Shown here: in pieces, positions 1 through 64,000 of the stretch
How positions within the stretch are numbered: position 1 is the stretch's first letter
Layout: each line of letters opens with the position of its first letter
DNA from: Rhododendron vialii
Taxonomy: Eukaryota; Streptophyta; Magnoliopsida; Ericales; Ericaceae
Direction of reading: 5' to 3'
NCBI RefSeq assembly: GCF_030253575.1
Contig: NC_080564.1
Coordinates: 7,298,501-7,362,500, forward strand
DNA length: 64,000 nucleotides
Notes under the pieces: model-generated
Told to the model about the DNA's origin: nothing
The model's database searches: none
The model's input: the letters and a program-made list of their open reading frames with translations, nothing else
Made by a program: the position numbers and the translations under genes

Positions 1-1475
1 TTACCTTGTAGCTTTTAGCCTTGCAAATTTATTGGATTAAGGCCTATCTTTTTTTTCGCTTCTGGGTCTTTACTAGCTTTTAGTTTTGGCTTTTAGATCT
101 GTATTCCACGCCACCCAACCCAATTTATAGTCAGGCATCTCAAATGGTAATTGAACAATTGAGGGCAGTTGATGCATTTCAGAAGAGGAGACTGGTGGTA
201 CTTGGTATGTCCTCGTACACAAACAGATAAGAGGACATTTGAATGGGCATGAACTTTGGCTAAATGTACAGCAACCGAGCAGTTACTTAGTATAAGTTAC
301 CAATAAAGCTCATACTAATCAAAATACTTCCTACTTCTCAAAAATCCTCTCATTATGTTCTAGCAGTAGGCCAAGATCCCAATACACTAGAACAATACTT
401 CCCAGATAAAATCTTAAATCTTATGTGCAACCGCTATGCTGGTTATGAAAATTTTAATTTACTTATGAAGGGTAGCTTCTTCTTCTTTTTTTTTATAGGC
501 AATGAAGGGTAGCTTTTTAGTAGGAGGATACTGATGAAAATTAGGTTTTAGCTTATCTGACAATTTTTTTGTTGTTGTAGTTGTAGTTGCATAAACAATT
601 GGATTTTCTTTGGAAGCAATTTGGATCAGAGTAAGATGAAAGTTTTCCATAATTTATGTGTAGGTCTGAAAGCTAGTGTTCAAGTTTGTATGCATTCTTT
701 TGTTATATTGAGTTTACCATACTTTCCTATAAAAGGGTGTTGCATGCTTGTGATCAGTGCTTTCTGACTTTTTTTTTATTTGATGTAACTGCTTTTCCTA
801 TTTATTTCCTTTTCCCATTGCTAATTCTAGTTGTCCTGTTTTCCTCTGGCATTGCTATTAAGCACATAGCAGGATCTACTGTCACGAATCTACATAGGAT
901 CATTTCCATAATGTTCTTTATTTCCTGAGCAAACTCGCTGATCGATATAGATTTGTTTGATCTATTGTTTAGACTTTAGAGTTTGAACTATTTGTCTTAC
1001 AGATTAGAAAAGAATCCCCTTGTTAAGGTTTGTGTTGCGTCTTGATGAATCTAGGATTGATCGTAATGAGTCCACCATTATTTTTCTTGTGTTGCAATAG
1101 AATATCACTTTGGGAATATCTTGTTTCCCGGAGTACTAAATTTGCCTGTAGTGCAAGTAGGCAAGCGGAGAGTGTTGTTACTGATACTGAGTTTGTTTTT
1201 TCAAGTGATGTTTAGGCTGCACTGTGCTTTTGTCAATGTCATGCATGAAGATTAAAATGCATCGATTCAACGTCTTAGATTGATGGTGAATGTTTTCATC
1301 CTTTATATTGAAATTCCAACTGAAAAAATCAATTTGTGCCTCCAGTATTTTGGAAAAATGGGATTGATGGAGCTCATTTGTTTGCTAGATGTCTCTCTAT
1401 GGTCCTTGATTTAACTCGAAGAAATGTCGGCACTTTTGTTCATCTGGTATTTCTAACTAGTTATCTCTTTGACAG
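1..1475 (+). other. Intron upstream of the first visible methylesterase exon
   Basis: This stretch ends in a pyrimidine-rich acceptor (ctctttgacag) directly before the exon at 1476. The family has an N-terminal region before that point, encoded by an exon that I do not see here, so the first exon should lie left of the window. The stretch is AT-rich. I see no convincing coding exon or recognisable repeat in it; short open frames such as 686-928 and 1030-1215 show no family resemblance. Confidence 0.6.
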
Positions 1476-2554
1476 GATGTGAAGCTTGAGGATCTAGAGA
1501 CCAGCCATTTTGTCCTTGTCCATGGAGGTGGTTTTGGTGCCTGGTGTTGGTATAAAACAATAGCACTTTTAGAAGAAGGGGGATACAAAGTAACTGCGAT
1601 AGATCTAACTGGCTCTGGGGTTCATTCATTTGATACGAACAGCATCACAAGTCTTCCACAATACGTGAAGCCCCTTACAAATTTTCTTGAAGGACTTGGT
1701 GACGGGGAGAAGGTACTTGTTTATTTCTTTCAGTTTTTTTTTTTTTTTGGATTCTGCTATCCATTTGGTACAGCTGTCTGCATAACAAGTTTTTTGCAAC
1801 ATGTGAAACCATTCACGGTTTCTTGGAAAACTTGCCAGCAGGGAATAGGTTTTTATCTGCATCATTGGGTTTTTTTTTCCTGTGTTGTCATTTATGTTAC
1901 CATGATCTTTTAGGTAAGGTTTGTTGTTGGCATGTTGCAGGTCATGTCAATTTATTGAATTCAGTGCCAATCAATTTTTTTTTATTGAATTCAGATGTAT
2001 AACTGAATCACAAAAATCTTTTCTTTGTTACACATGTAGGTGCTTGTATGGTCCTTGCACTTTCTAATTCTTTAGTTTGAGGGTCCTTAAGGTTATCCTC
2101 CAGAGTTCTATTATACCCGCAACCTTCATTTCTTCTTTGGCTAAAGGCTTGATCCAAGTTGTTTACATCAGTGGAGAGACCTGAATAAACTTAGTTCCAT
2201 TACCTCTTGTCTTCTGGATCAAAGAGTAATTTGGGGTACGGGTATTTGTTTGAGAGAAGTGCAAATGTAGGGAATTATTTGGACAAAATTGCTGCTCTAT
2301 TAGTCAAATCTGCATTCTAACCGATGGCAGCCTTAAGTCTTTGTTCTTGACTAAGGGAACCTGTTGTTTCTTTTTGGGGAAATTATACCGAGAGTGTTTT
2401 TTTTTCTTATAAAAATGACAAGGGGTATCCCCTCCAGGTTACAAGCTACAGGGAATTTGGGGTTAAGGATGTTCAGATATATTGTCAAGGATAAGTCACC
2501 TTTTACACTAAAAAGACAGATGTAGAGAGGGGGGTTTGATGCATCTAAATTTGG

Positions 2555-2610
<56 letters not shown>

Positions 2611-4972
2611 GCCAGGAAACTTGTTGGTATAGTTGTGTCCTTAGTTGCAGCATCCTTCTGTCGGGGTGATGAATCCATCCCAGAACCTCGCTCCCGTGCT
2701 AGCTCCCATGTCAGAACCTCCAAGGGAACTTGCTCCCATCGTCAAAGGATGGCTGCCCCTACTAGGATAGAACATCTCAAGGATATCCATTCCTTAAAGA
2801 AGCAAGAGAAAATTTGAAGGAACGGTAACATCTTACAAAAAAATTAGCTCAAATTTTCAATTTGACACTAATTATTTAACATGTGTATTAGGACTAACAA
2901 ACAATTTATATTTTTCAGTCTCTATACTTTTGGTTTCATGCAACTATAGAAGTATTTTATACACTCTTAAAGACCATCCCAATCTTAGATTTTCCTATAT
3001 ATTCTCGCTCTCCCACACCAACTCATGCTTCCGTCTCGTGCAACTAAGGTTTTACCTCATCATTTTTTTGTTGTTTTTCTTTCTCCAACGGAGCTAGTTC
3101 TTGCAATTTCATTTCAAGCTGAAAGTTCTGGAAACTTTTTTTATGGCGTTGATGTAAATTACTTGTCCTGAGATGGTACAAGTGTTATTTCAAACTTAAA
3201 AGTGCTAAATGGATTAGTTGGAAAAGTTACTTGAAGTTCTTCTAAGACATCAGTTTCAGTCCTTGGAGGACACTTTGACACTCTTATATATTTTCCTCTT
3301 TCTTCTTGATTTGTTCAGGTGATTTTGGTCGGACATGATTTTGGTGGTACATGCATATCATATGCAATGGAGTTGTTTCCTCATAAAGTTTCCAAGGCTG
3401 TTTTCATTGCTGCAACAATGTTGACTAGCGAACAAAGTACCCTTGATATGTTGTCCCAAAAGGTTTGCACATCACTCTTGAGTTGTTTAATTTTTAATAG
3501 AATATTTATTTGCATGCAACAGTATATGTTGTGGAATTTGGAATCTGGACCTGCTTTTTTGTGAGCATTGCTTTTCAAAATGTTCTGAACTTGGTTTTGC
3601 TTGTAAAAGGTTCTTGAATTGCTGCCACAAACTGCCAGAGTTCAAGAATTTTGCATGTTTTTTACTCCAGCATATTGCTTATGTTTTGGCCGTAACGCTC
3701 AAATTGTTTGACATAAAAAAACAAAAACAAAAATACATCGTCTGTACAAGATACTGAACAAGGTTTTGATGTGAATCTTCAAGGCTATGGTATTTTCCTT
3801 TTGGCCGTAAAATGATTGTGGAATGATTTTCAGTACTTCCATAAGACATAAGGAGGTATATTTAATAGATTGAAGATTTAAGCTTCACAAGGTGGCGCAA
3901 TTGATTTGTCTTGTTCCTTTTTTTATTTGTCTTATTGTCAGAAAATAAATAATTAAGGTTTTCAAATTTATTCTTAACTACATATGTGGAATTTTATTCA
4001 AATCTGGGGTGTTCTATGTCTCATTTCATTTGTTACGGTAACATTTTATGATTGTTGCAGGCAGATTCAAATAATCTGATGCAACAGGCGCAGATATTTC
4101 TATATGCCAATGGGAACACTCACCCTCCAACTGCTATTGATTTTGATAAGTCACTACTTAGGGACTTGTTATTCAACCAGAGTCCTGCCAAGGTATTTAC
4201 TGACTCGCTGATAGTTTTTGTTTTCTTTTTATGGACATATATATGTATATAATAGGTGTAGTCAGTGTCTTAATTATTAGATTAAGGAAACCATGATCAT
4301 GGATTCATGAATATATAGGACATAGACATTATAGGAAAAAATAAGTATTGCTCTTGATCTTTCAATCTTTCTATTTGCATCCTCAAAACTTCCATGAAGA
4401 AAGCCAGAAAATTTAAGCAGAAGTCAGAAAATCCAACTGTCTGATCATCTGCACCTTTGCCAAATTGGTACACCAATTTTTTAGCAGCGATCATAAATTG
4501 AAGTTATATTTTCTCTAGATATGGGAAATGACTTTGTGGCCATTGGAAGCCATAATTCCAAAGCGGTAGAAAGACAATTTCAGTTGTTTACGTGTTCTCT
4601 TATTTTTAATGGAAATATGGCACAACGTGCATGTACGTCATTATTTGTATTGTGTATAATTTTGTTAAATCCATTTTGCATCCTTTCCTCCAGGATGTTG
4701 CGCTAGCATCTGTCTCAATGAGGCCAATCCCTTTCGCACCAGTTCTGGAGAAGCTCTCTCTTTCGGACAAGAAGTACGGCTCTGTGAGGCGATTTTACAT
4801 AGAAACTCAAGAAGACAATGCCATACCTATCACACTACAGGAAAGCATGATAAACAAAAGCCCTCCCGAACGGGTTTTTCGACTTAAAGGTTCCGACCAC
4901 TCCCCCTTCTTCTCAAAACCTCAAGCCCTACACAAGCTCTTGGTAGAGATCTCAAAGATCTCATCAACTTAG
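1476..4972 (+). CDS. Methylesterase-like alpha/beta hydrolase (MES11-type), 3' part of gene
   Basis: Four exons, 1476-1712, 3319-3462, 4061-4192 and 4694-4972, all joined in phase 0, give 263 residues. The N-terminal exon is outside the window. The protein matches the plant MES family (SABP2/PIR7B relatives), especially the putative methylesterase 11-14 class with an N-terminal, often plastid-targeting, extension. Visible motifs are the oxyanion segment HGGGFGAWCW near the start of the first exon, the nucleophile elbow LVGHDFGG at the start of the second, and the C-terminal triad histidine in GSDHSPFF. Family members hydrolyse methyl esters of hormones such as methyl-IAA, methyl-jasmonate or methyl-salicylate. 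The elbow has Asp where SABP2 has the catalytic Ser; I recall this substitution in the MES11-like class. Activity is therefore uncertain, though family membership is clear. Confidence 0.9.
2558..2609. repeat. (CT)n microsatellite in methylesterase intron
   Basis: About 26 uninterrupted CT dinucleotides lie within the large intron (1713-3318). Apparent open frames of alternating Ser-Leu or Arg-Glu across it come from the repeat and are not genes. I recognise nothing else in the intron. Confidence 0.95.
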
Positions 4973-5108
4973 CCCCTCATTCAAGCATTATTGTGTTCCC
5001 ATACGTTTCTTAGAGTTTCTAATTTATTACTACCTGAAGAATGTTCATATTTGTGCCAGTGATACTTCAATTTTTCCACGGGTGTTAGTGTTCATAAGAA
5101 ATGTTAGG

Positions 5109-5153
5109 GTTTCTTCTTCTTCTTCTTCTTCTTCTTCTTCTTCTTCTTCTTTT
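5109..5153. repeat. (TTC)n microsatellite in methylesterase 3' region
   Basis: About 14 consecutive TTC triplets, roughly 140 bases after the methylesterase stop codon and before the likely polyadenylation signal. They are probably transcribed in the 3' UTR. Confidence 0.9.
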
Positions 5154-5234
5154 CTGCGGTAGTGAAATGATTAGTGAACGGTTATGTAGCGGGTTTTCCG
5201 AGCATTTTGGTTTGGACGTTGATTCCTTCTCTTC

Positions 5235-5240
5235 AATAAA
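5235..5240 (+). promoter_or_regulatory. Likely polyadenylation signal of the methylesterase gene
   Basis: A canonical AATAAA lies about 265 bases downstream of the stop codon at 4972. Plant signals are loose, so this is an inference from position and sequence only. Confidence 0.45.
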
Positions 5241-5299
5241 ATGCAATGACGAAATATCAATGTAGGAATCTGATTCGGCCGTTGGATCATAGCTTTAAT

Positions 5300-7246
5300 T
5301 TGAACTCAGATGCTGTTGGGGCATTGCGAGTTTGCGACCAACACAGCATTTAGTGATTTTCTTGTCAAAGATTTAGATGCATGAGAGCACTTCAATCACT
5401 GGTTTATAGTGGTTGTCGTTTTTTCTTTTCCAGAAGGTAATGGGAATAGGTCATTCTAAGGACTTGTTTTATGGGGCACCAGTCTTGTCAGGAGCCCACC
5501 AAGTGAAGAAACTTTGGGCAGAAGTGATCTAAAATTCGAGAAAATCTTCAATGCGAGGGTTATTTGTAACGCCTCTATATGGGACCTACACATACATGGG
5601 ATTTACATCATGCGAGAGGGCGTTGCAAATAATTGTGGCATTGAAATTATTTTTTGGTTTCATGGTGAATGCAGTTACCGGGGTTTTGAAATACAGGCTT
5701 GAGTAGGATCTGGTTGTGATAGAGTTCTTCTAGGTATCCTTCCATAACTCTCGTCTTGGGGGCATCCGGCATATCATATGGATTCACAACGAGCCGTTTC
5801 TCTTTTAGGTATTTCGAGGAATCCGGGAAGTTGTAGGGCAAACTTGTAGTGCGCAACCGAGTCGTCGATCTCGGCAATCAACCGTTTAGATATGTTTATT
5901 TACTCTTACCGGTAAGAGTACTTCGACGAATATGAATCATTGATTGCAGAAACGGACGGTCCGGACACCGCACTACAGGGTGCACTATAGCATCCCCAAA
6001 TTCGTATTCCGAGAAGAACATCTTTATATTTATTAAAAAAAATTCGGCGTTGGATGTCAATGGGTAAGTGATCAACAATTTGGATTTTGTTCAGAGGAAT
6101 GGAAGGCAAATATAATGTCAGTCCATTTTAGAAAACAAAATACTCCTGCCATCTCATAATTTTACTTTATTTTAGATATCCAATATTCATGTTCACTTTG
6201 AAAAGTTGAAGCCAAAGTTTTTTGTAATTTTCGAAAATGTCTTCCAGAAGTGGGTAGGATTATTTTGAAAGGTTGGAATAGATGAATAGCTTTTAATAAT
6301 TAGTTTTGATATGACTTATGGTGCATTAAATGATATTACAATTTACTCACGTGTCGATCGATGTTGGATCAACAATTTTAGCAAAGAATCCTATGGCGTT
6401 AATTTAGGCGAGTTTTACAAGTTGGAATCAAATGTTGTGAACTCGTTATCCTGCGAGAGGCCTATACATTATACGATATGGAATGAAGATCCTCTCATGT
6501 GATTATTTCTAACGTAATCCCTCATGTGAGGCAAAACGGTTTGTTTGAAATGATATGGCGAGATGAATGCAGAAGGGGAGCTGAGTCACCTGTTACAAAA
6601 TTGGTTGTTTCGCCTCAGTTTTGGGTAATTAACATGAAAAACACACACTAAAACCACTCAAGAAATTCCATAGCTTCCATTCTGTTATGGTCGCTTAGCT
6701 ATGTTTTTACATCGTTCTTATCATTGTGTTCCTGTCTTTCGAGAGAGCACGGACATGGTTTCGTGCGCGGACAGTTTCAGCGTGTGGCATCCACGCAGTA
6801 CGTAAATCGTTGCATCTTGGGAGACATAGATGTCGATTGTAACTGTTTAAAGTATCAAAAACTTTATTTATATCTTTGTTGTATTTTGTGTAGTTAATGG
6901 ATGTTTTACTCATTGTGATAAATCTATTTTAGTTTTCGGGACTGATTTTCCTATCACTATCAACTAAATCGGGTGCACCTTCCAAAGAAAAAAACAACTA
7001 AATTGGGTGGATTGAAAATGGGTATTTGAGTATATTACGTAGGTGTATGTGCAATTGGGAATTCGGCGGTGGAGGTAAAAGGATGGGCTCTTACACCGCT
7101 TTGCTTTACCTTTACTTGGATTCCCTGCAAGTGAGCGGTGTGATTGGTCTTCCAAAATTAGTCGGGGTGCGTGAAAACTGGCTCGACACCTGAGTTATAA
7201 AAAAAGAAAAGAAAAGGATGGGCTCTTCAATCTTTGGTTGATTATC
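5300..7246. other. Intergenic region, no recognised gene
   Basis: AT-rich intergenic DNA. The minus-strand open frame at 5647-5877 (76 codons) has less biased composition than its surroundings and reads like real protein, with a Pro-Asp-Ala-Pro-Lys stretch and an EGYLEEL motif. I cannot assign it to a family. It could be an exon remnant, a pseudogene fragment or chance. Confidence 0.4.
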
Positions 7247-7440
7247 TTGGCTTTGTTTGGAACTTAGGAAAAGTGAGAAAAGAAAGTGAGGAAAATGGAA
7301 GAAAAATTTCTGTATGCACAAAACTTGAATTCTTTATTTTCTCTGCTATTTCTTTCCAATCCAAAAAATTGGGAGGAAAATTTTTTAACTTTCCTTTCTT
7401 TTCTCTCACTTTCCTACCAAACAATGCCAAGCATTTGGGG
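7247..7440. mobile_element. MITE-like element of the GTTTGGAACTT family, copy 1
   Basis: The left end reads ggctttgtttggaacttagg. The right end (ctttcctaccaaacaatgcc) is its imperfect reverse complement, and the interior is purine-rich on one half and pyrimidine-rich on the other. Related ends occur near 18291, 35387 and 50683. I see no clear target-site duplication, so class and exact ends are uncertain; hAT-type MITEs are the likeliest home. Confidence 0.45.
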
Positions 7441-8755
7441 AAGGTAAACCATGGGGGAAGAGGGACTGATGGGATTCATGGGAAGTTGGGAACTATGATT
7501 AGCCATCATCTAATGGTGATTATGGTTTTTTTTTTTCCTTTGTAAACTAAAGGGTGGGTTGAATTGAACTAAAGTAGCGACCCCCAATCAACTAGGAAAC
7601 CCAACCGATCTAAAATGTTTGAACTTAAGCCATAATCGGGAGAAAATATTGATGCACTACGTCGTAGCCCGCAGATTCTGTCACCAGGCCCTCACCAAAG
7701 AGCAAGTCAAATATTTGATTTATGCTCTCTACAGGTGTTGAAAGTAGAGGCAGGGCCGCAGGAGCAGGACTGTTTTTGACATTTCAACCTTTACTTATGC
7801 TGATTATGGGCTAAAGTGTTATAACCTTTTTGCGAAAAGGACATTGCAATTGAGGACAGTAGTTATTGAAATTTACCCCAGAATAGATAAACAAACAAAT
7901 AGAGGATGAAAAACACAAACAAACAAATAAACAAAGAGAGCGACATGTCACTGACTCCCACGTTATATTTCTCTGCCTTACGTTGTCTGCCTCCTACCAC
8001 ACGATATGTTTGTTTCATCAACCATCGGGCGTTTAATTAAGATCGTACTAGTTTTGTTTTTTGTTTTTGTTTAGATTGCATTATATGAATGTTAGATTGC
8101 GAATTACATCCTGAATTACAATCAAGAGAGATTATAAAACTTATGACATTATTTTGCTTATAAAATTATTTAAACAATAGGCGTCTGAACGGTCGCAATT
8201 GACTTCGTAAATAACTATTCACGGCTCCGTAAACAATTATTCACGTTTGAGATGGGTACTGGTGCAGCCCTCGTGTCACTCTCACCAATCTCTCTCAATG
8301 GGGAAGTTGTCAACAGACAGACAAAGCTAGCTATTCATAATTCCTGGGTTTCCCTTGAAAATGGAACATAAAATGGTTCTTTCTATACTTCTATTATTAG
8401 TAATAATATATCATGAAGCCTACCATGAGTCATGACATATATAATAGGTATCCTAGGAAGCTAAAACAGATCCTCTGTCTTTTTCTGTGCGACCTAAAAC
8501 CCATGATTCCATCGGAGGAGGTGGTTGCCAAGAAGGCGAGTGATGTGAGAGTGAAAACTCCTCCAATGCACGTTTGCGAATTTGAATCCCGCTTGCAGGT
8601 ACCAATTCTTGTGAAACAGGTACACTGTATATTGGACACTATATATGTCTGAGGTAATGGAGGTAGGATTTGAATTTAGAGGTGACACCCAAAAAGATCG
8701 ATATAATTACTCTGTCCCAAAAAAAAAAATGTCTGATTGTCAAATTGGGAATTTA

Positions 8756-8804
<49 letters not shown>

Positions 8805-9191
8805 TTTATTTGAACAACTATTTTTTTGTGACAGTAAAATAATTCAATGATATCTAACATCATGGAGAAAAAGTTGAAACTCTTTGAATCAAAATGCAAT
8901 TTTGTAAGTATTCGTTTTGCGAACTGAACAATCAGCGGAAGGAATAATTAATAGCAAAACTAATACTATATGTGTTCCAAAAATAATTTAACATACTACC
9001 CAAAAAATACATATTTTCATAGATTAATCGTCCATCAACAATAATTAAAAAATAACCAATAAAATTGGTCGGGGTTGCGAAACAAAACAACGTTTTTAGG
9101 ATTCAGAGTGGCCCATGCCACCACCCCTTAAAGGTTTTACTCCTTTATGTCCAACTTGTACTTTTGTGGAGCTGTGGTGACGGGTGAGTCC
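7441..9191. other. Intergenic region with a possible SINE
   Basis: No gene is recognised. Around 8510-8735 there is a weakly tRNA-like stretch: a box-A-like ggttgccaagaagg near 8522, then a box-B-like tttgaatcccgc near 8580. It ends in an A-run (about 8718-8729), which suggests an old SINE. Confidence in the SINE is low, about 0.3. The rest is AT-rich unique-looking DNA. Confidence 0.4.
8764..8802. repeat. (TA)n microsatellite
   Basis: About 19 perfect TA dinucleotides just after an A-run. Confidence 0.95.
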
Positions 9192-9738
9192 TAGGGCTGC
9201 AAACGAATCGAGCGGCTCGCAGCTCGACTCGTTAGTAGCTCGTTCAAGCTTGGTTCGGAAGTTAAATGAACGAGCTCGAGCCGATTTTTTCAGTTTGTTT
9301 TGTAAACGAGTCGAGCTCGAGCTAGGATAAGCTCGGCTCGAGTCATCTCGCGAGCCGGGGTATATATACTTAAGTTTAAGATTTTTATTATTATTTTATA
9401 ATTTGTTCTTTCCGTTTTCACTGTCTAGTCAACCAAGGGAAGCAAGGGCACACGCACATCAATACACCCCCGCTCCATAGGAAAATGAAAGATATATACC
9501 TTCACAATCAAAATATTTTTGGTTGTATTAGGCCTATGCGAAGATATATATACATTTTTTGTTGGTTCGTTAAGGCTCGTGAACAAGCTCGAGCTCGACT
9601 CAAGCTAAGGCCTGCTCGGCTCGAGCTCAACTCGTTAAGTTTTCACTGAGCTTGAGCTCGAGCTCGTGTTTGTTAAAACCTTAATAAACAAACTTGAACA
9701 CCGTAAAGCTCGGCTCGACTCGACTCGTTTGCAGCCCA
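9192..9738. mobile_element. Non-autonomous hAT-like element, GCTGCAAACGA family, copy 1
   Basis: Begins TAGGGCTGCAAACGAATCG and ends with the inverted form CGACTCGTTTGCAGCCCA. Both subterminal regions are packed with GAGCTCGAGC-type palindromic repeats, and the core is AT-rich. It is 547 bp with no coding capacity. The ends match copies at 55337 and 59578, where 8-bp target duplications support hAT. Here I cannot see a clean duplication, and the right end has lost the usual CCCTA, so this copy looks older. Confidence 0.7.
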
Positions 9739-9847
9739 GAAGTGACAGATTACTCTCCTACAAGTAGGAGTTACTTCGATAGGACGCTCTGGTGAGTTTG
9801 ACTCCATGTAATTATGCTATGGGGTTGGAGCTCAGATCTCCCCCTTC

Positions 9848-10161
9848 TAGGGGTAAAGGTGGGTTTGGTCGGCTTCAGTTGAGACCGAACAGGTCGATTA
9901 ATTTTCGGTTCGGTCTTGCTTACCTAAAATTTTTTTAGGACCGAACTAATATATCCTAAAATCATACCGATTTGGACAGATCAATCAAAGCCGTCCATCT
10001 TAAACCAAAAAAAACAAAAACCTTAACCATCAATTTCAATCATAACATCGGGCCGAAAAAACCAATTAGGCCGAATGACCCGAACCAATTTCAGTCCATT
10101 GTTTTCTCGGTCAAGGTCGGTTCCCGAGTACATTACCCGAACCGACCGATTTTCACCCCTA
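9848..10161. mobile_element. MITE-like element rich in GGTTCGGTC repeats
   Basis: Starts TAGGGGTAAAGGTGGGTTTGGTCGG and ends ACCGACCGATTTTCACCCCTA, an imperfect terminal inverted repeat. Internal inverted GGTTCGGTC/GACCGAACC copies are spread through 314 bp. The flanking 8-mers (CCCCCTTC and TCCCATCC) match at five positions, so a degenerate hAT-type duplication is possible but unproven. Confidence 0.5.
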
Positions 10162-10390
10162 TCCCATCCATCCAAGATCCACCCTTTAACTGAGAAAAAA
10201 AAGGGCCCAAAAAAAAAAAAAAAAAAACCCTGAAAGCCCTGATGTGCCGACACACATTTGACCTCGTCAAAAATTACCTTACCCAAATTAAAAATCGCAA
10301 TCATTAAGGACTGTTTGGGTTTGAAATCAACAGCTAAACCGTTCCTTTTACGTTTTAATACAAAATTTAAACCTCATTTCCCCTATCCCT

Positions 10391-10400
10391 CTATATATAC
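10391..10400 (+). promoter_or_regulatory. TATA box and 5' leader of the SPIRAL1-like gene
   Basis: The sequence ctatatatac is followed by a CT-rich leader (about 10410-10460), typical of plant core promoters. A non-coding leader exon probably ends at 10498 (ggcagag before gtacga) and is spliced to an acceptor near 12150, just before the start codon at 12166. The leader intron is inferred from splice-site-like sequence and the long distance to the ATG. Confidence 0.5.
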
Positions 10401-10498
10401 CCCTATCCTTTTCCCCTCTCCCTCTCTCATCCTTTCCCCTCTCTCTCTCTCTCTATCTCTGCATCTTTGATCTCATCTCGTGTTCAGATCCGGCAGAG

Positions 10499-12165
10499 GT
10501 ACGATAACCGCTTATACAAGGTTGCTTTTTTTCTAATGCCCATATTGTTCGATTTGCGCACCTTTTAGGTTTTGATCTTAGGTTACATTCACGAAATTGT
10601 CGCCCGCAATAATGTTTTCTGGTTGCATATGCGTATGTTTTGTGAATCTGCGCCATTTTTCACATTCAATTGATGTTTAATTTCATTCGTTTGATGTCTG
10701 ATTTTGCATTGGGCGATTGTACGGAGACATGAAACCTCGTTTTCCCGGTCTGAATTCCGAATCGTGTGTGAACGTCGGTCCTTTTTTGTTGATGGGGTTA
10801 GGCATCAATCATAGGATGTGTGTGACTAGATAAAGAATTAGGATTTAGGAGGAAATGGTATAAATTTCGATCTGATCTGCTCATGTGAGTTGTGATGTTT
10901 TAATATAAGGATGTTTGGTAATGTCTGAATAGCTGAAATAGAATTTGGATCCATCAGCGTTATGCCGTTATTGCTGCATCTCAATGCCAGCAATAACTGA
11001 CTCTTTTTTCGTAACTACATTGGCCTAAAAAACGTTGAAAGTGCAGTGAGAGCATTGCCCTTCATGGAGAGCCTAGAGGCTTGATTGAATAACATCACAA
11101 CATTGTTTGAATATAGGGAAACATATCGATAAAGTCAAATATGCAAAATTGTTATTACGGACAGGAAGGGCAAAAACCCAAAAGCGGTAGTTATTAAATC
11201 AAAAGGAATATGTTGCCATTTAGAGAAACATAAACATTAAACCAGAAGATGCTATCTAGCAGGGCCTGAATCACGGTTTGTGGAATTCGTTATCATATAT
11301 CAGGTGGATCGCATACACTTACTGAAAACAGCTGAATGATGAATCTAGATGCTTGCGTACATTGCAATTGAGGTAGCATGAGCAGTTCTATTATTTCTGC
11401 TTCTGTAACATGGCTATGTGGCATGTTTCGATCCCTATCCTTTAATGTATGAAATAAAAGGTCCAGTCGTGTGCATAACCGAATGGGGATTAGGTACACA
11501 GTCTTTTGTGTGGAATGAGAGGCAGAAGGGCAAAAAACTTTCTATTCTTGTGTATCATTACAATTTACAAGTGCCATGATTGCCACCTGAAGTGAAGTTT
11601 ACCACTGGATTGATCATCCTAACATCCAATGTTAAAGTGGAAGATAAAGCATGTAGCGTTCGGATTTACCAAGAATATTGCTTTTGGTTGGTGGAGGTGC
11701 AAGAATTGTTGTAAAGGTGTTTGGATGATCTGTTTCTCAAAGAACACCATGGCAAAACTAGTCTTCTGGCGCCAAAGGCCCAAAACTAGTTAATTCTGAA
11801 TGCCATAAAAAAGGGTCAACACTTGTTTGTTCAATTATGGATTTTGTATGTTTGTGTGTTGGTTTGACGGTGAGAGAGAGGATGCGAGAGAACATATGAG
11901 CTCATGCTTGCATACATGTGTAAGATATTTGACTCTCTGTTTTGTTTTGACAGCATGCTTCCCTGGTCTGTGTCTGCGTATTGTAGAGCGTCTACTTCTA
12001 AATTTCTTCACACATTCTATCATGAAATAGAAGTTTCTTCTATACACTTTAGAGTCTTAGACTATCTCCGCAAGATATTTTAGAAGTCCTGATGTCTTTG
12101 CATCTGAATAATATCCACTGCTTGGTCTTTATGCATCAAAAAAGAAACAGCTGAAGTCACAGAAA
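10499..12165 (+). other. Probable leader intron of the SPIRAL1-like gene
   Basis: The stretch runs from the putative donor at 10499 to an acceptor (aagaaacag) at 12150. It has the T-rich texture of a plant intron. I see no coding exon in it; open frames at 11293-11499 and 11827-12047 look like chance. Confidence 0.4.
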
Positions 12166-14593
12166 ATGGGGCGGCGTGGAGTCAGCGCTGGTGGAGGACA
12201 AAGTTCTTTGGGCTACTTGTTTGGGGGCGGAGAGACTACCATCACCCCTCAAGCTGCCAAGACCCGGGGGGAGGGCTCAAATAATGGGACTCCCCAGCAG
12301 TCTGCTGCTGCTTCCCAGCCCGTGGATGAAATTAAGCAGATTCCAGCTGGCAATAATAGAACTACCAACAATTACTTGAGGAAAGATGGCCAAAACTGTG
12401 GCAACTTCATCACGGTATGATCCTAGTAAATTCTTCTGCGTATGACCATTGCTCTTGGATTCTAATCCTTGACCCACAACATTTTTCATGGTATTCTAAG
12501 TTGGAGTGTTCTGAATGTAAAGTTGATGAGTGGGTTTATGTCTCATGCTATCGATATTACTTTCCAACTTATTTCAGATCCTCTCCTTGGCCTGGCATTA
12601 TGAGTACTTTCTTATTTTAACTGTTATTAATGTGCCTGAGCATCCTTGAACATGAGCATCCTTGGATCCCATGGTGGTTAGTGTGGCAGTTGGCACATCT
12701 GATTTCGTTCTTTTCTTGAAGACTGCTGTTTTCTTAATGAGATTGCCTGTTCCAGATCGTTTACATTTCATTGTGTTTCAATGCACAATATTTATCCTGT
12801 TACTACTATGAAGTGGGCTTTTTGCTTCACATGGTCAAAATCAAGGTTGTGAATACAGTTCCGTACTCGCCGGTATGCACCGTTTTCTAATAACCAGTAC
12901 CTTGCTCCTCTTAGTTTCTTTCCTGTTCAAATACCGGCCATAAGTATAAATATTGTTATATAATATTTTCACGTCGGATGAATGGTTTGAGCTTTTTAAG
13001 CATACATATAAGCAAAAATATTACTCCCTATTACACAATATTTGTCACGCAACATCCGAAACAGTACCTGAAATTACATCGGTGCCGAGACGTACCATAC
13101 CACTAAGAAAATGGTACCGTTACTGATAACAGTATTCAGAACCTTGATCAGAATGCCATGTGAAATTCAAAGGTTGGGAGAGAATTTTATCACAAACCCC
13201 GAATGTATCCTAGAAGTCATTGCTTCATGGACTACTTCCTTCTCCCGTCTATGATGTCATAAGGATTTAGCAAGTGGAAGGCCATGGGTAAGCTTACAAC
13301 CCATCCCACAATATGCACTTAGATCCTCAAAAACTATTACGATTTGTGAAGAAGCTTGCACTTGTTGGTAAAGGAAGATTTATTCTCTAACAGTTGGCAG
13401 ATAGAAACCATTTTTTCCCTCTACTACTTTCAAGTACATTCATTTTTTTTATTTATTTTTATATCTTAGTTGATAGCATGTATTATACAATATTTTGAAC
13501 ACCGAATTTTGGCATCCACGTACCCATTTATCAAAGGGCCAAGGTTGTAGGGAGGTTTTATGTCAAATTATTAGTGTTTACTTTTAAGTACAGTGCTTGT
13601 AAATTATTAGTCTGTAATAATGATAGTACATAAACTAGGCTTTGTAGACTAGGCTTATAAAGTCCATGATTGAATAGTGCTTTGTCAGATAATTGGCGTA
13701 GCACCAATTATATGTAGCACTATTCCTTAATGTCATGCACTATTCAATCATGGACTTTATAAGCCTAGTCTACAAAGCCTAGTTTATGTACTATCATTAT
13801 TACAGACTAATAATTTCACCCTCTCTGGAAAAGAGGACAATTATTAGTGTTTACTATTGAGTACAGTGCTTGTAAATTATTAGTCTGATAGTACATAAAC
13901 TAGGCTTATAAAGTCCATGATTGAATAGTGTTTTGTCAGATAATTGGCGTAGCACCAATTATATGTAGCACTATTCCTTAATGTCATGCACGACGCATCT
14001 GGTTGCCTCCTTACGCCTATAAAAGGAGAGCATTCCCTTTGTAATTAACCAAGTCAGTTGAAGATAGTCAGTGTTTGCAATAATATTCCAGTCTACGCGG
14101 CCGACCTAGACCCACACAATCACAGGTTACTTGCTCCGTTGTCCATGTAGTATCTAGACATGCAGATTTAGGTCATGCAAACGGCTTAGGTGCACTATAA
14201 CTTTAGTTTTTTCTTTTCTAACTCTTCCCTTCCGCGAGAAAAAGTTTTAACTGTGTGAGGTTCCTAAGCCTAAGCCATTAGAGGCCAATTTACAATCTAA
14301 AAGCGAAAATAAAGATCAACGAGAGCTCCTCTCTTCTAATTACAGATATGGTTTGGTTTCATCTTGTGAGGGATCTGCTTATCTTTATCGTTTTTAGTTG
14401 CTGTTTTGTTTGGTCACACTGATATGTTTTGGCATGATGAGTTGCTGTTTCGTTTTTGTGTCTGCTCTGGTACTTTGTTTTGGTCACACTGATATGTTTT
14501 CGCATGATGCAGGATCGTCCTTCAACCAAAGTTCATGCTGCCCCTGGTGGTGGTTCTTCCCTTGGTTACCTCTTCGGTGGTGATGGGAAGTGA
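12166..14593 (+). CDS. SP1L: SPIRAL1-like microtubule-associated protein
   Basis: Two coding exons, 12166-12414 and 14513-14593, joined in phase 0, encode 109 residues, the usual SPR1/SP1L size. The diagnostic repeated ends are present: GGGQSSLGYLFGGGE at residues 9-23 and a C-terminal HAAPGGGSSLGYLFGG at about 91-106. Between them lie a variable Ala/Gln-rich middle and the conserved NNYLRKDGQNCGNFIT stretch at 68-83. SPR1-family proteins bind cortical microtubules and plus ends and act redundantly in anisotropic cell growth, where loss causes helical twisting. The start is the first ATG and gives the family N-terminus MGRRGVSAGG. The 2.1-kb intron hosts a MITE and a repeat-rearranged segment. 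The paralogue number (SP1L1-5) cannot be fixed from this sequence alone. Confidence 0.95.
12842..13146. mobile_element. hAT-like MITE, GGTACC-rich family, copy 1 (in SP1L intron)
   Basis: The left end CAAGGTTGTGAATACAG mirrors the right end GTATTCAGAACCTTG. The flanking 8-mers GTCAAAAT and ATCAGAAT agree at six of eight positions. It is 305 bp and non-coding, with cggtac-type motifs near both ends. The better-preserved relative at 36042-36406 has a perfect 8-bp duplication, which supports hAT and marks this copy as older. Confidence 0.65.
13561..14127. repeat. Rearranged repeat with a perfect 80-bp inverted repeat; possible LTR-type element
   Basis: 13601-13680 and 13737-13816 are exact reverse complements over 80 bases with a 56-base spacer. 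In addition, 13681-13740 recurs as a direct copy at 13932-13991, preceded by a near-identical copy of the upstream sequence. The downstream part has a promoter-like gcctataaaaggagagc at about 14015 followed by a leader-like tract, resembling the U3-R layout of a plant LTR. I could not find convincing element ends, so the LTR assignment is tentative. The repeat structure itself is certain. Confidence 0.6.
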
Positions 14594-16137
14594 CTCTTTG
14601 GTTTGAAGAGCCATTAAATTATTCAATGTCTACATAGTATCTGTAATTCCAGAAACTTGGACATTTCTATCTGGAGCACTTATTGTCGAATTTATTGTTG
14701 CATGATCTTTTGTTGTGGCTAGGTCTCCTCAGCCAGATTCAAGTTTCTTGAGTGTTGCCCGAATTGTTAAAATGATTAATTCGCGTGATCTGTTTTTATG
14801 TCTTCACTATTGATGCTTGATGAATGTCATCTACTGTTGCGACAACACTGAGCCACAAGCTATACAAGGTTACGTTCCCTTAATTTGTACACAATGCATT
14901 GTGTGCAGTTGAGTCTTTTAGACACACCAAATTTTGCATCAAATGTTGATTTTCTGTTTGACTTGCCTCAACGCTGAGGTATTAAACAGAATATGGTTGT
15001 GTTTCCCTGGAGTAAAAAGACAATGAATAGGCCGATCAAAAAAGAAGAAGAGAGAAGACAATGATTACACAAATCTCCAGTTCACGAAGGTCTTATGAAC
15101 AATGATCATGAAAGAATTGTCTAACAAATGACAAATTGGCAACGGTTTCTGTATTGTGAAACTTTTCCAAATAAACTGCTCACATGTCCAAAGGATACCT
15201 AATATTCATTGATCTATCTACAATGACCAGCTGATCTAATTCCTTGAAACTGTTCCATGTACAAGCAAATTAACAAGGAAGAAGAAAGTTGCAGCAGCTA
15301 AACAACTTCAACCTTTGTACACATTTCCTGCTAACCGTTGGCACACAGAGTTCATAACAATGTATTGATAAACATGCACCAAGAATACATAAGATTTTCC
15401 ACCTGGTTGAGGGGAGCTCTAAACAGTAGCAACATCGGCCCCTGCACGTCTATGGCGATAACTCCGGAGAAAGCAAAAGGGCAGTAACTGACTTCACACT
15501 GTAACCTCATATGACCAACCATTCTCTCCAAGCTAGTGGTCTCATCTACTACTACTTCGAACTGTGAAATGAGGGCAAATGTGTGTGAGGAAGATTAAGT
15601 TCCTCGCCAACTATTGACCCCGGAAACACTTGACATAGTTTATTCTATGTTCAACCAACCCGAGAAGGCCAAAGATGAGCCTTTCACAGGCACTGAAAGT
15701 ACTTCCGAAATATGGGTCTAATTTACATCTCAATCTAGGGAATCAGAGCTTCACAATGCTGAGTTATAAAAACTGAAACATTTCGTTCCAATTGATAGAA
15801 CACAAAGCACCTGCATCCTATTATAAACAGACTGAAATCACTTCTAGAGCATCTTACTTTGATTTGGCATATCAGAAAATGAGAATGCCAAAATGAAAAA
15901 TCACAACAAACAGAACCAAACACACATGGAAACTGAACCATAACAAAATCATAATGAAACACAATCCATAATTGCTTTCAATTAGCAAGCGCAACAACAA
16001 ATGTCTTCAAATTATATAATCATAATTTCTGAAAAAAAACTGAAACCCTAATCTCAACAGGTTAGGGAAGCAAAAACACAAGTCCCATTAATTCCAACAT
16101 AATTCTGAGACTTCCAGGAACATTGCAGAAATAGGTT
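14594..16137. other. Convergent 3' regions between SP1L and RPL39
   Basis: This holds the SP1L 3' UTR on the left and the RPL39 3' UTR on the right (opposite strand). I see no further gene. Open frames such as 15735-15962 are chance. A short gccgatcaaaaaa motif near 15032 resembles retroposon tails, but nothing else supports an element there. Confidence 0.5.
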
Positions 16138-16758
16138 TCAAAACCCTAGCTTGGTTCGGCGCCAGTGCCTACGCTTGGCATTGTACCTACACCCATCAAA
16201 ATAGCAGCAATCAAACATCTCAAATCAGAACCCACAAACAATTTAAATCAGAAGCATATGCTCAAATGCAAGGTTCTTCCTAAATTAAAGTGGATATCGA
16301 ATGACAGTATTCGACTCTATTATTCAAGTCGACTCATACATGGGTTTTGAGTCTTTTGACCTTGAGTTTGAGAGCTTTATCATTGCAGTGAAATAGAATC
16401 ATTCATTTTCAAGGATTGTAGAGCATCCAACGAAGAACTACATCGCTTCTAGTTTTACCTCTAGTCCATGTTACACTGTATTCAAGCCTCCAATAATCAA
16501 ACCTCACATTTTTATTGAAAAAAAATGAATTTGAAACCCATTCATTTGGAGCTCCTAAACAATCCAAAAACAGCCTAAATGAATATAAGGTACCCACCTG
16601 ATGGTGTTGTCGGTTCTCATGCGAATCCAGTGAGGGATGGGCCTGTTCTGCCTCATCTTCTTCGCTAGCTTCTTCTTTATCATGAACGTTTTGTGCGACG
16701 GCTGCAACAAATCGATTGACATATACGAACATCAAATCGATTAACATATACAACACTT

Positions 16759-16797
<39 letters not shown>

Positions 16798-16803
16798 TAC
16801 CAT
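16138..16803 (-). CDS. RPL39: 60S ribosomal protein L39 (eL39)
   Basis: Three minus-strand exons, 16801-16803 (only the ATG), 16598-16701 and 16138-16186, total 156 bases and 51 residues, exactly the length of eL39. The product begins [17 protein letters not shown] and ends [11 protein letters not shown], the near-invariant eL39 sequence, very basic and without acidic residues apart from one Asp. eL39 lies in the large subunit close to the exit of the nascent-peptide tunnel. The first intron (99 bases) starts directly after the start codon and contains a CT repeat. A frame reading through exon 2 (16409-16825) gives an acidic peptide and is only a shadow. Telomere-like boxes upstream fit ribosomal-protein promoters. 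Confidence 0.97.
16762..16794. repeat. (GA)n microsatellite inside RPL39 intron 1
   Basis: About 16 GA units, read as CT on the RPL39 sense strand. The tract begins about six bases after the 5' splice site and fills a third of the 99-base intron. Confidence 0.95.
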
Positions 16804-16866
16804 TTTCGATTCTGCTGGCGAGCAACTCTGGGACGATGGGGAGAACTGGAACGCGGCGTAAGAATA

Positions 16867-16900
16867 AAACCCTAGTCCCAAATCTGAGCTATAACCCTAA
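16867..16900. promoter_or_regulatory. Telo-box motifs in the RPL39 promoter or leader
   Basis: AAACCCTA at 16867-16874 and AACCCTAA at 16893-16900 lie about 65-100 bases upstream of the RPL39 start codon. Telo-boxes of this form are common in plant promoters of ribosomal proteins and translation factors. Their role here is inferred from motif and position. Confidence 0.6.
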
Positions 16901-16949
16901 TCGCATCGCAAAGCGATCCTCGCCGTCTATTTCCCTAGTCGGTTTGTTT

Positions 16950-17880
16950 ATTTTTTGGTTCCTGTCAAAAAAAACAGTTTCTTTTTAAATTATTAAACTT
17001 AAAAAATAACAAATGAGCAACCAGGTCTTCTTCTTTTTTTTTTCTATTCTTTTTTTTCTTCTATAGTTTAGTCTTTTGGGAAAAAATAGAAGATAAAATG
17101 AATCCCAAATTTTGCACTCTTTTTTGTTGATAATTTCTAGTTTTGATTAATCAATATAATATTTTAATTTGTTCATTCACTTTTTTCATAAGAGTAGATG
17201 AATAGATAACGATATAAATTTACAAAAATAAAAGTAAAATAAAAAGTGTAAAAAATAGGTTTGCGTTCAGCGGGTAAAAGAAACCGGAATGTCTAACTTT
17301 ATTTTGATATTTTTATCTAAATTGTATTTTTGGACTAATTTTTGTCTTCAAGTTAAAGACAACTCATTACCCTATTTTTCGTTATTTAACTTTCGTAATT
17401 TGTTGTTTAGATTTTTGTCTTAGTTTTTATGTTAATTATTCATCTTGACAGAATGAATTAGAAAATTTTAAAAATGCAAACTGAAGTTGTCAAAAGTTAA
17501 GATAGGACAACAATTTAAACAAAATATATCAATTCTTTCAAAAAAAAAATTCTTCTAATTATTTTTTCCTTCGATTGCAATTCTTTATTTTTAAAACTTC
17601 TCATATCGAAATAAATGATTAATCTAAAAAAAAATTAAAATGAATCTACGAATTCAGAAAAGAAGGAAAAAAAATACCAAAATAATTTTAAAAAAAAAGA
17701 ATGAATCAATAATTTAGGGGAATGACGGGTATTTTGGCAATTGTGAAAAATAAAAAATACCAAAAGCAGTTTTAGAGTATTGAATTACCCTGATACCCTC
17801 GTCTAAAATCCAGACCCCCGTAGTCTATCCCCATTCACGACATCTCCGAGTTTCTCTCTCTCTACTCTCTCTCTACTGCG
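16950..17880. other. Divergent promoter interval between RPL39 and eIF3m
   Basis: About 0.9 kb of very AT-rich DNA between two divergently transcribed translation genes. I see no open frame of interest and no recognised repeat. A CT-rich leader (about 17852-17876) and a telo-box follow on the eIF3m side. Confidence 0.55.
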
Positions 17881-17884
17881 CAGC

Positions 17885-17892
17885 TAGGGTTT
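17885..17892. promoter_or_regulatory. Telo-box in the eIF3m leader
   Basis: TAGGGTTT, the reverse form of AAACCCTA, sits 40 bases upstream of the eIF3m start codon and just after a CT-rich leader. It matches the motif on the RPL39 side of the same intergenic region. Confidence 0.55.
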
Positions 17893-17931
17893 CACATTCG
17901 CCGGTGCGGAGAGAGCATCCAACTCCAAAAA

Positions 17932-20900
17932 ATGACGACCGTCGTGCCAACATCTGAAGAAGATCCGGCCCTCTCCGTCGTTCGCTTCACCTCCGAGGTT
18001 TCCTGGGCCGATGCTGGTCCAGAGGTATTACACCCACTCTCTCTTTCTCTCTCTCCAGCACGGTTTTAATTTATTGTTGGGGGGCACTTGGAATCGTATC
18101 GTGTTATTTATTTGTGTTTTTCAGCTTCTAATTATTATTGTGTGCATAATATGGGAGGTTTTGACGATTGTCCACTTGAATTTCAGCTGTGCTTCTGGTT
18201 AGATGCATCATTACATATGAATATTTGATAGTAGAATAAGATCTTCTTTATTGGGTTTTATTAGTCTCTTGCAAATACTCGTAATAGAACTAGGCTATGT
18301 TTGGAACTTAGACAAAGGAAGGAAGAAGAAGAAGAAATAATTAAGGTCCTGTTCAGTTGCACAGAAAGGATGGGAAAATCAACTTTCCTGTAACTTTCTG
18401 TGTGTTAAGTTACCGGGAAAAGTTGTTGGACCACAGCTTCAACTCCCCTACTAGGAAACACTTTCCTGCTTCTACAAAATACAAAATAGGTCTTGCCAAA
18501 AGAAAAGAATTTTAGTTTTCCTGCAAGATTGCTTGTCAAGAGAACACACAGGAAAATAAAATTCATTTTCCTTTACTTCACCTCACTTCACTTTTCTTGG
18601 AAATCTATTTCCCCCACTATATTCTCGACAATTGAATGGAGCCTAGGAGGAAAGCTTAAGGGAAAGATCGAGAGAAATTCAAGAAAGACGTGAACTTGTT
18701 TTTTGAAATTTTCCTTTCTTTCTCTTTCTCTATGAACCAAACAAAGGAAGGAATTTTTTTAGAAATTTCCCCGCCTTTCTACTTCCATAAGTTCCTAGCT
18801 GTGTTTGCTTGATTTATTATTCTTGTATTTGTGGTAGATTGAAATGAAAATTCGGGTTGTGTGGATGATATCCTGATTTTTTGGGGTTTTTGTAATATTT
18901 CTTTATCAGGTTGTAGAGTCACAAGTGAAAAGACTATGCATTGAGGCACAAGAATGCATAGTGATGGGCAGATGGTTGGAGTTGGCTTCACTTATGCTAA
19001 CTTCCGCTGACGTGATATTTTCAAAAGTTTCTGATAAAGGTAAAACTTGCACTAACCTTTGGAATTCAATATTGTGGTGCATGCCAACAAGATGGGTTTG
19101 AACACCATTCATTATGTAGCTGAATGAGTTCCTTGGATGAATTTTCTGTAGTTTGCATGCTTTTCTTGAGATGCCTATAATATGGTCAGAGATTCATGGA
19201 ATGAGTTACTCTGCATGCAAGTATGCAACTGTGGTATGATACTCTGTAGCTTAGAACAATGTAGTAACTACTCATTGATTACTTTTCAATATATTCTTCT
19301 GCTACTGACTCAACGGAGGATAAGTCAGTCTTCTATAAGTGCTAATATATCCAGACTTAAGATTCTGGAATTTCACTCTCACGTGCATGGCCTATCTAAC
19401 CCCTTGATGTGGGGAGGCTGCTGGATCAGGCCTCGGATGTAATTGTCAAACAACTCATTTGGAGTTGTGCTATTATTTACTTTAACCTTGTTCCTTAGTG
19501 TCACCATTTATTAAGTGTACATTTGACTTTAACATATTGACTATGGGACATTCTTGTTAAAATCCCTGCTTATTTTCATTTCAAAGTGTATTTAGGTTTA
19601 TTTTCATCTGCATGAACAACTCTCATTTTTTCTTGTTGCAGATCTTGAGTGCATCTTCACTGTAATTTGCAATCTTGTAAGAAAGCCTGAAAGTTTGGAT
19701 GAGTCATTAGAGATGGCACAGCTTATATCCACGAAAATCACCCAACAACCAAATGAGAAGCCTGCATTGCGATTGAAGATGTAATTTCAGTTCACAGTCG
19801 CTGCTTCTGCTATTTGGGACCTTTGGCTGTGTCATCTAATGTTTGGAATTGTTTTTTTTTCCTTTTCTTTTGTCAGCATGTTCAATCTGTATAACCTATT
19901 GGAGAATCCGTACAGCCGGTTCTTTGTTTACATGAAAGCACTTGATCTGGCACTGGCAGCTAACGGGAAGATCACTGAACACATTATTCCTTCTTTTAAA
20001 AAGATGGATAATTTATTGGGAGAATGGAACATCGGGATCCAGGATCAAAGGAAATTATTTCTCACAGTCTCTAATATTTTGAAAGAAAGTAAAAGGTAAT
20101 AAGTGAAGGGGTTACTTGTAAGACAAACAAGTAAATTCTCTTTGTTTATGTTTGTTTGATGCGTATTTTCAAGTGAAAAACCATTAAGTAGTTTATGTTC
20201 TTTTTTTCTCTAGAATTATATCTGTCGTCTTATTGGTTGTGTTGTTTATCATAATTCCAGCTCCGGGAAGGATTCTTTCAAATTCTTGACGAAGTATCTC
20301 GCAACTTTTTCTGGTGAAGATGCGCATACCATTGGTGAAGCTAAGGAGGAAGCTGTGCGCAGTATTGTTGAGTTTGTGAAGGCATCTGACATGTTTCAGG
20401 TATTTCAGTCTTTTTTTCAATATCCAATACGAGCGTTAGTGGGAGGAACTGGACAAGCTATGATTGTTAGGGACTCAATGAATGAGAATGGAGTTGGCTC
20501 GTAATTACAAAATGTTTATGGAGCTGTAGTTTGATAGTGAGGGATTTGAGAGTTGCATTTTTGGGGGGTTTCCCTTTCTGCTTCCTCTTCTTTTCCTTTT
20601 AGTTTTTTGAGAGTTATTGTACCTGCTGTACCGAATTAAGAAAATATGACTTCACGTGTCTCTTCTTGTTTTAAAACTACGAACTGGCTCAGATGGGCTG
20701 TGCTAGAGGTCTGCCTAGGGGTGTTGTATGGGATCGGATTGGTAACCTCATATTTAACACACGCCATATAAATGTTCGTAATCATGCCTGCATGTTTGGT
20801 GGATTTAAGCTCTTGAAACAGTAAAGAGTTTTGTGATGTTCAATTTTAGTTGGTATTAGAAGGTAGATTAGAAAGGAACGGACGTGCCTGAATCTTTGGA

Positions 20901-23406
20901 AAGTTATTTTGTAAACAAGCAGAGTTGGGATGAATATTCTGGTCCATCTTTGGGACGTGGTGTGGCTTCCTGTAGATGTTTTATATGTTGCAGTATTGTC
21001 TATAGAGATCACATTTATTCTGAATTGCTTCACTATGGTTCTATGCTTGGATTATCAATGTAAACTTGTAGCTTGTTTGTGCTTATGTTTAGGCCTTGTC
21101 ATGCTATTTAGATGTGCTTAGGTTTTGATCTCTCCCCTGTTGTCTCTTAACAATCACTTCTTTGTGGTGCTTCGTGGCAGTGCGATTTGCTTGATATGCC
21201 CGCTGTCGCACAATTGGAGAAAGATGCGAAATACGCATTGGTGTATCAGCTTCTGAAGATCTTTTTGACACAGAGGCTGGATGCATACTTGGATTTTCAT
21301 GGAGCAAATTCCACTTTGCTGAAAAGCCATGGTAACTATTCAATTTTGCCGCATTCAAATTTCTGGTAGCTGACCTAACCTTTATATTGATCTGATTGTT
21401 TCTCCTATATCTGCTTTGAATGGCTTAGGTCTTGTCCATGAAGACTGTATAGCAAAGATGAGGTTGATGTCATTGGTAGATCTTGCCTCTGTTGAAACTG
21501 GCCAAATTTCCTATGCACTAATCAAGGACACTCTCCGGGTAAAAATTCCTTCCCCATCCATATATCCGCAGCTGCTTCTTTGTGCACTGGTTTCGATATG
21601 CTAATGCAAGGTTCTTTTGCAGATCAATGATGATGAGGTGGAAATGTGGGTTGTTAAGGCAATCACGGCTAAGTTAATTGATTGTAAGATGGATCAGATG
21701 AATCAAGTTGTAATTGTAAGGTGAGTTGTATAGTTTATCTTCTGAGTGGTGTTTTTAGGAACTTCAGCATTGACTCGGCGATTATATTTCTATTTTTTTT
21801 GTGCAGCCGCTGCACTGAGCGTGTGTTTGGAAATCGTCAATGGCAATCTCTTCGAACAAAGCTTGCAACATGGAGGGTAAAGTGCTCCTTCCTTTTTCTT
21901 TCCCCTTCTGAACCTCTATTTCTGGCTTTTTATACTGTACTATGCATCACGTGGATCATGGATTTGGTAGTCAAAGAACAGGCGTTTGCTTTTGTAATAG
22001 GTAGGTAGTGGACTGGTGGTAATGTTTTGAGGTTGTGCTGTTTGCCCGGTTTAGTCTGGCCTGCTGGGGGATAGTGTACTAGAATCAGAGATTCAGAAGT
22101 AACACTCTTTTGGCAAGATCAGCTAAGAATCATGGCTATAGTGGTGTGGCCTGATAATGCAAAGCTACAAAAGTATCATATTCTTGTTGGGTGGCTAAAT
22201 CCCCATGGACTAATTGTGCAAGTCCCTTAGTGAAAGAGCTCTTGATCAGTTAGTGGGAAAAAGATGAATGGAAACATAATTCGAAAAGGCAATCCTGATA
22301 CTCAGACTAAAATGAAAAGAAGAAAGAAACCTCTAGAGTAGGTCCATGCACCAAATCTGCATTTGGTTCTCCATATGGGCAGCCAGCTTTGTGTTGTATC
22401 CGCTATGAGGCTGTAGATGTCACCATAAGAGGTTTTATATTTTCTTTTGCTGCCCTCAATTATATGTGAGAGAAGCTCTATGACTGCTGTCGATAGGAAC
22501 GCATGATCAAATGAACGTTCCTGCAATTTGAAGTAGAGAAAAGAAAGAGTAAGGTTTCTTCTGCCGCTGATGCTGGAGGAAAATGCTTGAGTCTCTCTCT
22601 CTCTCTCTCTGAATTTTGTTCTCGCCCTTCTTTGGATCTAGTTAGATAAGAGTTTGGGATTAGGAAAGTGATTTTTCAGTTATGATATTCTGACAATCAG
22701 TACAATTATCTTCATGCTTGTCAAATTCAAATTGGATAATTTAGTTTTGCTTCTTAGCGATCTAAATATCTGTTTTGTCATTCGCAAAGTTGAAGTCGAG
22801 AGCAATTATTCTTTGTAGACTTTGGAACTAATTGATTTAACTTGGTGATTCTGGGGTTTCTTGTGTTTCAAAGTTGGGAAACTGGAGTTCTATGTGCCTT
22901 GCTTGCGTCTCAGTCCAACCACTAGATTAGGATGCGATTGAACACCTGGGAATGATTTCTGGTCTAATACGGTGTAAGGGAAGATTATATCAGGATATGT
23001 GACATCTTGTCCAACGTAGAAGGTGTTCTGCTTGTTTGGTCTCACTCCGGTCTCGGTCCATACACTAGAGGATTATGTGATTTCGTATCTGGGAATGTGA
23101 CATCTTGTCCAACTGTGTTTACTTGTTTGGTCTCTCTCCGGTCTTGGTCCAAATACTAAGCTACTATGTGATTTCATATCTGGGAATGATTTCTTATTTT
23201 AAGTTGATCAGTGGAATAGAGATCTCAGGGGGATATTGTGTCCAAGCATGATGTATTTTGTTTGTTTGGTCATCTTTTATATCAGGAAATAACTCTTCGT
23301 GCCCGCTTTTCTCCAGGGTAACATAGCAAATGTCATTACCACCATCCAAGCTAACAAGTTAACAGAAGATGGCACACAAGCAATGCAAGGCTTGGCAATA
23401 CGTTGA
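17932..23406 (+). CDS. TIF3M1: Eukaryotic translation initiation factor 3 subunit M (PCI domain)
   Basis: Ten exons, 17932-18024, 18910-19039, 19642-19780, 19877-20095, 20261-20399, 21181-21331, 21429-21538, 21623-21720, 21807-21876 and 23317-23406, join without frame breaks to give 412 residues, the usual size for plant eIF3m. It starts MTTVVPTSEEDP. The helical N-terminal half includes a Tyr-Asn-Leu-Leu-Glu-Asn-Pro motif characteristic of the family. A PCI/winged-helix domain covers roughly residues 220-370, where ISYALIKDTLRINDDEVEMW is the conserved winged-helix segment. eIF3m belongs to the octameric eIF3 core that promotes 43S assembly in the cytoplasm. Intron 1 carries a nested MITE. 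The last intron is 1.4 kb and repeat-poor. Similar PCI subunits of the COP9 signalosome or the 26S lid are less likely on sequence. Confidence 0.95.
18291..18802. mobile_element. Nested MITE of the GTTTGGAACTT family, copy 2 (eIF3m intron 1)
   Basis: The left end taggctatgtttggaacttag is mirrored on the right by cataagttcctagctgtgttt. A second inverted-repeat-like sequence starting near 18346 (ggtcctgttcagttgcacag) seems to sit inside, so one MITE may have landed in another. The interior is low-complexity purine and pyrimidine tracts. No clean target duplication was seen and the ends are approximate. Confidence 0.45.
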
Positions 23407-23694
23407 GAGTTCTCCTTCGGCAACAAGTTCAAAAGCCACATCCTCCTGTTTTGAGAAAGGTCGGTCAGACTTGTGGCAGGCGCGAACTATATTTGTTTTT
23501 AGTTTCAGTTATGCTTTTGGTCTAGTTAGAACCAATTTTATGTATCATGGAAATTTTGACAGTGACAAATCGTTGGAGCTAATATTTGTCTCTGTTTATT
23601 TTTTGTTCCTGTTCCTCCAAATTTTTTAACGCATCTTTGAAAGCAAATCCATGTTGGCATTAAGGCTTTTAAGCACTCCCGTCTTTTGGATTAG
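23407..23694 (+). other. eIF3m 3' UTR and flank
   Basis: Unique-looking sequence downstream of the eIF3m stop codon. The open frame at 23369-23629 overlaps the last coding exon out of frame and is a shadow. Confidence 0.45.
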
Positions 23695-24380
23695 TTTTTT
23701 TTTTTGATCAGTCAATTCAATTTCATTTCACAATACCCGAAGGTACAACGATTTCATCAGAAAATACAGGTAAGAACTAAAACTACTAAAACCTAGACAC
23801 GAAGCACATCCACTAGGAGGCTCCTAAGCACATTCTGCCGAAGGCAGATCATACATAAATGCAGGGCAATGAACCTGTCTCCAATTGTAGTAGTAAAGCT
23901 CAAAGGGACGCTCAGCTCAAACCATAGCCTTAAGTACGGATGAAATTTGCTCCAAAACCAGAACTGCCGTCGACCGCACCACGGCCAGAGACTGCACCGC
24001 ACCGGCGCAACCCATTTCACCGGCAAAGACGAACAACCATACTCTGGAAACGGAGAAAACCCGAACAGAAAACAAGAAAACTAACTTAGGTTTATTTGCC
24101 CATCACCACACCCTCCAGATCTGGGGGAAACCCATACTGGAAACAGAGCTAGACTGGGGAAACCAGCCGGAAGAACCGGAACAAGCCGGAGACAAAACAA
24201 AAACAAAAACCCCAAACTCACCCACAGCGTTATTGGCCCAAAGCACCACCGATGGCCGCTACCTTCCAGATCAGAGAGGACTTGGAGGAAACCCAACCCC
24301 AAAAACAGCCACTGGCTGTGACCCTTTCGCCGGTTGCACTGCACAAATCCACCACTAGGGAGGCGACATAGAACGGAGGA
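23695..24380 (-). mobile_element. Retroposed fragment with a poly(A) tail, LINE-like 3' end
   Basis: Read on the minus strand, this GC-richer block (many ccgg and cagatctgg motifs) runs into ...gtattgtgaaatgaaattgaattgactgatc followed by an A-run (T-run at 23695-23705 on the plus strand). That ending resembles the 3' ends of plant L1-type LINEs. No reverse-transcriptase motif is visible, so it would be a 5'-truncated copy or another retroposed transcript. Target duplications were not found, and the left boundary is approximate. Confidence 0.4.
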
Positions 24381-24391
24381 GTAGGGAATAG

Positions 24392-24518
24392 TTGATGTGC
24401 TCCAATTCTGTGCATTCACAGAGGTCTTTTTCTTGGGTGGCTTTACAGAATTCACAGAATTGGAGCACATCAATTGTGCATTCTCTGAGGTCTTTTTCTT
24501 AGGTGGCTTTACAGAATT
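24392..24518. repeat. Compound inverted and direct repeat
   Basis: A perfect 21-base inverted repeat (24392-24412 with 24453-24473) overlaps a 66-base-period direct repeat: tgcattcacagaggtctttttctt at about 24411 recurs as tgcattctctgaggtctttttctt at about 24477. A minus-strand open frame across it reads a repeated KPPKKKTS. I take this as a local duplication and not as a gene. Confidence 0.6.
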
Positions 24519-24519
24519 T

Positions 24520-25295
24520 CTGTTCTCCTTGCTGTAACTCATTTAATTATTTTCCGCAGTTAAAGTTTAGAGACGAATATGGAACATGGAAAATCCATGG
24601 TCTAAGCCAAATGATAGGGATATCGACCCGTCTGGATGTAAAAGCGAAAATACGATTCAAGAAATTCAAGTTTGAAACTCATTTCATTAACATATAACTT
24701 AATACAGTTTAGGATCAAAAGAATTTATCTTATTGAACAATCGATGTCCTACTTCATAACTTCGAGGGAACAAGAGAACAATAGCTTGAGTGCGCCCATG
24801 TCTATCAGGAATTCTTTGGTGTGGAATCAGGATAGTAGTCAATGGATAAAGAAATAGTGGGTTGAATTTACTGTACGTCAAATAAAATCAAACCAGATTC
24901 AATCTCCTGGTCCTTGCGTAAAGGATAAAGAATTTCATGCACTTTTGTTTCTCAATCGTAAAATGCTTTTGCAAGAAACTATCTTTCATAAGAATTGTCT
25001 TTATCTAATTTCTTAAAAGAATATGATTTCCAGCGAGATCAAGCATTTCATCACATACAGCGAAAACCTAGGCCGGGAAACACATGAATGTCCCGTGGCA
25101 AATGGATTAACAGGATAACACAGCTATATTCAACTTTCCTAATTTGAGAGTGTTCTCCATTAATTTCGAAACCGAATGTTGGTTCAACAATCATCAAATC
25201 CCTCATTATGCAGGAAAAGTCAAACCACAATATGCCCAACCTTACAAGTCAATTTCTTTATCAGCAAATTGCACTTCCAAATAGTCCTTCAGGCA
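24520..25295. other. Intergenic DNA and 3' flank of the ABC transporter gene
   Basis: AT-rich sequence. It includes the transporter 3' UTR near 25060-25295 on the minus strand. The open frame at 24672-24857 gives no recognised family. I see no element ends here. Confidence 0.4.
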
Positions 25296-28200
25296 TTATA
25301 CTTCCACTTTGGGTCCTTGCAATTGCCTCCGTACCAGCGCTGTGTAAATACCATCCATTGCGAGAAGCTCGTCGTGGGTGCCGCTTTCTGCAATCTGACC
25401 ATCGGATACAACGGCAACCATGTCTGCAGTTTGGACTGTTGAAAGCCTGTGAGCTATAACAAGAACAGTCCTTCCCCTCATCAGAGACTCCATAGCATCC
25501 TAATACAGCACAGGCGAAAATCGGTCAGCTAATCATGCTATTGTGGATATTCCTACGAATTCCTTTCTACCAAAACCAAAAGAGAGAGGCTAACTAAACC
25601 AGAAATTACAGTTCAAAACTAAAGACAGCTTACGCCAAGAAGTATCGTGCAGGAAAACAATACCATCAGATATTATGGATAAGTTTTTACGTAACCAAAA
25701 GAGGAATGTGCTTTCTCCGAAAAATACAGTCGATGTTGAATATCACAAGTTTCAGTTGCGTGGATATAAGTGTTTTTTTTGTAACTTAGGTGTTCGGGTC
25801 AGCTTACGTGCACCTCAACTAATCTTGGGGGCCCAATCCCACCGCCCATTTGCAAGGAGCTCAATTAAAGCCGGAGCAATTACTCTGTATGGACTGCCCC
25901 AAACAAGTTGATAGCACTTGAGACCTTAGGAGAGAGCAAAACCCTAAGGCCCAAGCCTTGACCATCAGGCACATCCCCTTGTGCAAATATAAGTGTTGAT
26001 GCCCAAGGACATAGAGATCAAGTTAATAGATCTTCTTAAGTACTTTTTTTCCCACCATTTATCTGAGGTCCAATGACATTTGCAAACTAACATGGAGCTT
26101 CCTATGTGCAAAGATAGATTGTTTTAGCCGATCAAAAAAAAAAAGATAGATTGTTTTTTGCATAATTCGGTGGTAACTCTTCTAGGTCCATGAATTATTT
26201 GGAACCAGTCAAATCTCACCTGGACCAGGTATTCGCTCTCAGCATCTAGGGCGCTTGTGGCTTCATCCAGCAGCAGAACTTTTGGGTTCATCAAGAGTGC
26301 TCTGGCAATTGCTATTCTTTGTTTCTGGCCTCCAGAGAGCCTCAACCCACGTTCTCCAACAACAGTTTGATACTTTTCAGGAAATGCTGATATGAAATCA
26401 TGGGCATTTGCCATTTTCTGCAATATAACAATCCAGCAACAAGAACTAGTTAATCTCCCAAATTGTAGGGCTAACTTGCTTTTGGGAGAAAAATGAAAAT
26501 AATGAAAGAAAAGAGAAGGATAAATGACCCCGAAAACTTACGGCTGCATTTTCTATCTCTGCAGTGGTGGCTTTTCCATCAGATCCATAGGCTATGTTCT
26601 CCTCTATAGAGCAATTGAAAAGAGTAGGCTCCTGGCTCACTATGCTGATCTACAGTTTTCAAAAGCATGGAAGACTAACGTATTTAAAATTTCTAGACAT
26701 GGAAATTAATCCATGATTATAAGGACAGATCAACAGTTTGAATGCAATGAAGAACATACCAGCCAACCCTCGTCTATTAGGCTAAAAAAGGAACTAGCAA
26801 CACACTCGAGGCAACTCATTTAAGTTGGACTCTGATGAAACGAAAACACATCAAAATGGGTGGATAAGATATACTCCAGGCCTCGTAATACACATGTTCT
26901 CCCACGTCTTATGAGTCTGGAGATATGGTAAGTGTTGGATTTGTGAAGCTTGATTCGGCTTTGGATTGCTAATTCGCTGACTATACAGCGAGTATTACAG
27001 CAAGTGTTTGGTAATGTAAGCCGTAGGATATAAATATTATGTTATACGCAACCGGTGTAATTTGTACACTCTCTCTTCAATTGATAAAGAGGGCAAATTG
27101 GTGTGAGCCGTGGATCTATCCAATTACACAGCTGGGGAACCGAGTAAATATCTTTGCGTCTTTCCCGTTTGCGTACTTGACTGTTCCTCGCGCAATGTGT
27201 GTGCTGTGGTTTGGCCGATTTCTCAACAGTAAGCACCACAAAATGCTGTGTTTTTTTCTTCCTTCAAAGGAAAATGCTAACCACAGCTCATTAGGCGAGC
27301 ACAGTTAGGTCTAGAAAGTGTGTGAAAAGAGTGTTGGATATGCAAGTGTGTTGGCTTGGCTGTAGTGGCATGTGAAAGTGTACAGAGATCATAATATTTT
27401 GTTGCATTATTTGTCCCTTAACATTTAACACCTCCTAGTAGGCCTTTGTTGGCAACCAGTAGTTTGAGTGAAGACAGTAAACTAGGTCTGTAAAGAACCC
27501 AAATGTAACCTACAACAGCATATTATGAAAATTGAATATGCATGTAAACGAAGATCCAGGCATTAGATTACCTTTTTGTGCAAATATTGGTGGGATATTT
27601 CCACAAGGGGAACCCCGTTTAGCAAAACTTTTCCTTTGATTGGGTCATAAAATCTCTCAATCAAGTTCGCTATAGTAGTCTGCAACAAATGTGTAAATGA
27701 ATTTACAATGGTAAAGATTCCTGATAATTTAAATGCCGCCAAGAAAAGAGCTTCAGATTTCTGTGAAGGAAAAAAAACACAATTAAAATGGTAACTAAAA
27801 TACCTTTCCACCACCGCTTGGACCAACGAGGGCAACTTTGGACCCGGGTCTCAGTTTTAAAGTTATTCCCTGCAATTGAAAAAATTACTGTTAGATGGAT
27901 CCAAAATAGTCTGAAATCGTGCATTGTGATTGTGGTGATATTCACATATTAGGAGAATTCTAAAAGATACACATAGTAAGCTTGAGTTCATCTAGAAATT
28001 TGAGAAAGATTAATACTCAAGTCAGTTTGCAGGGGAAAATGGGATGAAGAGAAAGGAAGATTTCTAGAGAAGAACACAAATGGCATGCTAAACTCCTTAG
28101 AAGTCCACAATTCTAAATTCCACTAGTTTTTGAAGAATCTTTACTAAACCAAATAAAAGAAACCAGAACTTAAAAATAGTACGTAACTCATGTAAACCCT

Positions 28201-28400
28201 AGTCTGATACCAAGAAAGGTTTGCTTTGTACATCTATATTTGATACCTTGAGTATCATATGACTTGGGCGAGAAGGATAAGCAAACCAAACATCTTCCAA
28301 TTCCACATCTCCATCTGGATTGCTGCATTAAATGCCGCATCATGAATGAAAGAAACTAAGATTATGTAACAGTTGGGTGCATTTAGAAACACATATATTA

Positions 28401-28479
<79 letters not shown>

Positions 28480-31400
28480 TAACCCAACAGGGCATTTATC
28501 TCCTGATTCTGGCATGACTGACTGGCGATCAAGAAGCTGAAAAACTCTCCTACTTGCTCCTGCAGCTTTCATTGCTGTTGTATATAATCCTGAGAGTGAC
28601 GATACAGAAGACCCAACTGCAGGTGGAAAATTTAGCACATTGAAGATCAAAGCTCCCATATTACTGCCAAATTTAGAACCAATTAACTATTTTGGATTTT
28701 AACCATTGACTTTAAATATGCACGGTCAGGAAACTCTAATTAAGAGGAAGAAATGGATCACGAGAAATTTGATTCGACTTCTCAAATGAAGCCCGCTTAA
28801 CTGGATAAATACTTTTACTTCATTCAGTTCTATTTAAGACTCTCCGACAAGTAGGTTACCATGTGTTTCCCCACTCCTTGCAATCACAACTCTTACCTTT
28901 TGTACTTTATGTAACGCTGTGACCTCACCTACAACATGAACTGATTCAGCCATATCACAGAATCTTGACTCACCACACTTGACCAAACTTGCATAGATAC
29001 CAGATTCCGTATGTCATCAGCAACCTCTAACATTACATTTACCATGCCTAAATTTCATATAGTTTTTGTTCAATGCTTTAAAGAGAAAATGGCCTCTTGC
29101 AGAGGTTCTATATTTCATGATTTTTTTTTCTTCTTTTAATGTTCGCTTTCAGATGGCCAAGGTTGACGAAACAAAATTTTAAATATGTTCTTTGATTTGA
29201 GTTACAACTAACCCATTTCAAAAACCATTGCAGATTTTACAGGCGTGAACACTAAAGGAGGTACCTGTGAGGCTATAAAGAATGAAGGATGTCAGAGATC
29301 CTGCAGTCAGGGCGCCCATTATAGTCAAATAAGCTCCATAGATAACCACTATGATAACTGATAAAGTAGAAGCTGCATTTAGCCCTCCAAAGAACAAACC
29401 AACTACTTTCTGCAGTCAAGAACAGTGAAAACTCATTACTTACAAAACATCTCAGTGGAAAGACAGAAGAATTAAGACTGTTTGGATCACAGATACATGG
29501 GAGGTTTATTGAGGGACGGAAAAGGTGAAGGAAAACACAAGTAGACAAGGAACTGAAGGAAGTAAGAACAAAATTATTTTATTGGTTTGCCGAACATTTG
29601 TTTGCCCTTGGTAAGTCCCTGAACAAATCCATGACCGAAACACAGCGTAAAGAAAAGGAGGGGGATTATGAATGGCATCAAGGAACTCACAGCTTGCTGA
29701 ATCCCAAGTTTCAGGGTCTCATCAACTTTCTCTGAATAGCATGAAATTGCATAGGCTTCTCTGGCAAAAGATCTCACAGTTCGAATGGCCCCAAAAGATT
29801 CCTATAAAACGAATTTTTGGGCAGCAGAACGTCACCAAATGAATTCAATAGTTTAGAAGCAAATCTTCACAATATCAAATCACCAGGATGTCAAGCAACC
29901 AATAATGCTTGGATAATATATGTACCTATATACATAAACCACTGTTATCCAAAAGGAAAAAGGATGCTAAGAATCTGTGCAGAACAGTTTGTTTGAATGG
30001 TATTGATTTGATTTAGAGAAAACCGAATCAATTGGTTGGTAGGCGCTGCCTACTCACTCGGACAATGCTCTGAACACGAAGTTCGGCCCAAGTTACTTTT
30101 TCATTTGCGACGTAACACATCAATCGGACTGTAAATTGGATATTTTAAGAGATTCTAAATCCCATTGCAGAAATGGCTTCGTTACAAATGCAGTTCTCAT
30201 ACTAATTCAGTCTACTACAATGCAAAAAGGAACAAAAATCTGTATTAACATAAACTTAGGAGCCTACAAGCAAAAATTTGGGACCAGTTATCCTTACCAT
30301 TTGCTTATCTAATAGTACTTTCTACAAGAACAAAAAATAAGGCATAAGCAAAAGAAACAAAAGAAAAAGGTAAATGCAAACCTCGGCTATTGAGGAGGAT
30401 ACTGCAGCTGCAGCTTGAGTTTTGTGAGAAAGTTCCCGAAGATAGCGCCCAAATTTGCGCACAGCAACTGAAATGACCGGTACAATAACCAAGGCCAACA
30501 CTAAGAAGGAATGAAGAAACAATAATTAGTGTCCCCTGGATTGATATGAACATAGACCCAAAACTCTTCAATTCCAAAGCACTCACTCACATGTTAACTT
30601 CCATGACGACGAAAACATGAAGGCAACACCAATGATTGCGGTAGTTACATTTCTGAGTGCCTCAGAAAGGTTGGTCGTTGCAGCGTTTTTAATTATTTGG
30701 GTATCTTCAGAGAGCCTGCTAAGTAGCTCTCCTGTCCGAGTAACATCAAAGAAGGCTATTTCCTGTTGAACCATATTAGCAACAATTATCAACCAATCTT
30801 TCAAACATGAATCCAGACATAGGAACCAATGGAAGTACATTTCTCAAATTATGACCATGGTCTCCAACAGCTGCTGTTCCAAGTGCATCAATAATACTCT
30901 CTCCATCACATTTTGTTAGTCCATTTTCTGCGATTGTGCCTTTTTAATCGGATCAACGACATCATGCATTTTTGTGACTTTTTTCCAAAATCCCCCAAAT
31001 AAATCTCATTTCGTTCTTGTAGACAAAATTTTCGAAATCATCCAAAAAAGAATAGAACATAAAACAAAGACAATATCTATCTATATCAGGAACAGTGAAA
31101 ATGGACAAACAAATGGGACGGAGGAAATAGCATATCCTTGGTATCAAAATTAGAGCAGTTTACTTCGTGTTGGAGCATGTAATATCAGAAATGGCTGCAA
31201 CGAATTATAAATAAGAAGGCATTTAAGACCCTCACTTGCTGGATAAGATGACTAAACAAGTCCTTCCTCACTCGAGCAACAACCCTTTCACTTGCATAAG
31301 AAAACAACCATGCCCGAATCGCTGTGCAGATAGAACTGAAAAAAAAGAATGATAAAAAAGAGAGGAAAGAAACTAAGGTTATTTGGTGCACTTGAAAGTA

Positions 31401-34400
31401 AATTAAACAAAAAACAAGCCGAAGGGTGCAATTCTGCAATATTATTGGACTACAGAGTAATGACAATAGTCAAGTGTTCCTGCTATATGATATTTTAGTT
31501 GATGAGTGAGGAGAATGATCTGCCTAGAAATCTGTGAAAACATATACTTTAGTCCTTTTAAATTGGGCGGAAACACCCCCCAAGTCTAACTGAAAAAGCT
31601 GAGTTGGATATGCAGGCAAAAAACGACTGCTACTATACTACATTACCTTTAAAAGCTTCTGTTATAGACCTAAGTCCTAAGTATAATACAAAGCACCACC
31701 CTGCCACCCCCCAAAAAAATTACGTGAACAAAAAAATAAATACCAACAGTAATACTAGTAATAATAACAAATAAGAAAAGAAAAAAAAGGAGAGGACTGG
31801 ATGATGAAAATCAGGCAAGATGAAAAACACACACCACTGTGTAATGTATGTCGACATTGTAAATGCCATTACAACCACAAACAAGTTTTCAAAATCCCCA
31901 CATCATGAAATACTCGTTATAGAAATTAAAATCAACAAATACCTCTGGCATTAATAGGTAACTAGTCAAATGCTAGAATAACAAAAAAATTCATTTTCTA
32001 ATCCTATCTGATATACAACCAAGCCATTCAATTACTACAAGACAGCCAGAAATTATATCGAATCACCAATCGAGGCTCCAGTAAAGTAGGAAAATGAGAT
32101 ACAAGTTGTCCAATAACCGCATAAAGAAAGAAAGCAGATCAAACAAGAGAAAACAAATAGAAAAGAATCGTCATACCCAACGACAACAATCAGAAGAATA
32201 TATATTATGGTGTTCTTGACAGCATCTATAGCTTCAGCTTGCTGTTCGGGTGTCCTTATGTCTCTTGATACAATGTCTATTATCATTCCACCATATTTTG
32301 GCTGCAAAAAAGAACAAAATTAAAAAATAGGCAACATAGTACCGGACAAACACCATGATACGTAGCAACAGAGGATTAAAAGCTAAATTTATATTTATAT
32401 TTGAAGTTGGAGTTTGTTTCATGACCGCATATGGACTTCTCTACTTTCCTCTATTAAAAATATAAAGTAGCTCGCATGTACATGCAACTAGCCACTCTTC
32501 TCAACAAATATCACCAGAGGGGACCCTTATAAAGTAAGGGCCTGCTTATCAACTTGAGCTGTATTATTGACAAAAGAACTCATAGATGCAGAGTAAAATT
32601 CATAGTAAAAGGAACAAGCAATAACTTAAAACTCAGAGTAGCCAATCATGCACCATCCTGTATCCTGTAGTAAGCCAAATCCACAACAGTTCAGGAGATT
32701 TCTTTTTTAGAAAATGAAACCATGCAAGGGTATGGACACTCGGGTGCCTTGGATGCTAGGTTTCACCTTTAAAAAAGCAGATAAGCCACCACAGGCTTCA
32801 TCATAAAAGTGCTGAATAATGGGCTTCTGTTCCTATGTCATGTTTATTTTATGGACTAGAGGATGGGATCGAACATTGGATTACAAATCGAATTGAGGCA
32901 CACATTTTCTGATGTTTGGACACAACTGGCAGAGGTATCATATACCTGCTAGACAAGTATCTCACAGGAAATGGGATTTCTGACAACGAATGCTGGGCGC
33001 GTAGTTATTGGTTGTCCCAACAGGTGGGGTACTCATCCTATTGTCCCAATGTGATATATCCTCACAGTTATTTCTGCAAATCAAGCTGGTTTTAAAGCTG
33101 AGGGAAGCTATAAACTATAAAGGGCAAAGTGAGGCTTATAGGATCCCTGAGGCTCATGCCACTTACTCTAAGCTTGTTATCGTGTTTAGATGCCATCTTA
33201 GGGTGAAGATGAAGGAAGAAGGATTTTTGCATGCGAAGCCAGTCTTGGGAAGAAATCACATACCTACTTAATATGTAGTATCCATCACAAATGAAAATTC
33301 ACACCAAACCTACTACAAAATTTACTGGTATTCACAATTTTTCAACCCTCGAAAGTTTCTGATAATACAATCTAACAAAATCTGAGAGGGAGAGAGGCAC
33401 AAGTTCTAAGTTTCTAACACAGAAAATGGCTTACCGTGAGAATACTTGTTGTCGATGCTATCAAAAGTGCAATAGTGCCAATGATCAACTTTCCTGCATC
33501 AGGCTTCGCCTGTATGTTTAGGGCCGTTAATATTTTAATAAACCTCAGTACCTTCAAAATCGCACACAATTGATTTTCCACTTACCAGCATAAAGATTCT
33601 AGAAAATCGAACATTTGCTGCCTGAAAATTTGTCAAGAAAAGGTTAACTCCATTTCGAAACAGAATGACAATTCAGAAACTAACAACATTAAGAACAATG
33701 ATAACCTGTACGGCATCCCCATGCTCAAGATCTGTCAAGGGACCATCAGAGGACCTCTCCTCCTTTCCCTTCCTCCGTCCCTAAAGGCAGGTAGGCAAAT
33801 TAGCCATTCCATAATTTAATCCCACTTGAAAAGTAACTCAAGATTCTACCCCATACAAACTTACACATATACATTTTGACTTATGAACCAAAAAAACAAT
33901 ATCAACAAGGAAAAAAAATTAACAGTTGGAAACCAAACATAGTGAAGAATTTTTTTATTGACACTAATAAACTCATTCTAGCGGTGGAGGATCCAAAACA
34001 GTGGCAGATGCAGGATTTGTACATAGCAGGGGCCCGAACCACTGTATTCTACGTTGATAACAAAAGTATATTCCATAAGTATATTGTTACTTGCTATGTC
34101 AAAGGAAGAGACTAGATTGTGTGCACATATGTAGTTGCCACATAATTTTATTACGCGACCAAAAAATGTTTGACAGCTCCAACTTTTAACAATTTTTTTA
34201 CACACGTATTTAGGAGTTTTAAGAAATTTTTCTCACCCGGCCAATCCCATAGAAATTTCCCAAATTACCCTAAAAACCTACTATAATACGTGAAAATATT
34301 TGGAGTGGTGTAGAGGCTGGACACCCCTGGCAACCCCCTCATATCCGCCCCCGATTCAGAAGTTGTTGAAATATTTGGAGACTGGCGTATAAGTTTTTTA

Positions 34401-34913
34401 ACCATTAATACTTCGAGCAACTCCACATTCAAAATAGTCCTGGGTAGTTCATAAAACCAAACCGAGCCTCGAGTCTCCTACGTAATATTATGAACAAAAG
34501 AAATAACATCAATGACTAATACTTCATGGTATAAGATTTTCTATTACTAATACTTCATGGTATTCAAGATAAAAGTAAACAAAAGGGAAGGGGAAATCAA
34601 GAAAAATTGAACCTAGCCGGCACTTTGACTTGGGTTATTATCAGACAATTCTTGAACAGCACCAAATTCAACCAAACCCCTATTCATGTATTGCAACCAT
34701 ACTCAAACAGCACAATTTACAGATACCATATACGCTTATACGAAAAATATAACAAGATTAGATTCATAAACTAGAAAAAAACTAAACCCAGATTACAAAG
34801 ATAAAAAAGATAAAGAATTGTAGGAGGTTTACCTCTCTATTCAACAGAGGAGCTCTTTCACTGCCATAAGACAGGGATCTAGAACCCCAATCCATGTGCT
34901 GTTTCTTACCCAT
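25296..34913 (-). CDS. ABCB27: Half-size ABC transporter, ABCB27/ALS1-like
   Basis: Seventeen minus-strand exons encode 643 residues: 34833-34913, 33706-33780, 33586-33621, 33435-33509, 32177-32301, 31236-31335, 30591-30762, 30382-30500, 29691-29801, 29265-29409, 28484-28616, 28247-28322, 27804-27869, 27572-27679, 26542-26649, 26220-26417 and 25296-25499. It starts [13 protein letters not shown] and includes LEHGDAV and AKPDAGKL, as in Arabidopsis ALS1 (ABCB27/TAP2, 644 residues). A type-I exporter membrane domain covers about residues 57-340. The nucleotide-binding domain has Walker A GPSGGGKT (432-439), signature LSGGQ (537-541), Walker B VLLLDE (557-562) and the switch His593. All catalytic positions are intact. 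ALS1 is a vacuolar half transporter needed for aluminium tolerance and probably acts as a dimer. ABCB26/TAP1 is the nearest alternative, but its N-terminus differs. Confidence 0.96.
25775..25990 (-). mobile_element. SINE (Au-like) insertion in the last ABCB27 intron
   Basis: On the plus strand, ggtgttcgggtcagcttacg then tgcacctcaactaatc matches the 3'-body motif I know from the widespread plant Au-type SINE. Read on the minus strand, the other end gives a tRNA-like head (tgcctgatggtcaagg, box-A-like). The same body motif recurs at about 39630. Boundaries are approximate and no target duplication was checked. It lies inside an intron with no effect on splice sites. Confidence 0.55.
28405..28478. 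repeat. (GA)n microsatellite in ABCB27 intron 11
   Basis: About 36 GA units, the longest dinucleotide array in the window. On the sense strand it is (CT)n starting within about seven bases of the donor of a short, roughly 160-base intron. Confidence 0.95.
33990..34350. mobile_element. Possible MITE in ABCB27 intron 1
   Basis: The left end gtggcagatgcaggatttg and the reverse complement of the right end (gggggcggatatgaggggg) share a degenerate ggcggat-type terminal motif common at plant MITE ends, and the interior is AT-rich. The inverted repeat is weak, no duplication is visible and the ends are approximate. Confidence 0.3.
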
Positions 34914-36041
34914 CAACAAAGGAAAGAGAGAGAGGTATATAGAAGACAACTGATAGATACTACTAATTGGGTGATTAAAAATTGGTTGGTTAACCCAAGA
35001 ACAAAAAACTGATGCTAACTGGGCAGTGGGTACGCAAGGCTACCGATTTATACGGGAAGGTACTACCTATCTGTACAATAATCTTGGGTTCTTGACTGGC
35101 AATTTTTCGCGGGATAATGGAATGAGAAATTAGTACGTGTCAACTGTCAAATGGGTGGTTGTTGATCGACGAATAAAGAAGGCGGAGAAATCAAAACTGG
35201 GTGGAAAGAGACAATCCAAATTTTGGGAAGGAGCAGAGCAGTGACCTATAAAAGTTTTTTGAGGAACTCGCGAAAAAGGTTCTTTTGGAAGTGGGCTCCC
35301 AACTCGAATTTTCTAATCAATTTTCAGAAAATACAAAATATGATACGGGCTCTCCAACTGTAATGTTATTTTATTATTTATTTATTTTTTTTGGCCGATA
35401 TGGAACATAGGGAAAATAAGAGAAATAAAATGAGAGGGAAATGAGAAGGAAAAATTTATCATTCATGAAACTTGAAAATTTTATTTTATTTTCTCTTTGT
35501 CTTCCAACCAAACAATACAAGGGAATTTTTTAAATTTTCATTTCTTTTTCTTAAGTTCCAAACAGAGCCTAAGGCATTTTTGTTTATACGTATTCTTTCA
35601 AAATTATTTATTCAGAAAATTATAACTTTCACATTATGAAATTGCGTATTATTTGAAATGTATCACAAAGGGCAAGACGTATTATGGTATACAGTGACAG
35701 CTTATGTGGTACAGGTCTCGTAGATGGTAATAGCGTATTTATGATAGTGTGTTTTCGGTATGATGTTTCTTTAGCAATACGTCTTGTCTTATTTATAGTA
35801 CTATATATAAAATGCTTTTTAATTTTTGAACTTTTTCTTATTTTGTCTTTATTCCAAATTTTTTGCGTTTGTTATTTTTGCGCCTCATTTTTTTAGTTTT
35901 CACAAGACTTTTGGGTCATCCAATAAATTACTATGACTTTCCTTTTTCTTCTTTTCCTCCTCTATTCTTTATTTGCCTAACCGCATGGCCATACTTATTT
36001 CACATAATTAAAATAAAAAATAAAAAAAAAGGTGTGCTCAG
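34914..36041. other. Upstream region of ABCB27, with GTTTGGAACTT-family MITE copy 3 at about 35387-35572
   Basis: The promoter and leader of the transporter should lie just above 34913; I see no unambiguous TATA box. At 35387-35572 the right end (cttaagttccaaacagagcct) is the reverse complement of the family terminus seen at 7247, and the left end (gatatggaacatagg) is degraded. The rest is AT-rich without recognised genes. Confidence 0.45.
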
Positions 36042-36406
36042 CAAAGTTGTCAAATCCGTTCCGTACCGGCCGGTACGTACCGTACCAGTGCGTAAACGGA
36101 ACGCAAAAAGTCATGTTCCGTTCCGGTTGAAATACCGGCCTGTTCCGGCCAATACCGGGTGTACCGGACAATACCGGCCTGTTCCGGACATATTCCGGTG
36201 TTCCGGCCGGTACAAAATTACCCTCTTTTTTTTTTTTTACATTTTATTTATGTTTATACTTAAAATATGGTAGATATATATTAAATATATATATAAAATA
36301 TTAATTGCGGTAAATTCGGAACGGTACCGGGATACAGCCCGGTACCGGTACGTACCATTCCAGTAGTGAAAACGGTACGCTGGCCGGTACGGTATTGACA
36401 ACTTTG
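36042..36406. mobile_element. hAT-like MITE, GGTACC-rich family, copy 2, with intact target duplication
   Basis: The element begins CAAAGTTGTCAAATCCGT and ends ACGGTATTGACAACTTTG. It is flanked by a perfect 8-bp duplication GTGCTCAG (36034-36041 and 36407-36414). It is 365 bp, with subterminal ccggtac/gtaccgg repeats and an AT-rich core, and no coding capacity. The 8-bp duplication and hAT-like short inverted ends make this assignment firm. Confidence 0.85.
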
Positions 36407-36414
36407 GTGCTCAG

Positions 36415-37220
36415 TGGTATCTTGGTCGATATTATTCTCTCTCATAAAGGAAAAATGTTCCACGCCTTTCACTGACCCATTTCTTGGAATATGCGAGTGG
36501 TCCAACCCTTGTGCATATTAGAAGTTCTTATTCTAATGCGCGTACCCTAGATTGAAGACCATAAACAAAGACAAAACCGGTGAAACCGTGGGTTTTCCGT
36601 GTGGGACCCGAGCGGACCGAGCATAATAGTGAGTTTTCGGATTGGTGACAATTTTATAGCCCAATGTTATGAGATTTTTGGGTTTATTTTGAATATTTCA
36701 AAAAAATTTGGGTAAGATTAAAAAAAAAATTACTTCCCAATTTCTCTTTTCGAGACAAATCAATAATTTATAAAAATTTGGTGCAAAACTAACAAACTCG
36801 ATTTTTTATTGAATAAGGACAAAAACTTGATGGAAAAACATTTATCTTCAAGCTACAGACAAATAAGTGAAAAATACTACTAGTATAGTCAAGGCAGAGC
36901 TAGTGGGGAAGGTGTCAGCCAAACCCTAAGTTTCGAACCATAAATTAAATTATTTTTTTTACATTAAGGTAATCCGGTTAGGAATTGGAAAGACATAAAA
37001 ATATCAACTAAAATTGAAAAAAAGTTTACTAATGATGACCTTAAAGACAGTTAACATTCCTCTCGTCAAGATGAACGCTGTATTGTAGGAGTAAAATTTT
37101 AACACGAATTCAGTAAAAATTAAGAGACAATAATCCATTAGGAGGGCCCTAATGCCAGGACACAATTATTTAGTGCCACGACACATTTGTTCCAATTGCC
37201 CTTTTTACCCTCAAATCAAA

Positions 37221-37259
<39 letters not shown>

Positions 37260-38180
37260 GGCCCTAACGCTCTTTCCTAGCTAGGACGCTCTGAGTTCAA
37301 TTCAAATCCCACCAGGCCAATATAATACTTTTCTTCACAACTGAAATCATAATGAAGAACCAAAACAAGCCGTGGAATTTACCACCTCACTCTCTCACTA
37401 CACCCATGTCCACACATGAATCAAGATGTGCTGCCAAGGCCCAAGCATATATAATTCAATACAATACAAATAACAAAACACCAATGTCAAAATTCGACTG
37501 GCGTCAAGAAACTTTGTCATCATGGTCACTTCTGTTCGGCAGTCCTTATACCCCCAATTTTGGACGGGCTACCAGAAACATCTCACCTTGGCCACTTCCA
37601 TTCGGCCGTCCCTAAATCCCCAAATCGCTAAGCAAAACCCAATCTTCTTGCTTCATACATTTGCTGAAATCTGACCACGGATTGCCATAACGAGACTGAA
37701 CCCCCCGCCTCCCCTCTAACGCGGCCAATGATATCAAAATCTCCCTAGAAGTAAGAAGCCCCAAGTAAGAACTCCAATGTCATGTTTCCTAAGCTTTCAA
37801 ATCGACTTCGACGAGTGGTCATTGATGCGAAGGACTATTGTGGTTGAATTTGAAAAATAACTAGAAGAGAGGAGATGAGGAGTGGATTTCTGGAGAGAGA
37901 AAGAGAGAAGAGTCTTGCTTTTCTTGCAAGGGTAAAAATGGTAAAATGTTATAATGCTCGTGGCATTAGAAATATCTCTCGTGGCATTAGCAGCTACCTA
38001 ATCATAAAGACTGAAAAAAACAAAAAAAAAAACCACGCACTTAGAAGTTGTCCCAAATGACCCCTAACACGATTAGATTATGTATCCAGATGTGATTTGA
38101 TATCCTCCACTAATTAATCTCATTAAACAATCCCTTAAACAAATACTAGAACCTAAAAACAGGTTTTCCCGTCGAGAGAT
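36415..38180. other. Intergenic region, no recognised gene
   Basis: Contains a (CT)n microsatellite at 37223-37253. The open frames at 37352-37615 and 37875-38060 have no family resemblance. Otherwise I see nothing. Confidence 0.45.
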
Positions 38181-38556
38181 GCTACATACACTACTATCCA
38201 TCCACTACACTATCCACTACATATTTTGGGGTTCATCTTAGGTCCCAAAAAAATACAGAAAAATGTTCATAAATTTTAGAATAATATTTTATGGGGTCCT
38301 GTAAAAAATCCGCTCCAACAGATATCGATAAGTATTATTTCTTGATTTGTAGGGGCGAAACTGCTCAACTGTACCGTTTCGCCCCTACGAATCAAGAAAT
38401 AATACTTATTGATATTTGTTGGAGCTGATTTTTTACAGTGTCTCATAATATATTATTTTAAAATTTATGAATATTTTTCTGTATTTTTTTGGAATCCAAG
38501 ATAGACCCTATAAAAAATGTAGTAAATGGTATAGTGGTTGAAGATAGTGTACCTAC
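38181..38556. mobile_element. Long foldback (hairpin) MITE, copy 1
   Basis: Nearly the whole 376 bp folds on itself. The left arm (ctacatacactactatcc...) pairs with the right arm ending ...gatagtgtacctacac around a centre near 38367 with gtaggggcgaaactg and its complement. The inner arm stretch (tgtaaaaaatc...atatcgataag) is shared with the foldback at 55735, so they are one family. Superfamily and target duplication are unclear. Confidence 0.7.
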
Positions 38557-40538
38557 ACTTATTGTTTCCGGTTATTATAACATGGTTTTTTTACTAGTTG
38601 GGTGAGACAGGGTGGACAATAGTAATTTGTACCAATTCTCATGGTTCCTGGTCATCCATGGACTGGAGCAGTGGGTAATTCTACAGATCTACTACTACTT
38701 AATTGTGTGAAATCCACAAAAAAATATATGTTTTGAAAATCTGAACCGGTTATTTTTTTAGATCTCGATTCTTGACATACGCATTATTCATACAAAAAAA
38801 AAAAAATTATTCAATTTGAGTGGACATTGGTACTATTTTTATGAGTATGCCCGTTAGCCCTGGTATTCCCAGGTTTGTTCTTTAAAATCTTGAACTTACC
38901 CCCCACCAAAAAAAAAAAAAAATTGCAATTTTCTAGAGGGAGATGATGATGATTTTTTTTTGTTGAGAAAAATGGATCGTTTAGAGTTCTTCTTGTTAAT
39001 CGATTAATTTGAATCATGCACTTATCAAAATAGTGTTTGAAATGGAGTGTATGTAGCAATCCTGATTACAGGTTTCGTCTCCAATGCTCAGGAGAGGCCA
39101 CGAAGTTGACTGCTTGAAACTTTTATGAGCTCCAATGGTCTCTCTCCTTCCCCCTCATAATGCCTTACATTCATGCTTTATGGTAGAGAGAGATCAGTTC
39201 ATACTCTAATGTTTCCGTTTTCATGTTTTCCATTCACTTTGTTATGGCATTTTTCACCCATTCACATTGTTACGGGTTAGAAATGCGCTTTACTCGTTTG
39301 ATAGAATGCTTCAAGACCAACCCTCTGTCTTTTGGAATTTTGCCATTTCTTTCTCATACATTCATGCTTGATTGGACATTTCTTTTCCTTTTGGAATTTT
39401 AAATGTCATAATTGGAACGGAGAAAAAGAAAAGAAGAAAGAAAAATTAGGATTCAAGCATGGTCAATTTTATTTCACAAAGTCAATGACTCAATAGTATA
39501 TTGTGTTTAGCATAGGGAGATATCTTCTCGATTACGTTTGGGTTATTCACCAGGTCGAGAGCCAAGTCCATTTGGGCCACCTACAAGAGAACGGTATGAT
39601 ATTTTTTATTTTTATTTTTGGTTTGATGGTAAGCGATGTTGGGCCAGCTTACGCGCACCTCAATTAATTTCTTTCTCGGTTCGGTCAAAGGCAGGTCATC
39701 CACCCACAAATGAACGGTGTTATTGGTCACTGGATTAGATGATTCATTGGGCTAGATACCGTGATTTGAAAATTAAAAGTCTTTTAGATGCAGACAAGAT
39801 CCCAACGCGCTAAACTTGAGAAGTATGGTTAGATGGTTTTCCAGGAAATCGCCACCAGTTTAAGCTGTTTCCCTCCAAACTTTTCAAGGAAATGCACAAA
39901 TGGGACTCAAATCGTATGAACTCCTTCCATTCATCCTCTTGTTGAGAAGCCTGTATTTGGCTATCGGATTTCATGTGATGGGATGACTGATAAACTGGTT
40001 CACAGTGGGGAAAAAAAGAACAAAAATTTGTCTTGTTGGATATTTTATACTCCATATTAGCGTCACAAAGCTTATGTCATGGTGATGATCTCTTCTTGTT
40101 TCTAGAGTTGGGTTTATTGACCAAGTCCATAGAGCTAAGGCGGGTTTTAGAAATCTTTTTAAAAAATAAATAATTTATTTTATATTTTTAAATTAAAAAA
40201 TAATATAAATTAATTTTTTTTGCATCGTATAAAAGATCTCAATGAGATTTTTCAAATAAGATTTATAGTACATATTTTTAAATTTCAATAAATTTTTTAT
40301 TTTTTAATGTAAAATTGTCTTCGTAAAAAATAAAAATTTTTTTTAGTCATGAAACGGAGCCTTAAGTCTTGATCCTGACAAGCTATCAATTTCCTGACTT
40401 CTTTAGGGTCCCCAACTGGGTGGACCCACTTTCTCTTTCCTGGAAAATTCTTGCTTGCCAGCTTAATTGACTTCAACGATATATTTAAGGAGTTAAAATA
40501 CCTTCTCTCCACTGTAGGACACAAACCTCTTAGACATC
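38557..40538. other. Intergenic region upstream of the receptor kinase, with a SINE fragment near 39610-39720
   Basis: gggccagcttacgcgcacctc at about 39642-39662 repeats the Au-SINE-like body motif found at about 25800, in the same orientation. Only the 3' body is visible. A TATA-like tatatttaa at 40480-40488 lies about 50 bases before the receptor-kinase ATG and would imply a very short leader. Otherwise AT-rich with no recognised gene. Confidence 0.45.
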
Positions 40539-43500
40539 ATGTATCTCATAGCACATGTCTTCCTCTTCCTCTTCCTTCATCATCTCATTCCCTCTACTGC
40601 TGGTAATAGCTTACCCCATTCTGACCACCCCATTGACGATATTACAGTCAATTGTGGCTCCTTTGGCAACTCAATTGCATTGGATGGCCGCGAGTGGGTT
40701 GGAGATATCGGCTCACAAAATACTTTCAAGCGACACCCAAATGGCAAATTGATGAAGTCACTAGAAGTTCCTCAATTCCTTTCTGCTGATCCTGTCCCCT
40801 ACATGTCCGCTCAAGTCTCGCGCTCTCAATTTTCCTATACGTTCCGAATCAGTCCAGGACAAAAGTTCATCCGGCTACACTTCTATCCGGCTTCATACCC
40901 AGGTTTTGAAAGGTCCAATGCCTTTTTTACTGTAAAAGCCGGAGTTTACACCCTTCTCAGAAACTTCAGTGCTTCCCTTACTGCTGATTCTCTAGGAGTG
41001 AAATATTTCTCTAAAGAATTTTGTGTCCATGTTGAAGAAAATCAACCACTTAGCATCACGTTCTCTCCATCGCCAACTACCACTTTAGATAGCGTATATG
41101 CTTTTGTCAACGGGATAGAGATCATCTCTATGCCAACTTCTCTTTACTACACCGGTGATGGTGATCTAGGTGCTCATGTTGTTGGCCACAAACACGGGTT
41201 CCACATTGATACAGGCACTGCATTTGAATTGGTTCACCGCTTAAACATTGGAGGGAACTCTATTTTATCAGTAGACGATTGGGGCATGTTCCGACGGTGG
41301 TCTGGGGACTCCAAATACTTGTTAGAATCTGGTGTTTTACCAGTTTCTACATCCATTCCAATCAAATACACAAACATCCCGGCATATGCAGCGCCACAGA
41401 AAGTTTACCAAACAGCTTGGTCAATGGATCCAAACAAGAAAATGAATAGGATGTGCAACCTTACGTGGAAATTACCATTGGATTTGGGATTCAGGTACCT
41501 GGTTAGGCTCCATTTCTGTGAGATTGATTACGAGATAAAAGAAATTGGCCAAAGAGAGTTTAGTATCTTCATGGATGGTAAGATCGCCGAGGCTTCTGCA
41601 GACCTTATCAAATGGAGTGGTGGAAATGGGGTTGCAGTGTATAAGGACTACATGGTGATTATTGATGGAGATAAAATGGAAGGAAAGCGTGACCTACTCA
41701 TAGCTGTGCAACCTCTTTCCTATGAGTCAAGGACTGAACACCATACTGGTGCTGTCCTAAGTGGGTTAGAGGTGTTCAAGTTGAGCAATCCTGACAATAG
41801 TCTTGCTAGTCAGAATCCTAAGCCTGTTTCTCATGCTCCTACATCTACTACCGTGAAGCCTCTTAAATTACTGCTGGTATTTGGCAATGGAAATGCAATT
41901 GTAAGTTGTCTGATAATTTTCATAGTTTCACTGAATATTGTTGTTTACAAATTACGTGATTGGGGGGACGTCATCCAGAAAGACATATCGGCACCATCCA
42001 AGTCAGAGGAATTGTGCCGCCGTTTTTCGCTTTCTGAGATACAATTGGCGACCAACAATTTTGATGATATGTTGGAGATTGGTGATGGTGGATTTGGTAA
42101 AGTGTATAAAGGACTCATTGACAAAGGGGCCAGCACTGTTGCCGTGAAACGCTTGAAGTTGACGTCCAAGCAAGGAGCTGAGGAGTTTTGGACGGAGATC
42201 AAGATGCTTTCCAATCTCCGGCACACTCATCTTGTTACACTAATCGGATATTGTGACGAGAGTCCGGAAATGATCCTTGTCTATGAGTATATGGTTCATG
42301 GGACCCTAGCCGATCATCTCCACAAAATTACTAGAAATAGCAATGGTGGCGTTTCTCCTTTAAATTGGGAGCAGCGACTCAACATTTGCATTGGAGCCGC
42401 ACGTGGGTTGGAATACCTTCATACTGGTGTCCAGCACAGAGTCATACACCGTGATGTGAAGACTTCTAACATTTTGTTGGACGAGAATTGGGTAGCCAAA
42501 ATTTCAGATTTTGGGTTGTCCAAGATGGGTGGCAAATCAACAAGTCAGGCAAGCACCTACATTATCACAGACATTAAAGGTACGTTTGGGTATCTGGATG
42601 TGGAGTATTTCTTGACCCATAGACTTACCAGGAAGTCGGATGTGTATGCCTTTGGTGTGGTATTGTTCGAAGCACTATGTGGGAGGCCGGCGGTGGATAA
42701 AAGATTTGAGGGAGAGGAGCGGAGTCTAGCGCTTTGGGCCCAACAATGCATCAAAGAGGGAACATTTCCTCAAATGATTGACCCTAGTATAAAGGGACAA
42801 ATTTCTCCACATTGTCTGAAGGTCTACGTAGAAGTTGCTAACAAATGCTTACATAAACGTCCAAACGAACGACCTAGAATGTCAGATATTGTGCAAAGGC
42901 TTGAATTTGCATTATCATCGCAAGATCAGAGTGCATATTCCTCTACAGATACAGAAGGGGAGCAGGAGGAGGAGGTTCAGGAGTCTAGTGCGGTTGACAA
43001 CATGCCAATTGAAAAGGTTACAGAGGGGGAGGAGGAGGAACAAGAAGAAGAGGTTTTTTCTGTTAGTGGTGAAGACAAGAAGCAAATAGGTGAGATTGTC
43101 ACTGTTCAGCAGCCTATAGAATATACCGTATCCATTCTTAGGACACCTTTATCCATGCCTAACAGTACAGCTGTATCCATGCCTGACAGTACCCCTAGTA
43201 CGGCCAAAGAAAGAGCCAACAAGAAGTCTATATCCAAGGCAGTTCATGGTCTTGCTAAAGTAATGGATTTTCGGAGGAGAAAGATGAAAGCTAACGATTC
43301 TAGCAGTGGATCATCGTGGTGGTGGAATAGATCCAAGTCACCAACTAAGGGCTCATCCCCTCCAGAACCTCCACCAGAACTACCAGTGGTTCCCTGTCGT
43401 CATTTCTCAATCACTGAGATAAAAGAAGCAACAAACAACTTTCATCGCACCATGATAATCAGGTATGGCGGTCCAGGTGGCGAGATGTACAGAGGCTATA

Positions 43501-44372
43501 TTGACAATGGAAAACTTCCGGTTGCCATCGAAAGGTGTACGAAAGATTCTGAGGACAATTTTCAGGAAGAGGTTGAGTTGCGCTCGAGGCTCCAACACCC
43601 CCATGTGGTTTCCTTCATCGGATACTGTAAGGAGTATGGTGAGACAATCTTTGTTTTTGAGTACATTGAGAAGGGGAACCTAAGTAATCACCTCCATGGA
43701 AGAGGAAAAGAACCTCTTCCGTGGAAAAAGCGTCTTGAGATCTGTATCGGTGCTGCACAAGGACTAAATTACCTTCATACTGGTTCCCAGAAGCCAATCA
43801 CCCATGGTGACCTAAGATCAAGTAGCATTTTGTTAGATGAGAAATGGTTTGCTAAAGTTTCAGGTTTGACAGTGTCCAATATTTTGGACCCGGACGACAT
43901 GACACGAACTGTTGGCACCACTATTGTGAGGAAGACCATGGGATATAGGGACCCTGAGTATCTACTAAGGGGAAACCTAACCACCAAATCTGATGTCTAT
44001 TCTTTTGGCGTAGTGTTGTTGGAAGTACTTTGTGCTAAGGAACCGTTTTATTCAGGTGCACCCAAGGGTGAAGAGATTCTAGCACACTGGTTTAGGACTT
44101 GCATTCGAAGTAAAACTATGCAATTGATCGTTGATCCGTATCTGATAGGGAAAATGGCACCTAAGAGTTTCGGTAAATTTGTCATGATTGCTGAGAGGTG
44201 CTTGCTATTCAGAGGAGTTGAGAGGCCAGCTATGCAGGATGTGGTGAAGAACCTGGAGCTTGCATTGCAGCTGCAAGAGACAGCTGGGGACCATATTAAG
44301 TTTGGCAAGCCTGGTGATCCTCCAGAGGCGATCCACAAAGCTGCTGTTCGTGCTTACAATCAGGTTTTGTAA
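40539..44372 (+). CDS. CrRLK1L malectin-like receptor with tandem kinase and pseudokinase domains
   Basis: One intronless frame of 1277 residues, against roughly 800-900 in ordinary CrRLK1L proteins, which are also usually intronless. Order: signal peptide 1-22, malectin-like ectodomain about 34-415, membrane span about 447-470, kinase 1 about 508-792, acidic Glu-rich linker 793-950 with a basic patch RRRK at 912-915, kinase 2 about 967-1245. Kinase 1 keeps GDGGFG (516-521), Lys537, HRD 637-639, Asn644 and DFG 657-659, so it should be active; its APE region reads DVEY instead of DPEY. Kinase 2 has Glu998 for the catalytic Lys, HGD (1089-1091) for HRD, Ser1096 for Asn and G-L-T for DFG, so it is a predicted pseudokinase. 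FERONIA-type relatives sense wall or RALF signals at the plasma membrane. The ligand and role of this protein are unknown. Confidence 0.95.
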   Translation: MYLIAHVFLFLFLHHLIPSTAGNSLPHSDHPIDDITVNCGSFGNSIALDGREWVGDIGSQNTFKRHPNGKLMKSLEVPQFLSADPVPYMSAQVSRSQFSYTFRISPGQKFIRLHFYPASYPGFERSNAFFTVKAGVYTLLRNFSASLTADSLGVKYFSKEFCVHVEENQPLSITFSPSPTTTLDSVYAFVNGIEIISMPTSLYYTGDGDLGAHVVGHKHGFHIDTGTAFELVHRLNIGGNSILSVDDWGMFRRWSGDSKYLLESGVLPVSTSIPIKYTNIPAYAAPQKVYQTAWSMDPNKKMNRMCNLTWKLPLDLGFRYLVRLHFCEIDYEIKEIGQREFSIFMDGKIAEASADLIKWSGGNGVAVYKDYMVIIDGDKMEGKRDLLIAVQPLSYESRTEHHTGAVLSGLEVFKLSNPDNSLASQNPKPVSHAPTSTTVKPLKLLLVFGNGNAIVSCLIIFIVSLNIVVYKLRDWGDVIQKDISAPSKSEELCRRFSLSEIQLATNNFDDMLEIGDGGFGKVYKGLIDKGASTVAVKRLKLTSKQGAEEFWTEIKMLSNLRHTHLVTLIGYCDESPEMILVYEYMVHGTLADHLHKITRNSNGGVSPLNWEQRLNICIGAARGLEYLHTGVQHRVIHRDVKTSNILLDENWVAKISDFGLSKMGGKSTSQASTYIITDIKGTFGYLDVEYFLTHRLTRKSDVYAFGVVLFEALCGRPAVDKRFEGEERSLALWAQQCIKEGTFPQMIDPSIKGQISPHCLKVYVEVANKCLHKRPNERPRMSDIVQRLEFALSSQDQSAYSSTDTEGEQEEEVQESSAVDNMPIEKVTEGEEEEQEEEVFSVSGEDKKQIGEIVTVQQPIEYTVSILRTPLSMPNSTAVSMPDSTPSTAKERANKKSISKAVHGLAKVMDFRRRKMKANDSSSGSSWWWNRSKSPTKGSSPPEPPPELPVVPCRHFSITEIKEATNNFHRTMIIRYGGPGGEMYRGYIDNGKLPVAIERCTKDSEDNFQEEVELRSRLQHPHVVSFIGYCKEYGETIFVFEYIEKGNLSNHLHGRGKEPLPWKKRLEICIGAAQGLNYLHTGSQKPITHGDLRSSSILLDEKWFAKVSGLTVSNILDPDDMTRTVGTTIVRKTMGYRDPEYLLRGNLTTKSDVYSFGVVLLEVLCAKEPFYSGAPKGEEILAHWFRTCIRSKTMQLIVDPYLIGKMAPKSFGKFVMIAERCLLFRGVERPAMQDVVKNLELALQLQETAGDHIKFGKPGDPPEAIHKAAVRAYNQVL

Positions 44373-45459
44373 TTTCGTGCATGATAGAAAGGTCGTTAGA
44401 AATTGTATTTTCAGAACATATATTAGTATTGTTACTTCAAGTGGAACAGATTAATTCTTGTACAGGTTTTTCTTTCTATGAGGGATTAACTATAATGTAA
44501 AACAGAAAGGGTTTTTTCTAGCCATACAAACCTAGCACAATTTACATTTTAGTTGATTACCTTTTAACATTTTCCCCTTTTAAGTTGATTTCATTTGAGG
44601 AGGGTTGATTAATTTTAAATCATTACCTTTTTTATTTTCCACGGTTGTATAAAACATAACATACAACCAATCTCTACCGATCCATTACTGTAATAAATGA
44701 CCAAAATTCACTCAAACTCTTTTCCATAAAAGGTAGACTTTTTCTTGGAAGAGTTTGTTTAAAATCTAGACCATCCAAATACATCTTGACGGTCAGAATT
44801 ATGCACATAACCAACACAGCGGTTGTGCAAGTAGCATTTTTGTTTTATTTTTTATTTTTATAGTTACTATCTCTCTAACTTTCTCTTTCTGTCCTTTCCT
44901 ATCATCTTCCAATTTACAACAGCAGAAAATGTGAAATTTCAAGCCTTTTGTAACTCTGGTTTTTTTTTTTTTGTCAATGCTAAACCTTTTCGTGAGTGGT
45001 ATTTTATATAATCCTAACTATGTAACTTTTGTCTTGTTTCAGGAAAAATATCTACGACAAGTGCTGAATTAGAAATATTGTTGAGGTGGATGCTATGATG
45101 ACAAGGTTTTCCTTTTGTCCCCTCTAATATTGTGTTCCCCATATATTGCTAGAGAACATACCTGTGAATTTTACTTCTAAGAAACTGAAACAATACCTAT
45201 TTCTTTTTAATATATAGGACAAAGTTATGGTACACAGGGTATACCGTATGTCTAAATCATGACAATTTATGATTTTTATTATGACGATTTTTGGTTTTCT
45301 AATGCATATTTTTTATGCTAGTTACGACTTCTACTTTAAAATTTACTTGTTGAACAGGTCATTAGCAGGTTATCCATAGTTAAAAAATATTGTTATTATG
45401 TAACCATAATTATTTGTACAAGAAATCATAATACTTGTACTCCAACCAAATATATGTGT
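44373..45459. other. Receptor-kinase 3' region and AT-rich flank
   Basis: Contains the 3' UTR and then AT-rich DNA. Around 45220-45440 scattered pieces resemble the tandem units that follow (tatgacga..., aaatcataa...), so the array or its parent element may begin here. Confidence 0.4.
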
Positions 45460-46415
45460 ACAATATCACAAATTAAATAATTCTACCCACAAATGTTATG
45501 ACAACACCATAAATTGGCATTATCTTACCACAATGAGTCGTACCAAAAATTCTTTTACACGTATGATATTCCGTAACAAAATCAAAATATGTCGTACCAG
45601 AATCAACAATTGTTATACCCAAACAAAATACATGTGTAAAATACCAAAAATTCAGTAAAATAACCAAATTAATTTGTTATAACAACACCTAAAATTGTCA
45701 TTTTCTTACCACAACGTGTCGTATCAAAAGAAAATATATTTAAATACTACAAATTATATAACAAACCATAATTGTTATAACAATACCATAATTTGGCATG
45801 TTCATGTCCACAACTGTCATAGCAAAGAAAATTGATTAAAATATTCCGTAACAAGACTAAAATACCACAAATTCAGTAATATAACCAAATTTGTTATGAC
45901 AACACCATAAATTGACGTTTTCATACCTACAACGTGTCATATAAAAAAAATTTATCGGAATGTTCAGTTAACGATAGTTATAATTAGCAAAATACCAAAC
46001 CACAAATTCAGTAATATAACCAAATTTGTTATGACAACACCATAAATTGACGTTTTCATACCCACAATGTGTCGTATAAAAAAATTCAATCAAAATGTTC
46101 AATTAACGATAGTTATAATTAGCAAAATACCATACCACAAATTCAGTAATATAACCAAATTTGTTATGACAATGCCATAAATTGACGTTTTCATACCCAT
46201 AACGTGTTGTATGAAAAAAATTCAATTGGAATGTTCAGTTAACGATAGTTATAATCAACAAAATACCAAACCATAAATTCAGTAATATAACCAAATTTGT
46301 TATGACAACACCATAAATTAACGTTTTCATACCCACAACGTGTTGTATAAAAAAATTCAATCAGAATATTCAGTTAACGATAGTTATAATCGGCAAAATA
46401 TCATACCATAACTAA
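45460..46415. repeat. Tandem array of an AT-rich unit of about 135 bp
   Basis: The phrase attcagtaatataaccaaat starts at 45871, 46006, 46141 and 46277, giving a period of 135-136 bases. Each is followed by ttgttatgacaacaccataa and a conserved cgttttcata. Two or three more diverged units extend left to about 45460. Units differ by a few substitutions, so the last four are the youngest. There is no coding capacity. Confidence 0.85.
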
Positions 46416-46795
46416 ACGTCGTTAGCGAATATATTTTTAGAATGATCGATCATAACTGTTAGAATATCAAGTCATACAATATTCAGCATTGTCACCAAAA
46501 TTAGATATCGACAACTGCGTAATAAAAAAAGTTTAATATATCTAGATACAAGAATGAAGTTGATCGCTTATCATTACACCCTTAATCAGACAAAAAAAAT
46601 CCTTTTACTATTGAATTCTGGTGCCGATGAAAGGGCTTTCTAAACCCTATCGAGCCAAAAAAATTACGTGGATTATTTAATCAATAAGTATAACGAAATC
46701 AATAGTTTTGATCGTCATTATGGTGTCGCGGTTGCAAGTTAACCATACATTCAATTACAACAGAGAAATTGGTTTTATATCAAGTATATTGAATG
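46416..46795. other. Spacer between the array and its inverted unit
   Basis: AT-rich sequence with a few words in common with the array (tagttataat, ataccataac). No gene or separate element is recognised. Confidence 0.35.
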
Positions 46796-46905
46796 CACAA
46801 TTCTAAATGTTCTTTTGGTACGACACATTGTGGTAAGAAAATGCCAATTTTTTGTGTTGTCATAATAATTATGGTTATGTTATATAATTTGCAGTATTTT
46901 ACAAA
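46796..46905. repeat. Inverted, isolated copy of the array unit
   Basis: The reverse complement of this stretch contains atgacaacac, aattggcattttcttaccac and aatgtgtcgtacc, the same order of words as the units at 45480-45720. The array is therefore bounded on the right by a unit in opposite orientation, as expected if the array sits inside a larger inverted-repeat element. Confidence 0.6.
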
Positions 46906-49900
46906 TGAGGGAGAGGGAGAGAGAGTCAAGGAAGAGAGAATAACCTATTACCTGCTAAGCCATTTTTTTATTTTATTAATTGATTTAATAAATGAGTGGT
47001 CCGGATTATTCACTTTTAAATCCAAGAGTTTAAAATCATGGTGCGTATGATACATCCCCTTATAAGGGATGTGTACGATAGGATGCGAGAGATCTGATCA
47101 GTTGGAGTATTTATCAACAAACACAAAAAGAAAGAGGTCTCAACGCTTAGTTTTAAAGCACATTGATGGGGTGAATTGAGTACGAAATATTATAATTTTT
47201 GAGATTTAAAAAAATTCCATTCAACTAAAAGGAGATGACACGCTTGGATTTTACTTTGCATCTAAATAAAAAGAATACATAGGTGGTCAATTGCAAGAGA
47301 AAAGAGGTTGGGTAATTTTAATTTTGATACGTTAGATTCGTTGTAAAATCAAAGGTGAAGGTGGATTATAGAGGTGATACAATTTTTAATAAGTAAAAAA
47401 AAATTCTCTATTTTTATTTTGGATAATGTTTCGAGGTGCAACTCCTTCTTTATTCTTTGAGTAATGCTAATGAACCAAACTTTTCATTGTTGTTATGTTT
47501 TCCCTACTGTGATCGGTTGCTAAATGTATGTTTTCTTTGGCACACTAGATTTTCAAATGATGTGGTTGAAGATGGAGCTGTGAAGGAATGCTTCGAGTAT
47601 CTTGAAATTTCTCTGGGAAGGATAATGAAGAGGATTTTCTTATGCCAATGGCCTTAATCAATTTTTTTTGCTTCGTCTTTTGCTTGGTTAGTTGTTGGGC
47701 GAACACTATTATACATGGGTATGATCTGAGTACCGGTTGATCAATATTCACAGGTACGAGAATTTGATTAGAAATTTTATTTAATTATACATTTATGTCA
47801 TTTTTCAGTTACGGGTTGTTTAGTTCAGAGATATACCAAATTAAATGTACTTATTGAACTTAAGATAGCTTTTGTTGTGATTGGTTGTTGTAAGCTGTTG
47901 TACGGTTTTTAAGTAAGTTCATTCATGTACTGAAATTGCTAGATAGATCCAGTTTGAAAATTATTCAAAAACGACTTTCTTCGAGAAGCTGGGTCGTTGG
48001 TGGCATGGTCAATGGTAAAAAAAAAAGGGGTAATCCAACTTAGTTGCATGCAAAACGTGTTGCGTCGTGCCCTTCAGACACGGACAATTGCTAGTATTAC
48101 AATAGAACTGAACTGATCAATGATCAGTCCAGTAATAGAATTTAGTTCTCTGACAGCTGTTATTGTGAGGATTTCTGCTTAAACTGGCCACCCAAAACAA
48201 ACTAGGATAGTATTAGGGTAGAAGAATGAAATTTCCATAATTGGATTTCCTAATAGGTACTGTTACTCACATCCCACTTTTTTATTTTTTAGTATTTTTT
48301 TTATTGTTCCTTGTGTTTCTTTTTCGTTTGGTGTGACATTGCAAGTGTAGGAAAATTCAGGACGAGAAGAGAATGAAGGATGAGATGTTAAAATGGGATT
48401 GTGAATCACATTTTCATAATAGAACTGCAATGAAGGATTTACACTTGAGCATTAGATTATGAACATTCCGATAGGAGGTGTCATTTGGAATACCATTCGC
48501 AACAGGCTTAATTCTGAATACTACGGGTGAAATGGCATTCTGCGACAAATTGATGAATTTTGGATTTCCTTGCCAAATTGATGACGAATTTTAAATTTCC
48601 TCGCCAAATGGTACATCCTATGGACAAATTTTGGATTTTCTCACCAAATTGACTATTGGACCTTGGACATGCTACGATGCCCGGGACAAAGGGTTGCGAT
48701 CCTGTGAGGGTTAGCTAACCCAAGTCAACTAAAGCAAAACACTTGGCCATTTCTAATTTAGAATCCTTAACCTTTGCCATGCCTCAATACTGGTGTTGTC
48801 TTGGCCAAGAGGAATGAAGCTTGTTTAAATTTTCAAGAGAAAAAGAAGCAGAAGAGAGATGAAAACTTAAATGAAATCAGACTATACCTATACTTGTGCT
48901 CTGTTCTCTTCCTAATTGTGCCAAATCCGCCATAAATACATGCACATCGGCTTCCACTAACGCTAATATTAGCTCTGAGACTCTGAGTGTAGTGTTGCAG
49001 CCACCATTGCTGAATGCATGAGGAATGAAGCATAAGAGCTAGCTGTTATACGGAATCAGAGGTGAGCATAATGGTTCTGGCTAGGAACGGATCTCGTAAA
49101 ATTTCTTATGGGGCTCTAAATCCGGAGAAATTGGTGTGTAATGCCATGATATTTGGATGGGATAGTATGAATCAACAAAGACAATAGACCTTGTACAATA
49201 TTGTATAGTTGATGCAAATGCAGCCCCGGTCAAAGTATTTTGCCCAAAACTTTCACCTTTGTGTTAACCTAACAAGTTGATTTAGAACTATTTTCTCAAT
49301 CCGAACATGACTTGTTAACTCACTGTGTTCTACAATTGCAACCTACAACAGTAACAATGCTAACAATGGTGATATTGGAACATTACGTCTCCCACGCAGA
49401 AAAAATAGAAATCAGGTATTTTCTCTGACAGTGTATGTGACCCTACGCTTGTTTGGAAGCTATGGATGAGAAGAGAAAAGAAGGGGGGAAAATACTCCTA
49501 GTTAGTGTATTGTTATTTGTTTTGTTTGGTTTTTAAAAACAAAAAAAAAATTAAAAAGAAAATTGTAGGAGTGGGGAAGAAAACAGGAAGGAAACAAAAG
49601 AGAATTCCCACATACTACACGCGAGTTACTAATTTCCAAAGACAACCTTAACACCCAAAAAGTAGAAGTGGACATGTCTTGAAAAATAAAATAAATTCAT
49701 ATAATTGAGCTAAAAATAAATATTTTTATGGATAATTTTATACATTACATATTAGTTTGATCAAATGTGAACTAAAAAAGGAGTAAAAATTTAGCGAAAA
49801 GTAAGACTTTTTAACATGATAACACGACCTGAAAATGACACGATCCGAACATGACACAACAGATTTGATGAGTTAAAAATGTTGTGTGATTTCATATATA

Positions 49901-49936
49901 GGATTTTGATATATAGTCCGAAAATGACACGAAAGA
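46906..49936. other. Long intergenic stretch, nothing recognised
   Basis: AT-rich, with short open frames (47436-47657, 47545-47751, 48833-49033) that show no family features. A lone gcttgtttggaagctatgg near 49450 resembles the GTTTGGAACTT MITE terminus, but no partner end is clear. Confidence 0.4.
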
Positions 49937-50082
49937 GAAATGCTAAGTGCAAAGAAAATGAGCGAAGAAAAGACCCTTAAAGTATATATGAACGGTCCAG
50001 ATGCACTGCACAGTGAATCTGAGCCGTTTATGTACGCTTTAAAAATATTTTTTTTGCCTATTTTCTTTGTCCCTATCACTCC
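49937..50082. mobile_element. Short foldback element upstream of the DUF2039 gene
   Basis: The left arm (tgctaagtgcaaagaaaatg...ttaaagtatatatgaacgg) pairs with the right arm (ccgtttatgtacgctttaaa...ttttctttgtccctatcac), making a hairpin of about 146 bases with a short loop. It lies about 150 bases before the start codon at 50239, so it may sit in the promoter. No duplication was verified. Confidence 0.5.
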
Positions 50083-50238
50083 TCGACATGAAATTACCTG
50101 TTGCACACCGCTGCCAAAAAGCAAGTGCCACGTCATACAGTCGAACGCGAACATACAGGTAAAGTATTTCATGGAGTACTGTTGAAAGAGCAACAGCAGC
50201 TAGGCTAGGTCATAGTAGCGGCGGCGCGGTGGTGGAAG

Positions 50239-50320
50239 ATGACTACCAGGAAAGGGCCGCCGGTTCACCAAAACAAATTCGCCTGGAAACCCAACCAAGG
50301 CGTTAAGATCAACGAAACCG

Positions 50321-50367
<47 letters not shown>

Positions 50368-53202
50368 GCACACGCACACGCACTCTCCTTGCACTTGTAT
50401 AAGAGCGAAGTAGTGTATCTCTGTCTGTAATTGGTCATAATGACAGGAAGTAGGAGGGAAGTTCAGGCCGTTGTCGGAGGTAACGGGGGTCTGCCCTCGC
50501 TGTAAAGACCAGATCGAATGGAAGCGCAAGTACGGCAAATACAAGCCTCTCTCCGAGCCTGCCAAATGGTCTCTCTCTCTCTCTCCATATGTATATATGT
50601 ATATCTCTCCATCTATCTATCTGTGTTAATGCTTAATGCTTAACACAGATAGATTTTTAGTTTTAGAGTGGTATACTTAATGCTTTGTTTGGAACTTGTG
50701 GAAAAGAAGAGAAATGAAGGGAAAATTAAAAAATGTTCTCTCCCGTTGTTTGGTTTTGAGAGAAAGAGGAGAGAAGATAGAAAAATGCACGGTAAAATTT
50801 CCCTCTCATTTTCCTTTTTCTTCTTCTCCCACTTTCCTCAAGTTCTAAACACAGCTTAAAATGTTTGCTTTGGGGGAATAATGGGTAATAATTGGATTTT
50901 GTTTTGAATTATGGCTATTCTCTCTATCATATGTGTCTTTGGGTATGCGTGTGCTTAATATCGTAAACCATGATTGCTGAATGAGATTCATTTTGGGATG
51001 GTGTACTTCACTTTTTTCGTTGAGGGGAATGATGGGTAACAATTGGATTGAGTTTTGAATTTTGGCTGTTTGCAGTCAACGATGTTCGAAAAGGGCAGTT
51101 CGTCAAGCTTACCACAATCTTTGCACGGGTTAGTTACGTTTGCCTGATTCAGTTTCAGAAAATGTGTTTTTCTTTGTTTTTAAAGAGGTAGAAAGCACAA
51201 ATATGATGTCTTTTAGGCTTTATTTTACAATGACTATATAATTGTCAGAGTTAAAAGAGTAGTTTTGGATTCAGCATTGATTCGTTAGTATGATGAATCA
51301 TGTAGCTTGTGCTAAGGAGCAAAAGGTGTGCGCCAAGTGTTCGTGCCGCGTGGGTCAAATCATTGGAAGGTTTTTATTTCTTGAATATGTGTACATTTTA
51401 TCCTCACTCAGACTGAAGGAATACGTTTTCAATTACAACAATTGTTTAGTTTTCCTGAGTTAAAATGGCTTCAATATATTCTGATGCTAGTTCAAATATG
51501 TTTTAATTCCTTATGTTGTATTCTCACTTTTAGGGACTCTACGGAAGTAGAGGCTGAGCAGAAGATGCTCGAGGAGGTTTGTTTGTTTTTCTTCTTTTTT
51601 GTTACAAAGTTAGATTGCATTCGTTGTCTTTAGAATAAGCGTTATTTACCTTTTCGAAATGTGATTGGATATTTTGTTATAGGCTATAAAAAATGCTCGA
51701 GAGAGAGATAGGAGGACTCTATTACGCTCTGTAAGACTCTAAAACTTTTGCTCTTCATTGCTGTAAAAATTTCATGTTCTGGTATCAGTCTGCGTTTTAT
51801 TCTTCTTGCTTTGCTCATGAAACTGTTAAACTCTGGAAGGTGGTTTTTGCATGTAGTCAAGCCCTGCTCTATTTGCTGGATATCTGATTCAGGATATTTC
51901 TTATTTACCAACCCTTTTAACCATGCATCGCTGTTGAAGGAATTGATGGGTTCTCTTTTTCCTTTCTAATATTCTGGTTGCTTGAGCAGTTAAAGATTTG
52001 TAAGGGATGGTGTTTTATCCTTTTATGCCTCCTTTGCATTTGGCTTTCCTTTGTTTTTCAAAGATGCTTAGTGTATGAATTGTGATTCGTGTTTGGTTCT
52101 TTTATGGTACTCGAGCTCTGCTGATAAGTTGGGTAGAGTTTATTACTTCTGGCTGATTCAATCCTAATTCCTACATCTGAGAGATGGTGGCAACATACGC
52201 ACAAAATATGAGTTTAACGTTCAGTGAGGATATTAGGATGAATGACAATTTCAGAAAAGGTGAAATGAGTTGTGAAAGCATTCATGAGTTATTACTTTTA
52301 GCCAACTGAGGAGATGATGTAAATGTAAATCTGCCTAAAACAGTTTGGTTGCCTGCTAAAAGTTGAACCTATTAGGTGTAAGTTGAAGCTGCTTCTAGGC
52401 ATTAATCGGGTAGAACCTTGGGCGCGACAGAGAGGAACTCATAGAGGGTACTCGACAATGCACGGCCTATGTCTGACTTCACAAAAACAGTTTGGGGGAA
52501 GAAGCTTTTCACCTGTAGATATATGTGTGTTTTTGAGTGGTCATGCCTCTTTGAGTCGGACAAATATTCACCAAATTAAGGCTCTAAATTTAACATTCAA
52601 CCAGTAAAGTTTGTCAATCTTTTCTATATTGGAAACGAAAAACAGTATTCTAGACACAGTTGATCCTTTGAACTGAGTGTGATTCACACGCACAAGGTAG
52701 CATCCAGCGGGTTCGATCTTGAGAGTTTATTGGTAAGTGGAATTAGTCAGGCATTAACATTCTTACACCTGTTCTCCAGAGTCCAGAGTATTTTCTTAGT
52801 CACAGACACGGGGTTTCATGTCACTTCGCCATTTAGTTTTATGCATCTTTCTTTCATCCAATTGTACCTTTTCCAGTATCCTTGTAGCCTTTCATTTGCA
52901 CACAAAGTTTTCTCAGTTTGTGTAAGAAAATTGTATACAGCCCAATGAGGCTTATGAGGTTAAAATTCTCATGGTTTTGTTTTTCTGCCTACTTATACTT
53001 TGTGTTACATCTCACTTCCACCTTTTTGCAACAGATGAACAAAGGAAAATCTCATAGTTCAACTACAGCGAAAAGCCCGACAAATGATGGAGGGAAGGCT
53101 GGGGAATTATTTGCAGCTGAGTCACTCGAGGAATATGCAGAGTTTAGTAGAGATACTGAAGATGATGATGACAGTGAAGATCAAGTTCAGGTTCGTAACT
53201 GA
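50239..53202 (+). CDS. DUF2039 Cys-rich protein (C9orf85 homologue)
   Basis: Seven exons, 50239-50319, 50447-50568, 51076-51128, 51306-51369, 51534-51576, 51683-51730 and 53035-53202, give 192 residues with consistent phases. The product starts MTTRKGPPVHQNKFAWKPN and continues KYGKYKPLSEPAKC, hallmarks of the conserved eukaryotic family DUF2039. Four CxxC pairs (43/46, 68/71, 84/87, 94/97) plus Cys99 suggest two zinc-binding knuckles. The C-terminal part is a charged helix (about 112-135) and an acidic tail. The molecular role of the family is not known to me. The donors of introns 1 and 2 run straight into CT repeats. The exon 3/4 junction (G|CT) was chosen by phase and gives Ala86 where relatives have Gly. 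Confidence 0.92.
50324..50383. repeat. Compound (CT)n(CA)n microsatellite in DUF2039 intron 1
   Basis: About 13 CT units followed by CA units interrupted by CG, starting four bases after the donor at 50320. The short frames through it are artefacts. Confidence 0.95.
50683..50862. mobile_element. MITE of the GTTTGGAACTT family, copy 4 (DUF2039 intron 2)
   Basis: tgctttgtttggaacttgtgg at the left is mirrored by caagttctaaacacagctta at the right, with purine-rich then pyrimidine-rich interior halves as in the copy at 7247. Length is about 180 bp. The flanks share ttaa-like sequence, but a duplication is not clear. Confidence 0.55.
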
Positions 53203-53591
53203 TGAGCGAGGGTGTAAAATATTGCTATAGCCAAGAGAGCTCCACTTTTGCTAAATGGATCTCCTGCAAACAAAGCCTTCATAGACACATCGCTGGGATA
53301 CGTATGTTGTTGCGCTTTGTTTTCATGCTTTGTATTGAAAATAGATTCTTTTGTCCTTTTATCCTAAGTTTGAGAATGAAAGATATACTTACTCAAAATT
53401 ATCAGATCATGTTCTTAGCTTTGCTACAACCTTGGCCAGTCTACTGAATGATTATTTTCTGCACTATTAGCATCCGGCTCCGACAAACAGTTGGGGCAGG
53501 TTCACAATGGATCTCATTTTTTATTACACAAAATCAAGTTGATCTAAAACCAAATTTGTGCTGAAAGAATTTATCGTCAGAGTAGATTTCG
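53203..53591 (+). other. 3' flank of the DUF2039 gene
   Basis: Probable 3' UTR followed by a short unassigned stretch before the retroelement fossil. No other gene is seen. Confidence 0.4.
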
Positions 53592-54129
53592 ATGGGGGAC
53601 ATTCCCAAGGAAATCCGTGCCCTCATCGAAAGGGAAGATGAAAGGCATGCTCAGTTGTTAAAAGAAGAAATAGTCTTAATAAACTTGAAAGATGAGAATG
53701 ATCCCCGAATGGTTCAGGTGGGCTCCACTTTATCTCCAGAGAAACATCATGATTTCAAAGAACTGCTCTCAGAGTTCAGTGACATTTTTGCGTGGTCCCA
53801 TCAGGACATGCCTAGCATTGACCCAGAGATAGTGGAGCATCGAATTCCCTTGCTACCGAATGCCAAACCCGTAAAGCAGAAATTAAGGTGAATAAGGCCG
53901 GATTGGGTACAGAAGATTAAGGAAGAGGTCACTAAGCAGATCGACGCCAGTTTCCTTATGGTTTCTCAATACCCCACTTGGGTTGCCAACATTGTCCCGG
54001 TTCCTAAAAAGAATGGACAAATTCGAGTGTGTGTTGATTTCAGAGACTTGAACAAGGTAAGCCCCAAGGACGATTTTTCCCTGCCGCATATTGATGTATT
54101 GGTCGACAATACAGCGGGCCATGCCATGC
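53592..54129 (+). mobile_element. Fossil fragment of a Ty3/gypsy retrotransposon polyprotein
   Basis: The translated sequence has the linker ahead of reverse transcriptase (…SDIFAWSHQDMP…DPEIVEHRIP) and the RT N-terminal block with PVPKKNGQIRVCVDFRDLN, characteristic of Ty3/gypsy Pol. Only this piece of about 540 bases is recognisable. Protease, most of RT, RNase H, integrase and both LTRs are absent nearby. It is an old, broken relic and not a host gene. Confidence 0.85.
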
Positions 54130-54592
54130 CCTCGTTTAGTTACATTCTTCCAATGTCAAAAATAAACGTCAAAATACGGTTACAGAGCCATCTACCCAAT
54201 TTCCAAAAGACTATAAGTGTAGATGTAAGCTCACAAAAGATGCTTTTTCTTTGCAGGCATACACTCCTCCTCCCGAATCCTTATCCAACACCCTTAAAAC
54301 AGGCCATCACTTTGGAGCAATCCTGTGAACACTAACCCACTTTCAAGGCGACTCCCTTCCTTCTGACAACCCTCAAACGAAGCCTAGGCGAACTTTTCTC
54401 TTTCTGCCGGCTACCTCTGAGTCTCCGACCACTATATCTTGGCTTGAAAACAAGTTTTGGAACATGCGTGCATCAAACATGTTCTATGCTTTTGATGTTT
54501 AGAAAAATATTAGAGTAAAAAACTGAACAAACCAGAAAGTTGCTTAGTATGAACAGATAACGGAAACCTATTAATTGGGGCACTTAGCCAGA
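54130..54592. other. Unassigned sequence between the gypsy relic and the MULE-like element
   Basis: No recognised gene or element ends. The plus-strand frame continuing from the relic has no family resemblance beyond about 54130. Confidence 0.35.
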
Positions 54593-55336
54593 GGGAGCTG
54601 ATAATGCCAAAACCCCTTTTGTTCCTGTCAAAACCATTTTTGTTCTTGCCAAAACTCAATATTTACATTTCATTGTATGACTTAATTGCTCTCCACTTGC
54701 TTTACGAAAATGCCCCTTAAAATCCTTAGGAGCATTTTAACATTCTTTTGGCATTTCATCATCATCAGAGCTTCAATTTTTTTTCGCGAATACCGGAGCT
54801 TCATTAAGGTCCAACGAAGCTACTGTCTATCAGCTTTAAAATGGTGCAACGCGGCTACTGTTATTTTTTAGCCTCTTTTTTTTAAGGATATTTTTTAGCT
54901 TTAAAATGTGAGAGTGTTGCTTCTGTTTGTTGGACTAATCTTTTTCAATTTGGGTGTACTTGCTTGCCTTTGATTGGTCTGTAAAATTTAAACTTGGAGG
55001 AAATGATCGGAGGCAGGAGGAATTGAAAATATGGGTTGTTAGATGGGTTGCTCTGCTTTGAACTTATATGGGTTGTTTTCACTTGGGATCAAGATTGGGA
55101 AAACTTATTCATGACTCCACGCAATCTCAGCCATTCATTCACGCAATTAATAGTTGAAATTGCTTTTCAATTTGACCGGTCAAAATTATTTTTTACCGGT
55201 CAAAATTGGTTTTCAATCCGGACCGTCCAAAGTGTTTTTGGACCCGCACAATTGAGCACCGCAAACACTTTTTACGGGACACTCCGTAAAAAAAAATTCC
55301 GAACATAATTTTGCTTGAAATCATGGAACTAAAAAT

Positions 55337-55709
55337 TAGGGCTGCAAACGATCCGAGCCGCTCGCGAGCGGCTCGGATCTCGGCTCGGCTCGGTTCAAGA
55401 CAAAAACGAGCCGAGCTCGAGCTAGTCGAAACTCGGCTCGAATTGGCTCGCGAGCTCGATTATATAATATATTTATATATATTTTTTTATATATATATTT
55501 TTACATATTTATATTTATTTATATATATATATTTATATATATTTGTTTCATAAACGAGCCGAGCTCGAGCTCCGTAAATACCTATCGAGCCGAGCTCGAG
55601 CTCGAGTCCTGCAGCTCGTCACGAGCTCGAGCCGAGCTCGAGCCAACTAAATTTTTGCCGAGCCGAGCTCGAACACTCTAAAACTCGGCTCGGCTCGTTT
55701 GCAGCCCTA
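55337..55709. mobile_element. hAT-like MITE, GCTGCAAACGA family, copy 2, with perfect target duplication
   Basis: Starts TAGGGCTGCAAACGATCCG and ends CGGCTCGTTTGCAGCCCTA, flanked by a perfect 8-bp duplication CTAAAAAT (55329-55336 and 55710-55717). It is 373 bp, with gagctcgag-rich subterminal regions around an AT-rich core. Inverted ends beginning TAGGG with an 8-bp duplication are a hAT signature. It is the best preserved of the three copies in this window. Confidence 0.88.
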
Positions 55710-55734
55710 CTAAAAATACAATAAATCTAAGGAC

Positions 55735-56080
55735 ACATACATTTTTACACAAATCTTGCACATACATTTTTATGGGGCCCACCTCGGGTCCAACCAATAT
55801 GATCCGAACCGCTCATTATTTTTAAAATAATTTTTTAAGAATTTCTGTAAAAAATCAACTCAATAGGATATCGGTAAGGCCTTTTTCAAAAATAGTAGGG
55901 TGAAACAGTCTGATTCGCTCTGCTATTTCTGAAAAAGCCCTTACTGATATCTTATTGAGTTGATTTTTTACAGATACTGTTAAAAAATTATTTTAAAAAT
56001 AATGTGCGGTTTCGGATCATATTGGTGGGACCCGAGATGGACCCCATAAAAAATATGTGCAAAATCTGTGTAAGAAGGCA
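55735..56080. mobile_element. Long foldback MITE, copy 2
   Basis: Arms beginning near cacatacatttttacacaaat (left) and the complement of tgtgtaagaaggcatgtgc (right) pair for about 150 bases each, including tggggcccacctcggg and its mirror. The inner segment tgtaaaaaatcaactcaatagg then atatcggtaag matches the foldback at 38181. It sits within the MULE-like element, about 30 bases from the hAT-like MITE. Confidence 0.7.
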
Positions 56081-56333
56081 TGTGCAAGTAGCACAGCTGC
56101 TAAAAATAGTTGCTCTATATGCAGCTTCTCCCTCTCTTAAGTTGAAGCTTTGGTATTCTCGAAAACAAAAAAGAGTTCCCGTTTTGGTGAAATGCCAAAA
56201 GAACGTTAATTTACTCCTAAAGGATTTTAAGGGGTATTTTCGTAAAGCAAATGATGGATAATTAAGTCATGAAATGAAAGAAAAATATTGAGTTTTGGCA
56301 GGAACAAAAAAGATTTTGGCATTATCAATTCCC

Positions 56334-56900
56334 TAGCCGAATATAGCATAATGTCTTCCATTTTGTCCCTGTTCATTTTCACAGTACACGTATAGCAAAT
56401 TAACGACCCGTTAGCCTTCCTTATTTGCAATAATTGCGGCTGCACAACCCAAAAATTGATCGCAGTGAGCTGCAACCCATAAGGCGTTGCTTCTCAAGAA
56501 TACCCAAAACAACAGTTAAATCTCGGTTTTAAAACCCAGCATCGCCCCACAATCAGTTCTAACAACTGGAATTTTTGCCAATATGGTAAGGCGAGACAAC
56601 CAACAAACAAAATCTGATTTAAAGCATACCCTCGCTATTACAATTATAGCCGTAGTATGTGAAAAGAATCGAGCCGAAAAGAATTACAGATCAATCTTAT
56701 ACCCCTTCCACCAAGTCATCAATAATCGAGTTCTAGCATCCAGGAGAGAGACTGCCCCCAATCAACTAAAAGTGGTATTGATTAGTCACATACTCTATGC
56801 GGGAAAGCGTTTCAGTCGTATCGAAGCAAGGTGGTCTTCATGACGTACAAAATTCCTTACGTACACATGAAAGTCTGTTGTTTACGGATATCAAAGCCAT
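56334..56900. other. 3' flank of the mitochondrial carrier gene
   Basis: Probable 3' UTR of the minus-strand carrier plus intergenic DNA. The plus-strand frame 56583-56843 is antisense to it, with no family resemblance. Confidence 0.4.
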
Positions 56901-59900
56901 CTATGCATCTTTCACACACACGCGTTCTGCATAGGTAAAGAAAATAGACACAATCAAACAAGTTAGATTGACCTTGATCATAAGAAGAGAAAAGTGGCTT
57001 CTCAGCAAGATAGATTAGAAAACAGAAACATCAATAAACATGAAAAAGCATGATGAAGCACAGATATTCAATCTGATACCTATGGGAATTCATATGACTA
57101 AGATTAGTCGTCTTTAGTCAAGAAGGTTCACCAGCAACAGAATGAAAACCAAAACTATGTTAATAAGTAATTGTTCACCAGCTGGATAGCATCTTATTAA
57201 AAGAAAACCTAAATACCCATAGGAACAGACAAACTACAAATTGTTCTGAGACAGCAAAACCACCAAATTCATAACAAGTATTCCAATGAGTTAGTCACCA
57301 TGTGATGTGTTGACCTCAAACCAAATGATCGCCAGTTTCACCCAACATAACATGCAAACATTTTCTTGTAGGTGTCAACTAAGCGAAACTGATAAATCTT
57401 TGGGAGTCATACTAGAGTAGAGGTTTGGGATTCAAAGTGATCTTCATCCAATGATTTGAAAGTGCGATGGTTTGGGGATAAGGGGGGCGTTGGGTACCAC
57501 ATTACTCATTTGACAAACAACCCCCTCCAACAATCAAGTGTTAACTACATTAACTCACACAATCACCAAAAGGATATTTCATATACATGATATATGTATG
57601 CCGAGTCCACATATTTACTTTATAGAATTGTTAAAAAGGAATATAAAACTTCCATGGGATGTCAATTAGATAGGTGGCAGTTTTTAGTGTTGCATAACAA
57701 CTAGAGCTACAAATGAACTTTAAACATGAGGCTCTTGCAAAACAAGCATGGAGTGGCATCCAAAAATCCCAAAAACCTTGTAGCAACTGCAACCTTTAGA
57801 GCAACAATCAATAAGTTCAGAATGCATCGCAAACCATAATAACAATGCCAGATATAAAAGTCTACATCAATTTTTTTTTTTTTGAAAAAGTAAAAGTCTA
57901 CATCAATCATTCCAATCAAGAGATGTTTCTCTCTTGCACTAATACGTGATTTTTAATAGCCAGAAAGATGCACATTTTGCTATTGACACAAGGAAGAAAC
58001 CGATGCACAAACAACAAACAACCAAAAAGAACGTTCATAGCCACCAAATATTTAGTAACATCAACCAATACAGTAACATTAGATTATATAAGTAAACAAT
58101 GTGTATGAAGAATCCTTACTTAAATATTCATAGGCAAGTATCATTGAAGTTCCCCATGCTGACATGCTGAAAAACCTTGGACCGAGTCCTCTGTATAAAC
58201 CTTTCCAGCCATCATCCACAACCAATCCTTTAACAACTTGTCTAACAGTATGTCTCTTTTCGTGTCCCATGACCTATATTGCAGAAACTAGGTTTAATGG
58301 AAGAATCAACAAAGCTAGCTATTAGCTGGAACATAATACTGCAAACAGCAAGCACTAAAAATCGTGCGGGACCCCAGAGAATTTTGCCCCCCGCCCCCCC
58401 CCCCCCCCCCCCCCCCCCCCGGGTCCTTTTACTTTAGAAACGATGGGAAGCCAAATGCCTGACAGCATTCAGTTAGATGCCAATGAAGTTCTGCTTATAC
58501 ATGGGAGATGTAGCAATAGTCCAACACTTCTTTGAACGCTCTTTTCTTGAGCAACACAGAGAGCACATAGGGTTGGAGGACAGGAAAAAGCAGAACATCA
58601 CAATGAACTGGCAAGATATCTTCTCTGTCTGAATTCTAAAGGTAAACGATGTAGTGATAGCAGAGAAGATTGAGAGTAACTCCAAGTTCCAACTTATTAT
58701 AGCAAAATGTGTACTTATCTTGAAAAGAACCTTAGGTTCATCTTTTAAAGCAATAAACACCCATCTATAGAGCTAAATAGCTGAAGTTATTTTGTTGTTG
58801 AAAAACATCACGGACTACATCAATGACGAGTGTAATTCCATCACTCGCATTAAACAGTCAGACCAGCCAAAAAGAAGAATTTTCTGTATGCAAACTAGGT
58901 ATACCTGTAAGCGAGTCTTGATAGTATCCAGTGGCGTGGTGATACAGGATGCCGTGGCACCTGCAAAAATCCCTCCCGCAGCTTGAACACCCACTATTGT
59001 CCACGTGTTAGGAGCAGGTTTATCATGTACACTATCATGACCTAAGAAACTGTACAAAAGAAAAACATATGGAAACATTTTAATTAATAGGAGAAATTAT
59101 TGCTTGTACTAAAAAAGATAATGGCAAGCACTTAAACTAAGTACAGGGGTTTAGAAGACTAACTAAACAAGCAACACTCACTAATTTCATATTTGACCAG
59201 AGTTCTTGATTAAATGAGCTCCTACAATACATGTAAATCAAGACAAGCAAGCATACATCACCTCCAGATTAAACGCTGGCTTGAACCATAACTTGCCCAC
59301 CATACAGCACTAGACGGGGAATAAGTCATCACCGATAGACCAAACCCCCTATAAAGTCCCCGAACGCCATCCGCCTTCAAAACCTTGCGAACAACATCAA
59401 GGCCCCCGTTATAGGTTGCATGGCCTGAGTATCCTTGCACCATCAATCTTTGGCTAACCTGATCCAAATGAAGGATTGGAAATTACGGCATCCAAAAGTA
59501 TGTCTCCATAAATGTTCTAGAGCAAAAACAATAAAACGACCAAAATAGAAATAAGAAAGTGCCACACTGCCAGTGACTAGGGCTGCAAAGGAGCCGAGCT
59601 GAGCTTGTGTTGCTCAAGCTCAGCTCATCCTGAATTTGGTGAGCTCAGCTCGAGCTTGAAGCGAGCTAAGACAATTGAGCTCAAGCTTGGCTCACCCAAT
59701 TTTATCAAAACTCACGCTCGGCTCGTGAGGCTTGTCCACTGAAGAGCAGTTGTAACACGTAAAGGCTTCTAGTGCTGGGTTCTTGATTTATACGGGATCC
59801 ATTGGTCGTAAGTTCCCTAAGTTGTCGATGTGGGACTAATAAACACAAGCAATCCAATAAATGAAGTCGCTTTGTTGACCCTTTGCATGCACTACTCAAG

Positions 59901-62900
59901 TCTTGTTCCACATCGGAAGAAAATGTTTAATAGGCAAGCATTCCACTGCTACTTGATGGTACCAACTCCTGGAGCACTTACACTGCCCAGCACGCCTAGT
60001 GCCAACACATGGCAATATATTTATACGAAATATAAATTTATGTATACATGTGTATATATTATCGCGCAAGGTCATTTGAGCCGAGCATCTGATAGCTTGG
60101 GCTCGGCTCATTTATTAAAAGAGTTGAAAATTCTGGCTCGAGCTCGTTCAATTGCTTAGCGAACCGAGTTCGAACAAGCTCATATCGAGCCGAGTCTTGA
60201 TCACCTCGGCTCATTTGCAACTGGCAACCCTACCGATGACTAGCCCTCAAGGAAGAATTTGATATAAACAAATAAAAAGACACACCCATAGGAGGTCCTC
60301 CCTCCCCGCAGAAAATTTTGGGTTAAAGCTATTTCAAACTGATCCGCAACTTAAGGTGAAATTGAGCAAATATGGAGGTTTGCTTTCATATTAGGCATAA
60401 AAACCTGTCAGTCTTTTCACTAGACAGCAAACAAATTCCCAAAATGAAAGCACTGCTAACCTACCACATCAACTGGAACAAACACAGCTTGAGAACAAAG
60501 TGACGCTGCCATGCCGGCAATTCCATTAGCTAGAGCTGCCTGTGTAGGTTCTGATAATTTGAATGGTTCAACCAACCTAAAAGCAGCTACTTTTGTTGTC
60601 TCTAAAGCAGTAAGAAATATAATCCTGGCAGGAATTGCACCAGTAATAACTGTGCCAAAACCTCTGTATAACCCAGTAATACCATCAGTCCGCAATATGC
60701 CTCTTATCAAGGAAAATGCATTCCTTTCAACAGCATCCTTTGAGGCAACCTGCAGCCTGGTCTTCACAAGAGAAACAGGGTATAGAGCTACTGTAACCCC
60801 AGTAAATATTCCAGCTCCTACGACATAAAACTTAGTTTTATCAAGCCTGCAGAATAGGTTTTGAGTCATGAATAAACTTAGATAAATCAAAATGACTCTT
60901 ACAAGTTAATAATACAAAAGAAATGCTTTTTGTAATGAAAAGCAAATTAGAGTTACATACACCATGACCAAAAGTGAGAATAAAAAACAAATGCGACACA
61001 GTCCAGGGAGGGAGTAATTAGAATCCCTATCTTGCATCTCAATGACAGGTTTCTTGTTAACTGCTCAAATTCCTCTGGGAACGACTTGATCAAGCTTCTG
61101 AGTCTTAAACTTTCCGGTGGTTATAAATCAAAAACTTAAAGAGTACTAATGGTTCTTTAAACCAACTTCCCTAAATAAGCAATTAACATTGTGCTACGTA
61201 CTTAAATTGAGGAATTCACTTCTCTTGCAACATTTGGCACAGTGGTCTTGGAGGCACCAGAAGAGTGATTCTGAGTATTACTGGAGCACTAAAGCAGAAC
61301 CATAGGGTGTCCATCAGTTGCAGGGCATAGATGGCATAACAGGGCCAACGTTTCAGGTTCCATTTCAAATAATCAGAAACTCGTCTGCTATGAAGCAAAT
61401 GGGTTTTGAGATTTCCACATGAGCTAAAAAGCTACAACAAGCAACTTTGTGAGAAATTATGATGTAAGATATGATCATGTATCCAATCTATCTATGTAGC
61501 CTTCATCTTCACAGTAATGGGACTCTTACATCTCTACCAAGGAGTACCAACTAATGAACAGTATAAAACAATTGATGAGAGGAATCAACATCATTTCATG
61601 GCATTGAAAGTTCATGTAGAATAAGGAGTAATTTTGCAAGTATGTTATCTAGTCGGGATTCTAGAGGAGGCAATCATACTCTAGAGTCTAGATCAACACT
61701 TTTTTCCAGGTCAACAATTCTTTCTCTTCTTCTATTGTTCCGGGGGATGCTTACTTCTTCCCTGCATGCATCTGACTTCTGTCTTTCTTCCCTATATGCG
61801 TACCAATGAAGGAATATGCATCTTTGCTTTCCCCATCTCAAGCTTCATTTCCATTAGTGGGAAAGATGCCTAACATTGATAGTGCTTTGGTGATCAAACG
61901 TCGAGATACTTCGGCTAACCAATTAATGTGACTTGTGTGGTACAACAATTTGTAGGAAACAATCGACTTAGAGTTGTAGCTACGAGTGCTATAGATGGCC
62001 TAACGAAAGGAATGAAAATGATTGACACAGGAGCTCCTCTAAGTGTTCTTTTTTATACTTGTCGGGGTATATAGGGGCCAATCCATAGGGCCATTTTGCA
62101 TCGGAATAAACCCACCATCCACTAGCAAGGCCCACTTGAAGCTGGATCAAATGCTATGTATGCTTACTGGCTCATTCATCAGTATACTAAAATAGTAAAA
62201 TGCTACATGACATCAGATTTTTTTTCCCCCACAGTTCGATATCACCCTATATTTTCCCTATCCGCCAAAAAAAAAAAAAAAAAACAAGGATGCAACAATA
62301 AATAAACAATCATTCTACAGCCACAAACCCACTTACATCCACATTGGGGCCCTCAACACTACACCTCCAATATGTGTGGGACCCACCAAAAGATGTGAGT
62401 GTGTGTAAAGTGTTTGTATGAGCGTTTGTGGTTATATAAGTAATTGATAAATAAAACTTTGATTCGTGTTTGGTCATGTAAGCATTGAAATTAAACCCCG
62501 TGATGATAAGCATCGAAAGTAGCCCTACCTAGTTCTATAACAAGAAAGCGAAACGAAGCCAATTCATAATGGAAAAATGAAAGACCGCAAGAAAATAACC
62601 AACAACCTGTGTGTTAACATAATATTAGGAAATATTATGTTGCCATATTTTCTAAACTTTATTATTCTGTTTCTAGTTTAGGCAGATTATTATTTATGTT
62701 TCCTAGTCAGTCTAGGTTTCCTAATTATGCGTGTTTCCTTGTTATGTGTCTTGTAGCCTATATAAAGGCGTGCTAGGTTATAGTTTGAAGACAAACAATA
62801 ATACATCATTTCTCTTTTCTTCACACTGTGATTGAAATGAAGCGAATTCCTTCAAACATAGGACAGACTACAGGCAAATTGCCTCATAAAGAACAAAGAA

Positions 62901-63026
62901 ACACGTAAAAACACATACTCTAATAAATCAAGAGACTCAAATCATATTCGGGAAAGAGAAGACGTACTTATCCCAATTGATCTCCGTTTGACCGAACGAT
63001 TGGGTCTGAGAAGGAGCAGTGTCCAT
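56901..63026 (-). CDS. Mitochondrial carrier protein, SLC25A44-like (At5g15640 type)
   Basis: Six minus-strand exons, 62968-63026, 60465-60846, 59262-59458, 58905-59049, 58120-58273 and 56901-56926, encode 320 residues with all phases consistent. Three carrier repeats are visible, with signatures PVSLVKTR (43-50), PVDVVSQR (144-151) and PLDTIKTR (252-259). [20 protein letters not shown] and [14 protein letters not shown] match the Arabidopsis At5g15640 product. The tiny last exon (26 bases) supplies KRVCVKDA and was found by phase and similarity to the family end KRLCAIED. Members sit in the mitochondrial inner membrane. Human SLC25A44 carries branched-chain amino acids; the plant substrate is not established to my knowledge. 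At the exon 3/4 junction Ser replaces the Arg usual in relatives. Confidence 0.94.
58394..58420. repeat. 27-base poly(C) tract in a carrier intron
   Basis: C6-G-C27 followed by ggg. Such a long C run is rare in plant DNA. Its length in an assembly is unreliable, so it may mark a sequencing or assembly problem. It lies in the intron between exons 4 and 5. Confidence 0.9.
59578..60232. mobile_element. hAT-like element, GCTGCAAACGA family, copy 3 (carrier intron)
   Basis: Begins TAGGGCTGCAAAGGAGCCG and ends with the mirrored tttgcaactggcaaccCTA. The flanking 8-mers CCAGTGAC and CCGATGAC differ at two positions. Subterminal gagctcgagc repeats occur on both sides. At 655 bp it is longer than copy 2. 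The core (about 59735-60065) carries an unrelated piece with gatgtgggac and its inverse tccacatcgg, words common in plant LTRs and in short non-coding elements, so something may have inserted there. Confidence 0.7.
60847..61858 (-). other. Carrier intron 1, 3' part
   Basis: Intron sequence next to exon 2. I see no coding exon or clear element; the open frame at 61216-61398 has no family resemblance. Confidence 0.4.
61859..62048 (+). pseudogene. atpB: Nuclear copy of chloroplast atpB (NUPT fragment)
   Basis: The stretch follows plastid atpB closely for about 190 bases. It reads like GKMPNI..ALV.K.RDT, then aattaatgtgacttgtg, then GNNR(L/V)R.VA.SA.DGL, and finally [10 protein letters not shown]-like codons (attgacacaggagctcctctaagtgtt). 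It has many substitutions and in-frame stops and is flanked by unrelated sequence on both sides. It is a decayed plastid insertion within intron 1 of the carrier gene, on the opposite strand. The real beta subunit of ATP synthase would be about 500 residues. Confidence 0.85.
62612..62825 (+). mobile_element. Solo LTR (probably Copia-type) with 5-bp target duplication
   Basis: A 214-base unit starts TGTTAACATAATATTAGG and ends TTTTCTTCACA. It is flanked on both sides by CTGTG (62607-62611 and 62826-62830), the 5-bp duplication expected of LTR retrotransposons. A TATA-like cctatataaaggcg lies at about 62757. There is no internal region, so this is a solo LTR left by recombination. Copia versus gypsy is a guess from the small size. 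Confidence 0.8.
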
Positions 63027-64000
63027 TTGACGCGTTCGGTACGAATCACGAGTTTCCGAGAAGTCAGATTTCACTAATAATCTTCTTACCAGGAACCCTA
63101 AAAAATTGGAAATCTGGAAAACTGTTTCAAGAGATCGATTTGTTGACGGAAGAAACCATAGCACGCGGAACAGTGACTTGTGTTGAAAACGATTTCATTC
63201 GAAGCGCAGGATTTGGATGGGAAGGATCCTCTATTGCCAGGTAAATAGTTACTGTTGACACGTAAAGTGCAATAGTTTTTGAGGTCTCTTGGGTGTGAGG
63301 TGTTCTGGTAAAAGCTGTTGTGCCCTGTTGGTTCATAGCTGCATTATTTTGACGGGAAAAATGGTCGGTATCCTATACTAGTACTGGTAGTTTTGTAGGA
63401 GTATTTTAGCCCTTCAACTAGGGTCTCTCCAACCGACGGCATGCGTGTTTGGCCTTATTCGGACCGTCTGTTCATGCTTGGCAATGAATGACTCAGTGTT
63501 ATCTCAAATGGATAGCAGAAATATATTCGGTCGAGATGAAAATTTGAGCCGTTTATTACCGCGCATAAATGACCCGAATGAGACCAATAACCATGTTGTT
63601 TCCTAAGGGATAGCAGAGTTCTCCATTTCATTAAAACCCCAATCTTAAAGAGTGGTGATAATGCCAAAACTGTCTCATCTTAAGAGAATTAATTTTCGTA
63701 CTCCATCTTTGCAGTGAGGGGAGTGTGAAAATCAATTGCATTACTTAAAAAAAAAAAATTCAATTATATGTAGAGATTGATTTTCAGACTCTACTTTTGT
63801 ACTAGTACTGACTATTTCCTTTTGGGCCAGAGGGGGGCCTGGGTTTTCGAAGTTAAACAAGGCCTAAGTATCTGCTAAGCCCGGCTTTAAAGGGCTTGTG
63901 CTGTGGTCCTAACCTTACCCGTGGACTTTCTGGGGTACGGGGCCAATATCCACCACTGATAGATAGCAGTAGCAGTAGTATATCTATGGACGCTGTTACC
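63027..64000. other. Upstream region of the carrier gene and window end
   Basis: The carrier promoter and leader should lie just above 63026. A lone tgataatgccaaaac at about 63656 matches the terminus of the MULE-like element at 54593, so an element end may be present, but its partner is not visible. No gene was recognised up to 64000. Confidence 0.4.

Follow-up and report, generated by a model that had tools for sequence, protein, structure and literature searches.

We tentatively assign a gene of Rhododendron vialii to the tandem kinase proteins as a receptor-type member from the CrRLK1L family, in which the second kinase domain may act as a tethered, non-catalytic binding module – most likely an effector bait. 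The gene lies within the window – the whole 64,000-nucleotide stretch of DNA that we analyzed – and is organized as follows:

40539..44372, + strand: gene body, 1277 codons plus stop in a single open frame (ORF)
40539..40604, + strand: presumed signal peptide, about residues 1–22, placed by a hydrophobic stretch at 3–21
40821..41780, + strand: malectin-like ectodomain core, residues 95–414 (Pfam); the FERONIA ectodomain match covers about 30–433
41898..41954, + strand: membrane span, residues 454–472, the highest hydropathy window
42015..42902, + strand: kinase 1 (K1), CrRLK1L type, with K537, HRD 637 and DFG 657 intact (Pfam, PDB match, motif table)
42927..43394, + strand: linker of 156 residues, an acidic then a basic half by composition, with weak kinship to some paralogue linkers
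43395..44288, + strand: kinase 2 (K2), predicted CrRLK1L-type pseudokinase with E998, HGD 1089–1091, S1096 and GLT 1109–1111 (Pfam, PDB match, motif table)
44289..44369, + strand: C-terminal tail past K2, by eye partly resembling those of L009 and L010

A preliminary description had read this region as one uninterrupted frame joining a CrRLK1L receptor with an intact kinase to a second, degenerate kinase of the same family, and these elements held up. The frame has no internal stops, and the probability of 1277 stop-free codons at the local base composition is ~10^-33.6. Pfam recognized a Malectin_like domain (PF12819, 92.4 bits) and two kinase stretches, with the kinase model also scoring on separate K1 and K2 pieces. 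The ectodomain matched the FERONIA ectodomain structure at 312 bits, and hydropathy is the sole basis for both the signal peptide and the membrane span. Consistent with both kinases belonging to one family, each had FERONIA kinase structures as its best PDB matches (K1 382 bits, K2 297 bits). The described motif changes were exact: K1 retains Lys537 (within VAVK), HRD and DFG, and K2 has Glu998, Gly1090, Ser1096 and GLT in place of the catalytic Lys, HRD Arg, Asn and DFG. NCBIfam returned only generic kinase models far under their cut-offs, and a plasmid DNA search gave no match, which is unsurprising in a plant. Modelling K1 and K2 from a two-row alignment gave structures too poor for use (mean pLDDT 46 and 45).

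Like the CrRLK1L receptors FERONIA, ANXUR, THESEUS1 and HERKULES, the window gene has a malectin-like ectodomain, a signal peptide and one membrane span (by hydropathy), and a body in one uninterrupted frame. Its K1 falls in the CrRLK1L group, both by PDB match – FERONIA kinase being nearest among solved structures – and in a tree with five loci taken as canonical (L034–L038). Those five loci have one kinase each, with no second kinase in the stretch examined, whereas the window gene and its clade add another. Because it has two kinase stretches rather than one, we file the window gene as a CrRLK1L variant and not as a canonical member.

To place this layout in context, we surveyed 31 clade loci found in the Rhododendron vialii genome – counts that describe these loci and are not a full family census. 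K1 and a second kinase share one open frame in 19 of the 31, six of which have the second kinase represented by its first exon only; second-kinase sequence lies downstream in another frame or exon in 10 loci, and none was shown in the remaining two. The second kinases are of three kinds: the CrRLK1L-type pseudokinase (the window gene and 13 others), a BIK1/PBL-like RLCK-VII kinase and a SOBIR1-type kinase. The second kinase of L023, for example, scored 367 bits against BIK1 and 365 against PBL2 but 222 against FERONIA, and that of L012 scored 519 bits against a SOBIR1 structure (7ctv) versus 200 for its best non-SOBIR1 match, BRI1. Ectodomain-less kinase–pseudokinase pairs also occur in this genome (L013–L022). 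That second kinases in relatives include immune-signalling types suggests that this position may house an exchangeable sensor or signalling module.

The preliminary description had considered domain duplication or fusion with a neighbouring paralogue likely, an origin that phylogeny argues against. In a tree of 49 kinase domains, the 26 K1 domains formed one clade (100/97) and the 13 K2 domains another (98/98), both common to other loci, and the split persisted without the long-branched K2s of L009, L019 and L039 and without SOBIR1 rows (K2 97/96, K1 96/98). Sisterhood of the window gene's K1 and K2 was rejected (p-AU 1.4e-7) by an AU test that is subject to the same model-driven pull between long branches. 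A private duplication of K1 into K2 is rejected by the tree together with the AU test, and the recurrence of the layout, with RLCK-VII or SOBIR1-type kinases at the same place in relatives, likewise departs from the original proposal. Identities of K1 and K2 across 13 tandem genes were correlated (r 0.90; 0 of 9999 permutations as high). Judged from the phylogeny, the tandem is old and inherited, since the 13 pseudokinases form a single clade that mirrors the K1 tree and K1/K2 sisterhood is rejected. Constraining the 13 pseudokinase-bearing K1s together was not rejected (p-AU 0.22), a value that fits either of two histories: the RLCK-VII form may have replaced an older pseudokinase, or both may have been gained separately. 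A clade of the window-gene K1 with those of L009, L010 and L039 was neither supported nor rejected (p-AU 0.32).

Tandem kinase proteins are already known as a kind, as are ectodomain-less CrRLK1L kinase–pseudokinase proteins in sunflower and lettuce, according to the account in PMC8866362. The latter, the CrRLK1L-1 dual-kinase proteins of the OrDeb2 interval, are described there as resembling the window gene in a CrRLK1L-type kinase followed by a second half without active-site and ATP-site signatures, and in being encoded by clustered genes; two of the sunflower proteins are given as 662 amino acids without ectodomain or membrane span, both of which the window gene has. RPG1, WTK1/Yr15 and WTK7-TM/Pm36 share with the window gene two kinase domains per polypeptide (here an open frame in the DNA), often a kinase and a pseudokinase (here predicted from the motif table). 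However, WTK1, like the family as presented in PMC6170490, lacks receptor and membrane parts, whereas the window gene carries an ectodomain and a span, and WTK7-TM has its span at the C-terminus in a Kin I–Kin II–TM layout (PMC11006675). NLRs with integrated domains, as outlined in PMC12835825, offer a further parallel on domain layout alone: varied domains added at one place on a common chassis, though in the window-gene clade these are kinases on a membrane receptor rather than additions to NLRs. Turning to membrane-bound forms generally, one tandem kinase atlas reportedly holds many of them. The literature searched, whose reach did not extend to that atlas (Reveguk 2025), yielded no account of a receptor-borne form, nor of an RLCK-VII or SOBIR1 kinase occupying the K2 place.

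By analogy with these systems, a bait role for K2 is plausible. Under such a mechanism, the ectodomain would sense a wall- or RALF-type signal and K1 would signal, with K2 acting as a protein-binding module without catalysis, tethered to the receptor. K2 would most likely mimic a kinase that pathogen effectors target, and its binding or modification would alter K1 signalling and lead to defence. Effectors do target immune kinases of the kinds attached in this clade. Bait roles have been proposed for the pseudokinases of tandem kinase proteins (PMC6170490) and for NLR integrated domains (PMC12835825). Where a relative's second kinase is intact, this tethered module could instead serve as a built-in downstream partner. 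One candidate partner kind includes RIPK, a cytoplasmic kinase of the RLCK-VII group. Arabidopsis FERONIA works with RIPK, as reported in PMC12786044, so the RLCK form joins known partner kinds. More speculatively, and with some doubt, this FERONIA-like clade could be the cell-surface equivalent of integrated-domain NLRs – a single receptor chassis with exchangeable C-terminal kinases (CrRLK1L pseudokinase, BIK1/PBL-like RLCK-VII, SOBIR1-type) as baits or wired-in partners – of which the window gene would be the pseudokinase form. If so, wall-integrity receptors and intracellular immune kinases would be tied in one molecule. The role of the fused kinase is an open question in tandem kinase immunity, and, should these second kinases prove to be baits or built-in partners, this natural series of a dead CrRLK1L kinase, an RLCK-VII and a SOBIR1-type kinase on one chassis would allow a direct test of a fused kinase's effect on its receptor.

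The JAK pseudokinase domain is an in-cis allosteric regulator of its kinase. K2 could plausibly regulate K1 in the same way, unrelated to pathogens, although we consider this somewhat unlikely. The co-divergence of K1 and K2 across 13 genes speaks for regulation, as does their joint retention in ectodomain-less frames, and wheat WTK7-TM is reported to have required both kinase domains for activity (PMC11006675). However, RLCK-VII or SOBIR1-type kinases occupy the same place in relatives, which a binding or partner module fits better than a fitted allosteric surface.

The binding-module reading also has to be weighed against decay – that is, K2 as a remnant of an old duplication, carried without function – which we judge improbable. 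In line with a binding module, all 26 K1 domains have VAIK Lys, HRD Asp and the catalytic-loop Asn, and 25 of the 26 have DFG (L027 has DYG), whereas none of the 13 CrRLK1L-type K2 domains retains DFG. In favour of decay, the residues lost vary between K2 copies. K1 was closer than K2 in 77 of 78 gene pairs, the K1-to-K2 frame is broken or non-continuous in L018 and L039, and K2 dN/dS exceeded that of K1 in 11 of 12 pairs. Against decay, K2 shares the K1 frame in 12 of 14 pseudokinase-bearing loci despite divergence to 48% mean identity, and its dN/dS was below 1 in all 12 pairs, which were hand-chosen rather than exhaustive and include two with an upper confidence limit above 1 (L014/L017 1.09, L020/L021 1.03). 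K2 in related copies is thus open and under purifying selection yet faster-changing than K1, a speed also compatible with relaxed constraint. Selection on the window-gene K2 itself is poorly measured because dS in its pairs is high (1.0–3.2).

Some degenerate kinases bind nucleotide or show unusual catalysis, and K2 keeps the HRD Asp (as HGD), but its combined VAIK Lys-to-Glu, DFG-to-GLT and catalytic Asn-to-Ser changes make residual activity of this sort highly unlikely.

It is equally hard to credit that receptor and pseudokinase are separate products, made from two transcripts or juxtaposed by an assembly join, the latter a caveat of the preliminary description. Met codons within the linker (873, 881, 909 and 916) make a separate K2 product possible. 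However, the window is free of N, and the K1–linker–pseudokinase frame recurs at 11 further loci (contigs C10 and C2), which makes an assembly join unlikely. The linker itself points the same way: among 26 linkers, it was detectably related to those of L023 (E 1.1e-5) and L010 (E 1.7e-5). The linkers of ectodomain-less copies showed no detectable kinship to it (E 0.06 or weaker), a point that counts against the binding-module reading. Initially described as acidic and 150 residues long, the linker spans 156 residues and is acidic in its first half (residues 797–876, 21 D/E versus 4 K/R) but basic over the following 83 residues (6 D/E versus 15 K/R).

One uninterrupted open frame in the window encodes a FERONIA-type CrRLK1L receptor that carries two kinases, here called K1 and K2.

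40539-44372, forward strand: 1277 codons; the product comprises, from N to C terminus, a presumed signal peptide, malectin-like ectodomain, membrane span, kinase (K1), linker and second kinase (K2)

Among solved structures, the FERONIA kinase is the best match for both K1 and K2, and the ectodomain matches that of FERONIA with 312 bits. The residues listed in the preliminary description were all correct when we re-checked the protein. Its description of the linker as acidic applies to the first half; the second half is basic in composition.

We searched the source genome (532.6 Mb in 13 contigs, with the window on contig 8) with the whole window protein and obtained at least 67 matches at at least 36 places, both lower bounds since scoring was restricted to the best candidates. 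All 36 places were counted as loci, comprising the window gene (L001) and L008-L042; L002-L007 repeat places already listed. Five loci (L034-L038), which we collectively label canonical, show one kinase each in the stretch examined and are 32-43% alike to the window gene in the ectodomain and 54-59% in the kinase. Setting these aside leaves 31 loci, taken as the window gene's group, 22 of which lie at 5.64-6.03 Mb on contig C10. K1 and a second kinase share one open frame in 19 of the 31: the whole second kinase is in frame in the window gene, L009, L010, L012, L013-L017 and L019-L022, and its first exon only in L023, L024, L025, L026, L030 and L042. In another 10, sequence from a second kinase follows further downstream, in a different frame or exon (L008, L011, L018, L027, L028, L031, L033, L039, L040 and L041). 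The pieces in L008, L027, L028, L040 and L041 are 37-61 residues long, with tblastn matches of up to 116, and either the examined stretch ends there or nothing further was found. In L029 and L032 (2/31) a second kinase was not found within the stretch examined.

The second kinases of the group, which differ in kind at one position, fall into three kinds: CrRLK1L-type pseudokinases (14 loci), intron-containing RLCK-VII (BIK1/PBL-like) kinases and SOBIR1-type kinases.

CrRLK1L-type pseudokinase with ectodomain: window gene, L009 and L010; also L039, with the pseudokinase in another frame
CrRLK1L-type pseudokinase, ectodomain not matched over roughly 1.6-2.4 kb of upstream sequence: L013-L018 (C10), of which L018 is disrupted, and L019-L022 (C2)
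RLCK-VII, complete splice models with intact catalytic residues: L023, L024 and L030 (C10 near 5.77-5.86 Mb)
SOBIR1-type in one frame: L012:1418-4954 (C12 near 29.73 Mb), a malectin-like receptor of 1179 codons

The ectodomain of L010 (C10 near 6.02 Mb), a tandem-kinase receptor, is interrupted by an in-frame TAG. L023, L024 and L030 are malectin-like CrRLK1L receptors with the RLCK-VII kinase behind a linker and four introns in the modelled K2. The L023 K2 scores 367 bits against BIK1, 365 against PBL2 and 222 against FERONIA; its first exon taken alone scores highest against PBL2. Some other RLCK-VII copies are unsound, with YKD in place of HRD in L025 and AVQK in place of AVKK in L028, or degenerate and frame-shifted (L031, L033). 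The L012 K2 scores 519 bits against SOBIR1 versus 200 against BRI1 and has intact catalytic residues; its twin L011 has the SOBIR1-type kinase in a separate frame, with the HRD Asp and catalytic-loop Asn lost.

Motif columns were compared across 26 K1, 13 CrRLK1L-type K2, 5 canonical, 2 SOBIR1-type and 3 RLCK-VII domains, with the disrupted L018, L029, L031, L032 and L033 excluded here and from the trees. Every K1 (26/26) retains the VAIK Lys, the HRD Asp and the catalytic-loop Asn, and 25/26 retain DFG, the exception being DYG in L027; the K1 of L039 has QRD at the HRD position. CrRLK1L-type K2 domains have lost catalytic residues, retaining DFG in 0/13, the Lys in 5/13 and the HRD Asp in 5/13, and we predict that K2 is a pseudokinase.

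K1 and K2 share a history. A 49-row kinase tree places K1 (n=26; 100/97), K2 (n=13; 98/98) and the canonical kinases (n=5; 100/97) each in one clade. Several K2 branches are long, the window gene's included; the K2 grouping holds (97/96) when the K2 of L009, L019 and L039 and the SOBIR1 rows are omitted. A sister relationship of the window gene's K1 and K2 was rejected (p-AU 1.4e-7). K1 and K2 identities correlate over 13 genes (r 0.90; 0/9999 permutations as high), indicating that the pair has been passed down as one unit. K1 domains of the RLCK-VII and SOBIR1 receptors (n=13) form one clade (100/99), and the SOBIR1 pair is nested in an eight-row part of it, so a SOBIR1-type kinase probably replaced an RLCK-VII kinase. 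In an AU test bearing on whether RLCK-VII replaced the pseudokinase, a grouping of the 13 pseudokinase-bearing K1 domains was not rejected (p-AU 0.22).

Across 12 gene pairs of our choosing, K2 dN/dS is below 1 in 12/12 (upper limits exceed 1 in 2) and higher than that of K1 in 11/12. These ratios indicate that K2 is constrained in the window gene's relatives, yet more loosely than K1; for the window gene they carry little weight, because dS is high (1.0-3.2) in its pairs. Between L011 and L012, dN/dS of the SOBIR1-type kinase is 0.60 (0.42-0.94).

Among 26 linkers, that of the window gene shows a weak relationship to the linkers of L023 (E 1.1e-5), L010 (1.7e-5), L024 (7.6e-5), L030 (0.005) and L012 (0.006), scores to which acidic composition may contribute. 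It is hardly related to the L009 linker (E 0.016), and no relation to linkers of ectodomain-less copies was detectable.

The window gene would encode a receptor at the membrane in which K1 is active, while the tethered K2 has no catalytic role and binds partners or effectors. The pseudokinase form more readily suggests a bait resembling a kinase targeted by pathogen effectors, or a regulator acting in cis on K1; we tentatively rank bait first and place the regulator second, as a rather doubtful reading. The cytoplasmic kinase RIPK is of the RLCK-VII class. Since RIPK is a known partner of FERONIA (PMC12786044), the RLCK form is easily read as a fused pathway.

No malectin-like receptor bearing tandem kinases, or a fused kinase of the RLCK-VII or SOBIR1 type, was described in the parts of the literature searched; such genes may be included in the tandem kinase atlas (Reveguk 2025), many of whose members reportedly have membrane spans. 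Tandem kinase proteins have been surveyed (PMC6170490); some require a helper NLR (PMC12830362) and one is membrane-bound (PMC11006675). A wheat RLK combines two kinases with two membrane spans and two possible ligand domains (PMC11968617). The CrRLK1L family is greatly expanded in sunflower (PMC11646777). In sunflower and lettuce, CrRLK1L proteins are described that have two kinases but lack an ectodomain; only one of the two kinases carries active-site signatures, and in sunflower this is the left one (PMC8866362; follow-up PMC10884359). L013-L018 and L019-L022 resemble the sunflower genes in pairing a CrRLK1L kinase with a pseudokinase and in giving no match to an ectodomain in the upstream stretch examined.

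Other features of the window are as follows.

1473-1913, forward strand: alpha/beta hydrolase exon (PF12697)
26124-26537, reverse strand: ABC transporter exon (PF00005)
28255-28686, reverse strand: may by eye join the ABC transporter gene of 26124-26537; no Pfam match
53586-54335, forward strand: by eye, resembles a disrupted polymerase fragment of a Ty3-type retroelement; no Pfam match
60456-60905, reverse strand: mitochondrial carrier exon (PF00153)
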